Below are positions 1-64,000 of a DNA stretch of 64,000 bases, piece after piece. Each line of letters begins with the position of its first letter. Positions within the stretch are counted from its first letter, which is position 1. This DNA is from Pedobacter sp. SL55 (GTDB taxonomy: Bacteria > Bacteroidota > Bacteroidia > Sphingobacteriales > Sphingobacteriaceae), in assembly GCF_026625705.1 (NCBI RefSeq), contig NZ_CP113059.1, positions 1 through 64,000 on the forward strand, in the 5' to 3' direction. The notes below the pieces were generated by a model. It had not been told where the DNA came from, ran no database searches, and worked only from the letters and a program-made list of their open reading frames with translations. The position numbers and the translations under genes are program-made.

Positions 1-19
1 TCTGCAAGGGGCCGTTTAA

Positions 20-132
<113 letters not shown>

Positions 133-163
133 ATATCTTTGTTATTATTCAGTGATAATAAAT

Positions 164-205
164 GACATATTATTGAAAGAAGTTAAGTTTCGAAGAGCAA
201 ACAAC
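164..205 (-). other. 23S processing stem, 3' arm
   Basis: On the transcribed strand this arm follows 23S. It is complementary, with small bulges, to 3192-3229, which precedes 23S. Matching blocks are GTTGTTTGCTCTTC, AACTTAACTTCTT and ATATGTC. Such paired flanks normally form the long precursor helix cut by RNase III. The pairing is read directly; cleavage is inferred from known rRNA maturation. Confidence 0.7.
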
Positions 206-212
206 GTCTGCT

Positions 213-3088
<2,876 letters not shown>

Positions 3089-3191
3089 TACTCATGCGCC
3101 TTTTGCGCCGCATGGTATGCTTTTTTGCTCTTGTCATGATGTCTCATCCCCGATTTGCATCGGGAGAGCACAAACACAACAGTCGCCTATT

Positions 3192-3229
3192 GTTGTTTGC
3201 TCTTCTTTTTTAACTTCTTCCAATATGTC
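3192..3229 (-). other. 23S processing stem, 5' arm
   Basis: This is the partner of the arm at 164-205. Transcribed from the minus strand, it reads GACATATTGGAAGAAGTT and then an A-rich tract and GAAGAGCAAACAAC, complementary to the sequence after 23S. Together they enclose 23S in a helix of about 35 bp with a few bulges. Confidence 0.7.
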
Positions 3230-3236
3230 AAAGAAC
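3221..3236 (-). promoter_or_regulatory. boxA-like antitermination element in the 16S-23S spacer
   Basis: On the minus strand this reads GTTCTTTGACATATTG, lying between tRNA-Ala and 23S. It resembles the boxA-type NusB/S10 binding sequence that keeps RNA polymerase processive in rRNA operons. It overlaps the 5' arm of the 23S processing stem, so the same bases may serve both roles. Identification rests on position and similarity only. Confidence 0.5.
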
Positions 3237-3322
3237 TTTCTCAAGGTGGAGCAAGGATTAATGAGCAAGGAATAAAGACCATGTCTTTTATCTTTGTTCT
3301 TTCATCTTTGTTCACCGAGTGG

Positions 3323-3399
<77 letters not shown>

Positions 3400-3410
3400 A
3401 AAACTATCCG

Positions 3411-3485
3411 TAGTCCCGTCCAGATTTGAACTGGAGACCCCTACATTATCAGTGTAGTGCTCTAACCAGGCTGAGCTACGGGACT
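3411..3485 (-). tRNA. tRNA-Ile (anticodon GAU)
   Basis: A 75-nt cloverleaf on the minus strand. Acceptor AGTCCCG pairs with CGGGACT, followed by discriminator A. The anticodon loop CTGATAA gives GAT, and the T arm contains AGTTCAAATCT. The bases after the discriminator are CGG, so CCA is not encoded here, unlike the neighbouring tRNA-Ala. It lies 14 bases upstream of tRNA-Ala in the operon. Confidence 0.97.
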
Positions 3486-3689
3486 ATTTGATCTTAGATT
3501 CTAGATTGACGATTTTAGATTTGTTCCGTTTCCTTCTTAAATCGTAACTCGTAATTCGTAAATCGTAATTAACAATCAATCTCGCCGCTAGCTAAGCTAG
3601 AATGGCTTCATCTTCTTGGTGTTTCTTTTTTCCTGTTTAGAGATATATCATCATTTACATCCTATACTATATCATATAGTATCATTTGG

Positions 3690-3699
3690 GCGCAGCGAG
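3690..3699 (-). other. 16S processing stem, 3' arm
   Basis: Plus-strand GCGCAGCGAG here is exactly complementary to CTCGCTGCGC at 5367-5376, on the other side of 16S. A second complementary pair (ATCATTTAC near 3649 with GTAAATGAT near 5381) extends the helix. This matches the precursor stem that brackets 16S in other bacteria. Confidence 0.55.
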
Positions 3700-3716
3700 T
3701 GGACAGTTCCACTCCA

Positions 3717-5240
<1,524 letters not shown>

Positions 5241-5366
5241 ATGTGAATTCGAACTCTGACTATCTATTAACTAAAATTGATTGTCTGTTCTTGATTTGTA
5301 TTGTCTGTAAGAACCGACCTAAAGAAAACAGTTCGGCTGTATGTACTTTACAGTAAACATTTTCGC

Positions 5367-5376
5367 CTCGCTGCGC
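5367..5376 (-). other. 16S processing stem, 5' arm
   Basis: CTCGCTGCGC on the plus strand, in the leader about 130 bases before 16S. It is complementary to 3690-3699. See the 3' arm for the extension of the helix. Confidence 0.55.
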
Positions 5377-5561
5377 TTTTGTAAATGATATCTCTTTAAT
5401 GAACTTATCGACCTTACCTCGCGGTGGTCTATATATCCTGCAATTCCCTACTTGTGTTTCAGCGGTCTTAATGTTCCGCATCTGTTTGGTAGCTCATTGT
5501 TTCAATCTTGTTTTGTTTAGCTGCGAACTCCGTTCGTCAGCTCCCGTTTCGTTTGGGACTG

Positions 5562-5592
5562 CAAAGGTAGGAAACTTTTTCTTCTTTCCAAA
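5562..5592 (-). promoter_or_regulatory. rRNA operon promoter proximal to 16S
   Basis: On the minus strand the -7 element TACCTTTG lies at 5569-5562 and TTG at 5591-5589, with 19 bp between. This is exactly the Bacteroidota primary-sigma consensus. Just downstream, 5521-5540 can form a hairpin (CGAAC/GTTCG). The leader from here to 16S is about 320 bases. Confidence 0.8.
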
Positions 5593-5689
5593 TAAAAAAT
5601 GAAATATTTTTTATCTGCTCTTCTTCATCTTACCAACCCCTCTCTTCTCCCTCTTTCAAAACCTCAACCTCTTCCTCCGAAGCGGAGTG

Positions 5690-5720
5690 CAAAGGTAGAA
5701 AAACTTTTCCCTTTTCCAAG
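5690..5720 (-). promoter_or_regulatory. rRNA operon promoter, middle
   Basis: The -7 element TACCTTTG (5697-5690) and TTG (5719-5717) are separated by 19 bp. It lies in a 36-base block (5668-5703) that is repeated exactly at 5773-5808. A palindrome CTCCGCTTCGGAG (5687-5675) falls at or just after the expected start site. Confidence 0.8.
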
Positions 5721-5794
5721 AAAAAAATAAAACTTTTTTCTTTCCCGTTTGTTAGTGCTTTTCATCCAGTCCCCTCTTCCTCCGAAGCGGAGTG

Positions 5795-5825
5795 CAAAGG
5801 TAGAAAAAAATTATCCCTGCGCAAT
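5795..5825 (-). promoter_or_regulatory. rRNA operon promoter distal to 16S
   Basis: The third copy of TACCTTTG (5802-5795) has TTG (5824-5822) 19 bp upstream. It shares the duplicated 36-base block and the CTCCGCTTCGGAG palindrome (5792-5780) with the middle promoter. The two -7 elements are 105 bp apart. Confidence 0.78.
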
Positions 5826-6454
5826 ACAAACAGCGCTTTTTATTCCAAATAGCTATATAAACTGCTGACAAACAAGAAGAAAAAAATCATACTGGCCCAC
5901 TGCTTAAGATAACCTTATATATATGGTAGGATAAGGGATGGCTTTTGAAGTACATATAAGAGCATCTATTGTGCTTTTTAAACCGCTAAGAAAACGGAGA
6001 AACGCAAAGGCGCAATGATGCCTGCACCAAATTGTTGCTGGAATATGGTCTGCCGCCTATTACCTACCCGAATATCCATGTATTCATCTTTGCAGGGTAG
6101 GTACTTAAATAGTTTTATGGGCAGCTTTCTGCTTCAATAAAGGCCAGGATGAAGGATAGATAGTAGATCACTGGAAAAAAGCTCCGCGGAACTTGGCGAG
6201 AACTTCAAAAGATTTGTGGTAGAGAGACAACGATTGGGAATATTTGCCAATGATATATATAAGCAACACGGTTATTATTTGGCCAAGCGCAGTGCCTTTG
6301 TAAAATAGACCCGATGGAAATGGATCCCGATTTTTCATCGGGAGGAATAAACAGCCCCGAAGCGAATTCGGGACAGGCGGGACTACAGAAGCATAGTAGC
6401 CGTGCATCTGATTTGCTAATTAACTGGCTATAGATGCAAAGAAGTAATTTGGTT
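5826..6454. other. Non-coding stretch between rRNA promoters and histidine kinase
   Basis: No gene can be supported here. It holds a short CGCAAAG-type repeat fragment (near 6003-6012) and small palindromes around 6325-6385 (CCCGATTTTTCATCGGG and CCCGAAGCGAATTCGGG). A short open stretch around 6030-6100 has a coding-like feel but no start or intact frame. Confidence 0.5.
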
Positions 6455-8818
6455 TCAACTGAAAACAATGGTAAAAGTAGTTCCCTCTCCTACTTTACTT
6501 TCTACTTCGATGCGATCTCCCATTGCTTCGATTTGATTTTTGGTAATAAATAGACCAAAACCACGGGCATCGCTATTGCCGTGAAAGGTTTGGTTTAGTC
6601 CGAATAGCTTATCTTTGTTTTTTGACAAATCTATACCTACACCATTATCTTTGATACGGAGGATGCTGCCACCACCGATAGACTCGCCAGTAATTTCTAT
6701 TACAGGTTTGCGTAGGGCATGGCTATAACGTAGGGCATTTGAAATTAGATTAAGGAGCACACTCTCTAAATAAGCCTTGTTAAAATATACAAAAATATCA
6801 GTTGGGACATTTATAATTAGCTGAGCTTTTTTACTCAAGATTTGCGTTTCTTGTACTTGTAAGGCATTGTTCACATATTCTGATAAATTTAAGGGTTCTT
6901 TTATCAAATTCATACTAGACTGAATGTTGACGATGTTGTTGAGGTTGTACAGGGTATCGTTAAGGCTTACTACTACTTTACGGAGTAACTTAATCATCTC
7001 GGTTCTCTCTTGTTCGGTTTCGGCATTGCTAATTAAGGAACTGATACCATCTATGTTACTTGCATGAGAACGTAAGTTATGAGAAACGATGTAAGAGAAG
7101 TTGAGCAACCGCTTGTTTTGCTCATTAACCAATTCGTAAGATTTATGTAGGGTTTCTTCGGCCTTTTTAACTTGGGTAATATCCATCATTATACCTCTAA
7201 GTTTTTCTGGCGCTTCAAGACTGGGTTCTACAGTTAAGCTGTCGCGAATCCAAACTATGGAGCCATCTTTGGCTATCATCCGATATTCGTACTCGTGGTG
7301 CTTCCTCAAAAAAAGTTCGTTATCTAAGTAGTTTATTACTCTTTCTTTATCCTCATGGTATAGTTTATTTAAGAAGAAACCTATTTCCGAACTCCACTCG
7401 TCTTGGGTATAACCTAAAATATCATATACTTTACGGCTAATAAACAAATTAGCAAAGTTTTCTTTAACCGATGCTTCCCAAACGATGCCTTCTATGGAGT
7501 TAATGAGCTCTTCTGCATATTTTTTAGCTTCTATAAGCTGCTCTTCGTAAGCAATTTGGGTGGTAATATCTTCTATTATAATAATGTGCTGGCTAGGTTT
7601 TTCTCCGTCTTGCCACAACGGACTGATAATGGCATTGGCCCATATTACCTGTTGGTCTTTATTAATGTAACGACGTACGGATGAAAACTGACGAATTTCG
7701 TTATTGCGTAAACGTTTAAAATTGTGCGCATCTAAAGCCAGGTCTTCTGTATGGATTAGTGATTTTATTTTTTTATTGGTTAGTTCTAACTCGGAATAGC
7801 CGAGCAGCTTACACAAAAATGCATTGGCCTCTAAAAACTCGCCAGTAATGGAATTGATACGGCCAATACCAATGGCCGCATTATCGAAAATGGTTTTATA
7901 CTTATTACCGGCAACAAGAAGCATATCTGTTTGCTTGTGTACTACATTAAACAATTGCGACTGCTTGTGCAGGAGTGTCCACAGGAGGTAACTCGAGAGG
8001 ATGGTAACCAGTAAGCCAAAAAGTATAAGCGAGCCCAGTTGATAATCTGCATAAATTGCCCTTGTATCGGTAAGATAGATTTTCCAATCTCCTTCTTCTA
8101 CAATTTTAGTTTGATAGGTGTTTTTGGAATAATTATTTTGTTCTGCAATAAAAAACTCTTCCTGGTTGGTAAGTGGATTAATTTTAGAGAATTGAAAACG
8201 ATAGTGGCTATTGCTCTCGTTTTCTATACCTGCAGTTTTAAGCAATTGGTTTAACTTGATAACTACAGCAGAAAAGCCCCAAAATTTGTTATTTATAAAT
8301 AACGGTAGGCGTCCTATCACGCCTTTTCCGCCTTGCACCAACACCACTGGTCCCTGAAAATACATTTTACGGAGTTTTATAGCTTTTCTTGCCTCGATAG
8401 CGTTAAAGACATTAAGCTTAAAAAGATCTAAACCTACCGCAGCCTCGTTTCCTTTTAAGGGATACATATATTTAATGATACCATTTGGCACCAACTGCAC
8501 GCCCTGTAAAGACGGGTTTGCCTTCATGATTTTGGCTGCCACCTTTTCGAAATTACGTGGCTTGCCATCTTGATCTAAGGTTAAAGCTATAGTTAAGGCT
8601 ATATTTTGGCTATTCTTTAGCAACTGATCTAAGCGTTGCTCTACATTTTCTAGTACCGCACTTAAGTCTCTCTCCCTATTTTCTTTAATTATTTGATAAC
8701 GTTGCTGTGCTATTAATGAGATAATGCCAATTAAAGTAAGCAGAAATATAAGTGTAGTAAGCTTTGGGTTTAATATAAACCAATTTGATTTGATAGGTTG
8801 CTTAAAGCTCGTAGGCAT
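6455..8818 (-). CDS. Membrane sensor histidine kinase (CHASE-PAS-PAS-HisKA-HATPase)
   Basis: A 787-residue hybrid-less sensor kinase. Transmembrane segments at about 21-38 and 261-283 bracket a periplasmic CHASE-like domain, which in other kinases senses small ligands. Two PAS domains follow (about 300-425 and 435-560). The phosphoacceptor is His580 in SYIVSHNLRSH. The ATPase domain has N box NLISNALRYS, G1 DNGVGID and GFGLFITK, ending at the C terminus with no receiver domain. No response regulator lies next to it, so its partner is elsewhere and its signal is unknown. It is divergent from the ECF sigma gene at 9117. On its strand TAAGTTTG at 8857-8850 matches the -7 consensus. It starts at ATG 8818. 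Confidence 0.9.
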   Translation of the reverse strand: MPTSFKQPIKSNWFILNPKLTTLIFLLTLIGIISLIAQQRYQIIKENRERDLSAVLENVEQRLDQLLKNSQNIALTIALTLDQDGKPRNFEKVAAKIMKANPSLQGVQLVPNGIIKYMYPLKGNEAAVGLDLFKLNVFNAIEARKAIKLRKMYFQGPVVLVQGGKGVIGRLPLFINNKFWGFSAVVIKLNQLLKTAGIENESNSHYRFQFSKINPLTNQEEFFIAEQNNYSKNTYQTKIVEEGDWKIYLTDTRAIYADYQLGSLILFGLLVTILSSYLLWTLLHKQSQLFNVVHKQTDMLLVAGNKYKTIFDNAAIGIGRINSITGEFLEANAFLCKLLGYSELELTNKKIKSLIHTEDLALDAHNFKRLRNNEIRQFSSVRRYINKDQQVIWANAIISPLWQDGEKPSQHIIIIEDITTQIAYEEQLIEAKKYAEELINSIEGIVWEASVKENFANLFISRKVYDILGYTQDEWSSEIGFFLNKLYHEDKERVINYLDNELFLRKHHEYEYRMIAKDGSIVWIRDSLTVEPSLEAPEKLRGIMMDITQVKKAEETLHKSYELVNEQNKRLLNFSYIVSHNLRSHASNIDGISSLISNAETEQERTEMIKLLRKVVVSLNDTLYNLNNIVNIQSSMNLIKEPLNLSEYVNNALQVQETQILSKKAQLIINVPTDIFVYFNKAYLESVLLNLISNALRYSHALRKPVIEITGESIGGGSILRIKDNGVGIDLSKNKDKLFGLNQTFHGNSDARGFGLFITKNQIEAMGDRIEVESKVGEGTTFTIVFS

Positions 8819-9116
8819 TGCTATAGTAGAAGTTTGGGTTTAGTTAAGGCAAACTTAATCTTTATCTGTCAGAATAAATTGATGTTAACCATCGAAAGTA
8901 AACGCCAATAATTTTTACTGCAAAATAAGATTAAGAAATGATTAATGGAAAGAAAGAAAATTATTTTGTGAAATAAATTAAAAATATGGGCTAGCCATTT
9001 TAACCTATTAATGCAACTTTTATGTTAACTTTGAACTATACAACCACATTAACTAACTCTTCAAACTATTTTTAAACTACTTGGATAGCTTATCTATCCA
9101 TAATTTTTTTTGCCGA

Positions 9117-9683
9117 ATGTCATCGTACAGCTCGTTTTCGGACGTAGAACTTGCAGCGTTATTAAAAACAAACGACTCTGCTGCTTACACTGTAATCTAC
9201 AATAGGTATTTTCATACCTTATATGTACATGCTTTTCAAAAACTGAATGATAGACAAGAGGCTCAAGATGTGGTACATGAGCTTTTCGCTCAGTTATGGG
9301 CCAAGCGCAAGGAGATCAATGTGCATTCTAATTTAGTTGGCTACTTGTATTCTGCAATAAGAAACAAAATACTAGATCATATCTCTCGGAAGCAAGTTAG
9401 GGACAAGTACATTAACTCTCTACAGTTTTTTTTAGAGAGCAACTACAATCTTACTGATCATAGAATTAGAGAAAAACAACTTAGTGAACTGATTGATAAG
9501 GGCATTGCCGATTTACCAGAAAAAATGCGTGAAATTTTTGAGCTCAGCAGAAAAAACTCACTAAGCCATAAACAAATTGCTGCTCAGCTTAACCTCTCAG
9601 AACAAACGGTTAAAAAACAGGTTAATAATGCTTTAAGAATACTTAGAACTAAGTTGGGAACGATGCTTTTCTTATCGCTTTAA
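9117..9683 (+). CDS. ECF RNA polymerase sigma-70 factor (FecI-like)
   Basis: A 188-residue alternative sigma factor that should direct RNA polymerase to the SusC/SusD locus downstream. Region 2 is seen in AQDVVHELFAQLWAKR and region 4 in LPEKMREIFELS followed by the HTH KQIAAQLNLSEQTVKKQV. I chose ATG 9117 (MSSYSSFSD); the frame is open upstream to a TTG at 9081, but homologs normally begin just before the SDVELAALL motif. TAACTTTG at 9026-9033 fits the -7 consensus, without a clear -33. The FecR-like gene at 9766 is its expected anti-sigma. Together they match the trans-envelope cascade in which an outer-membrane transporter signals through FecR. Confidence 0.9.
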   Translation: MSSYSSFSDVELAALLKTNDSAAYTVIYNRYFHTLYVHAFQKLNDRQEAQDVVHELFAQLWAKRKEINVHSNLVGYLYSAIRNKILDHISRKQVRDKYINSLQFFLESNYNLTDHRIREKQLSELIDKGIADLPEKMREIFELSRKNSLSHKQIAAQLNLSEQTVKKQVNNALRILRTKLGTMLFLSL

Positions 9684-9765
9684 TTTTTTTTATTTTTTTT
9701 CTACCCCCAAGCTTAACGTTGCTCGTCTTTTATTTGTATGAGGATAAACATATCCTTATTTATTT

Positions 9766-10896
9766 ATGAAAAGAACTGAAGCAGAAGAGTTATTAAATAA
9801 GTATGCAAACGGCAATTGTACCGAAGAGGAATTGGCTATTTTACATACTTGGTATTTAGAACAAGAAAAGAATATACCTCAAATTTCGGCAGAAGAGGTA
9901 GAAATGGCCAAGCAAAAGGTTTGGGCAGGTCTTGCAATACATGAAGCTGCTGTTTCTAAAACAGTTAAACTATTTTCTACCAAAATAGTTAAACGCATTG
10001 CTGCAGCGGCAGTTGTGGTGCTCTCGCTTTATTTAGGATATTACACCATCCAAAAAAACCAATTGAATTTAGGCGATAAACTAACAAAGCAAGAGCAGAT
10101 TTTACCAGGAGGAAACAAAGCTGTTCTTACCTTAGCAGATGGCAGTACAATTGATTTAAGCAATGTTAAAAAAGGCTTACTTAGCCATAGTAATGGCGCC
10201 AACATTGTAAAAACTGCAGACGGTAAGCTTGTTTACAACACTGATAAAGGGAAAACAAAAGCTGTAGCTTGGAACACATTGAGCATTCCTGCGGGCGGTT
10301 GTTACAATGTAACCTTAAGTGATGGCACGGTAGTATGGCTTAATGCAAAATCTAGTTTAAAATATCCAACTGAATTTACGGGTAAAGAACGCATAGTTGA
10401 GCTTGATGGCGAAGGTTATTTTGAAGTAGCACACAATAGTAAAAAACCATTTAAGGTAGTTACCCAGCACCAAACCGTGGAGGTTTTAGGTACCCATTTT
10501 AACATCAACGCTTACCAAGACGAGCAGAGTACAACGACTACTTTATTGGAGGGTAGTGTAAGAATTAACGCATCGGGAGCACAGAAATTGTTAATACCTA
10601 ACCAGCAGGCCAAATTGAGCGCAGGCAAAATGACGATTACCTCTTACAATACCGATAATGCCATAGATTGGGTAAGCAACGATTTCATTTTTGACAATGA
10701 GAGCTTAAGCAGTATCATGCGGAAAATATCAAGATGGTACAATGTTGAAGTTTCGTACCCTGCCAACCTGAGCAATATTGAGTTTACAGGATCTATTTCC
10801 CGCAGCAAGAACATCACACAAGTGTTAAAAATAATGGAATTAACCGGAATGGTAAACTTTAAAGTAGAAGGAAGGAGGATTACTGTGATACCATAA
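9766..10896 (+). CDS. FecR-family anti-sigma factor
   Basis: A 376-residue inner-membrane protein that should hold the preceding sigma factor inactive until the SusC-type transporter signals. A cytoplasmic N-terminal region (about 1-75) precedes a membrane segment near 77-93. The periplasmic FecR domain follows, with the hallmark LSDGTVVWLNAKSSLKYP and GEGYFEVAH near 190-230. The C terminus (FDNESLSSIMRKISRWYNVEV) is the DUF4974 domain, which resembles the STN fold. It starts at ATG 9766, 82 bases after the sigma gene. The order sigma, FecR, SusC is standard in Bacteroidota. Confidence 0.93.
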   Translation: MKRTEAEELLNKYANGNCTEEELAILHTWYLEQEKNIPQISAEEVEMAKQKVWAGLAIHEAAVSKTVKLFSTKIVKRIAAAAVVVLSLYLGYYTIQKNQLNLGDKLTKQEQILPGGNKAVLTLADGSTIDLSNVKKGLLSHSNGANIVKTADGKLVYNTDKGKTKAVAWNTLSIPAGGCYNVTLSDGTVVWLNAKSSLKYPTEFTGKERIVELDGEGYFEVAHNSKKPFKVVTQHQTVEVLGTHFNINAYQDEQSTTTTLLEGSVRINASGAQKLLIPNQQAKLSAGKMTITSYNTDNAIDWVSNDFIFDNESLSSIMRKISRWYNVEVSYPANLSNIEFTGSISRSKNITQVLKIMELTGMVNFKVEGRRITVIP

Positions 10897-11020
10897 TTAC
10901 AACTGTACGCAGTAGCCAAAAAAAATCCAGAGGTGGTTGCAACACCCCTGGACTAATACTTAGGCTATGCTTGAAAATTTTGACTTAACTAACTAACAAC
11001 ACCTAAACACAAACAAATGT

Positions 11021-14000
11021 ATGAATTTTCACATGACATTTAAAAACGGTCGTGATGGCCGTTTATATGCCAGAATTCTGTTAAAATTGAAACTGACCTT
11101 AATCATCTTAACAACGGTAATTCTACAGAGCAGTGCCGCCAGCTTTGCACAAATTACCATCAATGAGAAATCTGCCTCATTCGAGAGCATTCTACAAAAA
11201 ATTAGAAAACAGAGCGGTTACGATTTCTTTTACAGCAACACAATGTTGAAAAACACGAAACCAGTGTCTATCAATGTTAAAAATGCCACGGTAGAAGAGG
11301 TTTTGCGAATTACTTTTAAAGACCAGCCACTAGCCTATACTATTGATCAAAAAGCTATAGTTCTGCGCTATAATATGGAACCGGAACGCGTTTTTATCTT
11401 GCAAAAGACCATTACCGGCAAAGTAGTGGATGAGAGAAATGGGGCAATTCCGGGTGCTTCTGTACGAATAAAAGGTGTGCCAACCGCTCCTATAGCTATT
11501 ACCGACGCTAACGGTAATTTTATGATTTCGGCTACTGAAGAGCAAACACTCATTGTAAGTTATATTGGCTATGAAACACAGGAAGTTGTGATAGCTGGAA
11601 AGAAACTACCGCTTACGGTTAAGCTTAAGGAGAAGGAAATGATGATGAAAGACATTGTAATTACGGGTACTGGAATTAACCGCAATAAAGACAGTTTTAC
11701 GGGCACAACCGCCACCTTTACTGGCGATGAGCTAAAAGCGGTAAGTAATAACAATGTTGTACAGGCGCTAAGAACTATGGATCCTTCGTTTCTACTTATA
11801 GAGAATAACTTAGCTGGTTCTAACCCTAATGTGATGCCAGTAATTGAGGTGCGTGGAAAAAGTAGCATTCCTAGTGAAACGCTAAGAGACCAATTTGGTA
11901 ACGACCCTAACCAACCTTTGTTTGTGCTTGACGGATTTCCAACTACATTACAAACCATTGTAGATTTAGATATGAACAGGGTAGCATCTGTAACTTTATT
12001 AAAAGATGCTGCTTCTACAGCTTTATATGGTTCGCAGGCTTCTAATGGCGTAGTGGTTATAGAAACCATTAAACCTAAACCTGGCGAACTAAGATTTACC
12101 TACACGCAAGACTTTAGGGTTGAGCTGCCAGACTTGAGTGGCTATAATATGATGAATGCGGCTGAAAAGTTGGAGTTTGAACGTTTGTCTGGCAGATATG
12201 TAGGTACAGAAGCAAACCCAAACTTAGTAGTTGATCTAGATAATTTATACGCAAGCCATTTGGCAGCAGTTAAAAGGGGTGTGGATAGCTACTGGCTAAG
12301 CGAACCGCTACAAACTGGCTATTCAACCAACTCATCTATCAATGCGTCTGGAGGCGACAACTCTTTTACCTACAACGTTGGCATGAACTACAGGACAGGT
12401 AAGGGGGCAATGATTGGCTCTGGAAGGGACAGCTATAGCGGAAGCATCAATTTAACCTACCGTAAAAATGCCTTAAATATTAATAACATTACTTATATCC
12501 GTGGTAATAAAACCTCTGAGTCTAACTATGGGTCCTTTTCCAATTTTGTGAATGCCAATCCATATTTTGAAAAAAATTACGAAAACCGTTATCTGGAAGT
12601 AAGCAAGCAATCTAATTCAACTGGAACTACACTCTACGTAGTGAACCCACTTTACGATGCTATGCAAGCGCAATATAACAACTCTAAAAATATTGAAGTA
12701 CAGAATAACTTGAACGCTAATTACGATGTTAGCAAAGCTTTTAGATTAAACGCTGCGTTACAAATTACCAAGGGAACTACAACAGCGAAAGCCTACCAAT
12801 CGCCAGAAATGAGTGCTTTTTTAGATGTACCAGTACTTAGAAAAGGAAAATATACGGATAATAGAACCGAAAATTTTTCGTACCAAGGCAATGTGATGCT
12901 TACATTCTACAAAACCATAAACAAGCATAATGTTACTGCAAACTGGCGTAATAGCATTGAAGAAAGAAGCAGTAGTGCTTACCGCACCATAGCCGAGGGG
13001 TTTCCGGAAGGAAGTTTAGGCAACCCACGCTTTGCTTACGCTTACCTTTTAAACGGAGCACCTACAGCCTCAAGTGGCGTGTTTCGTTCTTTAAACTCTG
13101 CACTTTCTGCTAACTATTCTTTTGACAACAAGTATTTGTTAGATTTTGTATATCGTATCGACGGATCAACCGCCTATGGTAGCAACAATCAGTTCTCGCC
13201 ATATTATTCATTTGGTTTAGGATGGAACTTACACAACGAAAATTTCATCAAGAACAAAAGCTGGATTAATTCGCTTAGACTAACCGGAAATATAGGCGTA
13301 ACAGGGAACCAAAACTTTGCAAATATAAGCTCGGTTTCTATGTACGGCTATAATAGCAACACTAGTTATAATTTATTTGGGCAAGGTGTTAGCCTAGATA
13401 TGTTGGGCAATCCAAATTTGGCACCGCAAAAAACACAGCAAATTAGTACGTCGCTAGATTTTAACTTGTTTAAAGGCAGGCTTGTAGGCTACATCAATGC
13501 TTACGAAAAGAGAACTAATCCGCTTATTGTGCCTGTAGACCTACCCTCTTCCACTGGTGTGTTTAAATATCCTTACAATATTGGTAGCTTAACCTACCAT
13601 GGTATGGAAACCAAACTTACCTTTTTCCCAATTTACAATTTAGCGCAAGGTATTACCTGGAATATAGGACTTACCGCATCTAGTTTTAAAAGCAGGTATG
13701 CCGGGTTTGGAAACGTTTTGAATACCCTAAACAAGCAGCAAGAAACCAACAGAACTTTGATAAGATATGTTGACGGAAATAGTGCCGAAGCAATTTGGGC
13801 CATCCAATCGTTAGGTATAGACCCCGCCACCGGACGTGAGGTTTTCTTAACCCGCGATGGTCAATACAGTTTCGATTATAGCACTGCAAACATTGCTAAC
13901 GTAGGCAATACGGTTCCTTTTGCAGAAGGTGTGCTATCTACAGGTTTAAGGTACAAGGGTTTTAGTTTTGCCGTGGCGTTTCGTTACAAACTAGGAGGAG

Positions 14001-14377
14001 ATTCGTTTAACAGCGCACTATTTAACAAGGTAGAAAACATCACGTTCACAAACATTGCCAATAACCAAGATAAACGTGCCTTATACAACAGATGGAAAAA
14101 CCCTGGAGATATTTCGCAATTCAAAGGAATTTCTCAAACCGAAGCAACCCCTATTTCATCGAGGTTTGTGCAAAAAGAAAACACTTTAAGTAGCGAAGCC
14201 TTAAATATAGGCTACATGTTCGACAAGCAACCTTGGGTAAGAAAAGTAGGAATGCAATCATTAACGCTAAACCTACAAGCCAACGATTTCCTATACCTAT
14301 CTACCATTAGGAGAGAACGCGGCATTGATTATCCTTTTGCCAGAACCATAGCATTTTCTTTAAGAGCATCATTTTAA
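11021..14377 (+). CDS. SusC/RagA-family TonB-linked outer membrane transporter with STN signalling domain
   Basis: A 1118-residue TonB-dependent transporter. The signal sequence ends near residue 44 (SSAASFAQ). The STN domain (about 45-115) is the part that contacts FecR. A carboxypeptidase-D-regulatory-like domain (about 128-205, ITGKVVDERNGAIPGASV) and a plug domain (about 210-350, ending GSQASNGVVVIETI) precede the barrel, which ends in ASF. With the lidded SusD partner it should import an oligomer across the outer membrane using TonB energy. STN plus the sigma/FecR pair indicates substrate-induced expression. No carbohydrate-active enzyme accompanies it, so sugar is not implied; peptide is an alternative. 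Confidence 0.95.
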   Translation: MNFHMTFKNGRDGRLYARILLKLKLTLIILTTVILQSSAASFAQITINEKSASFESILQKIRKQSGYDFFYSNTMLKNTKPVSINVKNATVEEVLRITFKDQPLAYTIDQKAIVLRYNMEPERVFILQKTITGKVVDERNGAIPGASVRIKGVPTAPIAITDANGNFMISATEEQTLIVSYIGYETQEVVIAGKKLPLTVKLKEKEMMMKDIVITGTGINRNKDSFTGTTATFTGDELKAVSNNNVVQALRTMDPSFLLIENNLAGSNPNVMPVIEVRGKSSIPSETLRDQFGNDPNQPLFVLDGFPTTLQTIVDLDMNRVASVTLLKDAASTALYGSQASNGVVVIETIKPKPGELRFTYTQDFRVELPDLSGYNMMNAAEKLEFERLSGRYVGTEANPNLVVDLDNLYASHLAAVKRGVDSYWLSEPLQTGYSTNSSINASGGDNSFTYNVGMNYRTGKGAMIGSGRDSYSGSINLTYRKNALNINNITYIRGNKTSESNYGSFSNFVNANPYFEKNYENRYLEVSKQSNSTGTTLYVVNPLYDAMQAQYNNSKNIEVQNNLNANYDVSKAFRLNAALQITKGTTTAKAYQSPEMSAFLDVPVLRKGKYTDNRTENFSYQGNVMLTFYKTINKHNVTANWRNSIEERSSSAYRTIAEGFPEGSLGNPRFAYAYLLNGAPTASSGVFRSLNSALSANYSFDNKYLLDFVYRIDGSTAYGSNNQFSPYYSFGLGWNLHNENFIKNKSWINSLRLTGNIGVTGNQNFANISSVSMYGYNSNTSYNLFGQGVSLDMLGNPNLAPQKTQQISTSLDFNLFKGRLVGYINAYEKRTNPLIVPVDLPSSTGVFKYPYNIGSLTYHGMETKLTFFPIYNLAQGITWNIGLTASSFKSRYAGFGNVLNTLNKQQETNRTLIRYVDGNSAEAIWAIQSLGIDPATGREVFLTRDGQYSFDYSTANIANVGNTVPFAEGVLSTGLRYKGFSFAVAFRYKLGGDSFNSALFNKVENITFTNIANNQDKRALYNRWKNPGDISQFKGISQTEATPISSRFVQKENTLSSEALNIGYMFDKQPWVRKVGMQSLTLNLQANDFLYLSTIRRERGIDYPFARTIAFSLRASF

Positions 14378-14389
14378 ACCGTTACAAAC

Positions 14390-15823
14390 ATGAAAAGAAA
14401 TTATTATCCAACAATGGCATTACTAATAGCAGCCATTGCCATCTTATCTTCCTGTAAGAAGTTTTTAGATGTGCAGCCAGAAGATAAGGTTTTAGAAACA
14501 CAGCTTTTTTCTACCAAGCAAGGTATTAAAACCGTATTAAACGGGCTTTATATTAATTTATCTAATAATCAGCTTTATGGCGATAATTTAACACTATCTA
14601 CCATAGAGGTTTTGGCACAAAGGTACAATACCCCATCTACACATAGCCTTACCAAAATAGCTACCTATGCATACAATGATAACCCTACCATGAGCAGGCT
14701 AGAAAACATCTGGACAAATTCTTACGCTACTGTTCTAAATATCAATGCCTTTTTAGAGAACGTAGATAAATACCCGGGCGTTTTAGATCAAAAAACAGAA
14801 AATATCTACAAAGGCGAGGCTATTGCCATGAGGGCATTCCTACATTTTGATTTGCTTAGGCTATATGGGCCTAGATATAGCACTGTAGATTCTACAAAAC
14901 AAAGCCTGTCCTATTATGAAGCTACCAAATCAACTGTAAATCCGTTATTGCCCGCAAATTCTTTTATACAAAAAATTATTGATGATTTGAATAAGGCAGA
15001 AACGCTACTAGCAGAAGATGAAATCATTGCCAACGGCGTTAATACCGCAGCAGCAAATGCTACTGTAGATTTTTTAACGAACAATAGAAACTATAGACTT
15101 AACTATTATGCGGTAAAGGGGCTTAAAGCAAGGGTGTTTTTATATCGTGGTGATAAAGTTAGCGCTTTGAAATATGCCAAAGAGGTTATGGCCGTTGCAA
15201 ATCGTTTTCCATGGACTACATCAACCAATGCGCTGAGTGAGAAGCAAAACCCAGACCGTGTATTTACTACTGAAATGATGTTCGGTATAATGAATACGCA
15301 GTTATACACTCGTTATTTGGCTTTATTTGATCCAGGTGTTTCTGATGCTAACATATTGGCACCAATAACAGCAAGGCTAAATACGGTGTATGAGAATAAT
15401 GAAAACGATTACAGATTTAACCTAAATTGGCAAATACCAACCACTGGGGTTAAAGCTTATAAAACTTTTTATAAGTATGCTGATGTGATAGATAAAACGA
15501 AAGTTTTTAGGTTCTCTATTCCGTTGCTAAAAATTAGTGAGATGTATTTGATAGCTGCAGAAAGTGAACCCGTAACCGCCGATGGTGTGGCACATTTAAA
15601 TACCGTGAGAGCAAACAGAGGTTTAATACCATTAGCTGCAACGGTAAATATAAATACCGAACTTCAAAAAGAATATCAGAAAGATTTTTTTGGCGAGGGG
15701 CAGTTATTTTACTATTACAAGCGTAGAAACATTACTTCTGTGCCAAATGGATCTGCTTCGAGCGGCAACGTAACGGTAAACTATGCCGTACCTATGCCTC
15801 AATCTGAAGCCCTTTATCGTTAA
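14390..15823 (+). CDS. SusD/RagB-family nutrient-binding outer membrane lipoprotein
   Basis: A 477-residue lipoprotein with the lipobox ILSSC (Cys22) followed by KKFLDVQPED, the signature start of SusD proteins. Helical TPR-like repeats include GEAIAMRAFLHFDLLRLYG. The C-terminal SusD motif includes SEMYLIAAES and LNTVRANRGL. It forms the lid of the SusC transporter encoded 12 bases upstream. It starts at ATG 14390. Binding specificity cannot be read from sequence. Confidence 0.94.
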   Translation: MKRNYYPTMALLIAAIAILSSCKKFLDVQPEDKVLETQLFSTKQGIKTVLNGLYINLSNNQLYGDNLTLSTIEVLAQRYNTPSTHSLTKIATYAYNDNPTMSRLENIWTNSYATVLNINAFLENVDKYPGVLDQKTENIYKGEAIAMRAFLHFDLLRLYGPRYSTVDSTKQSLSYYEATKSTVNPLLPANSFIQKIIDDLNKAETLLAEDEIIANGVNTAAANATVDFLTNNRNYRLNYYAVKGLKARVFLYRGDKVSALKYAKEVMAVANRFPWTTSTNALSEKQNPDRVFTTEMMFGIMNTQLYTRYLALFDPGVSDANILAPITARLNTVYENNENDYRFNLNWQIPTTGVKAYKTFYKYADVIDKTKVFRFSIPLLKISEMYLIAAESEPVTADGVAHLNTVRANRGLIPLAATVNINTELQKEYQKDFFGEGQLFYYYKRRNITSVPNGSASSGNVTVNYAVPMPQSEALYR

Positions 15824-15840
15824 CCAAAAATCTTAAAATA

Positions 15841-16599
15841 ATGAACAAACTATTTTTTAACCTTTTGGGATTTGCAGTCCTTACCATTTTACTGAGCTGC
15901 GAAAAAGAACTACACAAATATGAAGGTAAACCTGCGGTGTATTTTAATGAAGCAGGTAGATTACCAGCCTTTGGCGGCGAGGTACTAAGAGACTCAACCA
16001 TCATGTCTTTTAGTTTAGCCAAAGCACAAGACTCTATTGTAAGTATGGTAGTTGCTACTGTTGGTGCAAAAAAAGACGTAGATAGACCTTACAAATTAGT
16101 GATTAATTCCAGCTCTGATGCCATTGCCGGTAATCACTACCAAATTTTAAATCCAACTTTTGTTATCAAGAAAAACCAACTAGGCGATACGGTTAAGATC
16201 AAATTTTTCAGAAAAACAGATATGCAAGCCAAAACTTTCTTACTCAGTTTCGATTTGCAAGAAAATGAGAATTTCTCTCCAGAAATGAAATATCGAGTGC
16301 TTACTTCTTCTAATAAAAAGATCTCCCTAATTAACTACAGATGGTTTGTTAACGATATCATCAAAAGGCCGGGAAGATGGCTAGATGGGTACTTAGGTGT
16401 GTTTACTCGCAAAAAACTTTTATTAATTGCTGAAACTTTAAGTATCGAACCAGCTTATTTAGACGCATCAGTATCTATTGCGGAAATGACCGCCTACGGT
16501 AAATTCATGCAACGTTACCTTAACGAGCAAAGAGCCGCTGGCAACACCATCTACGAAGAAGATGGCTCTGAAATGGTAATGGGTGCCTCTGTTCAATAA
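15841..16599 (+). CDS. DUF4843 domain lipoprotein
   Basis: A 252-residue lipoprotein (lipobox ILLSC, Cys20). The pattern PAVYFNEAGRLPA, then SFSLAKAQDSIV, VDRPYKLVIN and IAGNHYQIL, is that of DUF4843 proteins, which recur directly after susCD pairs. The fold is probably beta-sandwich and surface exposed. The exact role is unknown; a substrate-binding or scaffold role beside SusD is plausible. The start, ATG 15841, is 17 bases after the susD stop, consistent with one operon. Confidence 0.82.
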   Translation: MNKLFFNLLGFAVLTILLSCEKELHKYEGKPAVYFNEAGRLPAFGGEVLRDSTIMSFSLAKAQDSIVSMVVATVGAKKDVDRPYKLVINSSSDAIAGNHYQILNPTFVIKKNQLGDTVKIKFFRKTDMQAKTFLLSFDLQENENFSPEMKYRVLTSSNKKISLINYRWFVNDIIKRPGRWLDGYLGVFTRKKLLLIAETLSIEPAYLDASVSIAEMTAYGKFMQRYLNEQRAAGNTIYEEDGSEMVMGASVQ

Positions 16600-16623
16600 T
16601 ATCAAACACTAACACTTAAAGTT

Positions 16624-18144
16624 ATGACACTAAAAATATATCGTTCGTTTTTATTCATATTATGTCTTTTCATAATTTCTTCTTGTAAAAAAGACTTAGG
16701 AAATTATGACTATACAGAACTAAATGTATTAGATGAAATTACTGGCTTACCAGCAGAAGTTTCTGCGGTTTATGGAAAAAACCTAAAAATAAACCCAGTA
16801 ATAAAATTTACGCAAGACCCAAATTTTGATGAGAGCAAGTACACTTTTGAATGGACTTACATAGGACCAAATGGATTAGGGGGATCTAAGTTATTCTCAT
16901 TAGCCAAAACTAGAAACCTTGATCTGGTAATGCAGGTTGTAGCGGGCAATTATCCTGCTTATTACAATATTACAGAAAAGGCATCTGGTATAAAATACTC
17001 TACCAAGTTTACTTTAAAAGTAGTCAACGAAATTAACGAAGGCTGGATCATGATGAACGAAGCCAATGGCAAAGCTAGAGTAGATATGCTTTCTCTAAAT
17101 AGCAACAACAATTTCGATTTAATTATAGATTTATTGGCTACTACTGGTTCTGACCTGAAGTTGACGGGCAAACCTGTAATGACCTACACCTATAACACCG
17201 GCTTATTAGTAGGCCCAGATGCAATTAGCTATGGCTTATATTTAGGTACCGACCAAAGTACAACCAAGATAGATCCAAATACTTTTAAATGGACTAAAAC
17301 CATGGGGTTAAGCTACGAAATGTTTGGCGATATACCTGCGGGCTTTTATGCAGATGTAATTAGGCAAAAATCAAGCTTTTCTTCCTATATGATTGGTAAA
17401 GGAAATGCTTATTACTACGAGAGGGTTTTTAACATATACTACTCCGCACCTATCAATTACATCAATGAAGAGCAACGAGGTTTTGAAGTTGAACCTTTTA
17501 TAGGAAGTAACCACTTGTCTCTTAATACACCTGCCATTTTTTATGATAGAACTAATCGCAGATTTGTTAGACATAGCGGAAGTGCGGCGACAAGTACTAC
17601 AATTCCAGATCCAGATGCAGCACAAAAACTATTTAGCTTTAGTACTGGAATGGATTTGGTTTACATGAGATGGATTTCATTTAATGGCGGCGAGGTGTTT
17701 TCAATTCTAAAAGATCCTGCTAACAATAAAAGATATTTAGCAAGGTTTAACCCTACTAGTAACGCACAATCTTACTATAGCGAAATTACCGCAACAGATT
17801 TTAGCAATGCTGAATTTTATGCAATTAATCCTGAGTTTGGTTATATCTTTTATACTGTTGGCAGTAAAATCTATCAATACGACATGGTTTACAAAACAGC
17901 TAAACTAATGGCCGATTTTGGTGCTAAAAAAATATGCTATTTCAATTTCTACGAGTTTAAAAATACAACTAAATACACAGGAAGTAATAAGTTAATGGTA
18001 GGCATCTATGATCCATCTATAAACAATGGTACAGAGGGAAGCCTAAATATTTACACTGTTCCTAGCCTAAATGGAGATATCATTCTTGATAAAACTTATA
18101 GCGGTTTCGGTAGAATAAAAAGCCTAACCTACAGAGAAAGATAA
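16624..18144 (+). CDS. PKD-like family lipoprotein
   Basis: A 506-residue lipoprotein (lipobox IISSC, Cys21). The N-terminal part (about 30-145) has the PKD-like pattern LPAEVSAVYGKNLKINP and YTFEWTYIG. The rest is rich in short beta-strand repeats and could be a propeller. This family regularly follows SusC/SusD/DUF4843 genes. It probably lies at the cell surface and handles or binds the same substrate. It starts at ATG 16624, 24 bases after the previous gene. A MITE-like element follows it. Confidence 0.8.
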   Translation: MTLKIYRSFLFILCLFIISSCKKDLGNYDYTELNVLDEITGLPAEVSAVYGKNLKINPVIKFTQDPNFDESKYTFEWTYIGPNGLGGSKLFSLAKTRNLDLVMQVVAGNYPAYYNITEKASGIKYSTKFTLKVVNEINEGWIMMNEANGKARVDMLSLNSNNNFDLIIDLLATTGSDLKLTGKPVMTYTYNTGLLVGPDAISYGLYLGTDQSTTKIDPNTFKWTKTMGLSYEMFGDIPAGFYADVIRQKSSFSSYMIGKGNAYYYERVFNIYYSAPINYINEEQRGFEVEPFIGSNHLSLNTPAIFYDRTNRRFVRHSGSAATSTTIPDPDAAQKLFSFSTGMDLVYMRWISFNGGEVFSILKDPANNKRYLARFNPTSNAQSYYSEITATDFSNAEFYAINPEFGYIFYTVGSKIYQYDMVYKTAKLMADFGAKKICYFNFYEFKNTTKYTGSNKLMVGIYDPSINNGTEGSLNIYTVPSLNGDIILDKTYSGFGRIKSLTYRER

Positions 18145-18153
18145 AACCTTAAT

Positions 18154-18321
18154 AAGGCTGCCTCAAGAGTAAAACAATGTCGTCATTTCGAAGATAAAAG
18201 GAGGAGAACCAAAGGTCTACGAAGTAAATTGAAAATCAACGGAGTTAAATCTGTTTTAGATTGCTTTCGGAGTAGATCTCTCTAACTTTCAAGATGACGA
18301 ATAACTTTTGAGACAGCCTCA
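18154..18321. mobile_element. MITE-like inverted-repeat element
   Basis: About 168 bp with imperfect terminal inverted repeats. The left end reads AAGGCTGCCTCAAGAGT and the right end, reversed, ATGAGGCTGTCTCAAAAGT, with CGTCAT just inside both. There is no coding capacity. The GGCTGTCTCAAAA end resembles insertion-sequence termini seen in Bacteroidota, suggesting a non-autonomous derivative. It separates the Sus genes from the thioredoxin genes. Confidence 0.65.
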
Positions 18322-18341
18322 TAAACTAACACACCACAAAA

Positions 18342-19720
18342 ATGAAACTTAAAAACTTATTTACGCTAGCACTAACAGTGCTTTCGGGCTATGCTTTTGC
18401 CCAACAAAATGTTACACAGGTTAAAGGCCAACTAACATTTAAAAGAAATAATGTTAAACTATTTAAAGTAATTGATGGAAAAACTACTGAAATTGCCAAT
18501 GCTGTTCCAACTAAAAACGGAAAATTCGGCTTCCTATTTTACCCAGAATACGAAGGCGTTTACGTTATAGGCACTGGCAATGATATTTCGCCGAACGATA
18601 ACCATCTATTTTATTTTAAAGGCGGCGACCAATTAGACATACCTTATCTGATACCTCTTATGTACTGAATGGCAAATTGAACTCCAAAGAAAACATTGTA
18701 CTAAAACAATGGAGAGATTTGACTAACCCGCTCTATCAGAAAGCTATCAATTTCATGAAAGTGCAAAGTACCTTTATGGATTATTTTCCACAGCAAGAAG
18801 CCATTGTAGCTAAATCTAAAACTTTCTTAAACGGAAAAGCCACGGGCAATGCCAAGTTTGACCAGCAGATTAAAGAAATTATGCAATTGGATTTAGCGAG
18901 CTATGCCACGAATTTCTTGAACACACCGCGTTCTGCTCATCCAAGTATTGAAGAATACAGCGATTTCTACGCCACCTTAAAAGCTAACGAAATCTCCAAA
19001 ACTACCAAGAAAGTTTACAACTATCCCTACGGATTAAGAACACTTTCTGCTTTGGTTAGCGTGAATATGCGTCAAGACAAAAAACCATATAAACCAGGTG
19101 CAGAAGGGCTGACCACTTACATCTCTTACATTCCTAACGATACTTTGAAAGGTGATTTAGTTCTTGAAAATTTGGGTAGATACAAAGATTACGACAGCTA
19201 CAAAGCCATTACAGATCAATTTGGCAAATACTTATTAACTAAAGTGCAAAAAGAAAAAGACAATGCTTTGATTAGTCCGTTGTTGACTTACAAACCTGGT
19301 ACAGACGGGTTAAAATTCGCTTACCCGGATAAGGAAGGTAAACAAGTATCTTTTGCTAGTTTAAAAGGTAAAGTTGTTTTAATTGATGTTTGGGCTACTT
19401 GGTGCGGACCATGTAGAGCAGAATTTCCGAGTTTAAAACAATTAGAAAAAGATGTAGAAGGTAAACCCATTCAAATTGTAAGCATCTCTACCGATTCTGA
19501 AAAAGACAAAGAAAAGTGGCTGAAGATGATTAAAGACGAGAATTTAGGCGGAATGCAGTTATACGCTGGTCAAGACAATGAGTTTTCGAAATACTACAAA
19601 GTAAACACTATTCCTCGCTTTTTGGTATTCGATAAAAACGGAAAAATTGTTAGCGTAGATGCACCAAGACCTTCAAACCCGAAGTTAAAAGAATTGCTAT
19701 TTGCTGAGGCTGCCAAATAA
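18342..19720 (+). pseudogene. TlpA-like thiol-disulfide oxidoreductase, frameshifted
   Basis: Encodes a secreted thioredoxin-fold protein of about 459 residues once one base is restored. A signal peptide (ending GYAFAQ) and a DUF4369-like N-terminal domain lead to a C-terminal TlpA/AhpC-TSA domain with the active site WCGPC in DVWATWCGPCRAEF. The frame breaks at about 18639-18643. Adding one base after GACATA gives a continuous GDQLDISLSDTSYV and no further stop. Such proteins reduce or isomerise disulfides in the periplasm. It is the first of three thioredoxin-fold genes in a row. The break may be a sequencing error (see findings). Confidence 0.8.
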
Positions 19721-19732
19721 ATTCAGTTAACA

Positions 19733-19764
19733 TTTTCCTAGTCAGTAAAAACTGGCTAGGAAAA
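19733..19764. other. Strong intercistronic hairpin
   Basis: TTTTCCTAGTCAGT and ACTGGCTAGGAAAA form a 14-bp stem (one G-U) with a loop of about 4 bases, 12 bases after the preceding stop. No U-run follows on the plus strand, so it may be an attenuator or RNA-stability element rather than a full terminator. Confidence 0.5.
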
Positions 19765-19809
19765 TAAACCTCAGTCTTAACCTCAACTTCAACACTTATC
19801 ACTATAAAA

Positions 19810-20966
19810 ATGAACACATTAAAAAAATGGTGTATTGCTATTGTTTTGTCTTTTTCAGCCAATATAGCAGTGGCACAACAAGACAGCATTATCATAGCTG
19901 GTTACATTAAAAACCTCGATAATAACAGCGTATCCTTTTCTATTCAAAAAGAAGTGTACAAAGGTTATGCTCAAAATGGCGTTTTTAAAATTGCTATTCC
20001 AAAACAAAACGTCCCTTGCTTAGTGCGTTCAAACATTTCAATTAAAAACCCCAACAATAGTACAGAAACAAAATCATCGCAAGTACCCTTACCTCAATTA
20101 GAGTTTTTTGTATATAAAAACAATTTAGAGATTAAGGGTAATACCAAAGAATATAGGTATTCATCAGTAACGGGAGATGCGGAAAACAATGCCTTTACGA
20201 TATTAAGAAACAACACCAAAGCAGATGAATTAATAAAGCTAAATACACTTAAAGAATTTACCGCAAGGCAACTTACAAAAGAAGAAAGCAATAATTTACA
20301 AAAAACAGGTTTAGAGGCCGGAAAACGAATTACCGAACAACAGCGCAAATTCATTAAAGAAAATCCAAATTTATTTGCTTCGATATTTCTTTTGGGTCGC
20401 ATGCAAAATTTTTATACCGCCGAAAATTACACCAATGCTTGGAATGGGCTGTCACCAAAATACAAAAATCATCCACTGGCAAAACCCATCCAAGATTATG
20501 TAAATAAGATGAAAGTAACTTTAGCAGGTACGCTAGCCACGTCATTTGAGCGCAAAGACAAGGATGGGAAAATCATCCGATTGGCGGATTACAAAGGCAA
20601 AACGGTGTTACTAGATTTTGGGGAAGCTGGTGCGGCCCATGTAGAGCAAGTCATCCACATCTAAAAGAACTTTATAGCAAATACAAAGCTGATGGTTTTG
20701 AAATCATCGCTATTGCGCAAGAAACGGCTAAAAATCTAGATGATGCTCGTGCCGCTTGGCTTAAAGCAATTGAAGAAGATCAAATTAATTGGGTGCATAT
20801 TCTAAATAGAGATGGAGTTGAGCAACAAAACATCTTGAAAGATTATGGTGTAAACTCATTTCCTACTAAAATTCTAGTCGACAAAGATGGAAAAATCATC
20901 TTACGCATTAGCGCCAGCGCTACCGATGATATTGACAAAGCGCTTGAAAAAATTTACGGACACTAG
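19810..20966 (+). pseudogene. Thioredoxin-fold (TlpA-like) protein, frameshifted
   Basis: About 385 residues if one T is restored. The signal peptide ends near IAVAQQ, followed by a DUF4369-like N-terminal domain and a C-terminal thioredoxin domain. The break is at about 20616-20622. Reading DFWGSWCGPCRASHP requires five T where four are present; as given, the frame runs into a stop at 20664. After restoration it continues through FPTKILVDKDGK to TAG 20964. The active-site CGPC is exactly at the break, so the given sequence could not encode a working redox site. It was intact recently or is a base-call error. Confidence 0.78.
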
Positions 20967-20976
20967 AAACCTACAA

Positions 20977-22155
20977 ATGAAAATCTATAAATTAATATTA
21001 GTTGCCTTCTGCTGTTTCGCCAGCGCACAACTTTTAGCTCAATCTAAACCCGTGGCCACCATCCCTTTCGAAATGGTAAATGGTTCCATTGTATTAAAAG
21101 TAAAAATTAACCAAAGTGGTAAAACGTTACGCTTACTTTTCGATACTGGTGCAGATGGCATGGCCATAGATCAATCACTGGCAGATTCGCTTGGCTTAAA
21201 AATTACTAGAAGCAACAATGCTTCTGTAGTTGGTGGAAACATGAAAATCGAAGTATCTGATGGTAACGATGTACGGCTAGAAAGCGGATTTGTACTCAAA
21301 AATCAAGGCATCGCTATATTTCCGCAAATGCGAGATCATTTAGATGGCCTCATTGGCAACACCATGACCAGACGTTACGTAACCAAAGTCGATTTCAACA
21401 AATATGAACTATCCTTATATGAATTCGATAACTACGAATATGAAAAAGGAGGAACCATAGTACCCATTACTATTCCAGCGGGGTTATTTATCATTCCTGG
21501 AAATGTAGAAATAGCAGCAGGCAAATCGTATACAGGCAATTTTGTATTTGATAGTGGAGCATCTTACAACCTAATTTGTTTTAGGCCTTTTGTGCGACAA
21601 AACAGGTTACTCACTAGCGGTTTTGTTTCCGAATACCATGCTGCTACAGTAAGTATGGGTATCTCCTCTCCTACTTTTAATGGCAAAGCAAACAGCTTTT
21701 CTTTTACCAATACTAACGCACTTAAAAATCTTCCCATTACTTTAATGGCAGGCGGCGGCCAAAACGAAAACTGGAACCCTGGTTTTGATGGCTCGATTGG
21801 CATGGGGATTATTTCCAGATACAACTTTACTATTAATCGCAAGAAGAACGAAATCTATCTTACGCCTAACCACTCCTACAGTTATCCTTTAAACTTTGTA
21901 TTGGGCAGTTATCTTCTTGGTTTTAATCTAAAAGGAGAGCTAACGGTACAAAGCGCTATAAAGCCTACTCCAACAGGCGAAACCATATTAAAACCGAGAA
22001 CTAAAATTACTGCAATTAATAACTTTAGCGCAAGTGCTTTAATTAAAGATCAAAAAAAAATCGATCAGTTAAAAGCCTTACCAAATCAAAGTACGCTAAC
22101 CATCAATTATGTTGATGAAAACAATGTACCTACCACAATTACCCTAACCAAATAA
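20977..22155 (+). CDS. Secreted retropepsin-like aspartyl protease
   Basis: A 392-residue protein starting at ATG 20977 (MKIYKLIL), 10 bases after the previous stop. A signal peptide ends near LLAQS. Two aspartyl-protease motifs are visible: LLFDTGADG (Asp56) and VFDSGASY (Asp192), so one chain may supply both catalytic Asp residues. A PDZ-like tail (ALIKDQKKIDQLKALPN and following) is likely. This fits the family of periplasmic pepsin-like proteases with a C-terminal PDZ-type domain. Lying in the SusCD locus among thioredoxins, it supports a peptide or protein substrate. Cleavage activity is inferred from the motifs. Confidence 0.82.
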   Translation: MKIYKLILVAFCCFASAQLLAQSKPVATIPFEMVNGSIVLKVKINQSGKTLRLLFDTGADGMAIDQSLADSLGLKITRSNNASVVGGNMKIEVSDGNDVRLESGFVLKNQGIAIFPQMRDHLDGLIGNTMTRRYVTKVDFNKYELSLYEFDNYEYEKGGTIVPITIPAGLFIIPGNVEIAAGKSYTGNFVFDSGASYNLICFRPFVRQNRLLTSGFVSEYHAATVSMGISSPTFNGKANSFSFTNTNALKNLPITLMAGGGQNENWNPGFDGSIGMGIISRYNFTINRKKNEIYLTPNHSYSYPLNFVLGSYLLGFNLKGELTVQSAIKPTPTGETILKPRTKITAINNFSASALIKDQKKIDQLKALPNQSTLTINYVDENNVPTTITLTK

Positions 22156-22158
22156 ACA

Positions 22159-23299
22159 ATGAAAAAATTATTGATCACGCTAACTGCGATGGTTTTAAGT
22201 CTGAGCAGTTTTGCACAAAGTGGATTAGATAAAGCGCTCAGCAAAGCCAAAAAAGAAAACAAACTTGTTTTTGTAGATACGTATTTCACAGGTTGTATTC
22301 CATGTGAGCAAATGGATAGAGATGTATTTCCTAATGCCGTAGTGAGCAAAGAAATGGAAAAAAACTTTGTGATGCTTAAAGTGAATGTTTTTACAGAAAA
22401 ACTTGGCGATACCATCAAAGTTCAACACATTTTAAATGGCTTCCCTACCTTTCTCGTTTTAAATAGCGATGGAAATTTGGTCTCTTCTGTTTCTGGCTTT
22501 AAAGACCCGGGAGATTTGATAAGCTTTTTGGACAACGCAAAAATTCGTGCTAAAAAAGGGCAATCTCATTTGGGTTACTCATCTACTTATAACGAGAAAG
22601 ATTACCCTGCATTTTACCTAGAATTTGCTAAAACTAGAAAAGGCATTACACCACAAATTTTAAAAGAGTACAGCGATCAGTTGAAAGATTTTAAAGCCAA
22701 AAACAGCTTATTACCTTTTTTAATTGCTCGAACCACCAACGAAAAAGTTTCCGCAGAAATTTTAAAGGATTATAACGGCTACGCTAATTTATATGGCGAA
22801 GAAGTTTTACAACCCGTGGTTGATCGAGCACTAACAGCTGCTGCCCAAAACAAACTCAACTCATCTAGCAGCAAAGCTGATTTTGATGCTTTTTTAGCTT
22901 CCTATCAGAGCAAATTCCCAGCAGATCGTTGGAAAATTAACCTGCAAACTTTGGGAAGCAAGTTATATCTGGAAATGAAAAAAGATACAATAGGCTATCT
23001 AAATTTCGCCATTAGCAACCCAGTACTTTTACCAATATCATTTTACTGCTTTGGCAAATACTCTAGTTGCTAAAAAACAATTGTACGGCGAAACTGCAAA
23101 ATTATTTCTTCAATGGGCAAATGCCATAGTAAATGAAGAAAGCAGTATGGAAATCATTAAAAATGCGGCTTCATTAAATAAACGAATGGGTAGCAACGAA
23201 GGTTACAAGAAATTTATGCAAATGGCTATCAACAGAGCCAAAAAATACGCAATGCCTTACCAAGAAATGGAAGATAGTTTTAAGCAAGCTTCCAAATAA
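22159..23299 (+). pseudogene. Thioredoxin-fold protein (Thioredoxin_7 type), frameshifted
   Basis: About 379 residues once a one-base insertion is removed. The signal peptide ends SLSSFAQ. The thioredoxin fold carries CIPC in YFTGCIPCEQMDRDVF, followed by the cis-Pro strand GFPTFLVL. The break is in TTTT near 23040-23043; three T give PISFTALANTLVAKKQ and an open frame to 23299. As given, it stops at 23073. It begins 3 bases after the protease gene, so it is probably co-translated. The large helical C-terminal part has no clear assignment. Confidence 0.78.
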
Positions 23300-23354
23300 G
23301 GTAAAAGAAACTTAGTAACGGATGTTGCTAGTAATTTAGGATAATTAATAAGTG

Positions 23355-23379
23355 AAAAAGGGTCAATTAGACCCTTTTT
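23355..23379. terminator. Bidirectional terminator between convergent genes
   Basis: AAAAAGGGTC and GACCCTTTTT form a 10-bp stem with an AATTA loop. A- and T-runs on either side let it serve both strands. It lies between the thioredoxin gene (plus) and the TPR gene (minus), both ending nearby. Confidence 0.8.
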
Positions 23380-23384
23380 GCATT

Positions 23385-24113
23385 TTACAACTTCTTCAAC
23401 AATTGCTGTGCATTTTCGTATTGCACCGTCCCATCAGGTATTTTTTCGAGCCAAAATTTAGTATCAGCTTTTTTACCTTCTTTTAGGTAACTCATGGCTA
23501 CCGCATAGGCGGCATCATATTTATAAACAGATTCACCTTTAAATAAATCTTCTAACAACAATCTCCCTTTTGCCACTTCGTTGGTTTCCATTAAAATTAC
23601 GCCATAGTAATAAGCTACCATGGCATTTTGAGGATCGGTGTTGTTCAATTTTGCCAACGCAACCTTAGCTTCATTATATTTTTTAGCGTTAAATAAAGTG
23701 GCAGCTTCATCTAAATCAGTTTTTTCTGCACCACGCTCAGCAACATTCATTTGAGGGGCTGTGTTAAATTGCTCATACAAATCGCCTTTCCAAGGCGCCC
23801 AAATCAACATGCCCAACACCAACACCGCAGCCATACCAGAAACCCATCTCAAATAAGAACTCAACCTAACTACCTTTGGTTGTTCTGCAGTAAAATGCTC
23901 CTTATTCAAGCTTTGCAAAGTTCCTAACAATGCGTTTCGGTCAGCATCATCAGCCAATTCCATCTCTAAATTGCTGTGAATATCATAGTAATCCGCAAGG
24001 TACTGCTTCAATTCCTCATCTTCTGTCAAGAAATTTTCGAATTCCAAGCGCTCAGCTTCGTTCAAATCTCCCTCCACATATTGGGCAGTCCATAAAATTT
24101 TGTCCTCAGTCAT
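23385..24113 (-). CDS. Membrane anti-sigma-like protein with periplasmic TPR domain
   Basis: A 242-residue protein. A cytoplasmic N-terminal region (about 1-90) has EGDLNEAERLEFENFLTED, resembling the N-terminal parts of anti-sigma factors. One membrane segment follows near 94-109 (SGMAAVLVLGMLIW), then WKGDLYEQF and TPR-like helices ending AYAVAMSYLKEGKKADTKFW. The start ATG 24113 overlaps the sigma gene stop by 8 bases (ATGACTGA), so the two are translationally coupled. It probably restrains the sigma factor and senses the periplasm. Its C-terminal half is closely similar to the protein at 31938-32528. The anti-sigma role is inferred from coupling and topology. Confidence 0.8.
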   Translation of the reverse strand: MTEDKILWTAQYVEGDLNEAERLEFENFLTEDEELKQYLADYYDIHSNLEMELADDADRNALLGTLQSLNKEHFTAEQPKVVRLSSYLRWVSGMAAVLVLGMLIWAPWKGDLYEQFNTAPQMNVAERGAEKTDLDEAATLFNAKKYNEAKVALAKLNNTDPQNAMVAYYYGVILMETNEVAKGRLLLEDLFKGESVYKYDAAYAVAMSYLKEGKKADTKFWLEKIPDGTVQYENAQQLLKKL

Positions 24114-24669
24114 TTTTTCTATCAATTAATTTAACCAAGCTTGCCATACATTCCGATTTCTTTTTTCTCAAATAACCATACGTTACACCCAAAACTTCTG
24201 CTACTTTCTCTTGCGGTTCTCCTTTCATGCTCCAGCTAATAATTTCCTTACAACGTTCGCCCAGTTTTTCGAAAGCTTTTAAAAATAAAGCAGCTTGTTC
24301 TTTCTGTTGTGCTAAAACTTCCGCCTGTTCAAATGTATCCTCGCCAATATGTAATAAATCATCCTCGTTTTTTGTTACCGGGCTTATCGATCTTTTTTTC
24401 AGTTCGTTAAGCCACTTACGCTTACAAACCAGTAGTAAAAATGGTTCAAACGGACAAGTAAGCTCTAAATTCTTATATTTTGCCTGGTTGTAAATATCCA
24501 CCAAAGCTTCCTGAAAAATATCGGCAGCATCATCTGCACTGCCATTGTTAAACAACACAAACGATTTTACTTTACCCGCACATTTCTTATAAATTTCGTT
24601 AACCAAAGCCACCTCATTGTTTAGCAGCGCAGTTACATAACGTTGGTCTTCATGTACTTTTTTGGTCAT
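24106..24669 (-). CDS. ECF-type sigma-70 factor
   Basis: A 187-residue sigma factor. Region 2 is seen in DDAADIFQEALVDIYNQA and region 4 in FEKLGERCKEIISWSMKG with the helix-turn-helix QEKVAEVLGVTYGYLRKKK. It starts at ATG 24669 (MTKKVHEDQ). The membrane-TPR gene overlaps its 3' end. Its likely targets are the divergent genes to the right (lipoprotein, PKD protein, TPR-CHAT protein), inferred from proximity. This type, with TPR-bearing partners, differs from the FecI-type sigma at 9117. Confidence 0.9.
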   Translation of the reverse strand: MTKKVHEDQRYVTALLNNEVALVNEIYKKCAGKVKSFVLFNNGSADDAADIFQEALVDIYNQAKYKNLELTCPFEPFLLLVCKRKWLNELKKRSISPVTKNEDDLLHIGEDTFEQAEVLAQQKEQAALFLKAFEKLGERCKEIISWSMKGEPQEKVAEVLGVTYGYLRKKKSECMASLVKLIDRKND

Positions 24670-25173
24670 TGATGATATTGATTTATGCTAAAGTATAATT
24701 TATTAGGGAAAGTATTTCGTTTATTAAGAAGAAAAGTTGCGCTCTACTATAAGCTAGGGAAAGTCCCGCTTTTCACTTCAAGTCCGCACTCGTTTCACTC
24801 GCTTACGGGCTTTACATTTCAATCGGGTTTAACTAACCAAGGCCTGTACTACTAGGAGCTTTCACAAAGCTCTATCCCGCTTGCTAAAGGTTTGTAAAAG
24901 CTAACGCACAATTGGCCTTTGCATTCTTTGCCAAAACTTCCAAAAAACTTCGCGTTTGCAATTAACGCAAAGAAAAATAAGAGCCACGCAAAGGACGCAA
25001 AGTTTGAAAATTGTTATGCCTCTTATACACCAACGCTTCTTTTTGGGCAAATTTCATTTTATCATTTAAAATTTTAAAAAACATAGGTAACATTTTTTGA
25101 ATGCCGTTGATATACCTCCAAACGGCGGTTGCTGAAAAGCCAAAACAGAGTAAGCTCAACTAAAAAAAATGTG
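24670..25173. other. Long divergent intergenic region with repeat fragments
   Basis: No gene is supported. The right part (about 24960-25010) contains CGCAAAG repeats (ACGCAAAGAA, CACGCAAAGGACGCAAAG) like those at the right end of the window. A block ending TTCAATCGGGTTTAACTAAC (24818-24837) recurs with one change at 38626-38645. Promoters for the divergent genes must lie here, but I see no clear consensus for them. Confidence 0.5.
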
Positions 25174-26175
25174 ATGAAAACTTTAAACTTAAAAAATACG
25201 CTCTCAAAAAATACGCTTGTAATAATTGTTTTAGCATTAACAATTTCAGCCTTGTTTCAGGCCTGCAAAAAAGACAGAACACCTAGAAACTCGGCTGCTA
25301 GCGCTAGAGAATTTACGGCATTGTTTGGACCAAGGGCACAAAAAATGCAAATTAATGCGGGCATCTCTAATACTTTCACGCTACAAGGTGGCACAAAAAT
25401 TACCATTCCAGCAAACGCCTTCAAATTAAATGGCGTAACCGTTACTGGCAACGTAGTAATTACCGCCGGCGAATTTTTAAAACGTAGTGCTGTATTATTT
25501 AGCGGCACCAACACCAACCACATTAGCGGCGCACCTTTAGAATCTGATGGCTTTATTTTTCTTAACGCATCGGTTAACGGCACAAATGTAGATAAACAGC
25601 TAGTCGCAAACATACAAATGGCTGTACCAACCACCAACACTCGCAACACCCAAATTTGGGAAGGTGTAGAAAAAGTGGACAATGCCAACCAAATGGCTTG
25701 GCAAGCGCCAGCACAAAACCCCAATGGCGCAGCCGGCGGTATTCCTCGCGAAAGCACACCGCAAGCAGGTTTTTACAACTTCGAAATGGGGAACTTAGGA
25801 TGGATCAATTGTGATGTATTTTATGCCTATACTAATCCAAAAACCACTACCAGTGTAAGCATAGCAAACAACCCGGGTAGTTTTGCAACTTTTATGGGCT
25901 TTACGGGCGAAACCTTTGTTTTCTTTTGCGCCAAAGGCAGCAACGTAGTAGCTCAACTATATACTTACGATGGCCCTAATGGTGTAAAAAGTTATACCAA
26001 CATGATGCCCGTAGGAGTTCAAGGCAAATACATTTCTTTCTCAATTAAAGATGGCAAATACTATTACGCAGAGCAAGAAACCACCATTACGGCCAACCAA
26101 AACATTACTTTAACCCTAGCCGAAACTACAGAAAGCGGCATACAACAAGTAATTAACTCATTAAATACCTATTAA
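25174..26175 (+). CDS. Hypothetical lipoprotein of the CHAT locus
   Basis: A 333-residue putative lipoprotein (lipobox LFQAC, Cys31). The middle shows TKITIPANAFKLNG, then VVITAGEFLKRSAVLFSG and PLESDGFIFLNASVNG. This pattern of beta-sandwich domains is common in Bacteroidota surface proteins. Function is not recognised. The start at ATG 25174 fits a lipoprotein signal; the frame is open to a TTG at 25129. It is divergent from the sigma pair and followed by a terminator, so it forms its own unit. Confidence 0.72.
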   Translation: MKTLNLKNTLSKNTLVIIVLALTISALFQACKKDRTPRNSAASAREFTALFGPRAQKMQINAGISNTFTLQGGTKITIPANAFKLNGVTVTGNVVITAGEFLKRSAVLFSGTNTNHISGAPLESDGFIFLNASVNGTNVDKQLVANIQMAVPTTNTRNTQIWEGVEKVDNANQMAWQAPAQNPNGAAGGIPRESTPQAGFYNFEMGNLGWINCDVFYAYTNPKTTTSVSIANNPGSFATFMGFTGETFVFFCAKGSNVVAQLYTYDGPNGVKSYTNMMPVGVQGKYISFSIKDGKYYYAEQETTITANQNITLTLAETTESGIQQVINSLNTY

Positions 26176-26196
26176 AGATATCCCAATCTGTTAACA

Positions 26197-26230
26197 CAAA
26201 AGACGAAGCTCATTTGGGCTTTGTCTTTTT
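26197..26230 (+). terminator. Rho-independent terminator
   Basis: AAAAGACGAAGC and GCTTTGTCTTTT form an interrupted stem followed by a T-run (CTTTTT). It lies 22 bases after the lipoprotein stop. Confidence 0.7.
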
Positions 26231-26363
26231 ATCGTTGATAAACCACATAGACACATAGGAGAGTGTAAACCATTATTTCTAATTCTGATTTTCTCATTTG
26301 GAAAAAACTATGTGCCTATGTGCTAAAAAAGTTGTAGAAATATTTCCTTATATTTATTTAGCC

Positions 26364-28367
26364 ATGACCAAATTACTAACCTCCATATTATGCTGTTTTT
26401 GCTTAACGGCGGCTTTAAAAGCGCAGGTATTGCCTAGTGATACCGTACCGGCAATTATCCGTTATGAAACAGCAAACGGAGTTACCAAATTTACTAGCGA
26501 GTTACGACCATTAAGAGCAATTGCAGGTGCTCCAGCGCCTTTCTACACTTATTTTTGGGAGTTTGGCGATGGTGGCTTTAGTTTCGAGGAAAATCCATCA
26601 CATATCTATACCAGATACGATTCGATTATGGTGCGTTTGTTTGCCACCAACAACTATGACGATGGCAAACGGCCCCCAACCCGACCAAAGCCTATTGTAA
26701 GGCCACTGGGGCCAAAACCTGCGGTAGCCAAGCCAATGCTTGCTGCCAATGGTAGCTCTAATTTGTTTAAAATGGGCGGCAATATAGAAATGAAAACCAA
26801 TTGTATGCCCAAACCTGGCGATGATATGATGCTGGTTTTTGGTTATCGTAATAAAGTAGAAAATGGGCAACAGAACTTAAACGGCACCATTGCCATTCTA
26901 TATAACGATGTGGAGTTTAGCAATAATAATTTCGAATTGGCAGCAGCAAGAACTTATCACCATGAAAAAAAATCAGATTTAAAACCGCTCCTGAATACTG
27001 CTTACCTAAGCAGACAGCAAAAGCCAATTTATTATGCTTCGTTAGGCGGTGGCTTAAGTTTATCCTCGGCAGAAAAAATATTATTGAAAGACCAAGCCAA
27101 GGCTTTTAAAAATCAGCAGAGCTGGAAGTTTGAAAACCTAAAACAAAACGAAGAACGTTTCGTTTTTATGCACTTTAAAACTACACCAGAAATGTTGAAA
27201 GACACCAATGCGGTAGTACGTATTTCGGGCGCTTTTATTCCAGATAATCCTTTGGTAGAAACTGAGTTTTTTAACTTAGAATTACAAATTGTTGCTTCTC
27301 ACGATCCAAACAAAATGGTATTGCGCAAGAGCAGAATGAACTATCGTTTAACTGGAAAAAACAGAGAACTTACCTATAAAGTACGCTTCCAAAATACAGG
27401 CAAAGGGCCTGCAAAAAAAATTGATGTAGGCGTTAATATTGCTGAAGTTTTTGATCCAACAATGTTAAAAGTTACCAAAACAAAACCCGAAGTAATTACC
27501 TGCGATTCGGCTTATGCCAACCAAAGCTGTTTAAAAACTTTCTTTAGGGCAGATAGTGTCCATTTTGTGTTTAGCAATATTTACCTACCCGGAATGCAGC
27601 AAAAAGGAGTTAACGATGCAGACTCTACCCAAGGTTTTGTAGAATATAAAATCAGATTTAAAGAGAAACCTCCGAAACTGCCCATCAAAAGCGGAGCAGC
27701 AATTGTCTTTGATAAAAATGAACCTATCTATACCAACAGAGCTGCTGGCAGATTTAAAATGGGTCTTTCGCCTGGCGTAATTGTAGGTTATGGTTTTCCT
27801 TTCGAGACTAATAACAACAATTACCTCAACCATAAAAATGTGGCTTTGGGCGCTACGCTATCGCCTTATGCATCGCATCGTTACTATTGGCAGGTAGAAC
27901 TTTACTTCAATTCTTTTAATGAGACAACTTATCGAGTACCCATTGCAACAGAAGTAAGGAAAGATACAGTAATTAATAATGTAGCTTACCAAATTATGGA
28001 TAAGCAGCTTTTTAAAACCACCAAAGTGGCTACCATTAATGCCGTTCCGCTACAAATGCGCTACAATATTAATAAGTATGTTGGCGTTGGTGCAGGTGCT
28101 TTGGTGGCCTTGGATATGTATAACAGAACCTCTAGCGAATTACGTTACAAATTGAGAACGCAAAACGCGTCGGGTACGGTAACAGATGTAGATTTAAACC
28201 GAGCGATGGAAGATTTAAAAGATAGCTTTTCGGAAGTTCGGGTATCTTTCTTTGCTGATGTACAACTGGGCTTGGTGCGTGTTGGACCTGCCTTGGGCTT
28301 TAGGTATATTTATGACCCAAAAACCAACAACAACCGCATGACGACTTATGTAAGCTGGAAGTTTTAA
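26364..28367 (+). CDS. PKD-domain protein with C-terminal outer membrane barrel
   Basis: A 667-residue protein starting at ATG 26364 (MTKLLTSILC). The signal peptide ends ALKAQ. A PKD domain near 40-100 has the hallmark FWEFGDGGFSFEENPSHIYT. A central region (about 320-450) with LTYKVRFQNTGKGPAKKIDV resembles DUF11-type sandwich repeats. The last 200 residues look like an outer-membrane beta-barrel (VGVGAGALVALDMY, FRYIYDPKT), ending in WKF. It probably sits in the outer membrane with binding domains attached. The last 34 coding/3' bases are duplicated beyond the RAYT cassette (see repeats). Confidence 0.78.
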   Translation: MTKLLTSILCCFCLTAALKAQVLPSDTVPAIIRYETANGVTKFTSELRPLRAIAGAPAPFYTYFWEFGDGGFSFEENPSHIYTRYDSIMVRLFATNNYDDGKRPPTRPKPIVRPLGPKPAVAKPMLAANGSSNLFKMGGNIEMKTNCMPKPGDDMMLVFGYRNKVENGQQNLNGTIAILYNDVEFSNNNFELAAARTYHHEKKSDLKPLLNTAYLSRQQKPIYYASLGGGLSLSSAEKILLKDQAKAFKNQQSWKFENLKQNEERFVFMHFKTTPEMLKDTNAVVRISGAFIPDNPLVETEFFNLELQIVASHDPNKMVLRKSRMNYRLTGKNRELTYKVRFQNTGKGPAKKIDVGVNIAEVFDPTMLKVTKTKPEVITCDSAYANQSCLKTFFRADSVHFVFSNIYLPGMQQKGVNDADSTQGFVEYKIRFKEKPPKLPIKSGAAIVFDKNEPIYTNRAAGRFKMGLSPGVIVGYGFPFETNNNNYLNHKNVALGATLSPYASHRYYWQVELYFNSFNETTYRVPIATEVRKDTVINNVAYQIMDKQLFKTTKVATINAVPLQMRYNINKYVGVGAGALVALDMYNRTSSELRYKLRTQNASGTVTDVDLNRAMEDLKDSFSEVRVSFFADVQLGLVRVGPALGFRYIYDPKTNNNRMTTYVSWKF

Positions 28368-28384
28368 GTTTTACGTGATAAATT
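28351..28384 (+). repeat. Direct repeat flanking the RAYT cassette, left copy
   Basis: 34 bases identical to 29211-29244, exactly 860 bp apart. This copy spans the stop codon of the PKD gene (SWKF, then TAA). Similarity extends upstream imperfectly (ATGACGACTTATG versus ATGACAACCTACT). Confidence 0.85.
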
Positions 28385-28395
28385 AGGTAAGCATT

Positions 28396-28424
28396 AACCC
28401 TTTGGTTGGTGTTATCACCAACCA
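28396..28424 (+). repeat. REP-like hairpin 1
   Basis: TTGGTTGGTG TTAT CACCAACCAA makes a 10-bp perfect stem with a 4-base loop, preceded by AACCC. It is the best-formed of five related copies around the RAYT gene. Confidence 0.8.
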
Positions 28425-28462
28425 ACAGCCTATTATTCCAAATGAAAAGCAATATCTACTAT

Positions 28463-28490
28463 CGTGGCTGGCGATAACACCGAACCACGG
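28463..28490 (-). repeat. REP-like hairpin 2, inverted
   Basis: CGTGGCTGGCGATAACACC with GAACCACGG is a diverged copy of the same hairpin in the opposite orientation to copy 1. Confidence 0.65.
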
Positions 28491-28529
28491 GCAAATAACA
28501 ACTTCAGAATTAACCGTCAAAGCTCAACA

Positions 28530-28559
28530 AACCCTTTGGTTGTTGTTATTACCAACCAA
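28530..28559 (+). repeat. REP-like hairpin 3
   Basis: AACCCTTTGGTTGTTGTTAT then TACCAACCAA is in the same orientation as copy 1, with two or three changes. It lies 31 bases before the RAYT start. Confidence 0.7.
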
Positions 28560-28590
28560 TCCAAATCCAACCAATCCAATCAGTAATCTT

Positions 28591-29103
28591 ATGAAAGGTA
28601 ACATTGAATTCTTTACTGCCACTTGTTTAAACTGGCAAAATCTTTTGGAAGCTGAAACACATAAAAAAATCGTGCTAGCAAGTCTAAAGTTTCTAGTAGA
28701 AGAAAATAGGATATGGCTTTACGCCTACGTGATCATGCCCAATCATATCCATCTACTTTGGCGTAAACAAGATCTCTGGATAGAAAATAGTATTGCTCAG
28801 AACTTCTTGAAATACACCGCCCAACAAATAAAGTTTAATTTATTGGCCAACAATCCGCAAGAGTTAGTTAAATACAAAAGCTCTCAAGCAGATAGGCAGT
28901 ATCATTTTTGGGAAAGAAGACCTCATCAAGCAACTATGAACAATAGAAATATCGTAGAACAGAAATTAAACTACATACATCAAAATCCAGTTAAGAAGGG
29001 CTTATGTCTATCGAATTTAGATTATCCATATTCTTCTGCAAACTTCTATGAAGGGAGAGGTAATGATATGCTATTAACTCATTATATGGATCACATTTGG
29101 TAG
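28591..29103 (+). CDS. REP-associated tyrosine transposase (RAYT, Y1 family)
   Basis: A 170-residue HUH endonuclease of the IS200/IS605-like TnpA_REP group. The HUH motif is seen in YVIMPNHIHLLW. The catalytic Tyr is likely the one in LNYIHQNPVKKG, a stretch conserved in the family. Arg/Trp-rich FWERRPHQATM follows the usual pattern. RAYTs nick single-stranded REP hairpins, and five such hairpins flank this gene. The start ATG 28591 (MKGNIEFFTA) is chosen because the frame upstream runs through the REP copies. The whole cassette lies between 34-base direct repeats. Confidence 0.9.
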   Translation: MKGNIEFFTATCLNWQNLLEAETHKKIVLASLKFLVEENRIWLYAYVIMPNHIHLLWRKQDLWIENSIAQNFLKYTAQQIKFNLLANNPQELVKYKSSQADRQYHFWERRPHQATMNNRNIVEQKLNYIHQNPVKKGLCLSNLDYPYSSANFYEGRGNDMLLTHYMDHIW

Positions 29104-29108
29104 AAAGA

Positions 29109-29136
29109 GTGGTTGGTGATAACACCAAACCACAGG
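29109..29136 (-). repeat. REP-like hairpin 4, inverted
   Basis: GTGGTTGGTGATAACACCAA then ACCACAGG starts 5 bases after the RAYT stop. It matches copy 2 better than copy 1, so the gene is bracketed by oppositely oriented copies. Confidence 0.78.
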
Positions 29137-29163
29137 CAAACCCACAATGACTGAATTACTACG

Positions 29164-29190
29164 AACCTTTGGTTGGTAGTATCAATAACC
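29164..29190 (+). repeat. REP-like hairpin 5
   Basis: AACCTTTGGTTGGTAGTATC then AATAACC is a degraded copy in the orientation of copy 1, just before the right direct repeat. Confidence 0.6.
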
Positions 29191-29210
29191 CAAACAAATG
29201 ACAACCTACT

Positions 29211-29244
29211 TAAGCTGGAAGTTTTAAGTTTTACGTGATAAATT
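29211..29244 (+). repeat. Direct repeat flanking the RAYT cassette, right copy
   Basis: This is identical over 34 bases to 28351-28384, the end of the PKD gene. Translated in frame with the preceding ATGACAACC it would again give an SWKF-stop ending. It lies 43 bases before the TPR-CHAT gene. Confidence 0.85.
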
Positions 29245-29287
29245 GTAGGTTTGGGCTAGTAACTGGAATTTACTCAACTGAAAACCT

Positions 29288-31955
29288 ATGCCCTGCCGAT
29301 ACTTAAAATATGTATGCTTACTGCTCTTGCTTTTACAAAGCAGTTTAGTAATAGCGCAGGGCGATGATTTGCAAACCAAATTAAAAAGCTTTAAGGCAAA
29401 TAATGATCTTACCAATTGGATTTACGAGCAGCTAGATTACGCCAACGAAAATCCTCAAACGGCAACCGAAAACATTCTTAAAATTCAGAAAGAGCGTTGG
29501 CGGAATGCCAAAACCGACGAAGAACGTTTTGCTTGGCTAAACCTACTGAGCACTTTGGCTTACTACCAGTTATTAGACGGCAATATTTTTGGCTCCATCA
29601 GTTCTTATGAAAATGCCCTCAGCTTTTTTCGAAAACATAAAATATTAGATTATGATGTTGTAGAGTACATCTACAAACCTTTAGGGAATAACTACACCCG
29701 ACTTGGCGACTATGAACGAGCCTTGTTCATCCAAAAACAGAGTATAGAATTTCAGCATTCTTACAGCGAAGACAAAAACAAAACCGCGGCCATTTATTGT
29801 AATATGGCTATTTCCTACCGCTCAATGGGCAAATTAGAAGATGCTTATAAAGCAATTGAAAGTGGACTAGAATTAAAATCCGATAATTTTAATCGTATAA
29901 TGCTAAATAACGTTTATGCCGATGTATTATACGATGATGGCAATTACAAAAAAGCAGCAACAGTTATAGAAAGTAACATTAGTAAACAGAAGGCCAGCAA
30001 TGCCGAAAATGCCTATTGGCTAATGAGCTCGTACACTACTGCCGGTAATATCTATTTAAAGCAGCAACAAATTACAAAAGCTGGTGTTTTTTATGCAAAA
30101 GCGTTGCAGTTGCTAGCTCATTATTATCCTCATGGCAGAATACGTGAACGAGCCAACCTTTATACTCAAATTGGGGCAACCTATTTGACACAAAACAAAA
30201 CAAACGAGGCCATTAGCTATGCGCAAAAAACATTAAAAACACTGGGCATTAACACTACACAAAATATTTATGGCGATAATAAGTTAGTAGAAGTTTTTAT
30301 GCTGTTAGCAAAAGCTCATCTGCAATTAAAACAGTCCGAAAAAGCACTGCAGAATATCAATTTAAGTCTACTTTCTGCAGATAAAATTAGAAATGAATTT
30401 GCCGCAGATAAAACTAAGGAGCGATTACAAGACTACCTTAAACAAATTGTAGAGCAAGGAATTGAAATCAGCTATCAACTTTACGAGCAAACCAAAGACA
30501 AGAAGTATTTACAACAGATTTTAACTTTAGCAGAGCAGAGCAAAAGCCGAACCTTGCTAGATCAAATGCAGCGAAATCAACAATCGGTTTCGAACAATAT
30601 CAAAAACGATAGTCTTTTCCTTAAAAAGCAACAACTGGAACGTAACATCAGCTTTTTAGAAAAACAAGCAATAGAAGAACCTAATCAACACGCTACCGAA
30701 AACATCGAAAGCTTAAAGTACGACTTGGCTTTGGTAAACAAAACGCTATCTAAAAAATATCAATACTTAAATTTTGAGGATTACCAAACCCCTATTCAAA
30801 TTCAAAAACTGCCCAATCATCGGTTTATCGAATACTTTATCGGAGAAAAAGACGTGTACATCATTAATATTTATCAGCATAAAATAGAAAACGTAATCAA
30901 ATTACCCCAGGCAGAGAAAATAAAATCAGACCTACGAAATTTCGTACAAACGTATTTTCATAGTGGTGCTAATGCCATGCTGAACAATCCGAAAGCCTTT
31001 TTTAAGGCCTCTCATGATATTTATCAATTCATATTAGCGCCAATAAAGCTTAAGCCATATGAACAGTTAACCATTATACCCGACGGGATTTTAGGTTATC
31101 TCTCTTTTGATGGTCTAATTACCCAAAACAACTATACCGAAAATATCGGCAAATGGCCATTTTTAATTAAAAACCATACTATAGATTACGCTTTTTCTAT
31201 TCAAACACTACTTACAGAAAAGAAAGCAACAACATCAAACACTTTTTCTGGTTTATTTATTACGCATAGCGAAGGCAATAAAACTCAATTAAACGCCATT
31301 ACCACCGAAGCCGGTTTAATTAAGAAGTACGTTGCGGGCAATTTTTTATTTGACAATGAAGTAAACCCAAAATCTTTTGAGCAATTATTTACCAAGAGCA
31401 AAGTAATGCACATTGGTACCCATGCTTATTTAACCGGAGTAAACCACGAACCAACCTTAGATTTTGGCAAAGAAAAAAATGTATTTGTTCGAGCTTTCGG
31501 CCAAGCAAAGTGCACCTTCTCTGGTAGTGCTTAGTGCTTGCCAAACAGCAGATGGCATATTGGCCAATGGAGAAGGAATTATTAGTTTATCAAGAGGTTT
31601 TAATGCCATTGGCACCACTGCAACCATTGCCAGCTTGTGGAATGTAAATGATAATGCTGCTGCACAAATTATGGCAGGTTTCTATCAATCACTCGAAAAA
31701 AATAAAAATGCCAGCGAAGCACTTAGACAAGCCAAACTAAATTGGCTTAGCACGGCTAAAACCAGTAATGCCATGCTTCTTCCGTATTATTGGGACAGTT
31801 TAATTTATATGGGTAAAAACCAAGAAATTGAATTACAAAAACCCATTAACTGGCTAGAAAAACCATTCTTAGCTATTTATTGTGTACTCTTGCTGGCATC
31901 TATTTTCGCTATTAGAAAAGTAAAACTTGCAAAAAGACTATTGCCTAACGGTTAA
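29288..31955 (+). pseudogene. Secreted TPR-CHAT domain protease-like protein, frameshifted
   Basis: About 888 residues when one A is removed from the A7 run at 31473-31479. A signal peptide (CLLLLLLQSSLVIAQ) is followed by several TPRs (about 80-410), a coiled-coil stretch near 435-480, and a C-terminal CHAT domain, the caspase-like peptidase fold. The catalytic dyad is His712 (HIGTHAYLTG) and Cys751 (VVLSACQTADG). A membrane segment (FLAIYCVLLLASIFAI) lies near the C terminus, with a short basic tail. Topology therefore places the peptidase outside the cytoplasm. The break lies between the two catalytic residues; otherwise the frame is clean. Substrate unknown. The 3' end overlaps the convergent gene by 18 bases. 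Confidence 0.82.
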
Positions 31956-32528
31956 ATTTTCCAATTTTGCTAAAATTTCTTGCGATTGATTATAGTAAAT
32001 GGTGTTTTTGGGCACTTTTACGAGCCAACTCTTGCTCTCCGCATTCTTTTCTTCCTTCAAAAAAATAAGTGATAAAAGATAAGCTGCCTCCGCTTTGCTA
32101 TTGCCATCATTACTGGCATAAATTGGATACAATACTTTTTTGGCAATTTCTAAATTATCATTAGCGATTAAAACCATAGCGTATTTTTTTGCTAAGCTCA
32201 GTTTATTTTTATTGTTGAGATACAATTTAGAAACGAGTTGCGCAGCAGCATCATAGTTTCCCTGCTTAAAATAGGTTGCAGCCTGCTTAAACTCTAACGC
32301 AGGTTCTTCGGCTAACTTTGCAACTATAAAACGATGATCAATCTGGTAAAGTTCGTAAAGATTAGGCCTCCAAGATAGCCAAGCTAATGAACCAACTGCA
32401 ACTACGAGAAGAAGCTTTGCAACAGCATTTGTCAAAAATGCTTTTAGCTTTACAACTATGGTAGCTTTTAAAGTATTGTGCCCAACTCCCGAAGACGCAT
32501 CGGTCTTTGGAAAAGCAAAGGTGTTCAT
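31938..32528 (-). CDS. Small membrane-anchored TPR protein, paralog of the anti-sigma-like protein
   Basis: A 196-residue protein with a short cytoplasmic N terminus (about 37 residues), a membrane segment near 36-50 (AVAKLLLVVAVGSLAWLSW) and a periplasmic TPR region. Its C-terminal half aligns with that of the protein at 23385-24113: LYELYQ/LYEQFN, FKQAATYFKQGNYDAA/LDEAATLFNAKKYNEA, AESKSWLVKVP/ADTKFWLEKIP. It lacks the long cytoplasmic, presumed sigma-binding region, and has no sigma gene beside it. It might compete for or assemble with the other TPR protein. It starts at ATG 32528. Confidence 0.75.
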   Translation of the reverse strand: MNTFAFPKTDASSGVGHNTLKATIVVKLKAFLTNAVAKLLLVVAVGSLAWLSWRPNLYELYQIDHRFIVAKLAEEPALEFKQAATYFKQGNYDAAAQLVSKLYLNNKNKLSLAKKYAMVLIANDNLEIAKKVLYPIYASNDGNSKAEAAYLLSLIFLKEEKNAESKSWLVKVPKNTIYYNQSQEILAKLENLTVRQ

Positions 32529-32733
32529 AAGTTTTTCTATAGGTTAATGTACCTACAGCAAAAACCGTTTCAATTTTAACCAAATCTCTATTTTTTTTAG
32601 CCAGCTAAAAATTATTAGGCTTAACAGTACAAAAAAGCACGTTCATTTATTTTAACAAAAGCTTGCTAAAACATGAAAGTGCATTTATTTACTCAAGTAG
32701 CGCAAAACCTTGCCCACCCCATTATTTACAGAC

Positions 32734-34701
32734 TTACCGTACTCTCTTTAAAATAGTTACGCCTAACGGAGGCAGATTAATCAAGATAGATTGCTCCTGA
32801 TGCTGATGTGCAACACTTTCGGTAGATTTAGATTCTAGGTTTAACTGGTTGCTTCCATAAAATTCTCCAGCATCCGAATTAAAAATCTCTCTCCACTTAC
32901 CTTTTACCGGAATACCAATTCTATAATTTTCGCGAAATACCGGAGTTAAGTTAATGGCAATAACTAAGGTATCTTTTGCTTTGTCGGCTTTCCGTTGAAA
33001 AACATAAACAGACTGATCGGCATCATCGGCCTCTTGCCATTCGAAACCTTGGTAAGAGAAATTATAATGATATAAGGCAGGTTCTGATTTAAGCAATTCA
33101 TTAAGTGCCTTTACTGTTCTCGACATTCCTTTGTGCGGTGCGTGTTCCAGTAAATCCCAGTTTAGCGATTGTAGGCAGTTCCATTCAGAAGTTTGTGCAA
33201 ATTCATCGCCCATAAAAAGCAATTTAGCGCCAGGATGTACCCACATATAAGTATACAACGCTCTTAAATTCGCAAATTTTTGCCATTCATCGCCAGGCAT
33301 TTTATAAATCATTGGCGATTTGCCATGCACCACTTCATCATGCGATAGCGGCAGCATGAAGTTTTCGGTAAAGGCATAAGTCATGCTAAAAGTTAGCTGA
33401 TGATGATGGTGTTTTCGGCCAATTGGGTCAACCTTAAAATACTTCAGCGTATCGTTCATCCAGCCCATCATCCATTTCATGCCAAAACCCAAACCGCCAG
33501 CATAAACTGGGCGGGTTACACCATCATAAATACTACTTTCTTCGGCAATAGTTTGTATGCCTTTAAAGTTTCCATACAACGCTTCGTTCATATCTTTCAA
33601 GAACTTTACCGCCCCTAAATTTTCGGTACCACCGTATTCGTTAGTGCCATATTCGCCTTCGCTCCTACTAAAATCAAAGTACAACATAGAAGCTACGGCA
33701 TCTACACGCAAACCATCTAAATGGTATTTATCGAGCCAAAACATGGCATTGCTGATTAAAAAAGAGCGCACCTCGTTTCTATCGTAGTTAAAAATGTAAG
33801 ATTTCCAATCGGGATGAAAACCCTTGCGCATATCAGAGTGTTCATACAAATGCGTACCATCGAAATGATATAAACCATTGGCATCGCCTGGGAAATGCGA
33901 TGGCACCCAATCTAAAATTACGGCAATGTTATTTTTATGGAACTCCTCAATGAGCAACATTAAATCTTGCGGAGAACCGTGACGGGAACTTGCGGCATAA
34001 TAGCCCGTAACCTGATATCCCCAAGATGGATAGTAAGGATATTCCATTACGGGCAAAAACTCTACGTGGGTAAAGCCCATTTCTACCACATATGGCACAA
34101 GCGTTTTAGCAATTTCGCCGTAGCTTAATACCCTTTCTGGATTGGATGGGTCGCGTTGCCAAGAACCTAAATGCACTTCATAAACCGAAATAGGCTGGTC
34201 TAGCGCATTTTTCTTCTCCCTTTTGTTCATCCACGCTTTGTCTTTCCATTGGTATTCGGTATCCCAAACTACCGATGCTTTTTGTGGTGGATGCTCGGCA
34301 TGCAAAGCATAAGGATCGCTTTTTTCTAAATCTTCGCCGTTAAAACCTTTGATATAATATTTATAAACTTCGCCCTTTTTAAGGTTTGGAATAAAACCTT
34401 CCCAAATTCCTGATTCATCCCAACGGTTATACAACAAATGACTTTCTCTATTCCAACCGTTAAAGTTGGCCATTACACAAACCTTTTGTGCATTGGGTGC
34501 CCAAACTGCAAAATAAACGCCTTCTATACCATTCACTTTGCACAGATGCGCTCCCATTTTTTCATAAAGCTTAAAGTGCTTTCCTAAAAGAAACAAAGAA
34601 ATATCGAAATCGGTTAATAGCGTATGTTGCCAAACTGCAGATTGATACTGATTAAAGGCAGTTGCTTTAGGTTTAATGGTTTTTGTGGTTCGCTTGGCCA
34701 T
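32734..34701 (-). CDS. glgB: 1,4-alpha-glucan branching enzyme
   Basis: A 655-residue GH13 enzyme that introduces alpha-1,6 branches in glycogen. An N-terminal CBM48-type domain (about 45-135) contains GVYFAVWAPNAQKVCVMANF. The catalytic barrel has DWVPSHFP, GLRVDAVASMLYFD (nucleophile Asp), TIAEES (acid/base Glu) and LPLSHDEVVHG. Length is normal for the family. It starts at ATG 34701. The GH31 alpha-glucosidase at 35807 on the same strand suggests a small alpha-glucan metabolism neighbourhood, separated by an ABC module. Confidence 0.96.
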   Translation of the reverse strand: MAKRTTKTIKPKATAFNQYQSAVWQHTLLTDFDISLFLLGKHFKLYEKMGAHLCKVNGIEGVYFAVWAPNAQKVCVMANFNGWNRESHLLYNRWDESGIWEGFIPNLKKGEVYKYYIKGFNGEDLEKSDPYALHAEHPPQKASVVWDTEYQWKDKAWMNKREKKNALDQPISVYEVHLGSWQRDPSNPERVLSYGEIAKTLVPYVVEMGFTHVEFLPVMEYPYYPSWGYQVTGYYAASSRHGSPQDLMLLIEEFHKNNIAVILDWVPSHFPGDANGLYHFDGTHLYEHSDMRKGFHPDWKSYIFNYDRNEVRSFLISNAMFWLDKYHLDGLRVDAVASMLYFDFSRSEGEYGTNEYGGTENLGAVKFLKDMNEALYGNFKGIQTIAEESSIYDGVTRPVYAGGLGFGMKWMMGWMNDTLKYFKVDPIGRKHHHHQLTFSMTYAFTENFMLPLSHDEVVHGKSPMIYKMPGDEWQKFANLRALYTYMWVHPGAKLLFMGDEFAQTSEWNCLQSLNWDLLEHAPHKGMSRTVKALNELLKSEPALYHYNFSYQGFEWQEADDADQSVYVFQRKADKAKDTLVIAINLTPVFRENYRIGIPVKGKWREIFNSDAGEFYGSNQLNLESKSTESVAHQHQEQSILINLPPLGVTILKRVR

Positions 34702-34734
34702 AATTGGTCGTTTGCTGTAAGATAGAAATTTATT

Positions 34735-35391
34735 TTAATGAAAATTGGGCAAGTAGCAATGTAATTGCAAATCTTCTAAATTATTGATATTGTAATTGCA
34801 ACCGTTATGAAGTAGTATTGTTCTAGATGCATAATTCAGTACGTGTTGGTAATAATGATCGGTAATTACGAAGCCCTTGTAAGACAACATCGCATTAATG
34901 TTTGTTTTGATTTCTTCAATTAATAAAGGAGACAACTGAGAAAAAGGTTCGTCGAGCAGCACATATTTAGCATCACTATAAATCATCAGCAAAGCTTCTG
35001 CTAACCGTCTATATCCGCCAGAAAGGTTACCTATTTTCTCATGTAAGTTATCTCGAAAAACAGGCAATTTGAGCAGTAAATCTTGATATTTATTGGTGTA
35101 GAGCTTAACCGCAGTACCTAATTTTAAATAATGAGGGATAAAAAATGATTGCGATAAGTAAGCGAAGTCTCCAGTAAGAAAGCCTTTTGCAGCTATTTTA
35201 TCATCTACCCTTAAATGTTTGTAGTGAGGTTTGATAGTGCCAAAGATGATTTTTAACAAAGTAGATTTGCCGCAGCCGTTTCTACCTAAAACACCAACCA
35301 CTTCACCTAAGCTACACTTTAAATAGACGTTATTGAGCACAGGCCTATCACCAAAACTATGTTGTACGCTGTCTATAAAAAATTCATCCAT
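34735..35391 (-). CDS. ABC transporter ATP-binding protein
   Basis: A 218-residue ATPase subunit. Walker A is GRNGCGKSTLLK, the signature LSGGYRRLAEAL and Walker B YVLLDEPFSQLSP. The H-loop His is in ITDHYYQHV. It overlaps the small membrane-protein gene upstream by 19 bases, so the two are co-translated and probably form one complex. Substrate cannot be told. The C terminus is short and lacks any accessory domain. It starts at ATG 35391. Confidence 0.88.
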   Translation of the reverse strand: MDEFFIDSVQHSFGDRPVLNNVYLKCSLGEVVGVLGRNGCGKSTLLKIIFGTIKPHYKHLRVDDKIAAKGFLTGDFAYLSQSFFIPHYLKLGTAVKLYTNKYQDLLLKLPVFRDNLHEKIGNLSGGYRRLAEALLMIYSDAKYVLLDEPFSQLSPLLIEEIKTNINAMLSYKGFVITDHYYQHVLNYASRTILLHNGCNYNINNLEDLQLHCYLPNFH

Positions 35392-35696
35392 AGCCAGCAG
35401 AGCATTAATGAGAGAACAAAAAGGCCGAATTCGATGCTAAAGAATGTACCTAAAATACGTCGGTAACTGATGCCTAAATTGTAATAGTAAAAAATACGAT
35501 AGCTGAAGAATAGCTTTTCGATAGCAACAGTTGTTGCGTAGCCTATCATTTTAAAAGCGAAAGCTAAATTATACAGATTTATTTTATCAAAACCTTTGAG
35601 GTAAAACAGGTTTAACCAAAATAAACTTAAGGCAAAGTTTAAAACAAAAACCAACTTGAAATGATGCCAATAAAGAATTTTTAACTTTTGATACAT
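35373..35696 (-). CDS. Small multi-pass membrane protein
   Basis: A 107-residue hydrophobic protein with about three membrane segments (near 13-34, 44-65 and 83-106). I do not recognise the family. Overlap with the ABC ATPase gene suggests it is the membrane partner, although three helices is far smaller than usual ABC permeases; a homo-oligomer or an additional permease would be needed. It starts at ATG 35696. Confidence 0.65.
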   Translation of the reverse strand: MYQKLKILYWHHFKLVFVLNFALSLFWLNLFYLKGFDKINLYNLAFAFKMIGYATTVAIEKLFFSYRIFYYYNLGISYRRILGTFFSIEFGLFVLSLMLCWLWMNFL

Positions 35697-35719
35697 TTCA
35701 AATTGGTTTGGTTAATTAT

Positions 35720-35795
35720 GCCGTCATTTCGAGGGAAACGAGAAATCTGTTAGTACAATTATGAAACAGATTTCTCCTAACGTCGAAATGACGGC
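35720..35795. repeat. Dispersed palindromic repeat (GCCGTCATTTCGA family)
   Basis: GCCGTCATTTCGA at one end and TCGAAATGACGGC at the other form a perfect 13-bp outer stem. Inner arms GAAATCTGTT and AACAGATTTC also pair. It lies between the membrane-protein gene and the GH31 gene. Related elements are at 42536 and, with a variant core, 41959. Confidence 0.8.
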
Positions 35796-35806
35796 AAGGG
35801 TAATAA

Positions 35807-38278
35807 TTATCCCTTCAAAATATTAATTCTTGAGAAAGTTTTGTTTGACTTAAAGCGTAAAATTCCGCGTTCGTTTACTACGAAATCTTTTACTTCCTTA
35901 TCGTCTACATATACTTTACCAACCTTAAATGGCAAAGCAATGATACGCAAATCGTAAAGTTCGTAAGTTGGTGTGTACAAACCTTCGATAGTTTGTTCTA
36001 TGTTAAAGCTGTTTCCATCGCCTTTTACATTGAATTTTTTCTCTAAGTAAATATCCTGCTCGTAAGCAAAAGTATCGCCATGATCTTCGTACATAAACGA
36101 GTTCACTTCGTAATCCGAATAATAAACATTCAACCAAACTTCGTCGATATGTTTTTCGCCAACGTATTGCATTACCGGATATTCTGGCATTACCGAACCA
36201 GCTCTAACAAATAAAGGCATCGTATCTAGAGGCGTATCTACCACGTATTCGTTTTCGCCGTTTAACAATTCTAAAGTCCAATAGTTAAACCATTTTCCTT
36301 TTGGCAAGTATACTCTTCTCGATGATGCGCCTTGCTCCAGTACTGGGCAAACCAATATTTTATCGCCAAAAGTAAACTCATCTTGGCGGTAGTGGTTAGC
36401 AATATTTTCTTGCTCTAACATAGCCAACGGGCGCAAAATTGGAAAACCATAACGATGATGCTCCCAGAACACCGAATAAATGTATGGCATTAATTTATAG
36501 CGCAGCTCAATAAACTTACGGTTAATCGAAGTAAATGGCTCGCCAAAGCTCCAAGGTTCACGCTCGCGAGTATCGCCAGCAGAGTGTGCACGCATAAATG
36601 GAGAAAACACCCCTAACTGTATCCAACGGGTAAACAATTCGCCATCTGGCTCGCCGCTAAAACCACCAATATCGGTACCGCAAAAAGGCACACCAGAAAT
36701 AGACATACGCTGACATTGAATATTTGCCAATTTCAAGTGCTCCCAAGTTGCTACGTTATCGCCAGTCCAAACCGAAGCATAGCGTTGCATACCCGAATAA
36801 CCAGCCCTAGTAATGGTAAACGGACGTTTATTGCGTTGCAGTTTCTTCAAACCTTCGTAGGTAGAGCGTACCATTTGCATGCCGTAAACGTTGTGTGCCT
36901 TGCGGTGCGAGCCACGGTAGCCATCGTAATTGTGGCGTACATCGTTAGGGAAAGTTCCGGCACCAAACACCGCTGGTTCGTTCATGTCATTCCAAAATCC
37001 AGCAACGCCCATATCTACCAATTCTTTGTACAAACCGCCCCACCATTCTCTCACGGTTGGGTTAGTAAAATCTGGAAATTGGCAACGCCCCGGCCAAACA
37101 TGGCCTTCCATAAAATAGTCATCACTTCTGCGGCAGAAATAATTGTTGTCTTTTCCTTCCTTAAATACCCAATAATTATCATCAACTTTAATTCCTGGAT
37201 CAATCATCACCACAGTTTTCATCCCTACATCCGCCAGTTCTTTAATCATCTTTTTAGGGTCTGGAAAATATTTCTTGTTCCAAGTAAAGCAACGATAGCC
37301 ATCCATGTAATCGATATCCAAATAAATGGCATCGCATGGAATATTTTGCGATCTAAACCCATCGACAATTTCTCTTACTTTACTTTCTGGATAGTAGCTC
37401 CAACGGCATTGGTGGTACCCAATAGCCCATTTTGGTGGCAATTGGTGGGTTCCGGTTAAAGATTGGTAACGTTTTACCACATCCATCATGTGCGGCCCGT
37501 GGATATAATAGTACTGCAACTCGCCTCCATCAGCCCAAAAGCTGGTTTTGCTATTGTCTTGCATTCCAAAATCGAAGTACGACTTAAAAGTATTGTCGAA
37601 GAAAATACCGTAAGCCTCGCCCTGGTTTATACCTGTGTAAAATGGAATGGTACGGTATAAAGGGTCTTGGTCCCAACCGTAAGAGTAGGCATCGGTATTC
37701 CAATTCTGGAACTTTCTGCCCCGCAAATTCATATTCCCCGATTTATCGCCCAAGCCAAAGAAATTTTCATCAGACTGGCAGTGTTTGGTAGCATACACAT
37801 AAAAACCGCCAAACTCCGCATTCTCTTCCCAGTGCATTGGCGAGGCATCGCTACTGGTTACAATACCTGTCTTGTTGCATATAAACGAAATCAGAAAATC
37901 AGCTTTGCTAACTCTACAAGTAATTGTATTGGTAGCAATTAGATACGCTTCTGTAGTATCTTCTAACTTGAAAATGGTTACTTTTTGATCCACCTGCTCT
38001 ACGGCATAAGAAAAATCGGCCAAGAAAGTACCATGAGGCGCCAAACGAACCCTGATAATCTCGTCGCTTACCACTCTTACCTCAACCACCGCATCGCCAT
38101 CAGAGAAATAAAACTTATTGCCTTCTTTTTTAACACTTTTTACCGAAGTAAGGTATTCTTTCTCAATTGGTTTTATATCCGTAACCGGATTATTCAAATG
38201 CTGTACAACTTCTTCTTCAAATTGTTCTTTGTTATGTATTTCCGAAATTTCGAAGTCTTTGTTCAGTTCGTCTCCCAT
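35807..38278 (-). CDS. GH31 family alpha-glucosidase
   Basis: An 823-residue glycoside hydrolase family 31 enzyme. An N-terminal beta-sandwich (about 50-270) leads to the barrel. The catalytic nucleophile is Asp431 in GFWNDMNEPAVFG; other family blocks are PPKWAIGYHQCRWSY, FCGTDIGGFSG and PFMRAHSAGDT. It releases terminal glucose from alpha-linked glucosides or starch oligomers. No signal peptide is seen, so it is probably cytoplasmic. It starts at ATG 38278. Large open frames on the opposite strand are shadows of this gene. Confidence 0.95.
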   Translation of the reverse strand: MGDELNKDFEISEIHNKEQFEEEVVQHLNNPVTDIKPIEKEYLTSVKSVKKEGNKFYFSDGDAVVEVRVVSDEIIRVRLAPHGTFLADFSYAVEQVDQKVTIFKLEDTTEAYLIATNTITCRVSKADFLISFICNKTGIVTSSDASPMHWEENAEFGGFYVYATKHCQSDENFFGLGDKSGNMNLRGRKFQNWNTDAYSYGWDQDPLYRTIPFYTGINQGEAYGIFFDNTFKSYFDFGMQDNSKTSFWADGGELQYYYIHGPHMMDVVKRYQSLTGTHQLPPKWAIGYHQCRWSYYPESKVREIVDGFRSQNIPCDAIYLDIDYMDGYRCFTWNKKYFPDPKKMIKELADVGMKTVVMIDPGIKVDDNYWVFKEGKDNNYFCRRSDDYFMEGHVWPGRCQFPDFTNPTVREWWGGLYKELVDMGVAGFWNDMNEPAVFGAGTFPNDVRHNYDGYRGSHRKAHNVYGMQMVRSTYEGLKKLQRNKRPFTITRAGYSGMQRYASVWTGDNVATWEHLKLANIQCQRMSISGVPFCGTDIGGFSGEPDGELFTRWIQLGVFSPFMRAHSAGDTREREPWSFGEPFTSINRKFIELRYKLMPYIYSVFWEHHRYGFPILRPLAMLEQENIANHYRQDEFTFGDKILVCPVLEQGASSRRVYLPKGKWFNYWTLELLNGENEYVVDTPLDTMPLFVRAGSVMPEYPVMQYVGEKHIDEVWLNVYYSDYEVNSFMYEDHGDTFAYEQDIYLEKKFNVKGDGNSFNIEQTIEGLYTPTYELYDLRIIALPFKVGKVYVDDKEVKDFVVNERGILRFKSNKTFSRINILKG

Positions 38279-38764
38279 ATTTTTTATAGTTAAGCTTGTT
38301 ATAAAACAGCTTATGATTTTAAAATTGTTTTGTTACCTAATAGATGTTAAATGATAGTGTAAATATAAAATAAATGAGATAGAAGCCAAATAAATTATAG
38401 TGTGAACTTTACACCAAGTAAGATTAACATTAAAAATGCTCTTTAGATTTATTTTTTTGAAAAGCAGTTTTTGTAGGGCTATTAAAATGTACCCCCGCTT
38501 TACGCTACACTCTTTTTGTTGGCATTGCCGTTCATATTTGTCATGTTGAGCTTGTCGAAGCATCTACTTACAACAAACAATCCTTCGACAAGCTCAGGAT
38601 GACACCTACAAAAAGTATTTTCACTTCAATCGGGTTTGACTAACAAAAAACTGTGCAATTAAGAACCGAACAACCTCTCAAATCGTTTAAGATTATAGCA
38701 TATTCAACAAACTGATATGCGTATATTTGAATACTAGAAACAAAGCCATCATTATAAAACAGGA
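38279..38764. other. Intergenic region between divergent GH31 and Fic genes
   Basis: AT-rich, no gene supported. It holds the palindromic repeat at 38539-38604 and, after it, the sequence TTCAATCGGGTTTGACTAAC (38626-38645), which recurs with one change at 24818-24837. No clear promoter consensus was seen. Confidence 0.5.
38539..38604. repeat. Dispersed palindromic repeat (GAGCTTGTCGAAG family)
   Basis: TGAGCTTGTCGAAG and CTTCGACAAGCTCA form a 14-bp perfect stem, with TGTCAT/ATGACA outside it across a small mismatch. Another copy is at 53786-53866. Confidence 0.8.
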
Positions 38765-39322
38765 ATGAAAAACATTGACGAACAAAGCTTAAAAAAAGCC
38801 CTTCTTTTATTCGAAAGCGGCGACATCGATCATATTGAAATTGGTACAACCAAAGGTTTACAACAGCTACATAAATATTTGTTTGATGGACTTTATGATT
38901 TCGCTGGAAAAATACGCACACAAAACATTTCAAAAGGCGGATTTAGATTTGCTACAGCCTTATATCTAAATGAGATTTTGGCAAAAATTGAACAAATGCC
39001 AGAAAACACTTTTGAAGAAATTATTGCCAAATATGTAGAGATGAATATCGCCCATCCGTTTATGGAGGGCAATGGCAGAACCAAGCGCATCTGGCTAGAT
39101 TTAATCTTAAAAGCTAACTTAAAAAAAGTAGTGAATTGGCAATTTGCAGACAAATTTCTTTACTTACAAGCAATGGAACGCAGCCCAATCAACGATTTAG
39201 AATTGAGAACATTACTTTTTCAAAACCTAACCGACGAAGTTGAAAACAGGGAAATTATTTTTAAAGGCATAGAGCAATCGTATTACTACGAAGGGTATAA
39301 GAAAGAGGATGATGGTTTGTAG
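38765..39322 (+). CDS. Fic-domain protein (class III adenylyltransferase-like)
   Basis: A 185-residue protein with a complete Fic motif, HPFMEGNGR at 97-105 (catalytic His97), which transfers AMP or a related nucleotide moiety to target proteins. Near the C terminus SYYYEG (Ser172, Glu176, Gly177) matches the autoinhibitory helix motif (S/T)xxxE(G/N) of class III Fic proteins such as the Neisseria enzyme; its Glu blocks productive ATP binding. So it carries its own inhibitor and needs no separate antitoxin. It starts at ATG 38765. Target unknown. The gene at 39346 follows by 23 bases. Confidence 0.9.
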
Positions 39323-39345
39323 TCCTAAATTCAGCTGCGCTAGAT

Positions 39346-39879
39346 ATGGAAAAAGAACTTGAGCAAATATTTGAACTTGAAACAGAATACAAATATGACG
39401 AAGCATTTCTAAGATATAAACATCTTTTAAATTCAAATCACATAGATTTTGACATTTGGAAATATTACTATTTTTTTCTTTGGTCAATGCTGGAAGATTT
39501 AGATAACGATTTCACAATTCTTAAAAAGTCAAATCTTAAAGAGGAATTAATTAACGAGCTTGAATTTGGACGTAGAAAGTATGTAAATATAGCTGAGTTC
39601 AATTTTATTGTTGGTTATACAATTTCAATCTTCCCGTATGAATTTGGAGACTATATCGAATTTGAAAACATCGGGAAAAACTTTTTAAAAGCAGCTAATA
39701 AAATGGATACTCAAAATTCACTTTATAGAATGGCAGTTTTAGGAAACACTGAAAACCTTTCGAATGATGAAAGAAACGAATATGAAGAGTTACGGCCAAA
39801 AGTTTCTAAACAGATTTCCGAAAACTATTCGGGAAAAGGAATTTTAAATGAATATTACAGAAGTGTATTCATACGTTAA
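39346..39879 (+). CDS. Hypothetical acidic helical protein next to fic
   Basis: A 177-residue soluble protein, rich in Glu, Tyr and Phe, with no signal or membrane segment. I do not recognise the family. Helix-forming repeats (ELETEYKYDEAFLRYKHLL) resemble TPR-like or immunity-type proteins. Base composition (AT-rich, many AAT/GAA codons) differs from the neighbours, as in recently acquired accessory genes. It starts at ATG 39346, just after fic, so co-expression is possible. Confidence 0.6.
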   Translation: MEKELEQIFELETEYKYDEAFLRYKHLLNSNHIDFDIWKYYYFFLWSMLEDLDNDFTILKKSNLKEELINELEFGRRKYVNIAEFNFIVGYTISIFPYEFGDYIEFENIGKNFLKAANKMDTQNSLYRMAVLGNTENLSNDERNEYEELRPKVSKQISENYSGKGILNEYYRSVFIR

Positions 39880-40037
39880 CAGCTGCTTTGGATTTGCAAT
39901 CAGCAATTAATAAAGCCTCGCTGTGCAAGATTTAGGCAGTGGCGACTGCTAATGTTGGCGTCTCCGCCAATGTTTATTAAAACATAGCAGTAGCAAATAC
40001 TTTACACATCCATTCCTCACTATCCAAGCGCTTATCT

Positions 40038-40045
40038 TATTTTTG
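40038..40045 (+). promoter_or_regulatory. Candidate -7 promoter element
   Basis: TATTTTTG fits the Bacteroidota -7 consensus TAnnTTTG and lies 17 bases before the ABC ATPase start. No TTG is found at the -33 position, so support is weak. Confidence 0.35.
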
Positions 40046-40062
40046 TAGCATACACAAAACAA

Positions 40063-40692
40063 ATGATAGAAATAAAATCTGTTTCACATCAGTATGGCGC
40101 TGAGCAAACGATAACCTTTGCCGATTGGCAGGTAAACAATGGCGAGCAATGGCTTTTGCTTGGCCAATCAGGCAGCGGAAAAACGACGCTATTGCACATT
40201 TTAACAGGCTTGCTTCAACCTACTGCTGGCGAAATCAAAATTGACGATACTAATTTATATTCACTTTCTTCTAAAAAACTAGACGAATTTAGAGGGCAGC
40301 ACATTGGTATCGTTTTTCAAAAACCACACTTGATTAAAAGCCTCAACATTACCGAGAACCTAATTTTAGCACAAAGCTTTGCAGGTTTACCTACCGATAA
40401 AAATCGCATTGAAGAAGTGCTGGCTTCGTTAGATATGGCTCACAAAAAGAATGCTTATCCGCAAGAGTTAAGCCAAGGGCAATTGCAACGCGTTACCATT
40501 GCCAGAGCAGTAATCAACAAACCAACCTTGCTAATTGCCGATGAACCAACTTCAAGCTTAGATGATAAAAATGCGGAAGCCGTTTTGGCTTTACTAAAAG
40601 AACAATCGGAATTAAACAAAGCTACTTTGGTAGTTGCTACCCACGACAAAAGAGTAAAAGATGCATTTAATTTAACCTACAGCCTATTATGA
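40063..40692 (+). CDS. LolD/MacB-like ABC transporter ATP-binding protein
   Basis: A 209-residue ATPase. Walker A is GQSGSGKTTLLH, the Q-loop VFQKPHLIKSLN, the signature LSQGQLQRVTIARA and Walker B LLIADEPTSSLD. It belongs to the LolD/MacB/FtsE type, which pairs with FtsX-like permeases and usually drives mechanotransmission rather than substrate channelling. The permease gene overlaps it by four bases (ATGA). The DUF3299-like gene follows. It starts at ATG 40063. Confidence 0.92.
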   Translation: MIEIKSVSHQYGAEQTITFADWQVNNGEQWLLLGQSGSGKTTLLHILTGLLQPTAGEIKIDDTNLYSLSSKKLDEFRGQHIGIVFQKPHLIKSLNITENLILAQSFAGLPTDKNRIEEVLASLDMAHKKNAYPQELSQGQLQRVTIARAVINKPTLLIADEPTSSLDDKNAEAVLALLKEQSELNKATLVVATHDKRVKDAFNLTYSLL

Positions 40693-41948
40693 GCCCATTA
40701 AAATTAAGCTGGAAAAACATTTGGTCGAAGCCGTTAAATACATCGCTAAACATCCTATTAATTGCTTTTGGAACGGCGATTTTAACGGTTCTACTACTAG
40801 CATCCACCCAAATAGAAGATAAGTTAGACAAAAACTCGAAAGATATTGACTTGGTAGTTGGTGCAAAAGGCAGCCCTTTGCAACTGATTTTAAGCAGCAT
40901 TTATTACATCGATTTCCCAACTGGAAATATTCCGATGAAAGAAGCTCAAAAGTTAATGAAAAGTCCTTTCGTAAAACGAGCTGTACCTTTGGCTTTGGGC
41001 GATAATTACAATGGTGTACGCATTGTGGGTACCGATAGTAATTACATCAGCCTTTATGGCTTAAAATTACAAAGCGGTAAATTTTGGGAAGCCGATTTAG
41101 AGGCCACTATTGGCACCAATGTAGCCAAAGAACAAAACCTAAAAGTTGGCGATACTTTTTTTGGCGGTCATGGTTTAACCGAAATGAAGGATGAGCACAC
41201 AGACCATGCATACAAAGTGGTTGGAATTTTGGCACCACAGCAGAACGTAACCGACAATTTAATTTTAACGGGTATTAGCAGTGTTTGGAAAATGCATGAA
41301 GACACCCCCCATCCCCCTAGAGGGGGAGTTAGCGAGAGCATTCATGAAAACGTTGACCATAAACATCATGCTCACGAAGACGAAGCAGACCACGCTCATG
41401 ATGAAGACCGTGAATTTACTTCGTTGTTAATTCAATACCGTTCGCCAATGGCAGTAGCCATGTTCCCAATGATGGTAAACCAAACTACCAATATGCAGGC
41501 GGCTAGTCCGGCGCAAGAAAGTACCCGTTTGTTTTCTTTAATTGGTGTTGGAGTAGATACTTTGCAATGGTTTGCGGTGTTGATTATGTTTATTGCAGCC
41601 ATTAGTGTATTCGTAAACTTGTACAATTCCTTAAAAGAAAGAAGTTACGATTTGGCTATCATGCGTACATTGGGTGCATCAAAAGGCAAACTTTTTTCGT
41701 TAATCATTTTAGAAGGTTTAATTTTGACCTTCATAGGCACAATTATTGGCATAGCTTTGGGGCATGGTATTTTACAATTGATTGGCAGTTACCAAGAAAG
41801 TAGCCAGGCAAAAATGAATGGTTTACTTTTTATAGACGAAGAGATTTATTTATTGGCAGCAGGTTTATTGATTGGAATTGTTGCGGCAATTATACCTGCA
41901 ATACAGGCCTACAGAGCAGATATATCGAAGATTTTAGCAAAGAATTAA
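40689..41948 (+). CDS. FtsX-like ABC permease with His-rich periplasmic loop
   Basis: A 419-residue permease of the MacB/LolC type. A first membrane segment (about 18-38) is followed by a large periplasmic domain, then three C-terminal segments (about 290-315, 335-360, 378-400) in the FtsX fold. In the periplasmic domain, residues about 205-240 hold a His/Asp/Glu-rich stretch (HKHHAHEDEADHAHDEDRE) that could bind zinc or another metal. Just before it a short palindrome, TCCCCCT-AG-AGGGGGA (41312-41327), is embedded in frame and encodes PRGG. It overlaps the ATPase gene by four bases. Substrate is inferred, not known. Confidence 0.88.
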   Translation: MSPLKLSWKNIWSKPLNTSLNILLIAFGTAILTVLLLASTQIEDKLDKNSKDIDLVVGAKGSPLQLILSSIYYIDFPTGNIPMKEAQKLMKSPFVKRAVPLALGDNYNGVRIVGTDSNYISLYGLKLQSGKFWEADLEATIGTNVAKEQNLKVGDTFFGGHGLTEMKDEHTDHAYKVVGILAPQQNVTDNLILTGISSVWKMHEDTPHPPRGGVSESIHENVDHKHHAHEDEADHAHDEDREFTSLLIQYRSPMAVAMFPMMVNQTTNMQAASPAQESTRLFSLIGVGVDTLQWFAVLIMFIAAISVFVNLYNSLKERSYDLAIMRTLGASKGKLFSLIILEGLILTFIGTIIGIALGHGILQLIGSYQESSQAKMNGLLFIDEEIYLLAAGLLIGIVAAIIPAIQAYRADISKILAKN

Positions 41949-41958
41949 ACAAGTAAAC

Positions 41959-42041
41959 TGTCATTGCGAGGCACGAAGCAATCTTACAACACCTAAAATA
42001 ATTACTTTCGCTTTAGGATTGCTTCGTGCCTCGCAATGACG
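41959..42041. repeat. Dispersed palindromic repeat with 24-bp arms
   Basis: GTCATTGCGAGGCACGAAGC then AATC is matched perfectly by its reverse complement at 42017-42040. The outer GTCATT/AATGAC resembles the 35720 and 42536 elements, the inner part differs. It lies between the permease and the DUF3299-like gene; in RNA it would form a very stable hairpin between two cistrons. Confidence 0.85.
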
Positions 42042-42065
42042 GCAGGAAAAAATATAATACACAAA

Positions 42066-42518
42066 ATGAAAAAACTAACATTCCTATTTTTATTATTTAT
42101 TGGCTTTGGTGTAAACAAAGCGCAAGCACAACACGATCCAAGCGACCAAATTTTATCTGCTAATTGGGATATAATTGGCGATGTAGAATTTAAAATGGCA
42201 AAAGACGATAGCGAAATGTACGCCATCTTTAATAACGATATTAAAAAAAGAGCGGGCAAACCATTTGAGTTAGAAGGCTATATTGTGCCTATTAAAGACG
42301 GCATGAAACAAACCAAGTTTATGCTTTCTACCTTGCCCATTAACCAGTGTTTCTATTGTGGTAAAAATGGTGTGCCTATTATGGTAGAAGTGCAATTGAA
42401 AGAGCCTACAAAGTTTACCTACCAAACCATTAAAGTAAAAGGCACTTTAAAATTGAGTACGGCAAATGCGCTAGATGCTTCGCCAATTTCTTTAATGAAT
42501 GGTGTGGTAGTAAAGTAA
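42066..42518 (+). CDS. DUF3299-like secreted protein
   Basis: A 150-residue protein starting at ATG 42066 (MKKLTFLFL). The signal peptide ends KAQAQ. The mature part has FELEGYIVPIKDG, then NQCFYCGKNGVPIMVEV, with a CxxC that may bind metal, as in the DUF3299 family. In Gammaproteobacteria DUF3299 genes lie beside LolD/LolC-like ABC genes in zinc-regulated clusters. The same grouping here, plus the His-rich loop of the permease, suggests a role in metal handling at the envelope. Function is inferred from context. Confidence 0.75.
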   Translation: MKKLTFLFLLFIGFGVNKAQAQHDPSDQILSANWDIIGDVEFKMAKDDSEMYAIFNNDIKKRAGKPFELEGYIVPIKDGMKQTKFMLSTLPINQCFYCGKNGVPIMVEVQLKEPTKFTYQTIKVKGTLKLSTANALDASPISLMNGVVVK

Positions 42519-42535
42519 CGGAAACACATATAATT

Positions 42536-42611
42536 CGTCATTTCGAACGGCAGAGAGAAATCTGCAAATTTAACTTACAGATTTTTCTTCGTTCCTTGTA
42601 GAAATGACGGC
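42536..42611. repeat. Dispersed palindromic repeat (CGTCATTTCGA family)
   Basis: CGTCATTTC at the left and GAAATGACG at the right pair; inner arms GAGAAATCTG and CAGATTTTTC pair imperfectly. It is a second, more diverged member of the family seen at 35720. Confidence 0.7.
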
Positions 42612-42618
42612 AAAACAC

Positions 42619-42655
42619 AAAAAAGTCCCTAGGCAAAACACCTAGGGACTTTTTT
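42619..42655. terminator. Bidirectional terminator
   Basis: AAAAAAGTCCCTAGG and CCTAGGGACTTTTTT form a perfect 15-bp stem with a 7-base loop. It separates the convergent DUF3299-like and slyD genes and can act on both strands. Confidence 0.9.
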
Positions 42656-42671
42656 ATATGTAAGCTAAATA

Positions 42672-43178
42672 CTAGTGGCCCGAATGTCCGTCAACACCGT
42701 GTGCGTGGCCGTGGCTTAGCTCATCAGCTGTTGCTTCTCTTACTGTTAAAATTTTACCAGCAAAAATTAAGTTTTTACCAGCCATTGGGTGGTTTAAATC
42801 TACTGAAACAATCTCCTCGCCTACTGCCGTTACACCAGCACGAAATTGGTTACCTTGGTTATCTTGCAAAGGAATTACATCGCCAACGTTAGGCAATTCG
42901 GCACCGCCTTCTTTAAACATACCTACAGGTAAATCTACGTGAGCTCCTGGGTCAATCTCTCCGTAACCATCAGCAGCTGCTAACTCAAAACTATATTCAT
43001 CGCCTACGGTTAAACCCGCTAAATGTTCTTCAAATTTTGGCAACATCATACCCACACCGTATAAAAATACTAGTGGATTTTCTTCAGTAGCTTTCTCTAC
43101 AAAAACTTGGTTACCTTCTGGAGTTGTGGTATGTAGCTCGTAAGTAAGAGAAACTACCGTGTTAGATGTGATCTTCAT
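42672..43178 (-). CDS. slyD: SlyD-type FKBP peptidyl-prolyl isomerase with His tail
   Basis: A 168-residue cytoplasmic isomerase and chaperone. FKBP blocks FLYGVGMMLPKFEEHLAGL and DGYGEIDPGAHVDLP flank the insert-in-flap chaperone domain. NHPMAGKNLIFAGKIL is the typical return to the FKBP domain. The C terminus (HGHAHGVDGHSGH) is His-rich, as in metal-binding SlyD. It starts at ATG 43178. It lies convergent to the ABC/DUF3299 operon. Its metal tail fits that neighbourhood but may be coincidence. Confidence 0.92.
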   Translation of the reverse strand: MKITSNTVVSLTYELHTTTPEGNQVFVEKATEENPLVFLYGVGMMLPKFEEHLAGLTVGDEYSFELAAADGYGEIDPGAHVDLPVGMFKEGGAELPNVGDVIPLQDNQGNQFRAGVTAVGEEIVSVDLNHPMAGKNLIFAGKILTVREATADELSHGHAHGVDGHSGH

Positions 43179-43344
43179 TCTATATTATTTTATTTTATTG
43201 ATTGATGGGGCATTATACGCATCATCATGATTTGATATTTATGCCGCCTCTAAATGCTCGGCAAATATAGCTTAATTATTAGGTTAACAAAAAGCAGGTG
43301 TTATTGTTGAAAGGATTATGAATTTAATATATCTTTCAGCGCTC

Positions 43345-43423
43345 AGACTTACGAAGTTTTAAACGGCGAAGCCCTCAGCTTCACATTTAAACAATAGAAG
43401 TTAAAGTTAAATTTCGTAAGTCT
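43345..43423. repeat. Inverted-repeat element at a gene end
   Basis: AGACTTACGAA and TTCGTAAGTCT form the outer arms; the interior has smaller pairing parts (CGAAG/CTTCA). It ends two bases before the stop of the 43425 gene and may act as its transcript end, though no U-run is present. Confidence 0.6.
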
Positions 43424-43424
43424 C

Positions 43425-43997
43425 TTAGTTACGCCTCCCACTTTTCATCATTTCGGTATACATTTCATCTAAAAAGCGTTGCTGCTCTTTGTTATCCTTA
43501 AAATATCTTTGGTAAAGCACGCTACAGCTTTGAACATCAACAATGTTATCTGGATTGAAAGACCAATCGTCTCTATTTTTAATAGCAATGCCGAGGTTGT
43601 CATCGCAGCTTTGCCACATCTCTATAAACCTATTGGTTTGGCTTTTATCTAACTTAGAAAAATCGGCGTACACAGTGAAGCCACGCATTTCAGAGTTAAA
43701 GAATTGAGAGATGGAAGTGATGGGAACTCCGCCCCAATTTATGGTTGCTCCTACAGGAAGATTTATAGCCGTTAGCTTACTTTCACTTAACATCTTATCT
43801 TGCTTCCCTTTTTTCAACCAGCTTTCTTCGTAAACCAATGTTGTACCTGCAGGCACTGCTATTTTTTTAACAATCAAAGGTTTGGTGGTTACGAAATACG
43901 GATAATCTGGCTTACCATTACCGCCTGTAGGGTTCATATTGCCAACACAACCAGTAAGTAATGCCGCAAATAAAAGTGGAAGCTTAGAAAATTTCAT
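43425..43997 (-). CDS. Hypothetical lipoprotein
   Basis: A 190-residue lipoprotein (lipobox LLTGC, Cys17). I do not recognise the family. After a Gly/Asn/Pro-rich linker, strands such as KKIAVPAGTTLVYEE and INLPVGATINWGGVPIT suggest a beta-rich domain. The C-terminal part is helical, with two Cys (WQSCDDN and VQSCSVLY) that could form a disulfide. It starts at ATG 43997, 36 bases after the DUF255 gene end, so the two may share a transcript. Confidence 0.65.
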   Translation of the reverse strand: MKFSKLPLLFAALLTGCVGNMNPTGGNGKPDYPYFVTTKPLIVKKIAVPAGTTLVYEESWLKKGKQDKMLSESKLTAINLPVGATINWGGVPITSISQFFNSEMRGFTVYADFSKLDKSQTNRFIEMWQSCDDNLGIAIKNRDDWSFNPDNIVDVQSCSVLYQRYFKDNKEQQRFLDEMYTEMMKSGRRN

Positions 43998-44033
43998 AGA
44001 CGTTTTTTACAGTTATCTACAAACAAGATGCCA

Positions 44034-46040
44034 CTATTTAATATGTTGCAAAGCCTCTTCTACGGTAGCTACGGGTAGCTGACAAGTCTTGTTTCTACAC
44101 ACATAAATTTTAGTTTGCTCGCTTTGCTTATGCTGCAATAAAGGCAATGTACTTTTTGTTCCCGCCAAAACAATTTTATTTGGGATATACTGTTGGTCTA
44201 GTTCCTTTTTAACTAATCTTAAATCTGTACCAGCAATAGCAATTTCGTTGATACCTTTAAGTTCATTTAGCAATTGAATACTCCAATTAGAATAGGCAGA
44301 ACCATAAGCTTTGATACGAGGCAATACCGCTTTCAGCATAGCTGATGCTCTTTCTCTGTAAGCTTCATCATCAAAAAACAAACCCAATTTTTGTAAATTT
44401 TGCGCCATTACCGAATTAGAAGCAGGTATTACGTTATCCATCACTTCATGTTTACGGGCAATCAAGTTCTCGCCTTTGTTAGAAGTGTAGAAGAACATCA
44501 CATTGTGCTCATCAGCAAAGTTTGATAAAACATAATCTGTAAGTTCTTTTGCTTCATTTAACCAAGCCTCGTTAAAATCAGTTTCATAAAGTGCAATTAA
44601 AGCTTCTATTAAAAAAGCATAATCGTCTAAAAAACCATTGATACTTGCTTTTCCATTTTTATAATTGCGATACAATCCGCCGTCTTCATCCATCAAATTA
44701 TTAAGGATAAAACTAGCCGCTTTTTTAGCCTTTTCGTAATACTTGTTTTCATTTAAAACCTGAGCCGCATCTGTCAAAGCTTTAATCATTTGGGCATTCC
44801 AAGCGGTCAAACATTTATCATCTAATTCTGGTCTTACTCGCTCTGCTCTTTTTGCTAGCAACTTCAATTTCGCCTCTTCAATTGTAGCCTCAAAACCAGC
44901 CTCGTCTAAATTGTATTTTTGAATTAATGTTTCGTCCGAGAAATTGCGTCGTAGAATGTTAGTGTATTCTTCTTCCCAATTGCCATCTTCGGTAATATTA
45001 AAGTAATCCAACAATATCGGATTTGCACCAACTACAGCTTCAAAATCGGCTTTGCTCCAAACATAAAATTTACCTTCTACACCTTCGCTGTCAGCGTCTA
45101 AAGCAGCATAAAATAAGCCATCGGGCGATGTCATTTCTCTATCTATCCAATCTATAGTTTGCTTAATTACCGCAACATACGGTTCAAGCTTTAAACATTG
45201 ATAAGCCTCGGCATATAAACTTATTAGCTGCGCATTATCGTAAAGCATCTTTTCAAAATGCGGCACGTGCCATTGTCCATCTACCGAGTAACGGGCAAAA
45301 CCACCACCAATCTGGTCGTAAATACCACCTGTAGCCATCGCTTCTAGCGTAGTCATTACTTGCATCATCACAGCTTGGTCGTCTTTTAAAAATGCATAAC
45401 GCAGCAAAAACGACCAGTTGTTGGGTAAAGGAAATTTTGGTGCTCTATTGTATCCGCCTTCAATTGGGTCGAAATTACGTTTCCAAGGCTCTACAATTTC
45501 TACCAGTTGCGCTTCGCTAAAGGTTAGTTCCTTATTACCTGCCTCTATCAGCTCTGCTTGCTGCAAACCTTCCGTTAATCGCTCTGCGTACTTTACCGCT
45601 TTTTCTGGTTCCTTTTCCCACAAATTTGCCAAGTTCAATAGAATATTAATCCAATCTGGCTTGCGGAAATAGGTTCCTCCGTAAATTGGACGTTGGTCTG
45701 GTAAGCAAATCGCATTTAACGGCCAACCTCCGTTGCCATTCATCAATTGCACAGCCATCATGTAAATTTGATCAATATCTGGGCGTTCTTCTCGATCTAC
45801 CTTAATGCAAACAAAATGCTTGTTCATTACTTCGGCCACCTCATAGCTTTCGAAACTTTCGTGCTCCATTACATGGCACCAATGGCAAGCCGAATAACCT
45901 ACGCTTACAATAATCAACTTGTTTTCATCTTTCGCTTTTTTTAGCGAAGTTTCGCTCCACTCGTACCATTCTACAGGGTTATAAGCATGTTGCAATAAAT
46001 AAGGAGATGAGGCGTGGATAAGTGAATTAGGTTCTTGCAT
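44034..46040 (-). CDS. Thioredoxin domain-containing protein, DUF255/YyaL family
   Basis: A 668-residue protein of the spermatogenesis-associated-protein-20/YyaL family. The N-terminal thioredoxin-like domain (about 1-165) has [15 protein letters not shown], with Cys52 and Cys55, and the family start [19 protein letters not shown]. The rest is an alpha/alpha-barrel like that of N-acylglucosamine 2-epimerases and glycosidases ([21 protein letters not shown]). The enzymatic function in bacteria is not established. Length is typical. It starts at ATG 46040. Confidence 0.92.
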
Positions 46041-46191
46041 ATTGTAAAGGTATAAGGTTTACGGCGTAAGCTATAAGGTTTTGAAAAAGTTTTTGTGAAT
46101 AAATGCCTCTTTAAATTGGAGACTGAAAATTATCAAATTTAGGCTTGCGATTAGCTATCGTTTTTCTACTTTTAGGTAAATGTTGTGACCT

Positions 46192-47166
46192 ATGGAATTA
46201 GCCGAAAATGTACTGTTTAACGCAATTAAAGAAATTATCGTTCAATCTAGATTGAGGGTATTTCGCATGGCTAACTCTGCGCTTTTAGAGTCTTATTGGC
46301 ACATAGGAAAACTTATTGTTGAAGACGAGCAACAGGAGAAACATCGGGCAGATTATGGTAAAGCAACTTTAAAGGTTTTATCTAAGCAGCTAACGCTAGA
46401 GTTCGGTAAGGGATTTGATGAAAGCAATCTACGGAATATAAGGAGTTTTTATAGAGCATTTCCAATTCGTGACGCATTGCGTCACGAATTGAGTTGGACA
46501 CATTACCGACTACTTTCAAGATTAGATAGTGAAGAAAAAAGAGATTATTATATTAAAGGTATCATCAGTAGCAATTGGAATAGTAGGGAACTTCAACGAC
46601 AGATCAATTCATTATCTTTCGAAAGAACTTTGACTAATGCAAATTCGACAACACCTAACATCCAAGATTTTATTAAAGACCCATATATTTTCGAATTTTT
46701 AGGAATAAACCCAGAAGCTTCTACCACAGCAAGAAATTTAGAAACGGCAATTATAGACCATTTACAAAAATTCTTACTCGAATTTGGAAAAGGATTTGCA
46801 TTTGTAGCCAGGCAACAGCACATTGTAACGGATACTTCCGACTTTTATATCGACCTTGTGTTTTACAACTATATCTTAAAATGCTTTGTCATCATCGATC
46901 TAAAAACTGGAAGTTTAAACCATCAAGATATTGGACAAATAGATATGTATGTAAGGATGTATGACGATTTGAAAAAAGATAAAGACGACAATCCAACAAT
47001 TGGCATATTGCTGTGCTCTGAAAAAGATGAAACCATTGTAAAATACTCCGTGCTTAACGATAAAAACCAGCTTTTTGCTAGCAAATATCTTTTATACCTG
47101 CCAAAAGAGGAAGAGTTAAAAAACATTATAGAACAAGATAGACTTAGATTTGAATTAGACAATTAA
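46192..47166 (+). CDS. PDDEXK nuclease domain protein (DUF1016/YhcG family)
   Basis: A 324-residue protein. The N-terminal DUF1016 region (about 1-150) contains LLESYWHIGKLIVE and ELSWTHYRLLSRL. The C-terminal PD-(D/E)xK nuclease-like domain has DFYIDLVFYN and CFVIIDLKTGSLNHQDIGQ, with Asp and the DxK core in place. These proteins occur alone or beside restriction systems; none is seen here. A perfect 14-bp inverted repeat (46463-46491) lies within the coding frame. It starts at ATG 46192. Function is probably nucleic-acid related, but the target is unknown. Confidence 0.88.
   Translation: MELAENVLFNAIKEIIVQSRLRVFRMANSALLESYWHIGKLIVEDEQQEKHRADYGKATLKVLSKQLTLEFGKGFDESNLRNIRSFYRAFPIRDALRHELSWTHYRLLSRLDSEEKRDYYIKGIISSNWNSRELQRQINSLSFERTLTNANSTTPNIQDFIKDPYIFEFLGINPEASTTARNLETAIIDHLQKFLLEFGKGFAFVARQQHIVTDTSDFYIDLVFYNYILKCFVIIDLKTGSLNHQDIGQIDMYVRMYDDLKKDKDDNPTIGILLCSEKDETIVKYSVLNDKNQLFASKYLLYLPKEEELKNIIEQDRLRFELDN
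46463..46491. repeat. Perfect palindrome inside the DUF1016 gene
   Basis: CAATTCGTGACGCA, one T, then TGCGTCACGAATTG: 14-bp arms with a one-base centre. It encodes PIRDALRHEL in frame. It could be a palindromic element fixed inside the gene, or a protein-binding site. Confidence 0.8.
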
Positions 47167-47214
47167 ACAGTAACAAATCTCTCATTACTCAAATCGCTAT
47201 ACGCAATACAAATT

Positions 47215-48312
47215 ATGAAAATTACCCACACCGAAATTTATCGTTTTAGTATCCCGATGGAACCTTTTGTAATTGCCACCGGCACCATGCACTTTGCGCA
47301 AAACGTTTTGATAAGGATTTTTACCGATGCAGGTATTCATGGTAGCGGCGAATGCTCGGCTTTTCCAATGATTGTTGGCGAAACTCAAGAAACTTGCTTG
47401 GCAATGGCCAAAGACTTTGCTGCAATTTTAAAAGGGAAAGATCCATTGGATATTCCGGCGAGGATGGATGATTTGCTAGGCTACGCAGCTCACAACCCAA
47501 CTATTAAAAGTGCTTTTGATATGGCGCTTTTTGATATTGCTGCTAAAAATACCAACCAACCACTGTATCAGTTTTTAGGCGGGCACAAGCGCACCATAGA
47601 AACCGATATGACTTTGGGTATTGGCACGCCAGAGCAAATGGCCGCAAAAGCCGTAGAACATGTAAATAATGGTTGTAGCATTATCAAAATTAAACTAGGA
47701 AAAAAAGTTAACGAAGATATTGAACGTGTAGCCGCCATTAGAAAAGCCGTGGGCGATGAAATTACTTTACGCTTAGATGCTAACCAAGGTTGGAGTTTTG
47801 ATGATGCGCTTTTTGCTTTAACAGAACTAGAGAAATTTAATATCGAATTTTGCGAACAGCCTATGCGTACTTGGTTTGATGATAAACTTCCTGAACTAAA
47901 TGTAAATTCTCCAATAGCGTTAATGGCCGATGAAAGTTGCTATAACCACCACGACGCAAGAAAACTCATCAACTCACAGTCTACAACTTTTTTGAATATC
48001 AAGTTTGCTAAATCTGGAGGAATTTTAGAAGCTCAGAAAATACATGAAGTTGCTTTACAAAACGGTGTAAAATGTATGATTGGAAGTATGCTCGAAAGCA
48101 GATTGGCGCTAACGGCCAATCTACACTTTGCCTTAGCTAGCCCTAATGTGGTGTATTTTGATTTAGATACTTGCCTACTCGGCCACTTGGTTGATCCCGT
48201 TGTTGGTGGCTTAACTTACCAAGGTTTTATGCTCGACGTGCCCGATACGCCAGGTATTGGTGCCGAAGCTGATGAGTTTTTCTTAGAAAAGTGTGAAAGT
48301 TGGGTTGTTTAG
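47215..48312 (+). CDS. Dipeptide epimerase (enolase superfamily, L-Ala-D/L-Glu type)
   Basis: A 365-residue enzyme of the muconate-lactonizing subgroup. The KxK motif is IIKIKLG (Lys158, Lys160). Metal ligands are Asp188 (LRLDANQGW), Glu214 (FCEQP) and Asp239 (MADES). The second catalytic Lys lies in NIKFAKSGG. The family usually epimerises L-Ala-D-Glu from peptidoglycan turnover; exact dipeptide preference cannot be read. It starts at ATG 47215, 48 bases after the DUF1016 gene. Confidence 0.9.
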   Translation: MKITHTEIYRFSIPMEPFVIATGTMHFAQNVLIRIFTDAGIHGSGECSAFPMIVGETQETCLAMAKDFAAILKGKDPLDIPARMDDLLGYAAHNPTIKSAFDMALFDIAAKNTNQPLYQFLGGHKRTIETDMTLGIGTPEQMAAKAVEHVNNGCSIIKIKLGKKVNEDIERVAAIRKAVGDEITLRLDANQGWSFDDALFALTELEKFNIEFCEQPMRTWFDDKLPELNVNSPIALMADESCYNHHDARKLINSQSTTFLNIKFAKSGGILEAQKIHEVALQNGVKCMIGSMLESRLALTANLHFALASPNVVYFDLDTCLLGHLVDPVVGGLTYQGFMLDVPDTPGIGAEADEFFLEKCESWVV

Positions 48313-48636
48313 GAACCAGTTGGCAGTAGCCAGTTATCAGTTAAGTTGTAAGGAGCCATAACCTTCTAACATTTCAACTTTACAGCCTTCCTACTTTACA
48401 CCTGTCTAACATTCCGTTAACAATCTACGAAGAGTTTCGGAGTTTTGTCGATAAAAATTGGGCGTTGGTCGATTACTCCTAATTTGCGTGCAACGCTTTG
48501 AAGTGGTTTGCGTCTTACTAACAAAACACAAATAAATTACGAACCGCCCCGTAATTAAATCATCATCAAAAACTCACAAATGATGATTTAATTATGGCAA
48601 GGAAAATTTGACCACTAAAAACAAAATCAACAACAA
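48313..48636. other. Intergenic region upstream of the GIN-domain gene
   Basis: No gene is supported. The first 100 bases hold low-complexity fragments. The strong hairpin at 48552-48594 is the main feature. No convincing TTG/TAnnTTTG promoter was found. Confidence 0.5.
48552..48594. promoter_or_regulatory. Perfect 15-bp inverted repeat upstream of the GIN-domain gene
   Basis: TAATTAAATCATCAT and ATGATGATTTAATTA are perfect reverse complements separated by 13 bases. It ends 42 bases before the start codon. With no U-run it is unlikely to be a plain terminator; an operator or 5' UTR structure is possible. Confidence 0.5.
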
Positions 48637-49230
48637 ATGAAACAAAGAACTTCTTCGCTATTCGCTATCGGGATTTTAGCTTTAGCCCTTACCACATCTT
48701 CTGTTTATGCAAACAACGAAGTAAACGGCACCATTACCTACCGTACTACAGACCAAGCCGCCCCTAAAAAATTAGTTATTTCGGGCAATGTAGAAGTTAC
48801 TTTAGTGCAAGACCACGACAGCAAAAAACTGTACACTAATGATGGTACAGCAAAAGCTAGAGTTTACGCAACAGACGATGCCATCTATGTTTCTACCAAG
48901 AAAAACAGCGAGACTGCAAAAATCACACTTTATGTGGGTAATGTTTACCGCGTAGATGTGGCCGGCAATGCAGTAGTAAATACCAAAAACACCCTAAATG
49001 CGCAACATTTACAAATCATTATCCAAGACAACGCCAAAGCAGAAATTAGCTCAAATACCGAAAGCTTATACACCAAACTAAGTAATGAAAGCGCTTTGAA
49101 ATTAACAGGAAATACCCAATTACATGCGGTATCTACCAATGAGTTAGCCAGCTTAAACACCAAAAACTTTAAAGCTACCAAAACAGAAGTAGAGAAAAGA
49201 AATTCGGCAGATTACGCCAAGACAAAATAA
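48637..49230 (+). CDS. Secreted GIN-domain (DUF2807-like) protein
   Basis: A 197-residue exported protein. A signal peptide ends SSVYANN. The mature chain has KKLVISGNVEVTLVQDHD, YRVDVAGNAVVNTKNTL and LTGNTQLHAVSTNELASL, the repeating strand pattern of the head GIN domain, a right-handed beta-helix-like fold. These proteins are widespread in Bacteroidota with unknown role. It starts at ATG 48637. A terminator follows and a perfect inverted repeat precedes, so it forms a single-gene unit. Confidence 0.8.
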   Translation: MKQRTSSLFAIGILALALTTSSVYANNEVNGTITYRTTDQAAPKKLVISGNVEVTLVQDHDSKKLYTNDGTAKARVYATDDAIYVSTKKNSETAKITLYVGNVYRVDVAGNAVVNTKNTLNAQHLQIIIQDNAKAEISSNTESLYTKLSNESALKLTGNTQLHAVSTNELASLNTKNFKATKTEVEKRNSADYAKTK

Positions 49231-49250
49231 GCATTACACACGCAAATGTG

Positions 49251-49283
49251 AGCGCTATATCGTTTAGGTATAGCGCTTTTTTT
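49251..49283 (+). terminator. Rho-independent terminator
   Basis: AGCGCTATA and TATAGCGCT form a 9-bp stem, followed by TTTTTTT. It lies about 20 bases after the GIN-domain gene. Confidence 0.88.
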
Positions 49284-49330
49284 ATGCAACGATAAATCTA
49301 TATATTAGCAACTAACTTAATTGGGCGAGC

Positions 49331-50095
49331 ATGAAAAATATTACGGATAGACACGAATATATTCTCCAGAAACTAAAGGAAGACGGTAAAGTAAACATCA
49401 TAGAGCTTATTAATTTGATGAAAGTTTCGGGCGTTACCATACGCAAAGACTTGAAAATGCTTGAAGACAAAAACCTCTTATTTAGAACCAGAGGTGGGGG
49501 ATCTATCAAAAACCCTTATGCCAGCGATAGGAGCATTTATGAAAAAGAATTAATTAATGCCGACGAAAAGCAACGCATAGCCAAAGCTGCGCTCAAACTT
49601 ATCAAAAATACAGATTGCATTACCATTGGTTCTGGATCTACGGTATTTGAAATTGCACGGTTTTTAAATCCTACAGAACATATTACCGTAATTACACCCG
49701 CGTTAAAAGTTGGTTTAGAGCTAAGTAATAGAACTAATATTGAAGTATTGCAACTAGGAGGAATGATTAGAGCCAATTCATCGTCGGTAGCGGGCAACTT
49801 TGCCGAAAAAATATTGGAAGAAATTTCCTGTGGTATTTTATTTTTAGGTGTTGATGGCATTGACCTTGATTTCGGTTTTTCGATAACCAATTTAGCCGAA
49901 GCTGCACTAGACCAAAAGATGATTGAAACCGCACAAACAGTGGTAATATTAGCCGATAGCACCAAATTTGATAAGCGTGGCTTGGGCAAAGTTTGTACTT
50001 TCGATCAAGTGGCGTACGTAATTACCGACGATAAAGTACCTGACATTATCGTGCAACAAATTGAAGAAAAAGGAGTAAAAGTGATTATTGCGTAA
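49331..50095 (+). CDS. DeoR/GlpR-family transcriptional regulator
   Basis: A 254-residue repressor. The N-terminal winged helix has KVNIIELINLMKVSGVTIRK and the wing LLFRTRGGG. The C-terminal DeoRC sensor domain (about 75-230) carries TIGSGSTVFEIARFL and VVILADSTKFDKRG, which bind a sugar phosphate in this family. No sugar operon lies beside it; the GDPD gene downstream is convergent. So its targets are unclear. It starts at ATG 49331. Confidence 0.92.
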   Translation: MKNITDRHEYILQKLKEDGKVNIIELINLMKVSGVTIRKDLKMLEDKNLLFRTRGGGSIKNPYASDRSIYEKELINADEKQRIAKAALKLIKNTDCITIGSGSTVFEIARFLNPTEHITVITPALKVGLELSNRTNIEVLQLGGMIRANSSSVAGNFAEKILEEISCGILFLGVDGIDLDFGFSITNLAEAALDQKMIETAQTVVILADSTKFDKRGLGKVCTFDQVAYVITDDKVPDIIVQQIEEKGVKVIIA

Positions 50096-50105
50096 CGCAA
50101 ATCAA

Positions 50106-51041
50106 TTATATCTTTTCTTTTCCCAAATATTTATGTTGTGGTGTTTTCTTTGGTACACTATTTTTAATCGCATTGGCAACTTCTACAGGCAAATCTGATT
50201 CTAAAATATCTGCACCGCCTTTAAAAACATCAATATAAGCTTTAGCTCTTTCTTCGGGCGTAGCTAACTTATCATAAGTAGGCGCCGATGAAATCATTAC
50301 CATTACTCCTTTATCTTGCAAAAGCTTCATCAGCTCCTTATTTTCAGGCGTATATTCTGGCCCTATATAAGCAATAATACTTTCCCAAGGGATATTTGCC
50401 TTAACATATTCATCATAAGCTTTCTTCGTTTTAATATGTACAGAAAGCATCCAGTTTGGATTTTGATCTAGATAGAAACGAGCTTGTTTGGCATTATGAA
50501 CCGTTAACATCACAGCTTCATTGTTACATTCTTTCAAAATACGAGCCGTTATTTCTAAAGGCACATCTTTTTTATCTAAATTCATTACCGTACGTCCCTT
50601 GCTCCATAAAATCGCCTCTTTTAAAGTTGGTATTTTAGCATCGGTTACATTTCCTTCCGGATCTTTAAGCCGCAATTTCTGTAATTCGGCATAAGTATAA
50701 TCCGATAATTTGCCTTTACCATTTGTGGTGCGTTCTAAGGTAGCATCGTGCATTAACACAGCTACGCTATCTTTGGTTAGTCTAGGATCTATTTCAAAAA
50801 AAGACGGCATATATTTTAAGGTATTGGCAAAAGTTTCCATGGAGTTTTCTGGAAAGCCTTTGGTCATACCGCCCCGGTGCCCGCTAATAATTGGAAAGTT
50901 ATTTTTCCCATGTTTAAAGAAAGCTTTCAGTTCTTTTACATCTTTAAATTTAAGCACATTGATTTCCTTTTTTTGAGCAAACGCCTCAAAAGAACACCAG
51001 CAACTTAATAATAGTAGCAGTTTGTTAATAGAAAATTTCAT
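50106..51041 (-). CDS. Secreted glycerophosphodiester phosphodiesterase family protein
   Basis: A 311-residue exported enzyme. A signal peptide ends FEAFAQ. GDPD motifs are SGHRGGMTKGFPENS (HR and E), FFEIDPRLTKD (ExD) and VLMHDATLERTTNGKG (second His). These hydrolyse glycerophosphodiesters to glycerol 3-phosphate and an alcohol. The convergent regulator gene belongs to a family containing GlpR, but a link is only suggestive. A close paralog lies at 61717-62633. It starts at ATG 51041. Confidence 0.9.
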   Translation of the reverse strand: MKFSINKLLLLLSCWCSFEAFAQKKEINVLKFKDVKELKAFFKHGKNNFPIISGHRGGMTKGFPENSMETFANTLKYMPSFFEIDPRLTKDSVAVLMHDATLERTTNGKGKLSDYTYAELQKLRLKDPEGNVTDAKIPTLKEAILWSKGRTVMNLDKKDVPLEITARILKECNNEAVMLTVHNAKQARFYLDQNPNWMLSVHIKTKKAYDEYVKANIPWESIIAYIGPEYTPENKELMKLLQDKGVMVMISSAPTYDKLATPEERAKAYIDVFKGGADILESDLPVEVANAIKNSVPKKTPQHKYLGKEKI

Positions 51042-51192
51042 TGTTATGTTGCTGTGTAAAGTACAAATATCAATTACTGGTATAAAGAAACAGAGAAGTT
51101 GCTGTCTTCGTCATTTTCCTCTAGCACCTCATTCTTTTTAGGGATAAAAATACTTAGGCAAAGTAAACTCCACTTTAAAAAGCGGTTAACAT

Positions 51193-51227
51193 AAAAAAAC
51201 CTCCAAACTTTACAGCAAGGAGGTTTC
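51193..51227 (-). terminator. Rho-independent terminator for the dipeptidase gene
   Basis: On the minus strand AAACCTCC pairs with GGAGGTTT, followed by a T-run. It lies 20 bases after the dipeptidase stop. Confidence 0.82.
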
Positions 51228-51246
51228 AAATGCGAGTTAAATGAAT

Positions 51247-52617
51247 CTATTTATTCAATTCCGCAAAGTATTTATGGAACAAAGGCAAAGTTTCTATTCC
51301 TTTGTAATAGTTATAAATGTCGTATTTTTCGTTTGGCGAGTGTAGTGCATCACTATCTAAACCAAAGCCAAACAATACCGATTTAATACCCAATACATCT
51401 TCAAACAATGCTACAATTGGAATACTGCCACCGCCACGAGTAGGAATTGGCTTTTTACCAAAACTATCTTCAATAGCTTTTTCGGCAGCACGATAGGCAA
51501 CGCTATCTGTTGGCGTTACCACCGGCTCGCCACCATGATGAGGCGTTACCGTAACTTTTACTCCTTTTGGCGCAATCTTTTCAAAGTGTTTGGCAAAGAT
51601 CTCACTAATTTCGTCCGAATTTTGGTTAGGCACCAAACGCATAGAAATTTTAGCATTGGCCTTGCTTGGCAATACCGTTTTAGCGCCTTCGCCAATGTAG
51701 CCGCTCCAAATACCATTTACCTCTAAAGTTGGTCTTGTACCAGTACGCTCTAAGGTAGAATAGCCTTTTTCGCCCCACTCGGCATCAATAGCTAAATCTT
51801 TTTTATATTCTTCCAAATCAAATGGCGCAGAGTTTAATGCTGCTTTTTCGGCATCGCTTAACTCAACAACCTTATCGTAAAATTCTGGAATAGTGATGTG
51901 GTTATTCTCATCGTGCAAAGAGGCAATCATTTTACAAAGAATAGTAGCTGGATTAGCCACTGCACCGCCATAAACGCCAGAGTGTAAATCTCTATTTGGG
52001 CCTACCACTTCAACTTCCATATAAGCCAAACCACGCAATCCCGTTTCTATCGAAGGGTTTTCCATACTGATCATCGAAGTATCAGAAATCAAAACCACAT
52101 CAGCTTTTAAGCGCTCTGTATTTGCTTTCACGAAAATACCAAGATTTGCAGAGCCCACTTCTTCTTCGCCCTCGATCATGAATTTTACGTTACAAGCCAA
52201 GGTATTGGTTTGCATCATCAGCTCAAATGCTTTAACGTGCATATAAAATTGGCCTTTATCATCGCAAGCACCGCGAGCATAAATTTTACCATCACGTACG
52301 GTTGGTTCAAATGGAGGCGTGTGCCATAATTCCAACGGATCTGCTGGTTGTACATCATAGTGCCCGTAAATTAAAACCGTTGGCAAACTAGCATCTATAA
52401 TTTTTTCGCCATACACAATTGGGTAGCCTGCAGTTTCGCAAATCTCTACGTTATCTGCTCCAGCATCTTTCAATTTCTGAGCAACAAAATCGGCAGTTTT
52501 CAATACATCGCCTTTAAACTTAGGGTCGGCACTTACCGAAGGAAAACGCAACAACTCAAAAAGCTCGTCTAAAAAACGTTGCTTGTTATCTTCTACATAT
52601 TTCTTTATCTCTTGCAT
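51247..52617 (-). CDS. M20-family dipeptidase
   Basis: A 456-residue zinc peptidase. LIYGHYDVQPADP holds the first metal His and Asp, GACDDKGQFYMH the bridging Asp, and MIEGEEEVGSANL the catalytic Glu. The bacterial exopeptidase domain lies in the middle (about 205-360). No signal peptide is seen, so it acts in the cytoplasm on dipeptides. I chose ATG 52617 (MQEIKKYVEDN) over the in-frame TTG at 52638. TATATTTG at 52643-52636 on its strand matches the -7 consensus, giving a short leader. Confidence 0.92.
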   Translation of the reverse strand: MQEIKKYVEDNKQRFLDELFELLRFPSVSADPKFKGDVLKTADFVAQKLKDAGADNVEICETAGYPIVYGEKIIDASLPTVLIYGHYDVQPADPLELWHTPPFEPTVRDGKIYARGACDDKGQFYMHVKAFELMMQTNTLACNVKFMIEGEEEVGSANLGIFVKANTERLKADVVLISDTSMISMENPSIETGLRGLAYMEVEVVGPNRDLHSGVYGGAVANPATILCKMIASLHDENNHITIPEFYDKVVELSDAEKAALNSAPFDLEEYKKDLAIDAEWGEKGYSTLERTGTRPTLEVNGIWSGYIGEGAKTVLPSKANAKISMRLVPNQNSDEISEIFAKHFEKIAPKGVKVTVTPHHGGEPVVTPTDSVAYRAAEKAIEDSFGKKPIPTRGGGSIPIVALFEDVLGIKSVLFGFGLDSDALHSPNEKYDIYNYYKGIETLPLFHKYFAELNK

Positions 52618-52750
52618 AAGATTTATATTTTGCTGCAAATATAGGGATTTTGAAAAGAGCTAACGATTTAAAACACCGATAAAAAACTTATGATACTGAC
52701 CTAACAAAGCTTGGTTTTTATTACTTTTACCTATCATAAAATATGATTTC

Positions 52751-53707
52751 ATGAAAAAGCTTGTTATATATCTGTTGCTTATTTGCGTTGCTGTGGTGTG
52801 TTCGTCGTGGGGCTTTTTTTCGCATAAGCGGATAAACCAATTGGCTATTTTTACTTTGCCCGAAGGGATGGTTGGTTTTTACAAGAACAACCACAAATAC
52901 ATTACCGAACACGCCGTAGACCCCGATAAACGACGTTATGCAGATACCGCCGAAGCACCTAGACATTTCATTGATGTAGAAAACTACGAAAGCAACATTG
53001 ACAGCATACCCGAAAAATGGAACGATGCCGTAAAAAAATATGGCGAAAAACATCTCGCTAAAGAAGGTATTGTGCCTTGGCACATACAACGGGTTTATTA
53101 CAACTTGGTTAGGGCATTTAAGGAACGCGACTCGGCAAGAATTTTGCGTTACTCTACCGATCTTGGGCATTACATAGGCGATGCACACGTACCCTTGCAC
53201 ACCACACGCAACTATAATGGGCAGCTCACTAACCAAACTGGCATACATGGCTTTTGGGAAAGCAGGGTGCCGGAGCTTTTCTCGAAAGACTATAATCTCT
53301 TAGTGGGCAAAGCCAGCTACATAGAAGACCCACTTAAAGAGGCATGGAAAATTGTAAAAAACTCGCATACGATGGTAGATACCGTACTTAGCTTTGAAAA
53401 AAAACTAAGTGAAACTTTTCCGGCAGACCAAAAGTATGATTTCTCTATGCGTGGAAAAAACGTAATGAAACAATATTCCGTAGCCTACACCAAAGCTTAT
53501 CAAGATATGATGAATGGCATGGTAGAGCGACAAATGAAGTCATCAATTATTAAGGTAGGCTCGTTTTGGTACTCTGCCTGGATAGACGCCGGCCAGCCCG
53601 ATTTGAGAAATATGATTAGAATTGAAGCTACCATTGAAGATAAAAAACAAACAGAAAAGATAGACCAAAAGTACCAAGAAGGTAAAATTATTGGCAGGGA
53701 GTTTTAA
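52751..53707 (+). CDS. Zinc-dependent S1/P1 nuclease/phospholipase C-like protein
   Basis: A 318-residue exported protein. After the signal sequence comes SSWGFFSHKRINQLAIF, where the Trp and His are typical zinc ligands of the S1/P1 nuclease and phospholipase C fold. Further ligands are in YSTDLGHYIGDAHVPLHT and TGIHGFWESRVPE. The fold is all-helical with three zinc ions. Whether it cuts nucleic acids or phospholipids cannot be decided. The C-terminal 40 residues are charged helix (KKQTEKIDQKYQEGK). It starts at ATG 52751. Confidence 0.85.
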   Translation: MKKLVIYLLLICVAVVCSSWGFFSHKRINQLAIFTLPEGMVGFYKNNHKYITEHAVDPDKRRYADTAEAPRHFIDVENYESNIDSIPEKWNDAVKKYGEKHLAKEGIVPWHIQRVYYNLVRAFKERDSARILRYSTDLGHYIGDAHVPLHTTRNYNGQLTNQTGIHGFWESRVPELFSKDYNLLVGKASYIEDPLKEAWKIVKNSHTMVDTVLSFEKKLSETFPADQKYDFSMRGKNVMKQYSVAYTKAYQDMMNGMVERQMKSSIIKVGSFWYSAWIDAGQPDLRNMIRIEATIEDKKQTEKIDQKYQEGKIIGREF

Positions 53708-53785
53708 CTGGAATTGGGTTAATTGGTTAACTGTTGAACTGGTTAATTGCGACCGCTAAGCCAATCATTAATTTAAGGAACTTTA

Positions 53786-53866
53786 TGTCAGTCTGAGCTT
53801 GTCGAAGACTTTTTCTAGCAGTCGAAAACCCCAAAATATTTGTCCTTCGACAGGCTCAGGATGACA
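53786..53866. repeat. Dispersed palindromic repeat (GAGCTTGTCGAAG family)
   Basis: TGTCAGTCTGAGCTTGTCGA and AG pair with CTTCGACAGGCTCAGGATGA and CA with a few mismatches. It has the same core as the element at 38539-38604, with a longer interior. Confidence 0.8.
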
Positions 53867-53993
53867 ATATTCTAGGTTTTTCTCTTTAACTTAATGAACA
53901 TTAATTGCTACACTTTACGATGTGCTGATAGTTAATGATTAAAACTCTCAGCCAATTAATAGTTAACGAATTATGGGTCTTAATCTTGACTAA

Positions 53994-54061
53994 CTGACCC
54001 TGAAATAAATTCAGGGTGACTGTACGAGCAGTTCATCATGCTGAATTTATTTCAGCATCAG
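53994..54061. repeat. Tandem pair of palindromes
   Basis: The left half ACCCTGAA-ATAAA-TTCAGGGT and the right half ATGCTGAA-TTTAT-TTCAGCAT are each palindromic, about 20 bases apart. They share the TGAAATAAATTCA core. It is probably a compound of two related elements. Confidence 0.75.
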
Positions 54062-54179
54062 CTTTTAGGTTTATTTTTGAAAATCACATTTTCGGTATAA
54101 ACATTTAACTTTCTGATAAACAGTTAAAAACATCCATAACTAACGTAAGTTAACCGATTAAACAAATCAACGATTAAAC

Positions 54180-54857
54180 CTACTTAATTTCTTCTTCTAT
54201 TTGTTGCTCCACAGGTTTTTTAGAGAAAAGCGATTTGAGAGCTCCATAAATTACTGGCACAAAAGTACCTACGGCAATAATCAATACTAAGATTTCGAAA
54301 TTCTTTTCTACAAAAGGAATTTTACCTAATAAATAGCCGGCAAACAACAAACTGGCAATCCAACCAATACCACCTACAATGTTATAAAATTGAAATTTAC
54401 CTATAGACATTCTGGCTGCACCAGCCACAAACGGCGCAATGGTTCTTACAATTGGTAAAAAACGGCTAAAAACAATTGCTTTTGCTCCGTGTTTCTCGAA
54501 ATACGCATGAGACTGATGGTAATATTTTAGCTTTAAAATTTTATTATTTTCCTTAAAAACCTTAATACCAAAATACTTACCTAATTGATAATTAAGCGAA
54601 TTGCCTAAAATAGCCGCAGCAATTAGTATCAGGAGCATAAACCAAATGTTTAAACCTGTTCCTTCGCCAGCAACCAAGGCGCCCACGGCAAACAACATCG
54701 AATCTCCAGGTAAAAATGGCGTTACTACAAATCCTGTTTCTGCAAAAATAATCATGAATAGAATGAGGTAAGTCCACGTTCTATACTCTTGCATAATTTG
54801 CTCTAAAGTATCTTTTGTATTGGTAAGTAGCTGTACAAGTAAATCGAAAAATTCCAC
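54180..54857 (-). CDS. DedA/VTT-domain membrane protein
   Basis: A 225-residue inner-membrane protein with about five membrane segments. FVVTPFLPGDSMLFAVGAL and FSRFLPIVRTIAPFVAGAA are the two reentrant/amphipathic motifs of DedA (VTT) proteins, which act in phospholipid (undecaprenyl phosphate) recycling across the membrane in characterised members. The acidic tail (EEEIK) is cytoplasmic. It starts at ATG 54857. TACTTTTG at 54882-54875 on its strand matches the -7 consensus. Confidence 0.93.
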   Translation of the reverse strand: MEFFDLLVQLLTNTKDTLEQIMQEYRTWTYLILFMIIFAETGFVVTPFLPGDSMLFAVGALVAGEGTGLNIWFMLLILIAAAILGNSLNYQLGKYFGIKVFKENNKILKLKYYHQSHAYFEKHGAKAIVFSRFLPIVRTIAPFVAGAARMSIGKFQFYNIVGGIGWIASLLFAGYLLGKIPFVEKNFEILVLIIAVGTFVPVIYGALKSLFSKKPVEQQIEEEIK

Positions 54858-54930
54858 TGTTTTTTATTTTTTCACAAAAGTAAGGATATCGTTTAGATAA
54901 ACACCTAATTTTTAAAATATGACTGCAATT

Positions 54931-54969
54931 AAATAAAAATGTCCCGATTTGGTCGGGACATTTTTATTT
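54931..54969. terminator. Hairpin between DedA promoter region and dnaN end, terminator-like
   Basis: AAATAAAAATGTCCCGA and TCGGGACATTTTTATTT form a perfect 17-bp stem with a 5-base loop and A/T-runs on both sides. It most likely terminates dnaN transcription on the minus strand, with dnaN ending at 55042. Confidence 0.85.
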
Positions 54970-54972
54970 AAA

Positions 54973-55036
54973 GTTGCGGGTTATGAGTTACGTGTTATGG
55001 GACTAGACTGATAACCCAGAACTCATAACCCGTAAC
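54973..55036. repeat. Palindromic repeat after dnaN
   Basis: GTTGCGGGTTATGAGTT and AACTCATAACCCGTAAC pair over 17 bases with one mismatch; inner GTTAT/ATAAC extends it. It is a small palindromic spacer element, different in sequence from the other families in the window. Confidence 0.75.
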
Positions 55037-55041
55037 AAGTT

Positions 55042-56166
55042 TTAATAACTATTATTCAACATTACCGGCATTACCAACATCAATACATCCTCATTTTCAT
55101 CGTTAGTTTGAGGAATCAACAAACCTGCTCTGTTTGGCGTAGAAAGTTCTAAAGTAACTTCTTCGCCACTTAAATTGTTTAACATTTCAATTAAGAAACG
55201 GGCGTTGAAACCAATTTCTAAATCTTCGCCATCATATTGGCAGCTTAAACGCTCGTGAGCTTCGTTAGCAAAATCTAAATCTTCGGAAGAAATATTTAAC
55301 TCGCTACCGTTAATTTTTAAACGAACCTGGTGTGTAGTTTTATTAGCAAAAATAACTACCCTACGTAACGTATTTAAGAACAAAGCCCTATCAATTACCA
55401 ATTTATTAGGGTTATTTGCAGGTATTACTGCTTCGTAATCTGGGTAACGCTCATCAATTAAACGGCAAATTAAATTGATATTTTCGAACTTGAAAAATGC
55501 ACTGGTAGCGTTGTAATCAACCGATACATTTACATCGGTATTTGGTAAAGCAGCCTTTAACAAGGTCAATGCTTTTTTAGGCAAAATAAACGAAGAAGCT
55601 TTCTCAGCCTTGCTATCATTTCTTCTATAACGTACTAATTTATGTGCATCTGTAGCTACAAAAGTGATATTTTGCGGAGACAATTGGCAAAACACACCAG
55701 TCATTGCCGGGCGAAGTTCATCGTTACTTACTGCAAAAATGGTTTTGGTTATTGCTTCACTTAAAACCGTTGCTGGTAAATTAACCGAAGAGGCATTGTC
55801 TACCACCGGAATTTTAGGAAAATCATCACCATTTTCGCCACTTAACTTATATTTTCCGTCGCCTGCACTAATCTCTATAGCAAAATTATTATCATCTACA
55901 TGAAAAGTAATAGGCTGATCTGGCAAGGTTTTCAACGTATCTAACAAAATTCTAGATGGAACCGCAACCTTACCTTCTTCCTTAGATTCTACAGGCAAAG
56001 AAGTGGTCATGCTAGTCTGTAAATCGGTTGCAGAGATAGTTAAATTTCCCTCTTTAATTTCAAACAGGAAATTTTCCAAGATAGGCAATACCGTGCTGCT
56101 ACTCGAAGCACCATTAACGGTTTGTAAATGTTTTAATAATGTCGATGTGGATACTATAAATCTCAT
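55042..56166 (-). CDS. dnaN: DNA polymerase III subunit beta (sliding clamp)
   Basis: A 374-residue protein forming the dimeric ring that holds DNA polymerase on DNA. Three clamp domains are seen: MRFIVSTSTLLKHLQTVNGA at the start, the middle domain with LRPAMTGVFCQL, and the C-terminal end LMVMPVMLNNSY, with the MPVM motif typical of clamps. dnaA or recF are not adjacent, as is usual in Bacteroidota. It starts at ATG 56166. Confidence 0.97.
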   Translation of the reverse strand: MRFIVSTSTLLKHLQTVNGASSSSTVLPILENFLFEIKEGNLTISATDLQTSMTTSLPVESKEEGKVAVPSRILLDTLKTLPDQPITFHVDDNNFAIEISAGDGKYKLSGENGDDFPKIPVVDNASSVNLPATVLSEAITKTIFAVSNDELRPAMTGVFCQLSPQNITFVATDAHKLVRYRRNDSKAEKASSFILPKKALTLLKAALPNTDVNVSVDYNATSAFFKFENINLICRLIDERYPDYEAVIPANNPNKLVIDRALFLNTLRRVVIFANKTTHQVRLKINGSELNISSEDLDFANEAHERLSCQYDGEDLEIGFNARFLIEMLNNLSGEEVTLELSTPNRAGLLIPQTNDENEDVLMLVMPVMLNNSY

Positions 56167-56185
56167 AGCTTGTTTTATATAGACT

Positions 56186-56193
56186 CAAAAGTA
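56186..56193 (-). promoter_or_regulatory. Candidate dnaN -7 promoter element
   Basis: TACTTTTG on the minus strand fits TAnnTTTG and lies 19 bases before the dnaN start. No TTG is found at the expected -33 distance. Confidence 0.4.
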
Positions 56194-56199
56194 TGAAAA

Positions 56200-57906
56200 T
56201 TACCTTGCATACTTGTGCTTGCGGTAATAATGTTGAAAAATTGCAAAACATATTAACAACGCAATTGGCAATACCGTATTTACCAATTGCCACTTCGTTT
56301 TTTCTGTACGCACCAAGGTTTTATCCAATGGCCTTATGGTAACTTCTTTATTTCGCAGTGCGATTAAATTATCTTCGTTTGTAAAATAATCTACAATATT
56401 GAGCAGCAGCGCTTTGTTACCAAAATTTTGCTGCGTATACCTATCAAAACCAAGTGGAAAAGGCGAGCCATCTGCCGCCACTTGGTTACGGAAAATATCG
56501 CCATCGCCCAAAACGATCATTTTGGTGGGTTTACTTTGCGCAGGCAAATTAAATTTCTCTGTAATACCTTCGGGTATTGGCCTATTTAAAAATACCGATT
56601 TAAAATTACCTTCTAATAACACCCCCACGCTTTTAGGCACACTAGTAAACGCCTTCTGCGTAGGTTCTTCTTCTACCATTTGCAGGTTAAACATTTTAGG
56701 AGAAGTGTAAACCTTATTGTAAGGCGATGTGGTTAAAATGATCCGCTTGTTCACATTTTTACTCCCAATAGTATCTACGGTGCTCGCAAATTCAGCTTTA
56801 ATATTATCCAAATTCTTAACTACGTTATTGCTGGTATCGGGCAATAAAATTGGATAATACAACCACGGCGCCATCTGTATATCGCCCCTTGGTCCACCAG
56901 TAGCTATCGGTATTTCTGCACAATTTACATCCGCAATAATATCATAGTTTACACGAGCGCCGTACTCAAACAGCATATCGTCTAAATTAAGATTGTTGTT
57001 GGCAGCCATAAAAGATCTTCCGCTACGCAAACTATCCAGCTCCATACGTACCTGATCTATAGACCATAACACATGGCCGCCCTTCATCACAAAATAATTG
57101 ATTTTGTATTTCTGCGCTTCCGTAAATATCTTTAAAGGCTTGGCAATTACCAACATTTTTAAACTATCTAAACCTTGCTTGGTAATAGAATCTAAGTTTA
57201 CCCTACCCACCACATAACTATCAGCAAGCGCACTCATAGCATCAAATAAGTAAGCATCGCTCAGCTCTCCATTGCCTTCGGTAAAACCTATACGTGGGTT
57301 GTAACCAGAAATAACCTTTTTTAAGGATGAAGTAAATACATACTCCAAATTTTTGATGGAGTTATTGATGTTTTCCTCATAATTTGAAGCTTCGCCCCCT
57401 AAGTTTTGAAGCAATTTAACAGGCATACGCTTGCCATTGCTTTCTATTAAAGCCATCGGGAACACCAACTTTTCGGCAAATCCTGCATCGGTTTTAATAT
57501 TGATATTGGTAGGTTTAATGCCCACTTGGTACAACTGCTGCATTACCGTATCCTGTTCTGTTGCAGTTAACCCAGATATTGGATCTACAAAAACCACCTT
57601 AAAGTTTACATTAGCATAAGCCTTGTAATCGGCTAACATATCTTTAGTGGCGTTACGCAAGCGTTTAAAAGCTGCCGGCATATCTCCGTCTAAAAAAACG
57701 GTTACCAAAACATCATGCTTGTTGCTCTTTAAAACTTCTTTAGTTTTTTCGGTAAGCGTAAAGCGTTTTTCTTTGGTAAAATCTATTCTGGTGTAAACAA
57801 ACTGAGCCAAAACATTTATTAGCACCAATACCAAAACGAACAGCGAAAATCTAAGCCATCTAGTCTTTACTCCTTGTTCTTTGTTCCTTGCTCCCTTACC
57901 TACCAT
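56200..57906 (-). CDS. gldG: Gliding motility-associated ABC component GldG
   Basis: A 568-residue membrane-anchored protein of the ABC_transp_aux type. An N-terminal membrane segment near 18-38 (LRFSLFVLVLVLINVLAQFV) is followed by a large periplasmic domain (FTLTEKTKEVLKSN, IGFTEGNGELSDAYLFDA) and a C-terminal segment near 545-562. The first 15 residues (GKGARNKEQGVKTRW) match a dispersed repeat (see findings). The ATG 57906 start overlaps gldF by 7 bases. With GldF and GldA it forms an ABC complex needed for gliding in flavobacteria; in Pedobacter-like bacteria the role is less clear. Confidence 0.93.
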   Translation of the reverse strand: MVGKGARNKEQGVKTRWLRFSLFVLVLVLINVLAQFVYTRIDFTKEKRFTLTEKTKEVLKSNKHDVLVTVFLDGDMPAAFKRLRNATKDMLADYKAYANVNFKVVFVDPISGLTATEQDTVMQQLYQVGIKPTNINIKTDAGFAEKLVFPMALIESNGKRMPVKLLQNLGGEASNYEENINNSIKNLEYVFTSSLKKVISGYNPRIGFTEGNGELSDAYLFDAMSALADSYVVGRVNLDSITKQGLDSLKMLVIAKPLKIFTEAQKYKINYFVMKGGHVLWSIDQVRMELDSLRSGRSFMAANNNLNLDDMLFEYGARVNYDIIADVNCAEIPIATGGPRGDIQMAPWLYYPILLPDTSNNVVKNLDNIKAEFASTVDTIGSKNVNKRIILTTSPYNKVYTSPKMFNLQMVEEEPTQKAFTSVPKSVGVLLEGNFKSVFLNRPIPEGITEKFNLPAQSKPTKMIVLGDGDIFRNQVAADGSPFPLGFDRYTQQNFGNKALLLNIVDYFTNEDNLIALRNKEVTIRPLDKTLVRTEKTKWQLVNTVLPIALLICFAIFQHYYRKHKYAR

Positions 57907-58628
57907 TTTCTACCTCCTATTGCCAACTTGGTTAAACCTAAAAACAAGGCCACAAAAGTGATGAAATAAACCAGATCTCTAGTGTCTAAAACTCCTCTAC
58001 TGATAGATTGGTAATGCTCGTTAATCCCTAGATTTACTAAAGAGGTTGCTAAGCTTTCCAAAGCGGTAATTTTACTTAGCGAATCGAAACCACTGTAAGC
58101 AAAAAAGCACAAAAATACCGCTACCGCAAAAGCAATGATCTGATTTTTTGTAATGGACGAAGCAAAAACGCCGATGGCCGTAAACGCACTCCCTAACAAG
58201 AACAAGCCTATGTACGAACCAATTACCGCTCCAGCATCTATATTTCCTTTGGGCAAACCTAATTGCGAAATGCTGTAGTAGTACACCAAAGTGGGCAGCA
58301 AAGAAAAAAGTACCAAAACCATACAGGCCAAATACTTGGCCAAAATAATTTGCATATCAGTAAGTGGCCGTGTAGCTAACAACACATAAGTGCCTTCTTT
58401 TCTTTCTTCGGCAAAAGAACGCATAGTAATGGCCGAAATAAGGAACATAAACAGGTAAGGAACTAAGCTAAAGAAACCATCCATTTCGGCATAGCCGTAC
58501 TCTAAAATAGAGGTATCTGGAAAAAACCAAAACATTAAACCACAGGCCAGCAAAAATATGCCAATGGTAATGTAGGCCATAGCCGAACTGAGGAAACTGA
58601 ATAATTCTCTTTTAAATACTGCTAACAT
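57900..58628 (-). CDS. gldF: Gliding motility-associated ABC permease GldF
   Basis: A 242-residue ABC-2-type permease with about six membrane segments. The N terminus MLAVFKRELFSFLSSAMAY and the stretch RSFAEERKEGTYVLLATRPL are typical of this permease type. It overlaps gldG, so they are co-translated. The ATPase gldA lies 2.4 kb upstream on the same strand, separated by three barrel genes and a MITE. It starts at ATG 58628. Confidence 0.93.
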   Translation of the reverse strand: MLAVFKRELFSFLSSAMAYITIGIFLLACGLMFWFFPDTSILEYGYAEMDGFFSLVPYLFMFLISAITMRSFAEERKEGTYVLLATRPLTDMQIILAKYLACMVLVLFSLLPTLVYYYSISQLGLPKGNIDAGAVIGSYIGLFLLGSAFTAIGVFASSITKNQIIAFAVAVFLCFFAYSGFDSLSKITALESLATSLVNLGINEHYQSISRGVLDTRDLVYFITFVALFLGLTKLAIGGRKW

Positions 58629-58672
58629 GCTTTGGTATAGGATTGCCGAAGTTATACAATATCTGTTAAAAC

Positions 58673-58705
58673 AAAAAAGCCCTTCCGAAAAATCGGAACG
58701 GCTTT
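58673..58705 (-). terminator. Rho-independent terminator
   Basis: On the minus strand AAAGCCGTTCCGA and TCGGAAGGGCTTT pair, with a TTTT loop, followed by TTT. It lies 20 bases after the barrel gene at 58725 and isolates it from gldF. Confidence 0.87.
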
Positions 58706-58724
58706 AATTATTTTTTATTTCTTC

Positions 58725-59378
58725 TTAGAAGTTGAAGCCTAGGCCAACAGAGAAAACTTTGTTTTTGGTAGTGCCTTCGCTACTATTTTCTGTAGTGCTT
58801 AACCCTAAGCCATAGCCTGCGTGCAAATTTAGTCCATTGCTCAGTTTATATCCACCTAAGAAATTTAAACCAAACTCCATTCTTTTTAACTGCCCTTCCT
58901 CAGAACCAAATTCAGCATCTAATTTTTGATCTCCAGCTTTCATATTGGCAGACAAAGCATAAGCCGCATAAGGACCTGCACCTACAAAAAACTTTCCGGT
59001 GCCTGCATTAAAGTTTGCTAATAGATTTAAAGGAAGTTCTAAATAAGAATAATTAAACGTAACAGCATCAACTCCATCCAATTCTTCTGGATCAACACCA
59101 ATTTGTTCCACCATTTCACTAAGGTCGAATTTACCGCCTTTACCTACATAGGTTAAGCCTGGTTGAAAAGAGAAAATAGGTGAAATGTTAATATCTGCTA
59201 TACCACCTACATAAAACGATGTTTTAGATGAAGTATTTACCGAAATACCCATCGAAGAAAGAGTAATACTTGGAAAAGCAACACCAGCTTTAACTCCAAA
59301 AGAAACAGGTTTGTCTTGAGCGTTAACAGCAGTGGTTAAACCAGCTGCGAGCGTTAATAATAGAAAAATTTTTTTCAT
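58725..59378 (-). CDS. Outer membrane beta-barrel (porin-family) protein
   Basis: A 217-residue exported protein. The signal peptide ends AVNAQ. The mature chain PVSFGVKAGVAFPSITLS begins an eight-stranded barrel of the OMP_b-brl_2 type, with strands such as FSFQPGLTYVGKGGKFD and GKFFVGAGPYAAYAL, ending in FNF. Small barrels like this are common and of unknown role. It starts at ATG 59378; TAGTTTTG at 59426-59419 on its strand matches the -7 consensus. Confidence 0.87.
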   Translation of the reverse strand: MKKIFLLLTLAAGLTTAVNAQDKPVSFGVKAGVAFPSITLSSMGISVNTSSKTSFYVGGIADINISPIFSFQPGLTYVGKGGKFDLSEMVEQIGVDPEELDGVDAVTFNYSYLELPLNLLANFNAGTGKFFVGAGPYAAYALSANMKAGDQKLDAEFGSEEGQLKRMEFGLNFLGGYKLSNGLNLHAGYGLGLSTTENSSEGTTKNKVFSVGLGFNF

Positions 59379-59442
59379 TTTAATTTGATTATTTTTTTGA
59401 TTGTTAATTAATTAGATGCAAAACTATAAATTTAGTACAAAT

Positions 59443-59473
59443 AAAAAAGCCCAATTTTAAAAAACAGGGCTTT
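59443..59473 (-). terminator. Rho-independent terminator
   Basis: On the minus strand AAAGCCC pairs with GGGCTTT, then TTT, with a U/A-rich loop. It lies 27 bases after the barrel gene at 59500. Confidence 0.8.
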
Positions 59474-59499
59474 CATTATAATATTTTATAATTTATTGC

Positions 59500-60030
59500 T
59501 TATAGGCCGAACGCATAAGCCAATCTTAAGCCTACAAAAGATGAAGAACCATCTTTGGACCAAGTTTCATAACGTACACCAAAATCTAAGCTTGATTTAT
59601 CTGCCAATGAAAATGAAGCGCCTAAGCTAGGAGCATAAGCAAATGCAGTACCCATTCCTTCTTCTGTGGCAATTGCAGCACCTAATTCTGCAGCACCATA
59701 AAAGTTACCACCAAAGTAGTATTTACCACCTGCTTTCACTGGAATGAAGCCATAGCTAGTCTTTCCGCCAAACGCTTTAACTGCATCTTTTGTGTCTCCC
59801 GTTAACATGTTAGATAAATAACCTGCAGAACCAGTAATGTTAAATGATTTTGCAACTGGGTGCTCATACTGCAAAGATCCTCCTACAATCATATTGTCTT
59901 CAGAACCTTCTCCTGTAGGAAAACCAAATTCAGCACCAATGCTTAATTTTCTAACTGCACCTTCTGTTTGCGCATTAGCAGCTAAACCTAAGCCAGCCAC
60001 AAGAGCAAATGATAATAATAATTTTTTCAT
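59500..60030 (-). CDS. Small outer membrane beta-barrel protein
   Basis: A 176-residue exported barrel. The signal peptide ends LAANAQ. Strands alternate as in AVRKLSIGAEFGFPTGEGSE and SLDFGVRYETWSKDG. The C-terminal end RLAYAFGL is close to that of the neighbour at 60156 (LKLGYVFGL), so the two are tandem paralogs. Function is unknown. It starts at ATG 60030. Confidence 0.83.
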   Translation of the reverse strand: MKKLLLSFALVAGLGLAANAQTEGAVRKLSIGAEFGFPTGEGSEDNMIVGGSLQYEHPVAKSFNITGSAGYLSNMLTGDTKDAVKAFGGKTSYGFIPVKAGGKYYFGGNFYGAAELGAAIATEEGMGTAFAYAPSLGASFSLADKSSLDFGVRYETWSKDGSSSFVGLRLAYAFGL

Positions 60031-60155
60031 TTTAAGTAATTTAAATTTGTTTTAATGATTAATAATCGCTCCAATAGAAGCAACAATACTGCCAATCGTT
60101 ACAAAAGCACATCAAAAAAATTACAAACAAATGAAAATCAGCGAAATATTTTTTA

Positions 60156-60698
60156 CTACAAACCAAAAACGTAGCCTAATTTTAAACCAATAAAACTAAA
60201 ACTTGTGGTTTTTAGTGTAGAAGTTGCCCCATAACTGGCATTTGTCCAAGCTTCGTAACGCAAACCAAATTCTAGTTTACTATTCGAGCTGCTTGTTTTA
60301 ATATAGGTTCCAAACCCTGGCGACCAAATGAAGGAAGTTTTAGAGGCGCCGCCGACATGAAAAGCAGCTCCCGCTTGTCCTTCTATATAAAAATCTTGGC
60401 TTGGGTAATGCTTAAAACCCAGCTTAACTGGCACAGCTGCTATGTTCGCTAATTTAGTCCCTAATTTTCTTTTGGTTAAAAACAGGTTATAACCTCCATT
60501 AGCGGTAATGGCATACCTATCGGCAATGCCAATTTCGGCTTTTATAGCGCCACCAAAGCCCACACCACTAATGCTAGAAGCATTGCCAGTAGGCAGGTTA
60601 ATTTCTGGAGCCAAACCAATTTTGATTTGTTGAGCCTGCACATTAAACGAAAGTAGTGCAGCTACAAAAAACACAGCAATGAATAGCTTAAATTTCAT
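60156..60698 (-). CDS. Small outer membrane beta-barrel protein, paralog of the next gene
   Basis: A 180-residue exported barrel. The signal peptide ends SFNVQAQ. KIGLAPEINLPTGNASSI and LEFGLRYEAWTNASYG match the equivalent strands in the 59500 protein. Ends in VFGL, a typical outer-membrane C terminus. It starts at ATG 60698. The MITE at 60732 lies just upstream and may affect its promoter. Confidence 0.82.
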   Translation of the reverse strand: MKFKLFIAVFFVAALLSFNVQAQQIKIGLAPEINLPTGNASSISGVGFGGAIKAEIGIADRYAITANGGYNLFLTKRKLGTKLANIAAVPVKLGFKHYPSQDFYIEGQAGAAFHVGGASKTSFIWSPGFGTYIKTSSSNSKLEFGLRYEAWTNASYGATSTLKTTSFSFIGLKLGYVFGL

Positions 60699-60731
60699 AT
60701 CAATGGGTAAACTTAAAGTGGATTTCTTAAA

Positions 60732-60992
60732 TAACGTGAGTTCGGGTTAAGTATTTTTACAATTCTTGAGAAATTCGCATTGAACGTATTTTTTTTAGCT
60801 CGCCGCCGCTGGGCTCTTACTTTTTGACCGCAAAAAGTAACAAAAACTCTCGGCTGCTTATTTTTCTTTCAAAGAAAGTGCTTTGGCTTATTGCTGCGAC
60901 CCGAAAATAAGAGACCGAAAATTAGCTGAACGAAGATTTGATGCGCTATCGCTAGCAAATAGCATAATTTTCTTATCCCCGAACTCACGTTA
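60732..60992. mobile_element. MITE-like element with 20-bp terminal inverted repeats
   Basis: A 261-bp element. The left end TAACGTGAGTTCGGGTTAAG and the right end, reversed, TAACGTGAGTTCGGGG then ATAAG match over 19 of about 21 positions. It has no coding capacity; inside are smaller complementary parts (CTTACTTTTTG with CAAAAAGTAA, CTTTCAAAGAAAG). It fills the spacer between gldA and a barrel gene. Clear target-site duplications are not seen. Confidence 0.75.
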
Positions 60993-61004
60993 AATAGCAA
61001 TTAA

Positions 61005-61712
61005 TTATTTCGTTAATTTTTTAAAAATATCTTCCAAAGAAGCACCAGAATGTTCTTTTTTAAGATCAGCAATAGAAGCATTGGCTACCAAAATACCCTT
61101 GTTAATGATAATGACATCATCGCAAAGCGCTTCTACTTCTTGCATGATATGTGTAGAAATAATTACGGTTTTATCCTTACCTAAGTTTTTAATCAATGCC
61201 CTAATATCGGCTAACTGATTAGGATCTAAACCCGATGTTGGCTCATCCAAGATCAGCACCTGCGGTTGGTGGATAATGGCTTGTGCCAAACCTACCCGCT
61301 GCTTGTAACCTTTAGATAGCATCCCGATTTTTTTGTGCTGTTCTTGCGTTAAACCAACTAGCTTAATTACTTCTTCTACCCTTTGCGATCTATTCTTTAG
61401 CCCGTAAGTTTCGGCAACAAAGCCTAAAAACTCACGAACATACATATCCATATACAAAGGGGTATTTTCTGGCAGGTAGCCAATCAGTTTTTTAATTTGT
61501 AACGACTCTAATTGGATGTCTTTACCAGCAATTTCGGCTTGGCCAGCAGTAGGCTGCAAATAACCAGTCAGCATTTTCATGGTGGTAGATTTACCCGCAC
61601 CATTTGGGCCTAAAAAACCTAATATACGCCCAGGCTTTGCTTCAAAACTAATTTGGTTTACGGCCTTTTGCTCGCCATAATGTTTGGCTAAATTTCTTAC
61701 TACTACACTCAA
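61005..61712 (-). CDS. gldA: Gliding motility-associated ABC ATP-binding protein GldA
   Basis: A 235-residue ATPase. Walker A is GPNGAGKSTTMKML, the signature LSKGYKQRVGLAQA and Walker B VLILDEPTSGLDP, with H-loop VIISTHIMQE. It is the ABC-2 type that powers the GldF/GldG pair. It starts at ATG 61712, five bases after the GDPD gene end, so these two may be co-transcribed. The distance to gldF is unusual compared with a tight gldAFG operon, although separate gldA is known. Confidence 0.92.
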   Translation of the reverse strand: MSVVVRNLAKHYGEQKAVNQISFEAKPGRILGFLGPNGAGKSTTMKMLTGYLQPTAGQAEIAGKDIQLESLQIKKLIGYLPENTPLYMDMYVREFLGFVAETYGLKNRSQRVEEVIKLVGLTQEQHKKIGMLSKGYKQRVGLAQAIIHQPQVLILDEPTSGLDPNQLADIRALIKNLGKDKTVIISTHIMQEVEALCDDVIIINKGILVANASIADLKKEHSGASLEDIFKKLTK

Positions 61713-61716
61713 AATA

Positions 61717-62633
61717 TTATCGCTTTAAGTTTCTTAAATGCAACTGTTTTTCGTTACGATAGGCATCTAATTGCTCGCCGGCTAACACTATATCATCGGT
61801 AGAAAGCACATCGGCACCATTGGCTACCAAATTGCGATATACTTGTCTGTTTTTATTTGCCCTTGCACTCCTATCCAAGTTGCCCATGGTACCTAAAATA
61901 GTACTAATGCCTTTGCTGTTTAGATATTTATAAAGGCTTTGATTTGGTTCGGCAACACCCACAAAGGCAACAATCTTATCATTGGGCACACCCATTTGGT
62001 TCAAACGCTCTAAATCTTCGGGGCTTTTTACTGTTGCCGAAATCATCAAATCTGGTGCTAACTCGTGTACCTTTGCCGCCTGGTTAGCGTTATAAGTAAT
62101 GATGATGGAATTAGTTTCTGATTTAGTTTTGCGCACCGCAGCAATAATGCTCTCGTAGGGCACTCCCCTCTTGATATCAATAGTGAAAAGCACCTTATTT
62201 TTGCCCCAACGTAATACTTCTTCTAGTGTAGGAATTTTAAAATCGGTTACTTCTCCATCGTCGTCTTTTAACGTAAACTTTTGTAGCTCGCTGTAAGTAT
62301 ATGACGAAACTGAGCCTGTACCCGTAGAAGTTCGGTCTAGTTTATCGTCATGCATAATTACTAAGGCAGAGTCTTTACTTAAAGCCACATCAAACTCAAT
62401 AATAACAGGCTGGTAAGTAGTGGCATTCTCAAAAGTTTCGATAGCATTTTCTGGAAAACCCGCCATTGGGCCACCTCGATGCGCACTTAACAATGGGTAA
62501 GGCCTTGTTTTTCTATTAAAAAAGCTTGAAATTCTTTAGCCGTTTTAAAGCTGATGTAATGATGTTTAGCTGGCGCAATGCAGGCAAGCCCAGCTAATGC
62601 AATAGCTAAAAATAAGAGTTGTATTTTTTTCAT
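61717..62633 (-). pseudogene. Glycerophosphodiester phosphodiesterase family protein, frameshifted
   Basis: About 305 residues when one T is restored in the T6 run (plus-strand A6 at 62518-62523). From ATG 62633 the protein starts MKKIQLLFLAIALAGLAC, a lipoprotein-like signal, continues HHYISFKTAKEFQAF, then breaks. The second frame carries the GDPD motifs SAHRGGPMAGFPENA, IEFDVALSKD and VIMHDDKLDRTSTGTG. Restored, it aligns along its length with the paralog at 50106-51041. As given, only 61717-62493 is readable from an internal start, lacking the export signal. TAACTTTG (62670-62663), with TTG 17 bp upstream, is a likely promoter. Confidence 0.82.
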
Positions 62634-62662
62634 CTTTTTGTTTTTTTAACGATGATGAAGTG

Positions 62663-62690
62663 CAAAGTTAGTTTTTGTTTTAGCAGTCAA
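62663..62690 (-). promoter_or_regulatory. Candidate promoter of the GDPD-gldA unit
   Basis: TAACTTTG at 62670-62663 and TTG at 62690-62688 on the minus strand, 17 bp apart, fit the Bacteroidota consensus apart from a spacer two bases short. The start codon is 30 bases downstream. Confidence 0.5.
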
Positions 62691-62724
62691 AAAAATTTAA
62701 GGATGTTTAGTTGTAGAAAATGTA

Positions 62725-63774
62725 TCACCTCTTCAAAAAACTCCAAACAGAGTCGTCTTTTTTATCTTTTTTATCTTGCATAAGTCCAGCCACAACTTGA
62801 TCTAACAAATCTTCATTCTCGCTAACCAATTTATCGGCAAGCGAAATAATTTTTTGAATGTTATGGGGTGTAGCGGCATCCATAGCGGGATCAATTGAGG
62901 ATAAATTATTAGGCTCTATACGAATGTAATTACCACTTTTTTTAACAGAGTGAAAAAGCTGTTTCATAAAATAATCTGTGCTCTCGGCAGAACTGCTACT
63001 CATGATATCTACCAGCGCCGGACCTATAGAAATTGCTCGTTTCTTTTTAAAATCTTCGTAGTTGTAGGATATTTTAGATAAACCTGTACCCAGAGATAGC
63101 ACCCAAAAATCATCTATTTTGTAGGTATTATAATTTTTAATAACCTCCAGCAAAGCCGATAGCGATGGATTGTGTGCAAACACGCCTCCATCTACCAAAG
63201 GATAGCGTGTTTTTGCTAGTGAAAAAATTTCTGCCACAGAAAAATAAGTTGGTGCAGCAGAAGTAGCTCTACAAACGTCTCTAATGAAGAAATCGCGAGA
63301 ATCTCCATTAGAAATTGCCTTTTGTTGGCGAAACAAATGGTTTTTACGGAGCTCAATATCATACGCAGTAATGATACAAGGCCTGATCAATTCGCTTAAT
63401 TTTTTATCTCCGAAATAACCATAAAGCACTTTTTCTAAAATTGTGGCATCATAAAGCTCGCTCAACAAACCAAATTTACTAAGGAAACGCCGCCATGGTT
63501 TTGCGGCAAATATTTCTACTCCATGGTTAAGGTATATATCGAGCGCTTGCTTTGCGCTATATTTTTGCTTGGTGGGTTCATCATCGCTAGGGCACAATAG
63601 TATAGATAACAAGATACCACCCGTGCTTGTGCCTGCAAAAAAATCGAAATAATCGGTAAGACGGGCGTTGGGGTTCTGGGTTGCTCGCTGGATTTTATCT
63701 TCCAATGCTACCAAAATCATCCCTGGTATAATACCACGAATACCACCGCCATCTATGGAAAGTATCCTCTTCAT
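62725..63774 (-). CDS. Patatin-like phospholipase
   Basis: A 349-residue lipid acyl hydrolase. The oxyanion motif is DGGGIRG (8-14 region), the nucleophile elbow GTSTG (48-52, Ser50), and the catalytic Asp195 lies in LVDGGVFAHNPS. The Ser-Asp dyad is complete. No signal peptide is present, so it is likely cytoplasmic. Patatins of this length occur both in lipid metabolism and as effectors in anti-phage CBASS systems; no cyclase or sensor gene is adjacent within the window. It starts at ATG 63774. Confidence 0.92.
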   Translation of the reverse strand: MKRILSIDGGGIRGIIPGMILVALEDKIQRATQNPNARLTDYFDFFAGTSTGGILLSILLCPSDDEPTKQKYSAKQALDIYLNHGVEIFAAKPWRRFLSKFGLLSELYDATILEKVLYGYFGDKKLSELIRPCIITAYDIELRKNHLFRQQKAISNGDSRDFFIRDVCRATSAAPTYFSVAEIFSLAKTRYPLVDGGVFAHNPSLSALLEVIKNYNTYKIDDFWVLSLGTGLSKISYNYEDFKKKRAISIGPALVDIMSSSSAESTDYFMKQLFHSVKKSGNYIRIEPNNLSSIDPAMDAATPHNIQKIISLADKLVSENEDLLDQVVAGLMQDKKDKKDDSVWSFLKR

Positions 63775-64000
63775 TTTATATTGTGCTTTGTAAATTACCG
63801 AATGTAGGAAAAAATTAGGTTTATTCCTTTTTTAACCATGCAAGAGATTTAAGGTTTTATATCTCTCTACGTACTTTGCGAAAACTTTAGAAACTTTGCG
63901 GTTATTTTCGTTTTTTTTTTATAACAAAGGATGTTTAAGTTTGAAAATATCGGTATGATTATTTTTAACGCAAAGGATGGAAGAGTTTCGCAAAGAACGC
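63775..64000. other. Window-end non-coding stretch with CGCAAAG repeats
   Basis: No gene is supported. AACTTTGCGG (63892-63901), AACGCAAAGGA (63968-63978) and TCGCAAAGAACGC (63988-64000) are copies of a short repeat also seen at 24960-25010. The opposite orientations form an imperfect large inverted repeat. Confidence 0.5.

Follow-up and report, generated by a model that had tools for sequence, protein, structure and literature searches.

The ECF sigma factor, the membrane anti-sigma-like protein (ANTI) and the TPR-CHAT protein (CHAT) encoded at one locus of Pedobacter sp. SL55 form a real and conserved module. Its composition suggests that a caspase-type cut relays envelope signals to transcription, and the sigma factor appears to turn on the operon of the predicted protease. 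The whole reading of envelope-to-transcription signalling, in which CHAT cuts ANTI, is assigned a probability of about 0.5. The locus lies in the window, the whole 64,000-nucleotide stretch of DNA that was analysed, and comprises the following features:

23385..24113, minus strand: ANTI, membrane anti-sigma-like protein, 242 aa; overlaps the sigma gene by 8 nt
24106..24669, minus strand: ECF sigma factor, 187 aa (TIGR02937, Sigma70_r2)
25086..25113, plus strand: putative sigma promoter GGTAACA-N15-TGATAT, ECF-type (motif match)
25122..25156, plus strand: DUF805b cis-regulatory RNA element in the LIPO leader (RF02914)
25174..26175, plus strand: LIPO, lipoprotein, 333 aa (ATG at 25174)
26364..28367, plus strand: BARREL, PKD/DUF7619/DUF7849 protein (start set by alignment to relatives)
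28402..29103, plus strand: REP-associated tyrosine transposase gene (NF047646), between BARREL and CHAT
29288..31534, plus strand: TPR-CHAT, piece 1, with signal sequence, TPR and the CHAT half with His (PF13424, PF00515, PF12770)
31464..31955, plus strand: TPR-CHAT, piece 2, in a different frame, the CHAT half with Cys and a C-terminal TM helix (PF12770)
31938..32528, minus strand: TPR2, truncated ANTI paralogue (matches of ANTI proteins; juxtamembrane sequence)

Organization of the locus

The sigma gene overlapped by a membrane-TPR gene, the divergent lipoprotein gene and the second membrane-TPR gene closing the locus, all named in the original prediction, are borne out at these positions. 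The PKD/barrel protein that it also listed stands as a DUF7619/DUF7849 gene (PF25233, 206.5 bits; PF24595, 68.1 bits), whereas its PKD_4 match of 24.4 bits falls below the Pfam cut-off of 27; BARREL is probably located in the outer membrane. Overlooked at that stage were the transposase gene inside the operon, the promoter at 25086-25113 and the DUF805b element. The RNA element scores 35.8 bits against a gathering threshold of 35.6 and exceeds that threshold in the LIPO leader of 8/14 named loci tested. The transposase gene (87 bits; cut-off 80) is outside the module proper; in a scan of 101 loci of relatives, counterparts turned up in just two entries, L034 and L184, which represent the locus of the same species.

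LIPO is predicted to contain a ZU5/GAIN-like domain at residues 49-218, followed by a C-terminal Ig-like domain. Over 37 members of its family, 21 Pfam families were matched at E up to 1, none of them in more than three members, with BT_3987-like_N as the best (E 9.3e-5), and a PDB sequence match was likewise absent. Any resemblance of LIPO to the ZU5/GAIN/FIIND proteins (ankyrins, adhesion GPCRs, PIDD, NLRP1) is one of predicted fold only, with no Pfam match to them. An autoproteolytic ZU5 was rejected because there is no conserved Ser/Thr nucleophile at residues 208-209, which are variable in the 37 sequences and which we take, from CD97/CL1 ranges and cleavage sites, to be the expected place.

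The CHAT gene had been credited with a complete His/Cys dyad, and this does not hold for the window, where the two halves lie in different ORFs and frames. The PF12770 profile is matched above the Pfam cut-off in both pieces, at positions 4-155 in ORF 29288-31534 and at positions 184-288 (97.9 bits) in ORF 31464-31955. Eight close relatives were compared, and in seven of them the compared stretch contains a CHAT gene; each is a single ORF, and all seven split across two window frames at about 31446-31477. Two more genes are split likewise near 18641 and 23012-23043 (three relatives compared for each), and three relatives match only the last part of a gene near 20616. With four genes in a 13-kb stretch broken or shortened in the window but intact in relatives, an assembly or sequencing error is the likely explanation, and true decay a less likely one. 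A programmed frameshift or phase switch at the CHAT break was set aside, as the cluster of broken genes instead fits error. Residues H728, H732, C771 and D808 (L034 numbering) are invariant in 17 relatives, and it is the domain together with the His and Cys of these relatives that makes CHAT a predicted protease. By a hydropathy rule, 59/66 CHATs of at least 820 aa have a hydrophobic N-terminus and 57/66 a C-terminal TM helix.

The sigma factor and its anti-sigma factor

The sigma factor is recognized by TIGR02937 (63.6 bits; cut-off 42.9) and by the Pfam family Sigma70_r2 (24.1 bits; cut-off 24), and clear orthologues with 43-94% identity occur in 20 other genomes of the family. ANTI shows the gene pattern of an anti-sigma factor, namely co-directional overlap with the sigma gene, N-terminal cytoplasmic helices and a TM helix, and is very probably the anti-sigma factor of the sigma at this locus. 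Its predicted topology runs from a cytoplasmic helical part through one TM helix and a linker carrying E126-R127-G128 to a periplasmic TPR. No curated anti-sigma family matched ANTI above its cut-off (NF052375, 30 bits against 100), and FecR was not matched in a Pfam scan at E up to 0.01.

The E126-R127 pair of the linker, which sits in coil in the AF2 model of ANTI, is kept in 37/37 orthologues. When the linkers of 24 further ANTI-like proteins were read by eye, with one 13-bit match (L161_0) left out and with L150 being the same gene as L247 among the 37, Arg followed by Gly, Ser, Ala or Asn was found in 22. The E-R-G motif is absent from seven ANTI paralogues beside CHAT genes, which keep the TM helix and TPR. 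TPR2, matched by ANTI proteins at 24-34%, likewise has a TM helix and TPR and lacks the cytoplasmic part and the motif.

The promoter and its regulon

The sigma factor very probably recognizes the promoter GGTAACA-N15-TGATAT, of which there are four exact copies in its own genome, the one in the window reading into the LIPO-BARREL-CHAT operon. Exact copies occur in 18/21 genomes with the sigma factor, compared with single matches in 11/100 others, and within the window's genus in 5/5 sigma genomes against 0/9 others. A one-mismatch search gave 10 matches against 10 for the reversed control, and therefore only exact matches were used. Among the best 80 of 139 named loci, the motif reads into the operon in 55/80 and is missing from 25/80, and elsewhere in the 1.58 Mb of these loci it occurs only three times; confinement of the sigma factor to unrelated loci, which would have told against the original prediction, is thus not borne out. 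Autoregulation through the motif was considered and discarded, as a copy pointing at the sigma gene was found in 0/80 of the same best 80 of 139 loci.

In sigma genomes, 41/44 sites have an ATG ORF no more than 80 nt away, and 39 of these 41 ORFs encode a hydrophobic N-terminus, compared with 4/11 sites and three such N-termini in other genomes and a baseline of 119/306 ORFs. Nearly all of the genes behind the promoter encode exported products, namely one family of lipoproteins, OmpA-type proteins and small membrane peptides. However, a divergent branch (L046-L052, 7/17 loci with CHAT beside sigma) has no exact promoter before BARREL-CHAT, so a positive loop is not universal; where present in this branch, the promoter precedes an OmpA or LIPO gene or lies at another locus. 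A different motif, a CGT box associated with T9SS genes, is described for a Bacteroidota ECF sigma factor in an excerpt of PMC9723704.

Conservation of the module

Sigma orthologues were found in 21/121 genomes of the window's family. A TPR-CHAT orthologue above 600 bits is present in 21/21 of these genomes, the window's own in two pieces, compared with 1/100 others, and within the window's genus in 5/5 sigma genomes against 0/9 others; the Fisher tests treat genomes without regard to kinship. Three sigma genomes (G040, G103, G118) carry CHAT away from sigma, and their loci L041-L043, at first candidates for a CHAT-less form, were withdrawn when CHAT and BARREL were found elsewhere in the genome. 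The conserved neighbourhood across Bacteroidota on which the original prediction depended is present: around sigma orthologues, in the best 80 of 139 named loci, which come from a few related families, ANTI occurs in 80/80, BARREL in 73/80, CHAT in 69/80 and LIPO in 65/80. Outside the family, sigma, ANTI, BARREL and CHAT occur together in 8/10 DUF7849 loci. Among 20 Bacteroidota CHAT genes hand-picked at roughly even steps among the matches listed, 8 lie no further than about 8 kb from both an ECF gene and an ANTI-like gene. The distant loci L157-L162 were left out of this evidence because they had been chosen for the nearness of their sigma and CHAT matches.

A proposed route from envelope to transcription

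At rest, the cytoplasmic helices of ANTI would hold the ECF sigma factor at the inner membrane, and LIPO, BARREL and the TPR part of CHAT would be the sensors of an envelope event, periplasmic or in the outer membrane; a sensor role for LIPO and BARREL is put forward tentatively. Once activated, periplasmic CHAT, anchored by its C-terminal TM helix, would cut ANTI after the linker Arg, between the TM helix and the TPR. Proteolysis of the RseP type would come next and free the sigma factor; an RseP family protein is encoded in the same genome (257 bits; cut-off 147.55). The sigma factor would then transcribe LIPO-BARREL-CHAT from GGTAACA-N15-TGATAT, a positive loop in the window's branch, together with the rest of a small regulon, whose products are exported lipoproteins, OmpA-type proteins and membrane peptides.

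Whether CHAT acts on ANTI is judged an even question, and a cut placed precisely after the conserved Arg is somewhat doubtful. Control of ANTI by CHAT is supported by the published precedent of Csx29, a TPR-CHAT protein that cuts Csx30, the inhibitor of the ECF factor CASP-sigma (excerpt of PMC10028731). It is also supported by the presence of CHAT in every sigma genome, including the three in which it lies away from sigma, by the conserved linker Arg that is missing from paralogues, and by partial co-variation of the periplasmic part of ANTI with the TPR part of CHAT (partial r 0.39, 0.25-0.50, against 0.12 for LIPO). The value for LIPO against the CHAT TPR part, 0.36, is nearly as high as that of ANTI, and the co-variation of ANTI and CHAT could be a shared rate.

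Separase cuts after ExxR sites, and CHAT D808 is presumably, going by a sequence motif, the counterpart of a separase Asp. This invariant Asp holds the P1 Arg (excerpt of PMC10317155), and P1-Arg binding is modelled in PMC4626109 (excerpt). Nearly all CHAT domains compared have an Asp four residues after Trp, so this residue does not single out the CHATs of this module. In the ANTIs of L159 and L160, Met replaces Arg, and their CHATs, in an ungapped alignment by eye, read Glu for Asp but have an Asp one place earlier; this pairing counts for one weak event at most. The most specific version of the proposal, a periplasmic caspase-type protease making the first cut in an ECF anti-sigma factor after an invariant Arg of the juxtamembrane linker, with the freed sigma boosting protease, ZU5-like LIPO and BARREL and with Arg-less paralogues beside CHAT as uncuttable brakes, is offered as a speculative one.

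Alternative explanations

CHAT might instead be output only, with the ANTI TPR sensing by binding a ligand or LIPO/BARREL, the Arg serving as a contact or helix-capping residue, and induced CHAT cutting other envelope proteins or remodelling the surface. TPR domains bind peptides, the E-R pair next to the TPR is kept in every ANTI orthologue, the promoter precedes the CHAT operon in most of the best 80 of 139 loci, and the remaining regulon members are plain envelope proteins, all of which would fit. This explanation is nevertheless less likely than the main one, as CHAT accompanies sigma in 21/21 genomes even where the promoter does not precede it, the seven paralogues keep the TM helix and TPR yet lack E-R-G, and G019 has an ANTI gene next to CHAT in divergent orientation at a place where no sigma was seen.

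A defence or conflict system, with CHAT as an effector protease triggered by phage or toxin injury to the envelope and sigma as the alarm, is improbable. Caspase-fold proteases with ECF sigma factors occur in conflict systems (excerpts of PMC8195603 and PMC10028731), divergence between the close species of L034 and L033 is faster in CHAT and ANTI than in sigma, LIPO and BARREL, and CHAT piece 2 has weak BovA matches (21.7 and 17.3 bits). However, the other 5/6 sequences scanned have no PADLOC match, no nuclease or NTPase partner is found among the genes read at the locus, and the locus adjoins glgB both in the window and in L033, L034 and L036, rather than lying in an island. That the genes are mere neighbours without functional tie, their synteny due to close relationship, is very improbable: the best 80 of 139 loci do come from few related families, but promoter and CHAT alike are jointly present or absent inside one genus, the promoter is shared, and the four genes recur together in DUF7849 loci outside the family.

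Comparison with known systems

In the regulated proteolysis of sigma-E by RseA-DegS-RseP and in FecI-FecR-FecA surface signalling, as here, an ECF sigma factor is paired with a membrane anti-sigma factor. The module shares with the former a periplasmic part on the anti-sigma factor, a proposed periplasmic first-cut protease and an RseP family protein, but the protease proposed here is caspase-like and regulon-encoded, whereas theirs is a PDZ serine protease. FecI-FecR-FecA likewise has an outer-membrane partner; unlike it, ANTI and BARREL have no plug or TonB-barrel match in the Pfam scan (E up to 0.01), nor a FecR match.

In the Craspase/DiCASP system of type III-E CRISPR, a TPR-CHAT protease, a sigma inhibitor and an ECF sigma factor are likewise encoded together, with sigma motifs at their own locus (excerpt of PMC10028731, which also treats DegS-RseA). 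In contrast, CHAT here has a signal sequence and C-terminal TM helix and by hydropathy is thus not cytoplasmic, and the inhibitor spans the membrane, carries a TPR and is joined by a lipoprotein and a barrel protein. Csx29 matches the CHATs here only marginally in sequence (E 1.3) and has Ser where they have Asp, and neither Cas7-11 (gRAMP) nor a CRISPR array was recognized among the neighbouring ORFs read. EACC2/TRADD-N systems also combine a caspase-fold protease, an ECF sigma factor and a TPR protein in one neighbourhood, but in the excerpt of PMC8195603 these are EACC2-caspase and DUF1822 TPR proteins, whereas here CHAT is exported and has envelope partners. The original statement that no such system had been described therefore holds for the exact module, judged by titles and abstracts of the open-licence PMC literature, and does not hold for the combination of caspase-fold protease, ECF sigma factor and inhibitor or TPR protein, which excerpts describe in other settings.

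Implications

Related trios of ECF factor, anti-sigma factor and TPR-CHAT protein are spread over Bacteroidota, as judged from the 8/20 hand-picked CHAT genes among the matches listed. From the promoter sequence a regulon can be predicted for about one sixth of the sampled family genomes, the DUF805b RNA element is placed in a defined operon, and DUF7849 proteins gain a proposed role. If the proposed route is true, Bacteroidota CHAT genes would gain a candidate substrate and residue, and caspase-fold proteolysis would act as a switch for envelope stress across a large phylum, beyond its settings in CRISPR and cell death.

Gene Layout and Reading Frames in the Window

The original prediction had proposed a signalling module of ECF sigma factor, membrane-TPR anti-sigma factor, lipoprotein, PKD-barrel protein and CHAT protease, and the ORFs it named are all present when the window is read for ORFs. 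Pfam and NCBIfam assign the ECF sigma factor (sigma), the TM-TPR protein (ANTI, the membrane anti-sigma-like protein), the TPR-CHAT gene (CHAT) and a second TM-TPR protein; neither database assigns a family to the lipoprotein (LIPO). The PKD-barrel protein (BARREL) receives DUF7619-DUF7849 with a weak PKD match. LIPO, BARREL and CHAT lie on the plus strand, divergent from sigma-ANTI. The second TM-TPR gene is the exception to this plus-strand set and is convergent with the CHAT gene.

Features at the module locus in the window
23385-24113, minus strand, ANTI, 8 nt overlap with sigma
24106-24669, minus strand, sigma, 8 nt overlap with ANTI
28402-29103, REP-associated tyrosine transposase gene, inside the operon (order BARREL, transposase, CHAT)
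29288-31534, plus strand, first CHAT ORF, TPRs and CHAT positions 4-155 (Pfam)
31464-31955, plus strand, second CHAT ORF in another frame, CHAT positions 184-288 (Pfam)

Among 101 relatives' loci scanned, a REP-associated tyrosine transposase in the operon recurs only at L034/L184, one Pedobacter ureilyticus locus. The sigma-lipoprotein interval holds a Flavo-1 RNA match (RF01705, 24758-24834, minus strand) of 36.6 bits, under the gathering threshold of 42; the same interval at the related locus L033 (~5640-6070) is occupied by minisatellite-like repeats of the ACCAACGCAGTTGC type.

CHAT is split over two ORFs in different frames. Among the best 80 of 139 loci around sigma orthologues (the named loci), 66 of the 69 CHAT proteins beside sigma are single ORFs of 869-1029 aa, and three are shorter (L194, L238, L260) in loci close to a contig end. 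When proteins from eight close relatives were aligned to the window, seven CHAT queries fell in two frames with a junction at ~31446-31477. Genes near 18641 and 23012-23043 are likewise frame-split, each against three relatives, and a thioredoxin-like gene near 20616 is matched over its last part only, also by three relatives; these three genes, upstream of the module, are of thioredoxin type and, like the CHAT gene, are broken or shortened relative to close relatives. We read the breaks in CHAT and the nearby genes as assembly or sequencing error, though decay is possible. Statements on CHAT rest on the relatives' genes, the window copy being split.

Conservation of the Neighbourhood

Sigma orthologues (43-100% identity, at least 150 bits) occur in 21 of 121 Sphingobacteriaceae genomes including that of the window, and the next intact matches have at most 36% identity and fewer than 87 bits; one further copy, in genome G094, is broken. 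The expected conserved neighbourhood was recovered, sigma-ANTI adjoining BARREL and CHAT divergently in 17 of 20 fetched orthologue loci. CHAT-BARREL is located away from sigma in G040, G103 and G118, and at seven loci whose sigmas are more distantly related (L054-L060) ANTI, BARREL and CHAT are absent from the neighbourhood. Co-occurrence of sigma and CHAT also holds: the CHAT profile exceeds 600 bits in 22 of 121 genomes, namely all 21 with sigma (the window's CHAT in two pieces) and G019 (Fisher p 1.3e-22, kinship being ignored in the test). In the genus of the window, CHAT is found in 5/5 sigma genomes vs 0/9 others. In G019, ANTI and CHAT are divergent neighbours, with no sigma seen at that locus. 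The G094 locus (L053) is read as stepwise loss of the system: its sigma remnant carries stops, ANTI is kept with E-R-E replacing the linker motif E-R-G, and profile and pattern searches found neither a CHAT orthologue nor a promoter site.

The named loci come from Pedobacter, Mucilaginibacter, Nubsella, Chitinophaga, Niastella and their kin, some stopping at contig ends; these best 80 of 139 contain ANTI in 80, sigma in 79 (by profile), BARREL in 73, CHAT in 69 and LIPO in 65, with LIPO, BARREL and CHAT together in 57. In a sample of 395 genomes from the phylum, 20 carry DUF7849, 19 of them above its cut-off. Ten DUF7849 loci, all outside the family, were fetched; CHAT stands beside BARREL in all ten, and sigma, ANTI, BARREL and CHAT are together in eight. 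CHAT itself was found in 188/395 genomes. Of twenty CHAT genes drawn at roughly even steps among the matches listed, eight lie no more than ~8 kb from both an ECF gene and an ANTI-like gene (L165, L167, L171, L172, L173, L175, L180, L182). The ANTI-like scores are low (22-31 bits) in six of these eight, some of the genomes share one family, and short contigs restrict some loci.

Promoter Motif and Regulon

The putative sigma promoter GGTAACA-N15-TGATAT is common to the intergenic regions of window-branch orthologues. Four exact matches to it are present in the window's genome, one each upstream of LIPO, of a LIPO paralogue that scores 213.7 bits with the LIPO profile, of a 184-aa lipoprotein and of a 26-aa membrane peptide. 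Among the 121 family genomes, 18 of the 21 with sigma carry the exact motif, at 44 sites altogether (no copy in G040, G032 or G045), and 11 of the 100 non-sigma genomes have one site each; a reversed-pattern control gave 7 occurrences in total. In the genus of the window, the split is 5/5 sigma genomes vs 0/9 others. Of the 44 sigma-genome sites, 41 are no more than 80 nt away from an ATG ORF (minimum length 25 aa), and 39 of these ORFs have a hydrophobic N-terminus (baseline 119/306 ORFs). In non-sigma genomes, 4 of 11 sites are near an ATG ORF, three with a hydrophobic N-terminus, and an open frame of at least 130 codons crosses 9/11 of these control sites vs 9/44 sigma-genome sites.

In the named loci (the best 80 of 139), the motif is directed into the operon in 55 and at sigma in none, with three occurrences elsewhere in their 1.58 Mb. 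The divergent branch (L046-L052) has no exact motif upstream of BARREL-CHAT, which counts against a universal feedback loop; in that branch its copies precede either an OmpA or a LIPO gene, or belong to other loci. At L046, L048, L049, L050 and L051, it lies on an OmpA-type gene adjoining CHAT, and BARREL is without it.

Ten regulon proteins scanned with Pfam gave an OmpA domain in three, an SdrD_B match in one and no family in six. With the LIPO profile, seven of the tested lipoproteins encoded away from the LIPO locus reach 88-214 bits, and two others gave no such score (L066; L110 and L089 unmatched). Tiny ORFs of 26-44 aa, resembling single membrane helices, directly follow the promoter at L039, L040, L042, L044 and G000:C1:3341010 (window's genome), often upstream of a lipoprotein gene. 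The Rfam element DUF805b (RF02914) lies 3′ of the motif, in the leader, both in the window and at 8 of the 14 named loci scanned for it. It is present three times in the window's genome; the other two copies (G000:C1:863727 and 896593) have no sigma promoter nearby, and precede a putative gene for a small peptide and a further short secreted ORF.

Proposed Mechanism

Co-variation was computed from distances over 56 loci with all five proteins, sigma and BARREL being partialled out. The periplasmic part of ANTI correlates with the CHAT TPR part at 0.39 (bootstrap 0.25-0.50), and more weakly with CHAT catalytic (0.24), LIPO (0.12) and its own cytoplasmic part (0.10). Since LIPO and the CHAT TPR part correlate at 0.36, the latter may contact several partners, or these correlations may reflect variation in rate.

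Control of anti-sigma factors by proteases is a known kind of system, as is the pairing of caspase-fold proteases with ECF sigmas. Titles and abstracts of the open-licence literature searched gave no periplasmic caspase-like branch that combines barrel and ZU5-like partners with a defined promoter and a regulon. The nearest experimental precedent for the proposed proteolysis is Csx29-Csx30-CASP-sigma (PMC10028731). The best reading is that the module putatively works by regulated proteolysis; alternatively, CHAT may be one of the outputs of the sigma regulon. CHAT would cut ANTI within its linker, after which RseP, present in the window's genome, would act; proteolysis of ANTI would free sigma, and in the window's branch the freed sigma would feed back on the CHAT operon.
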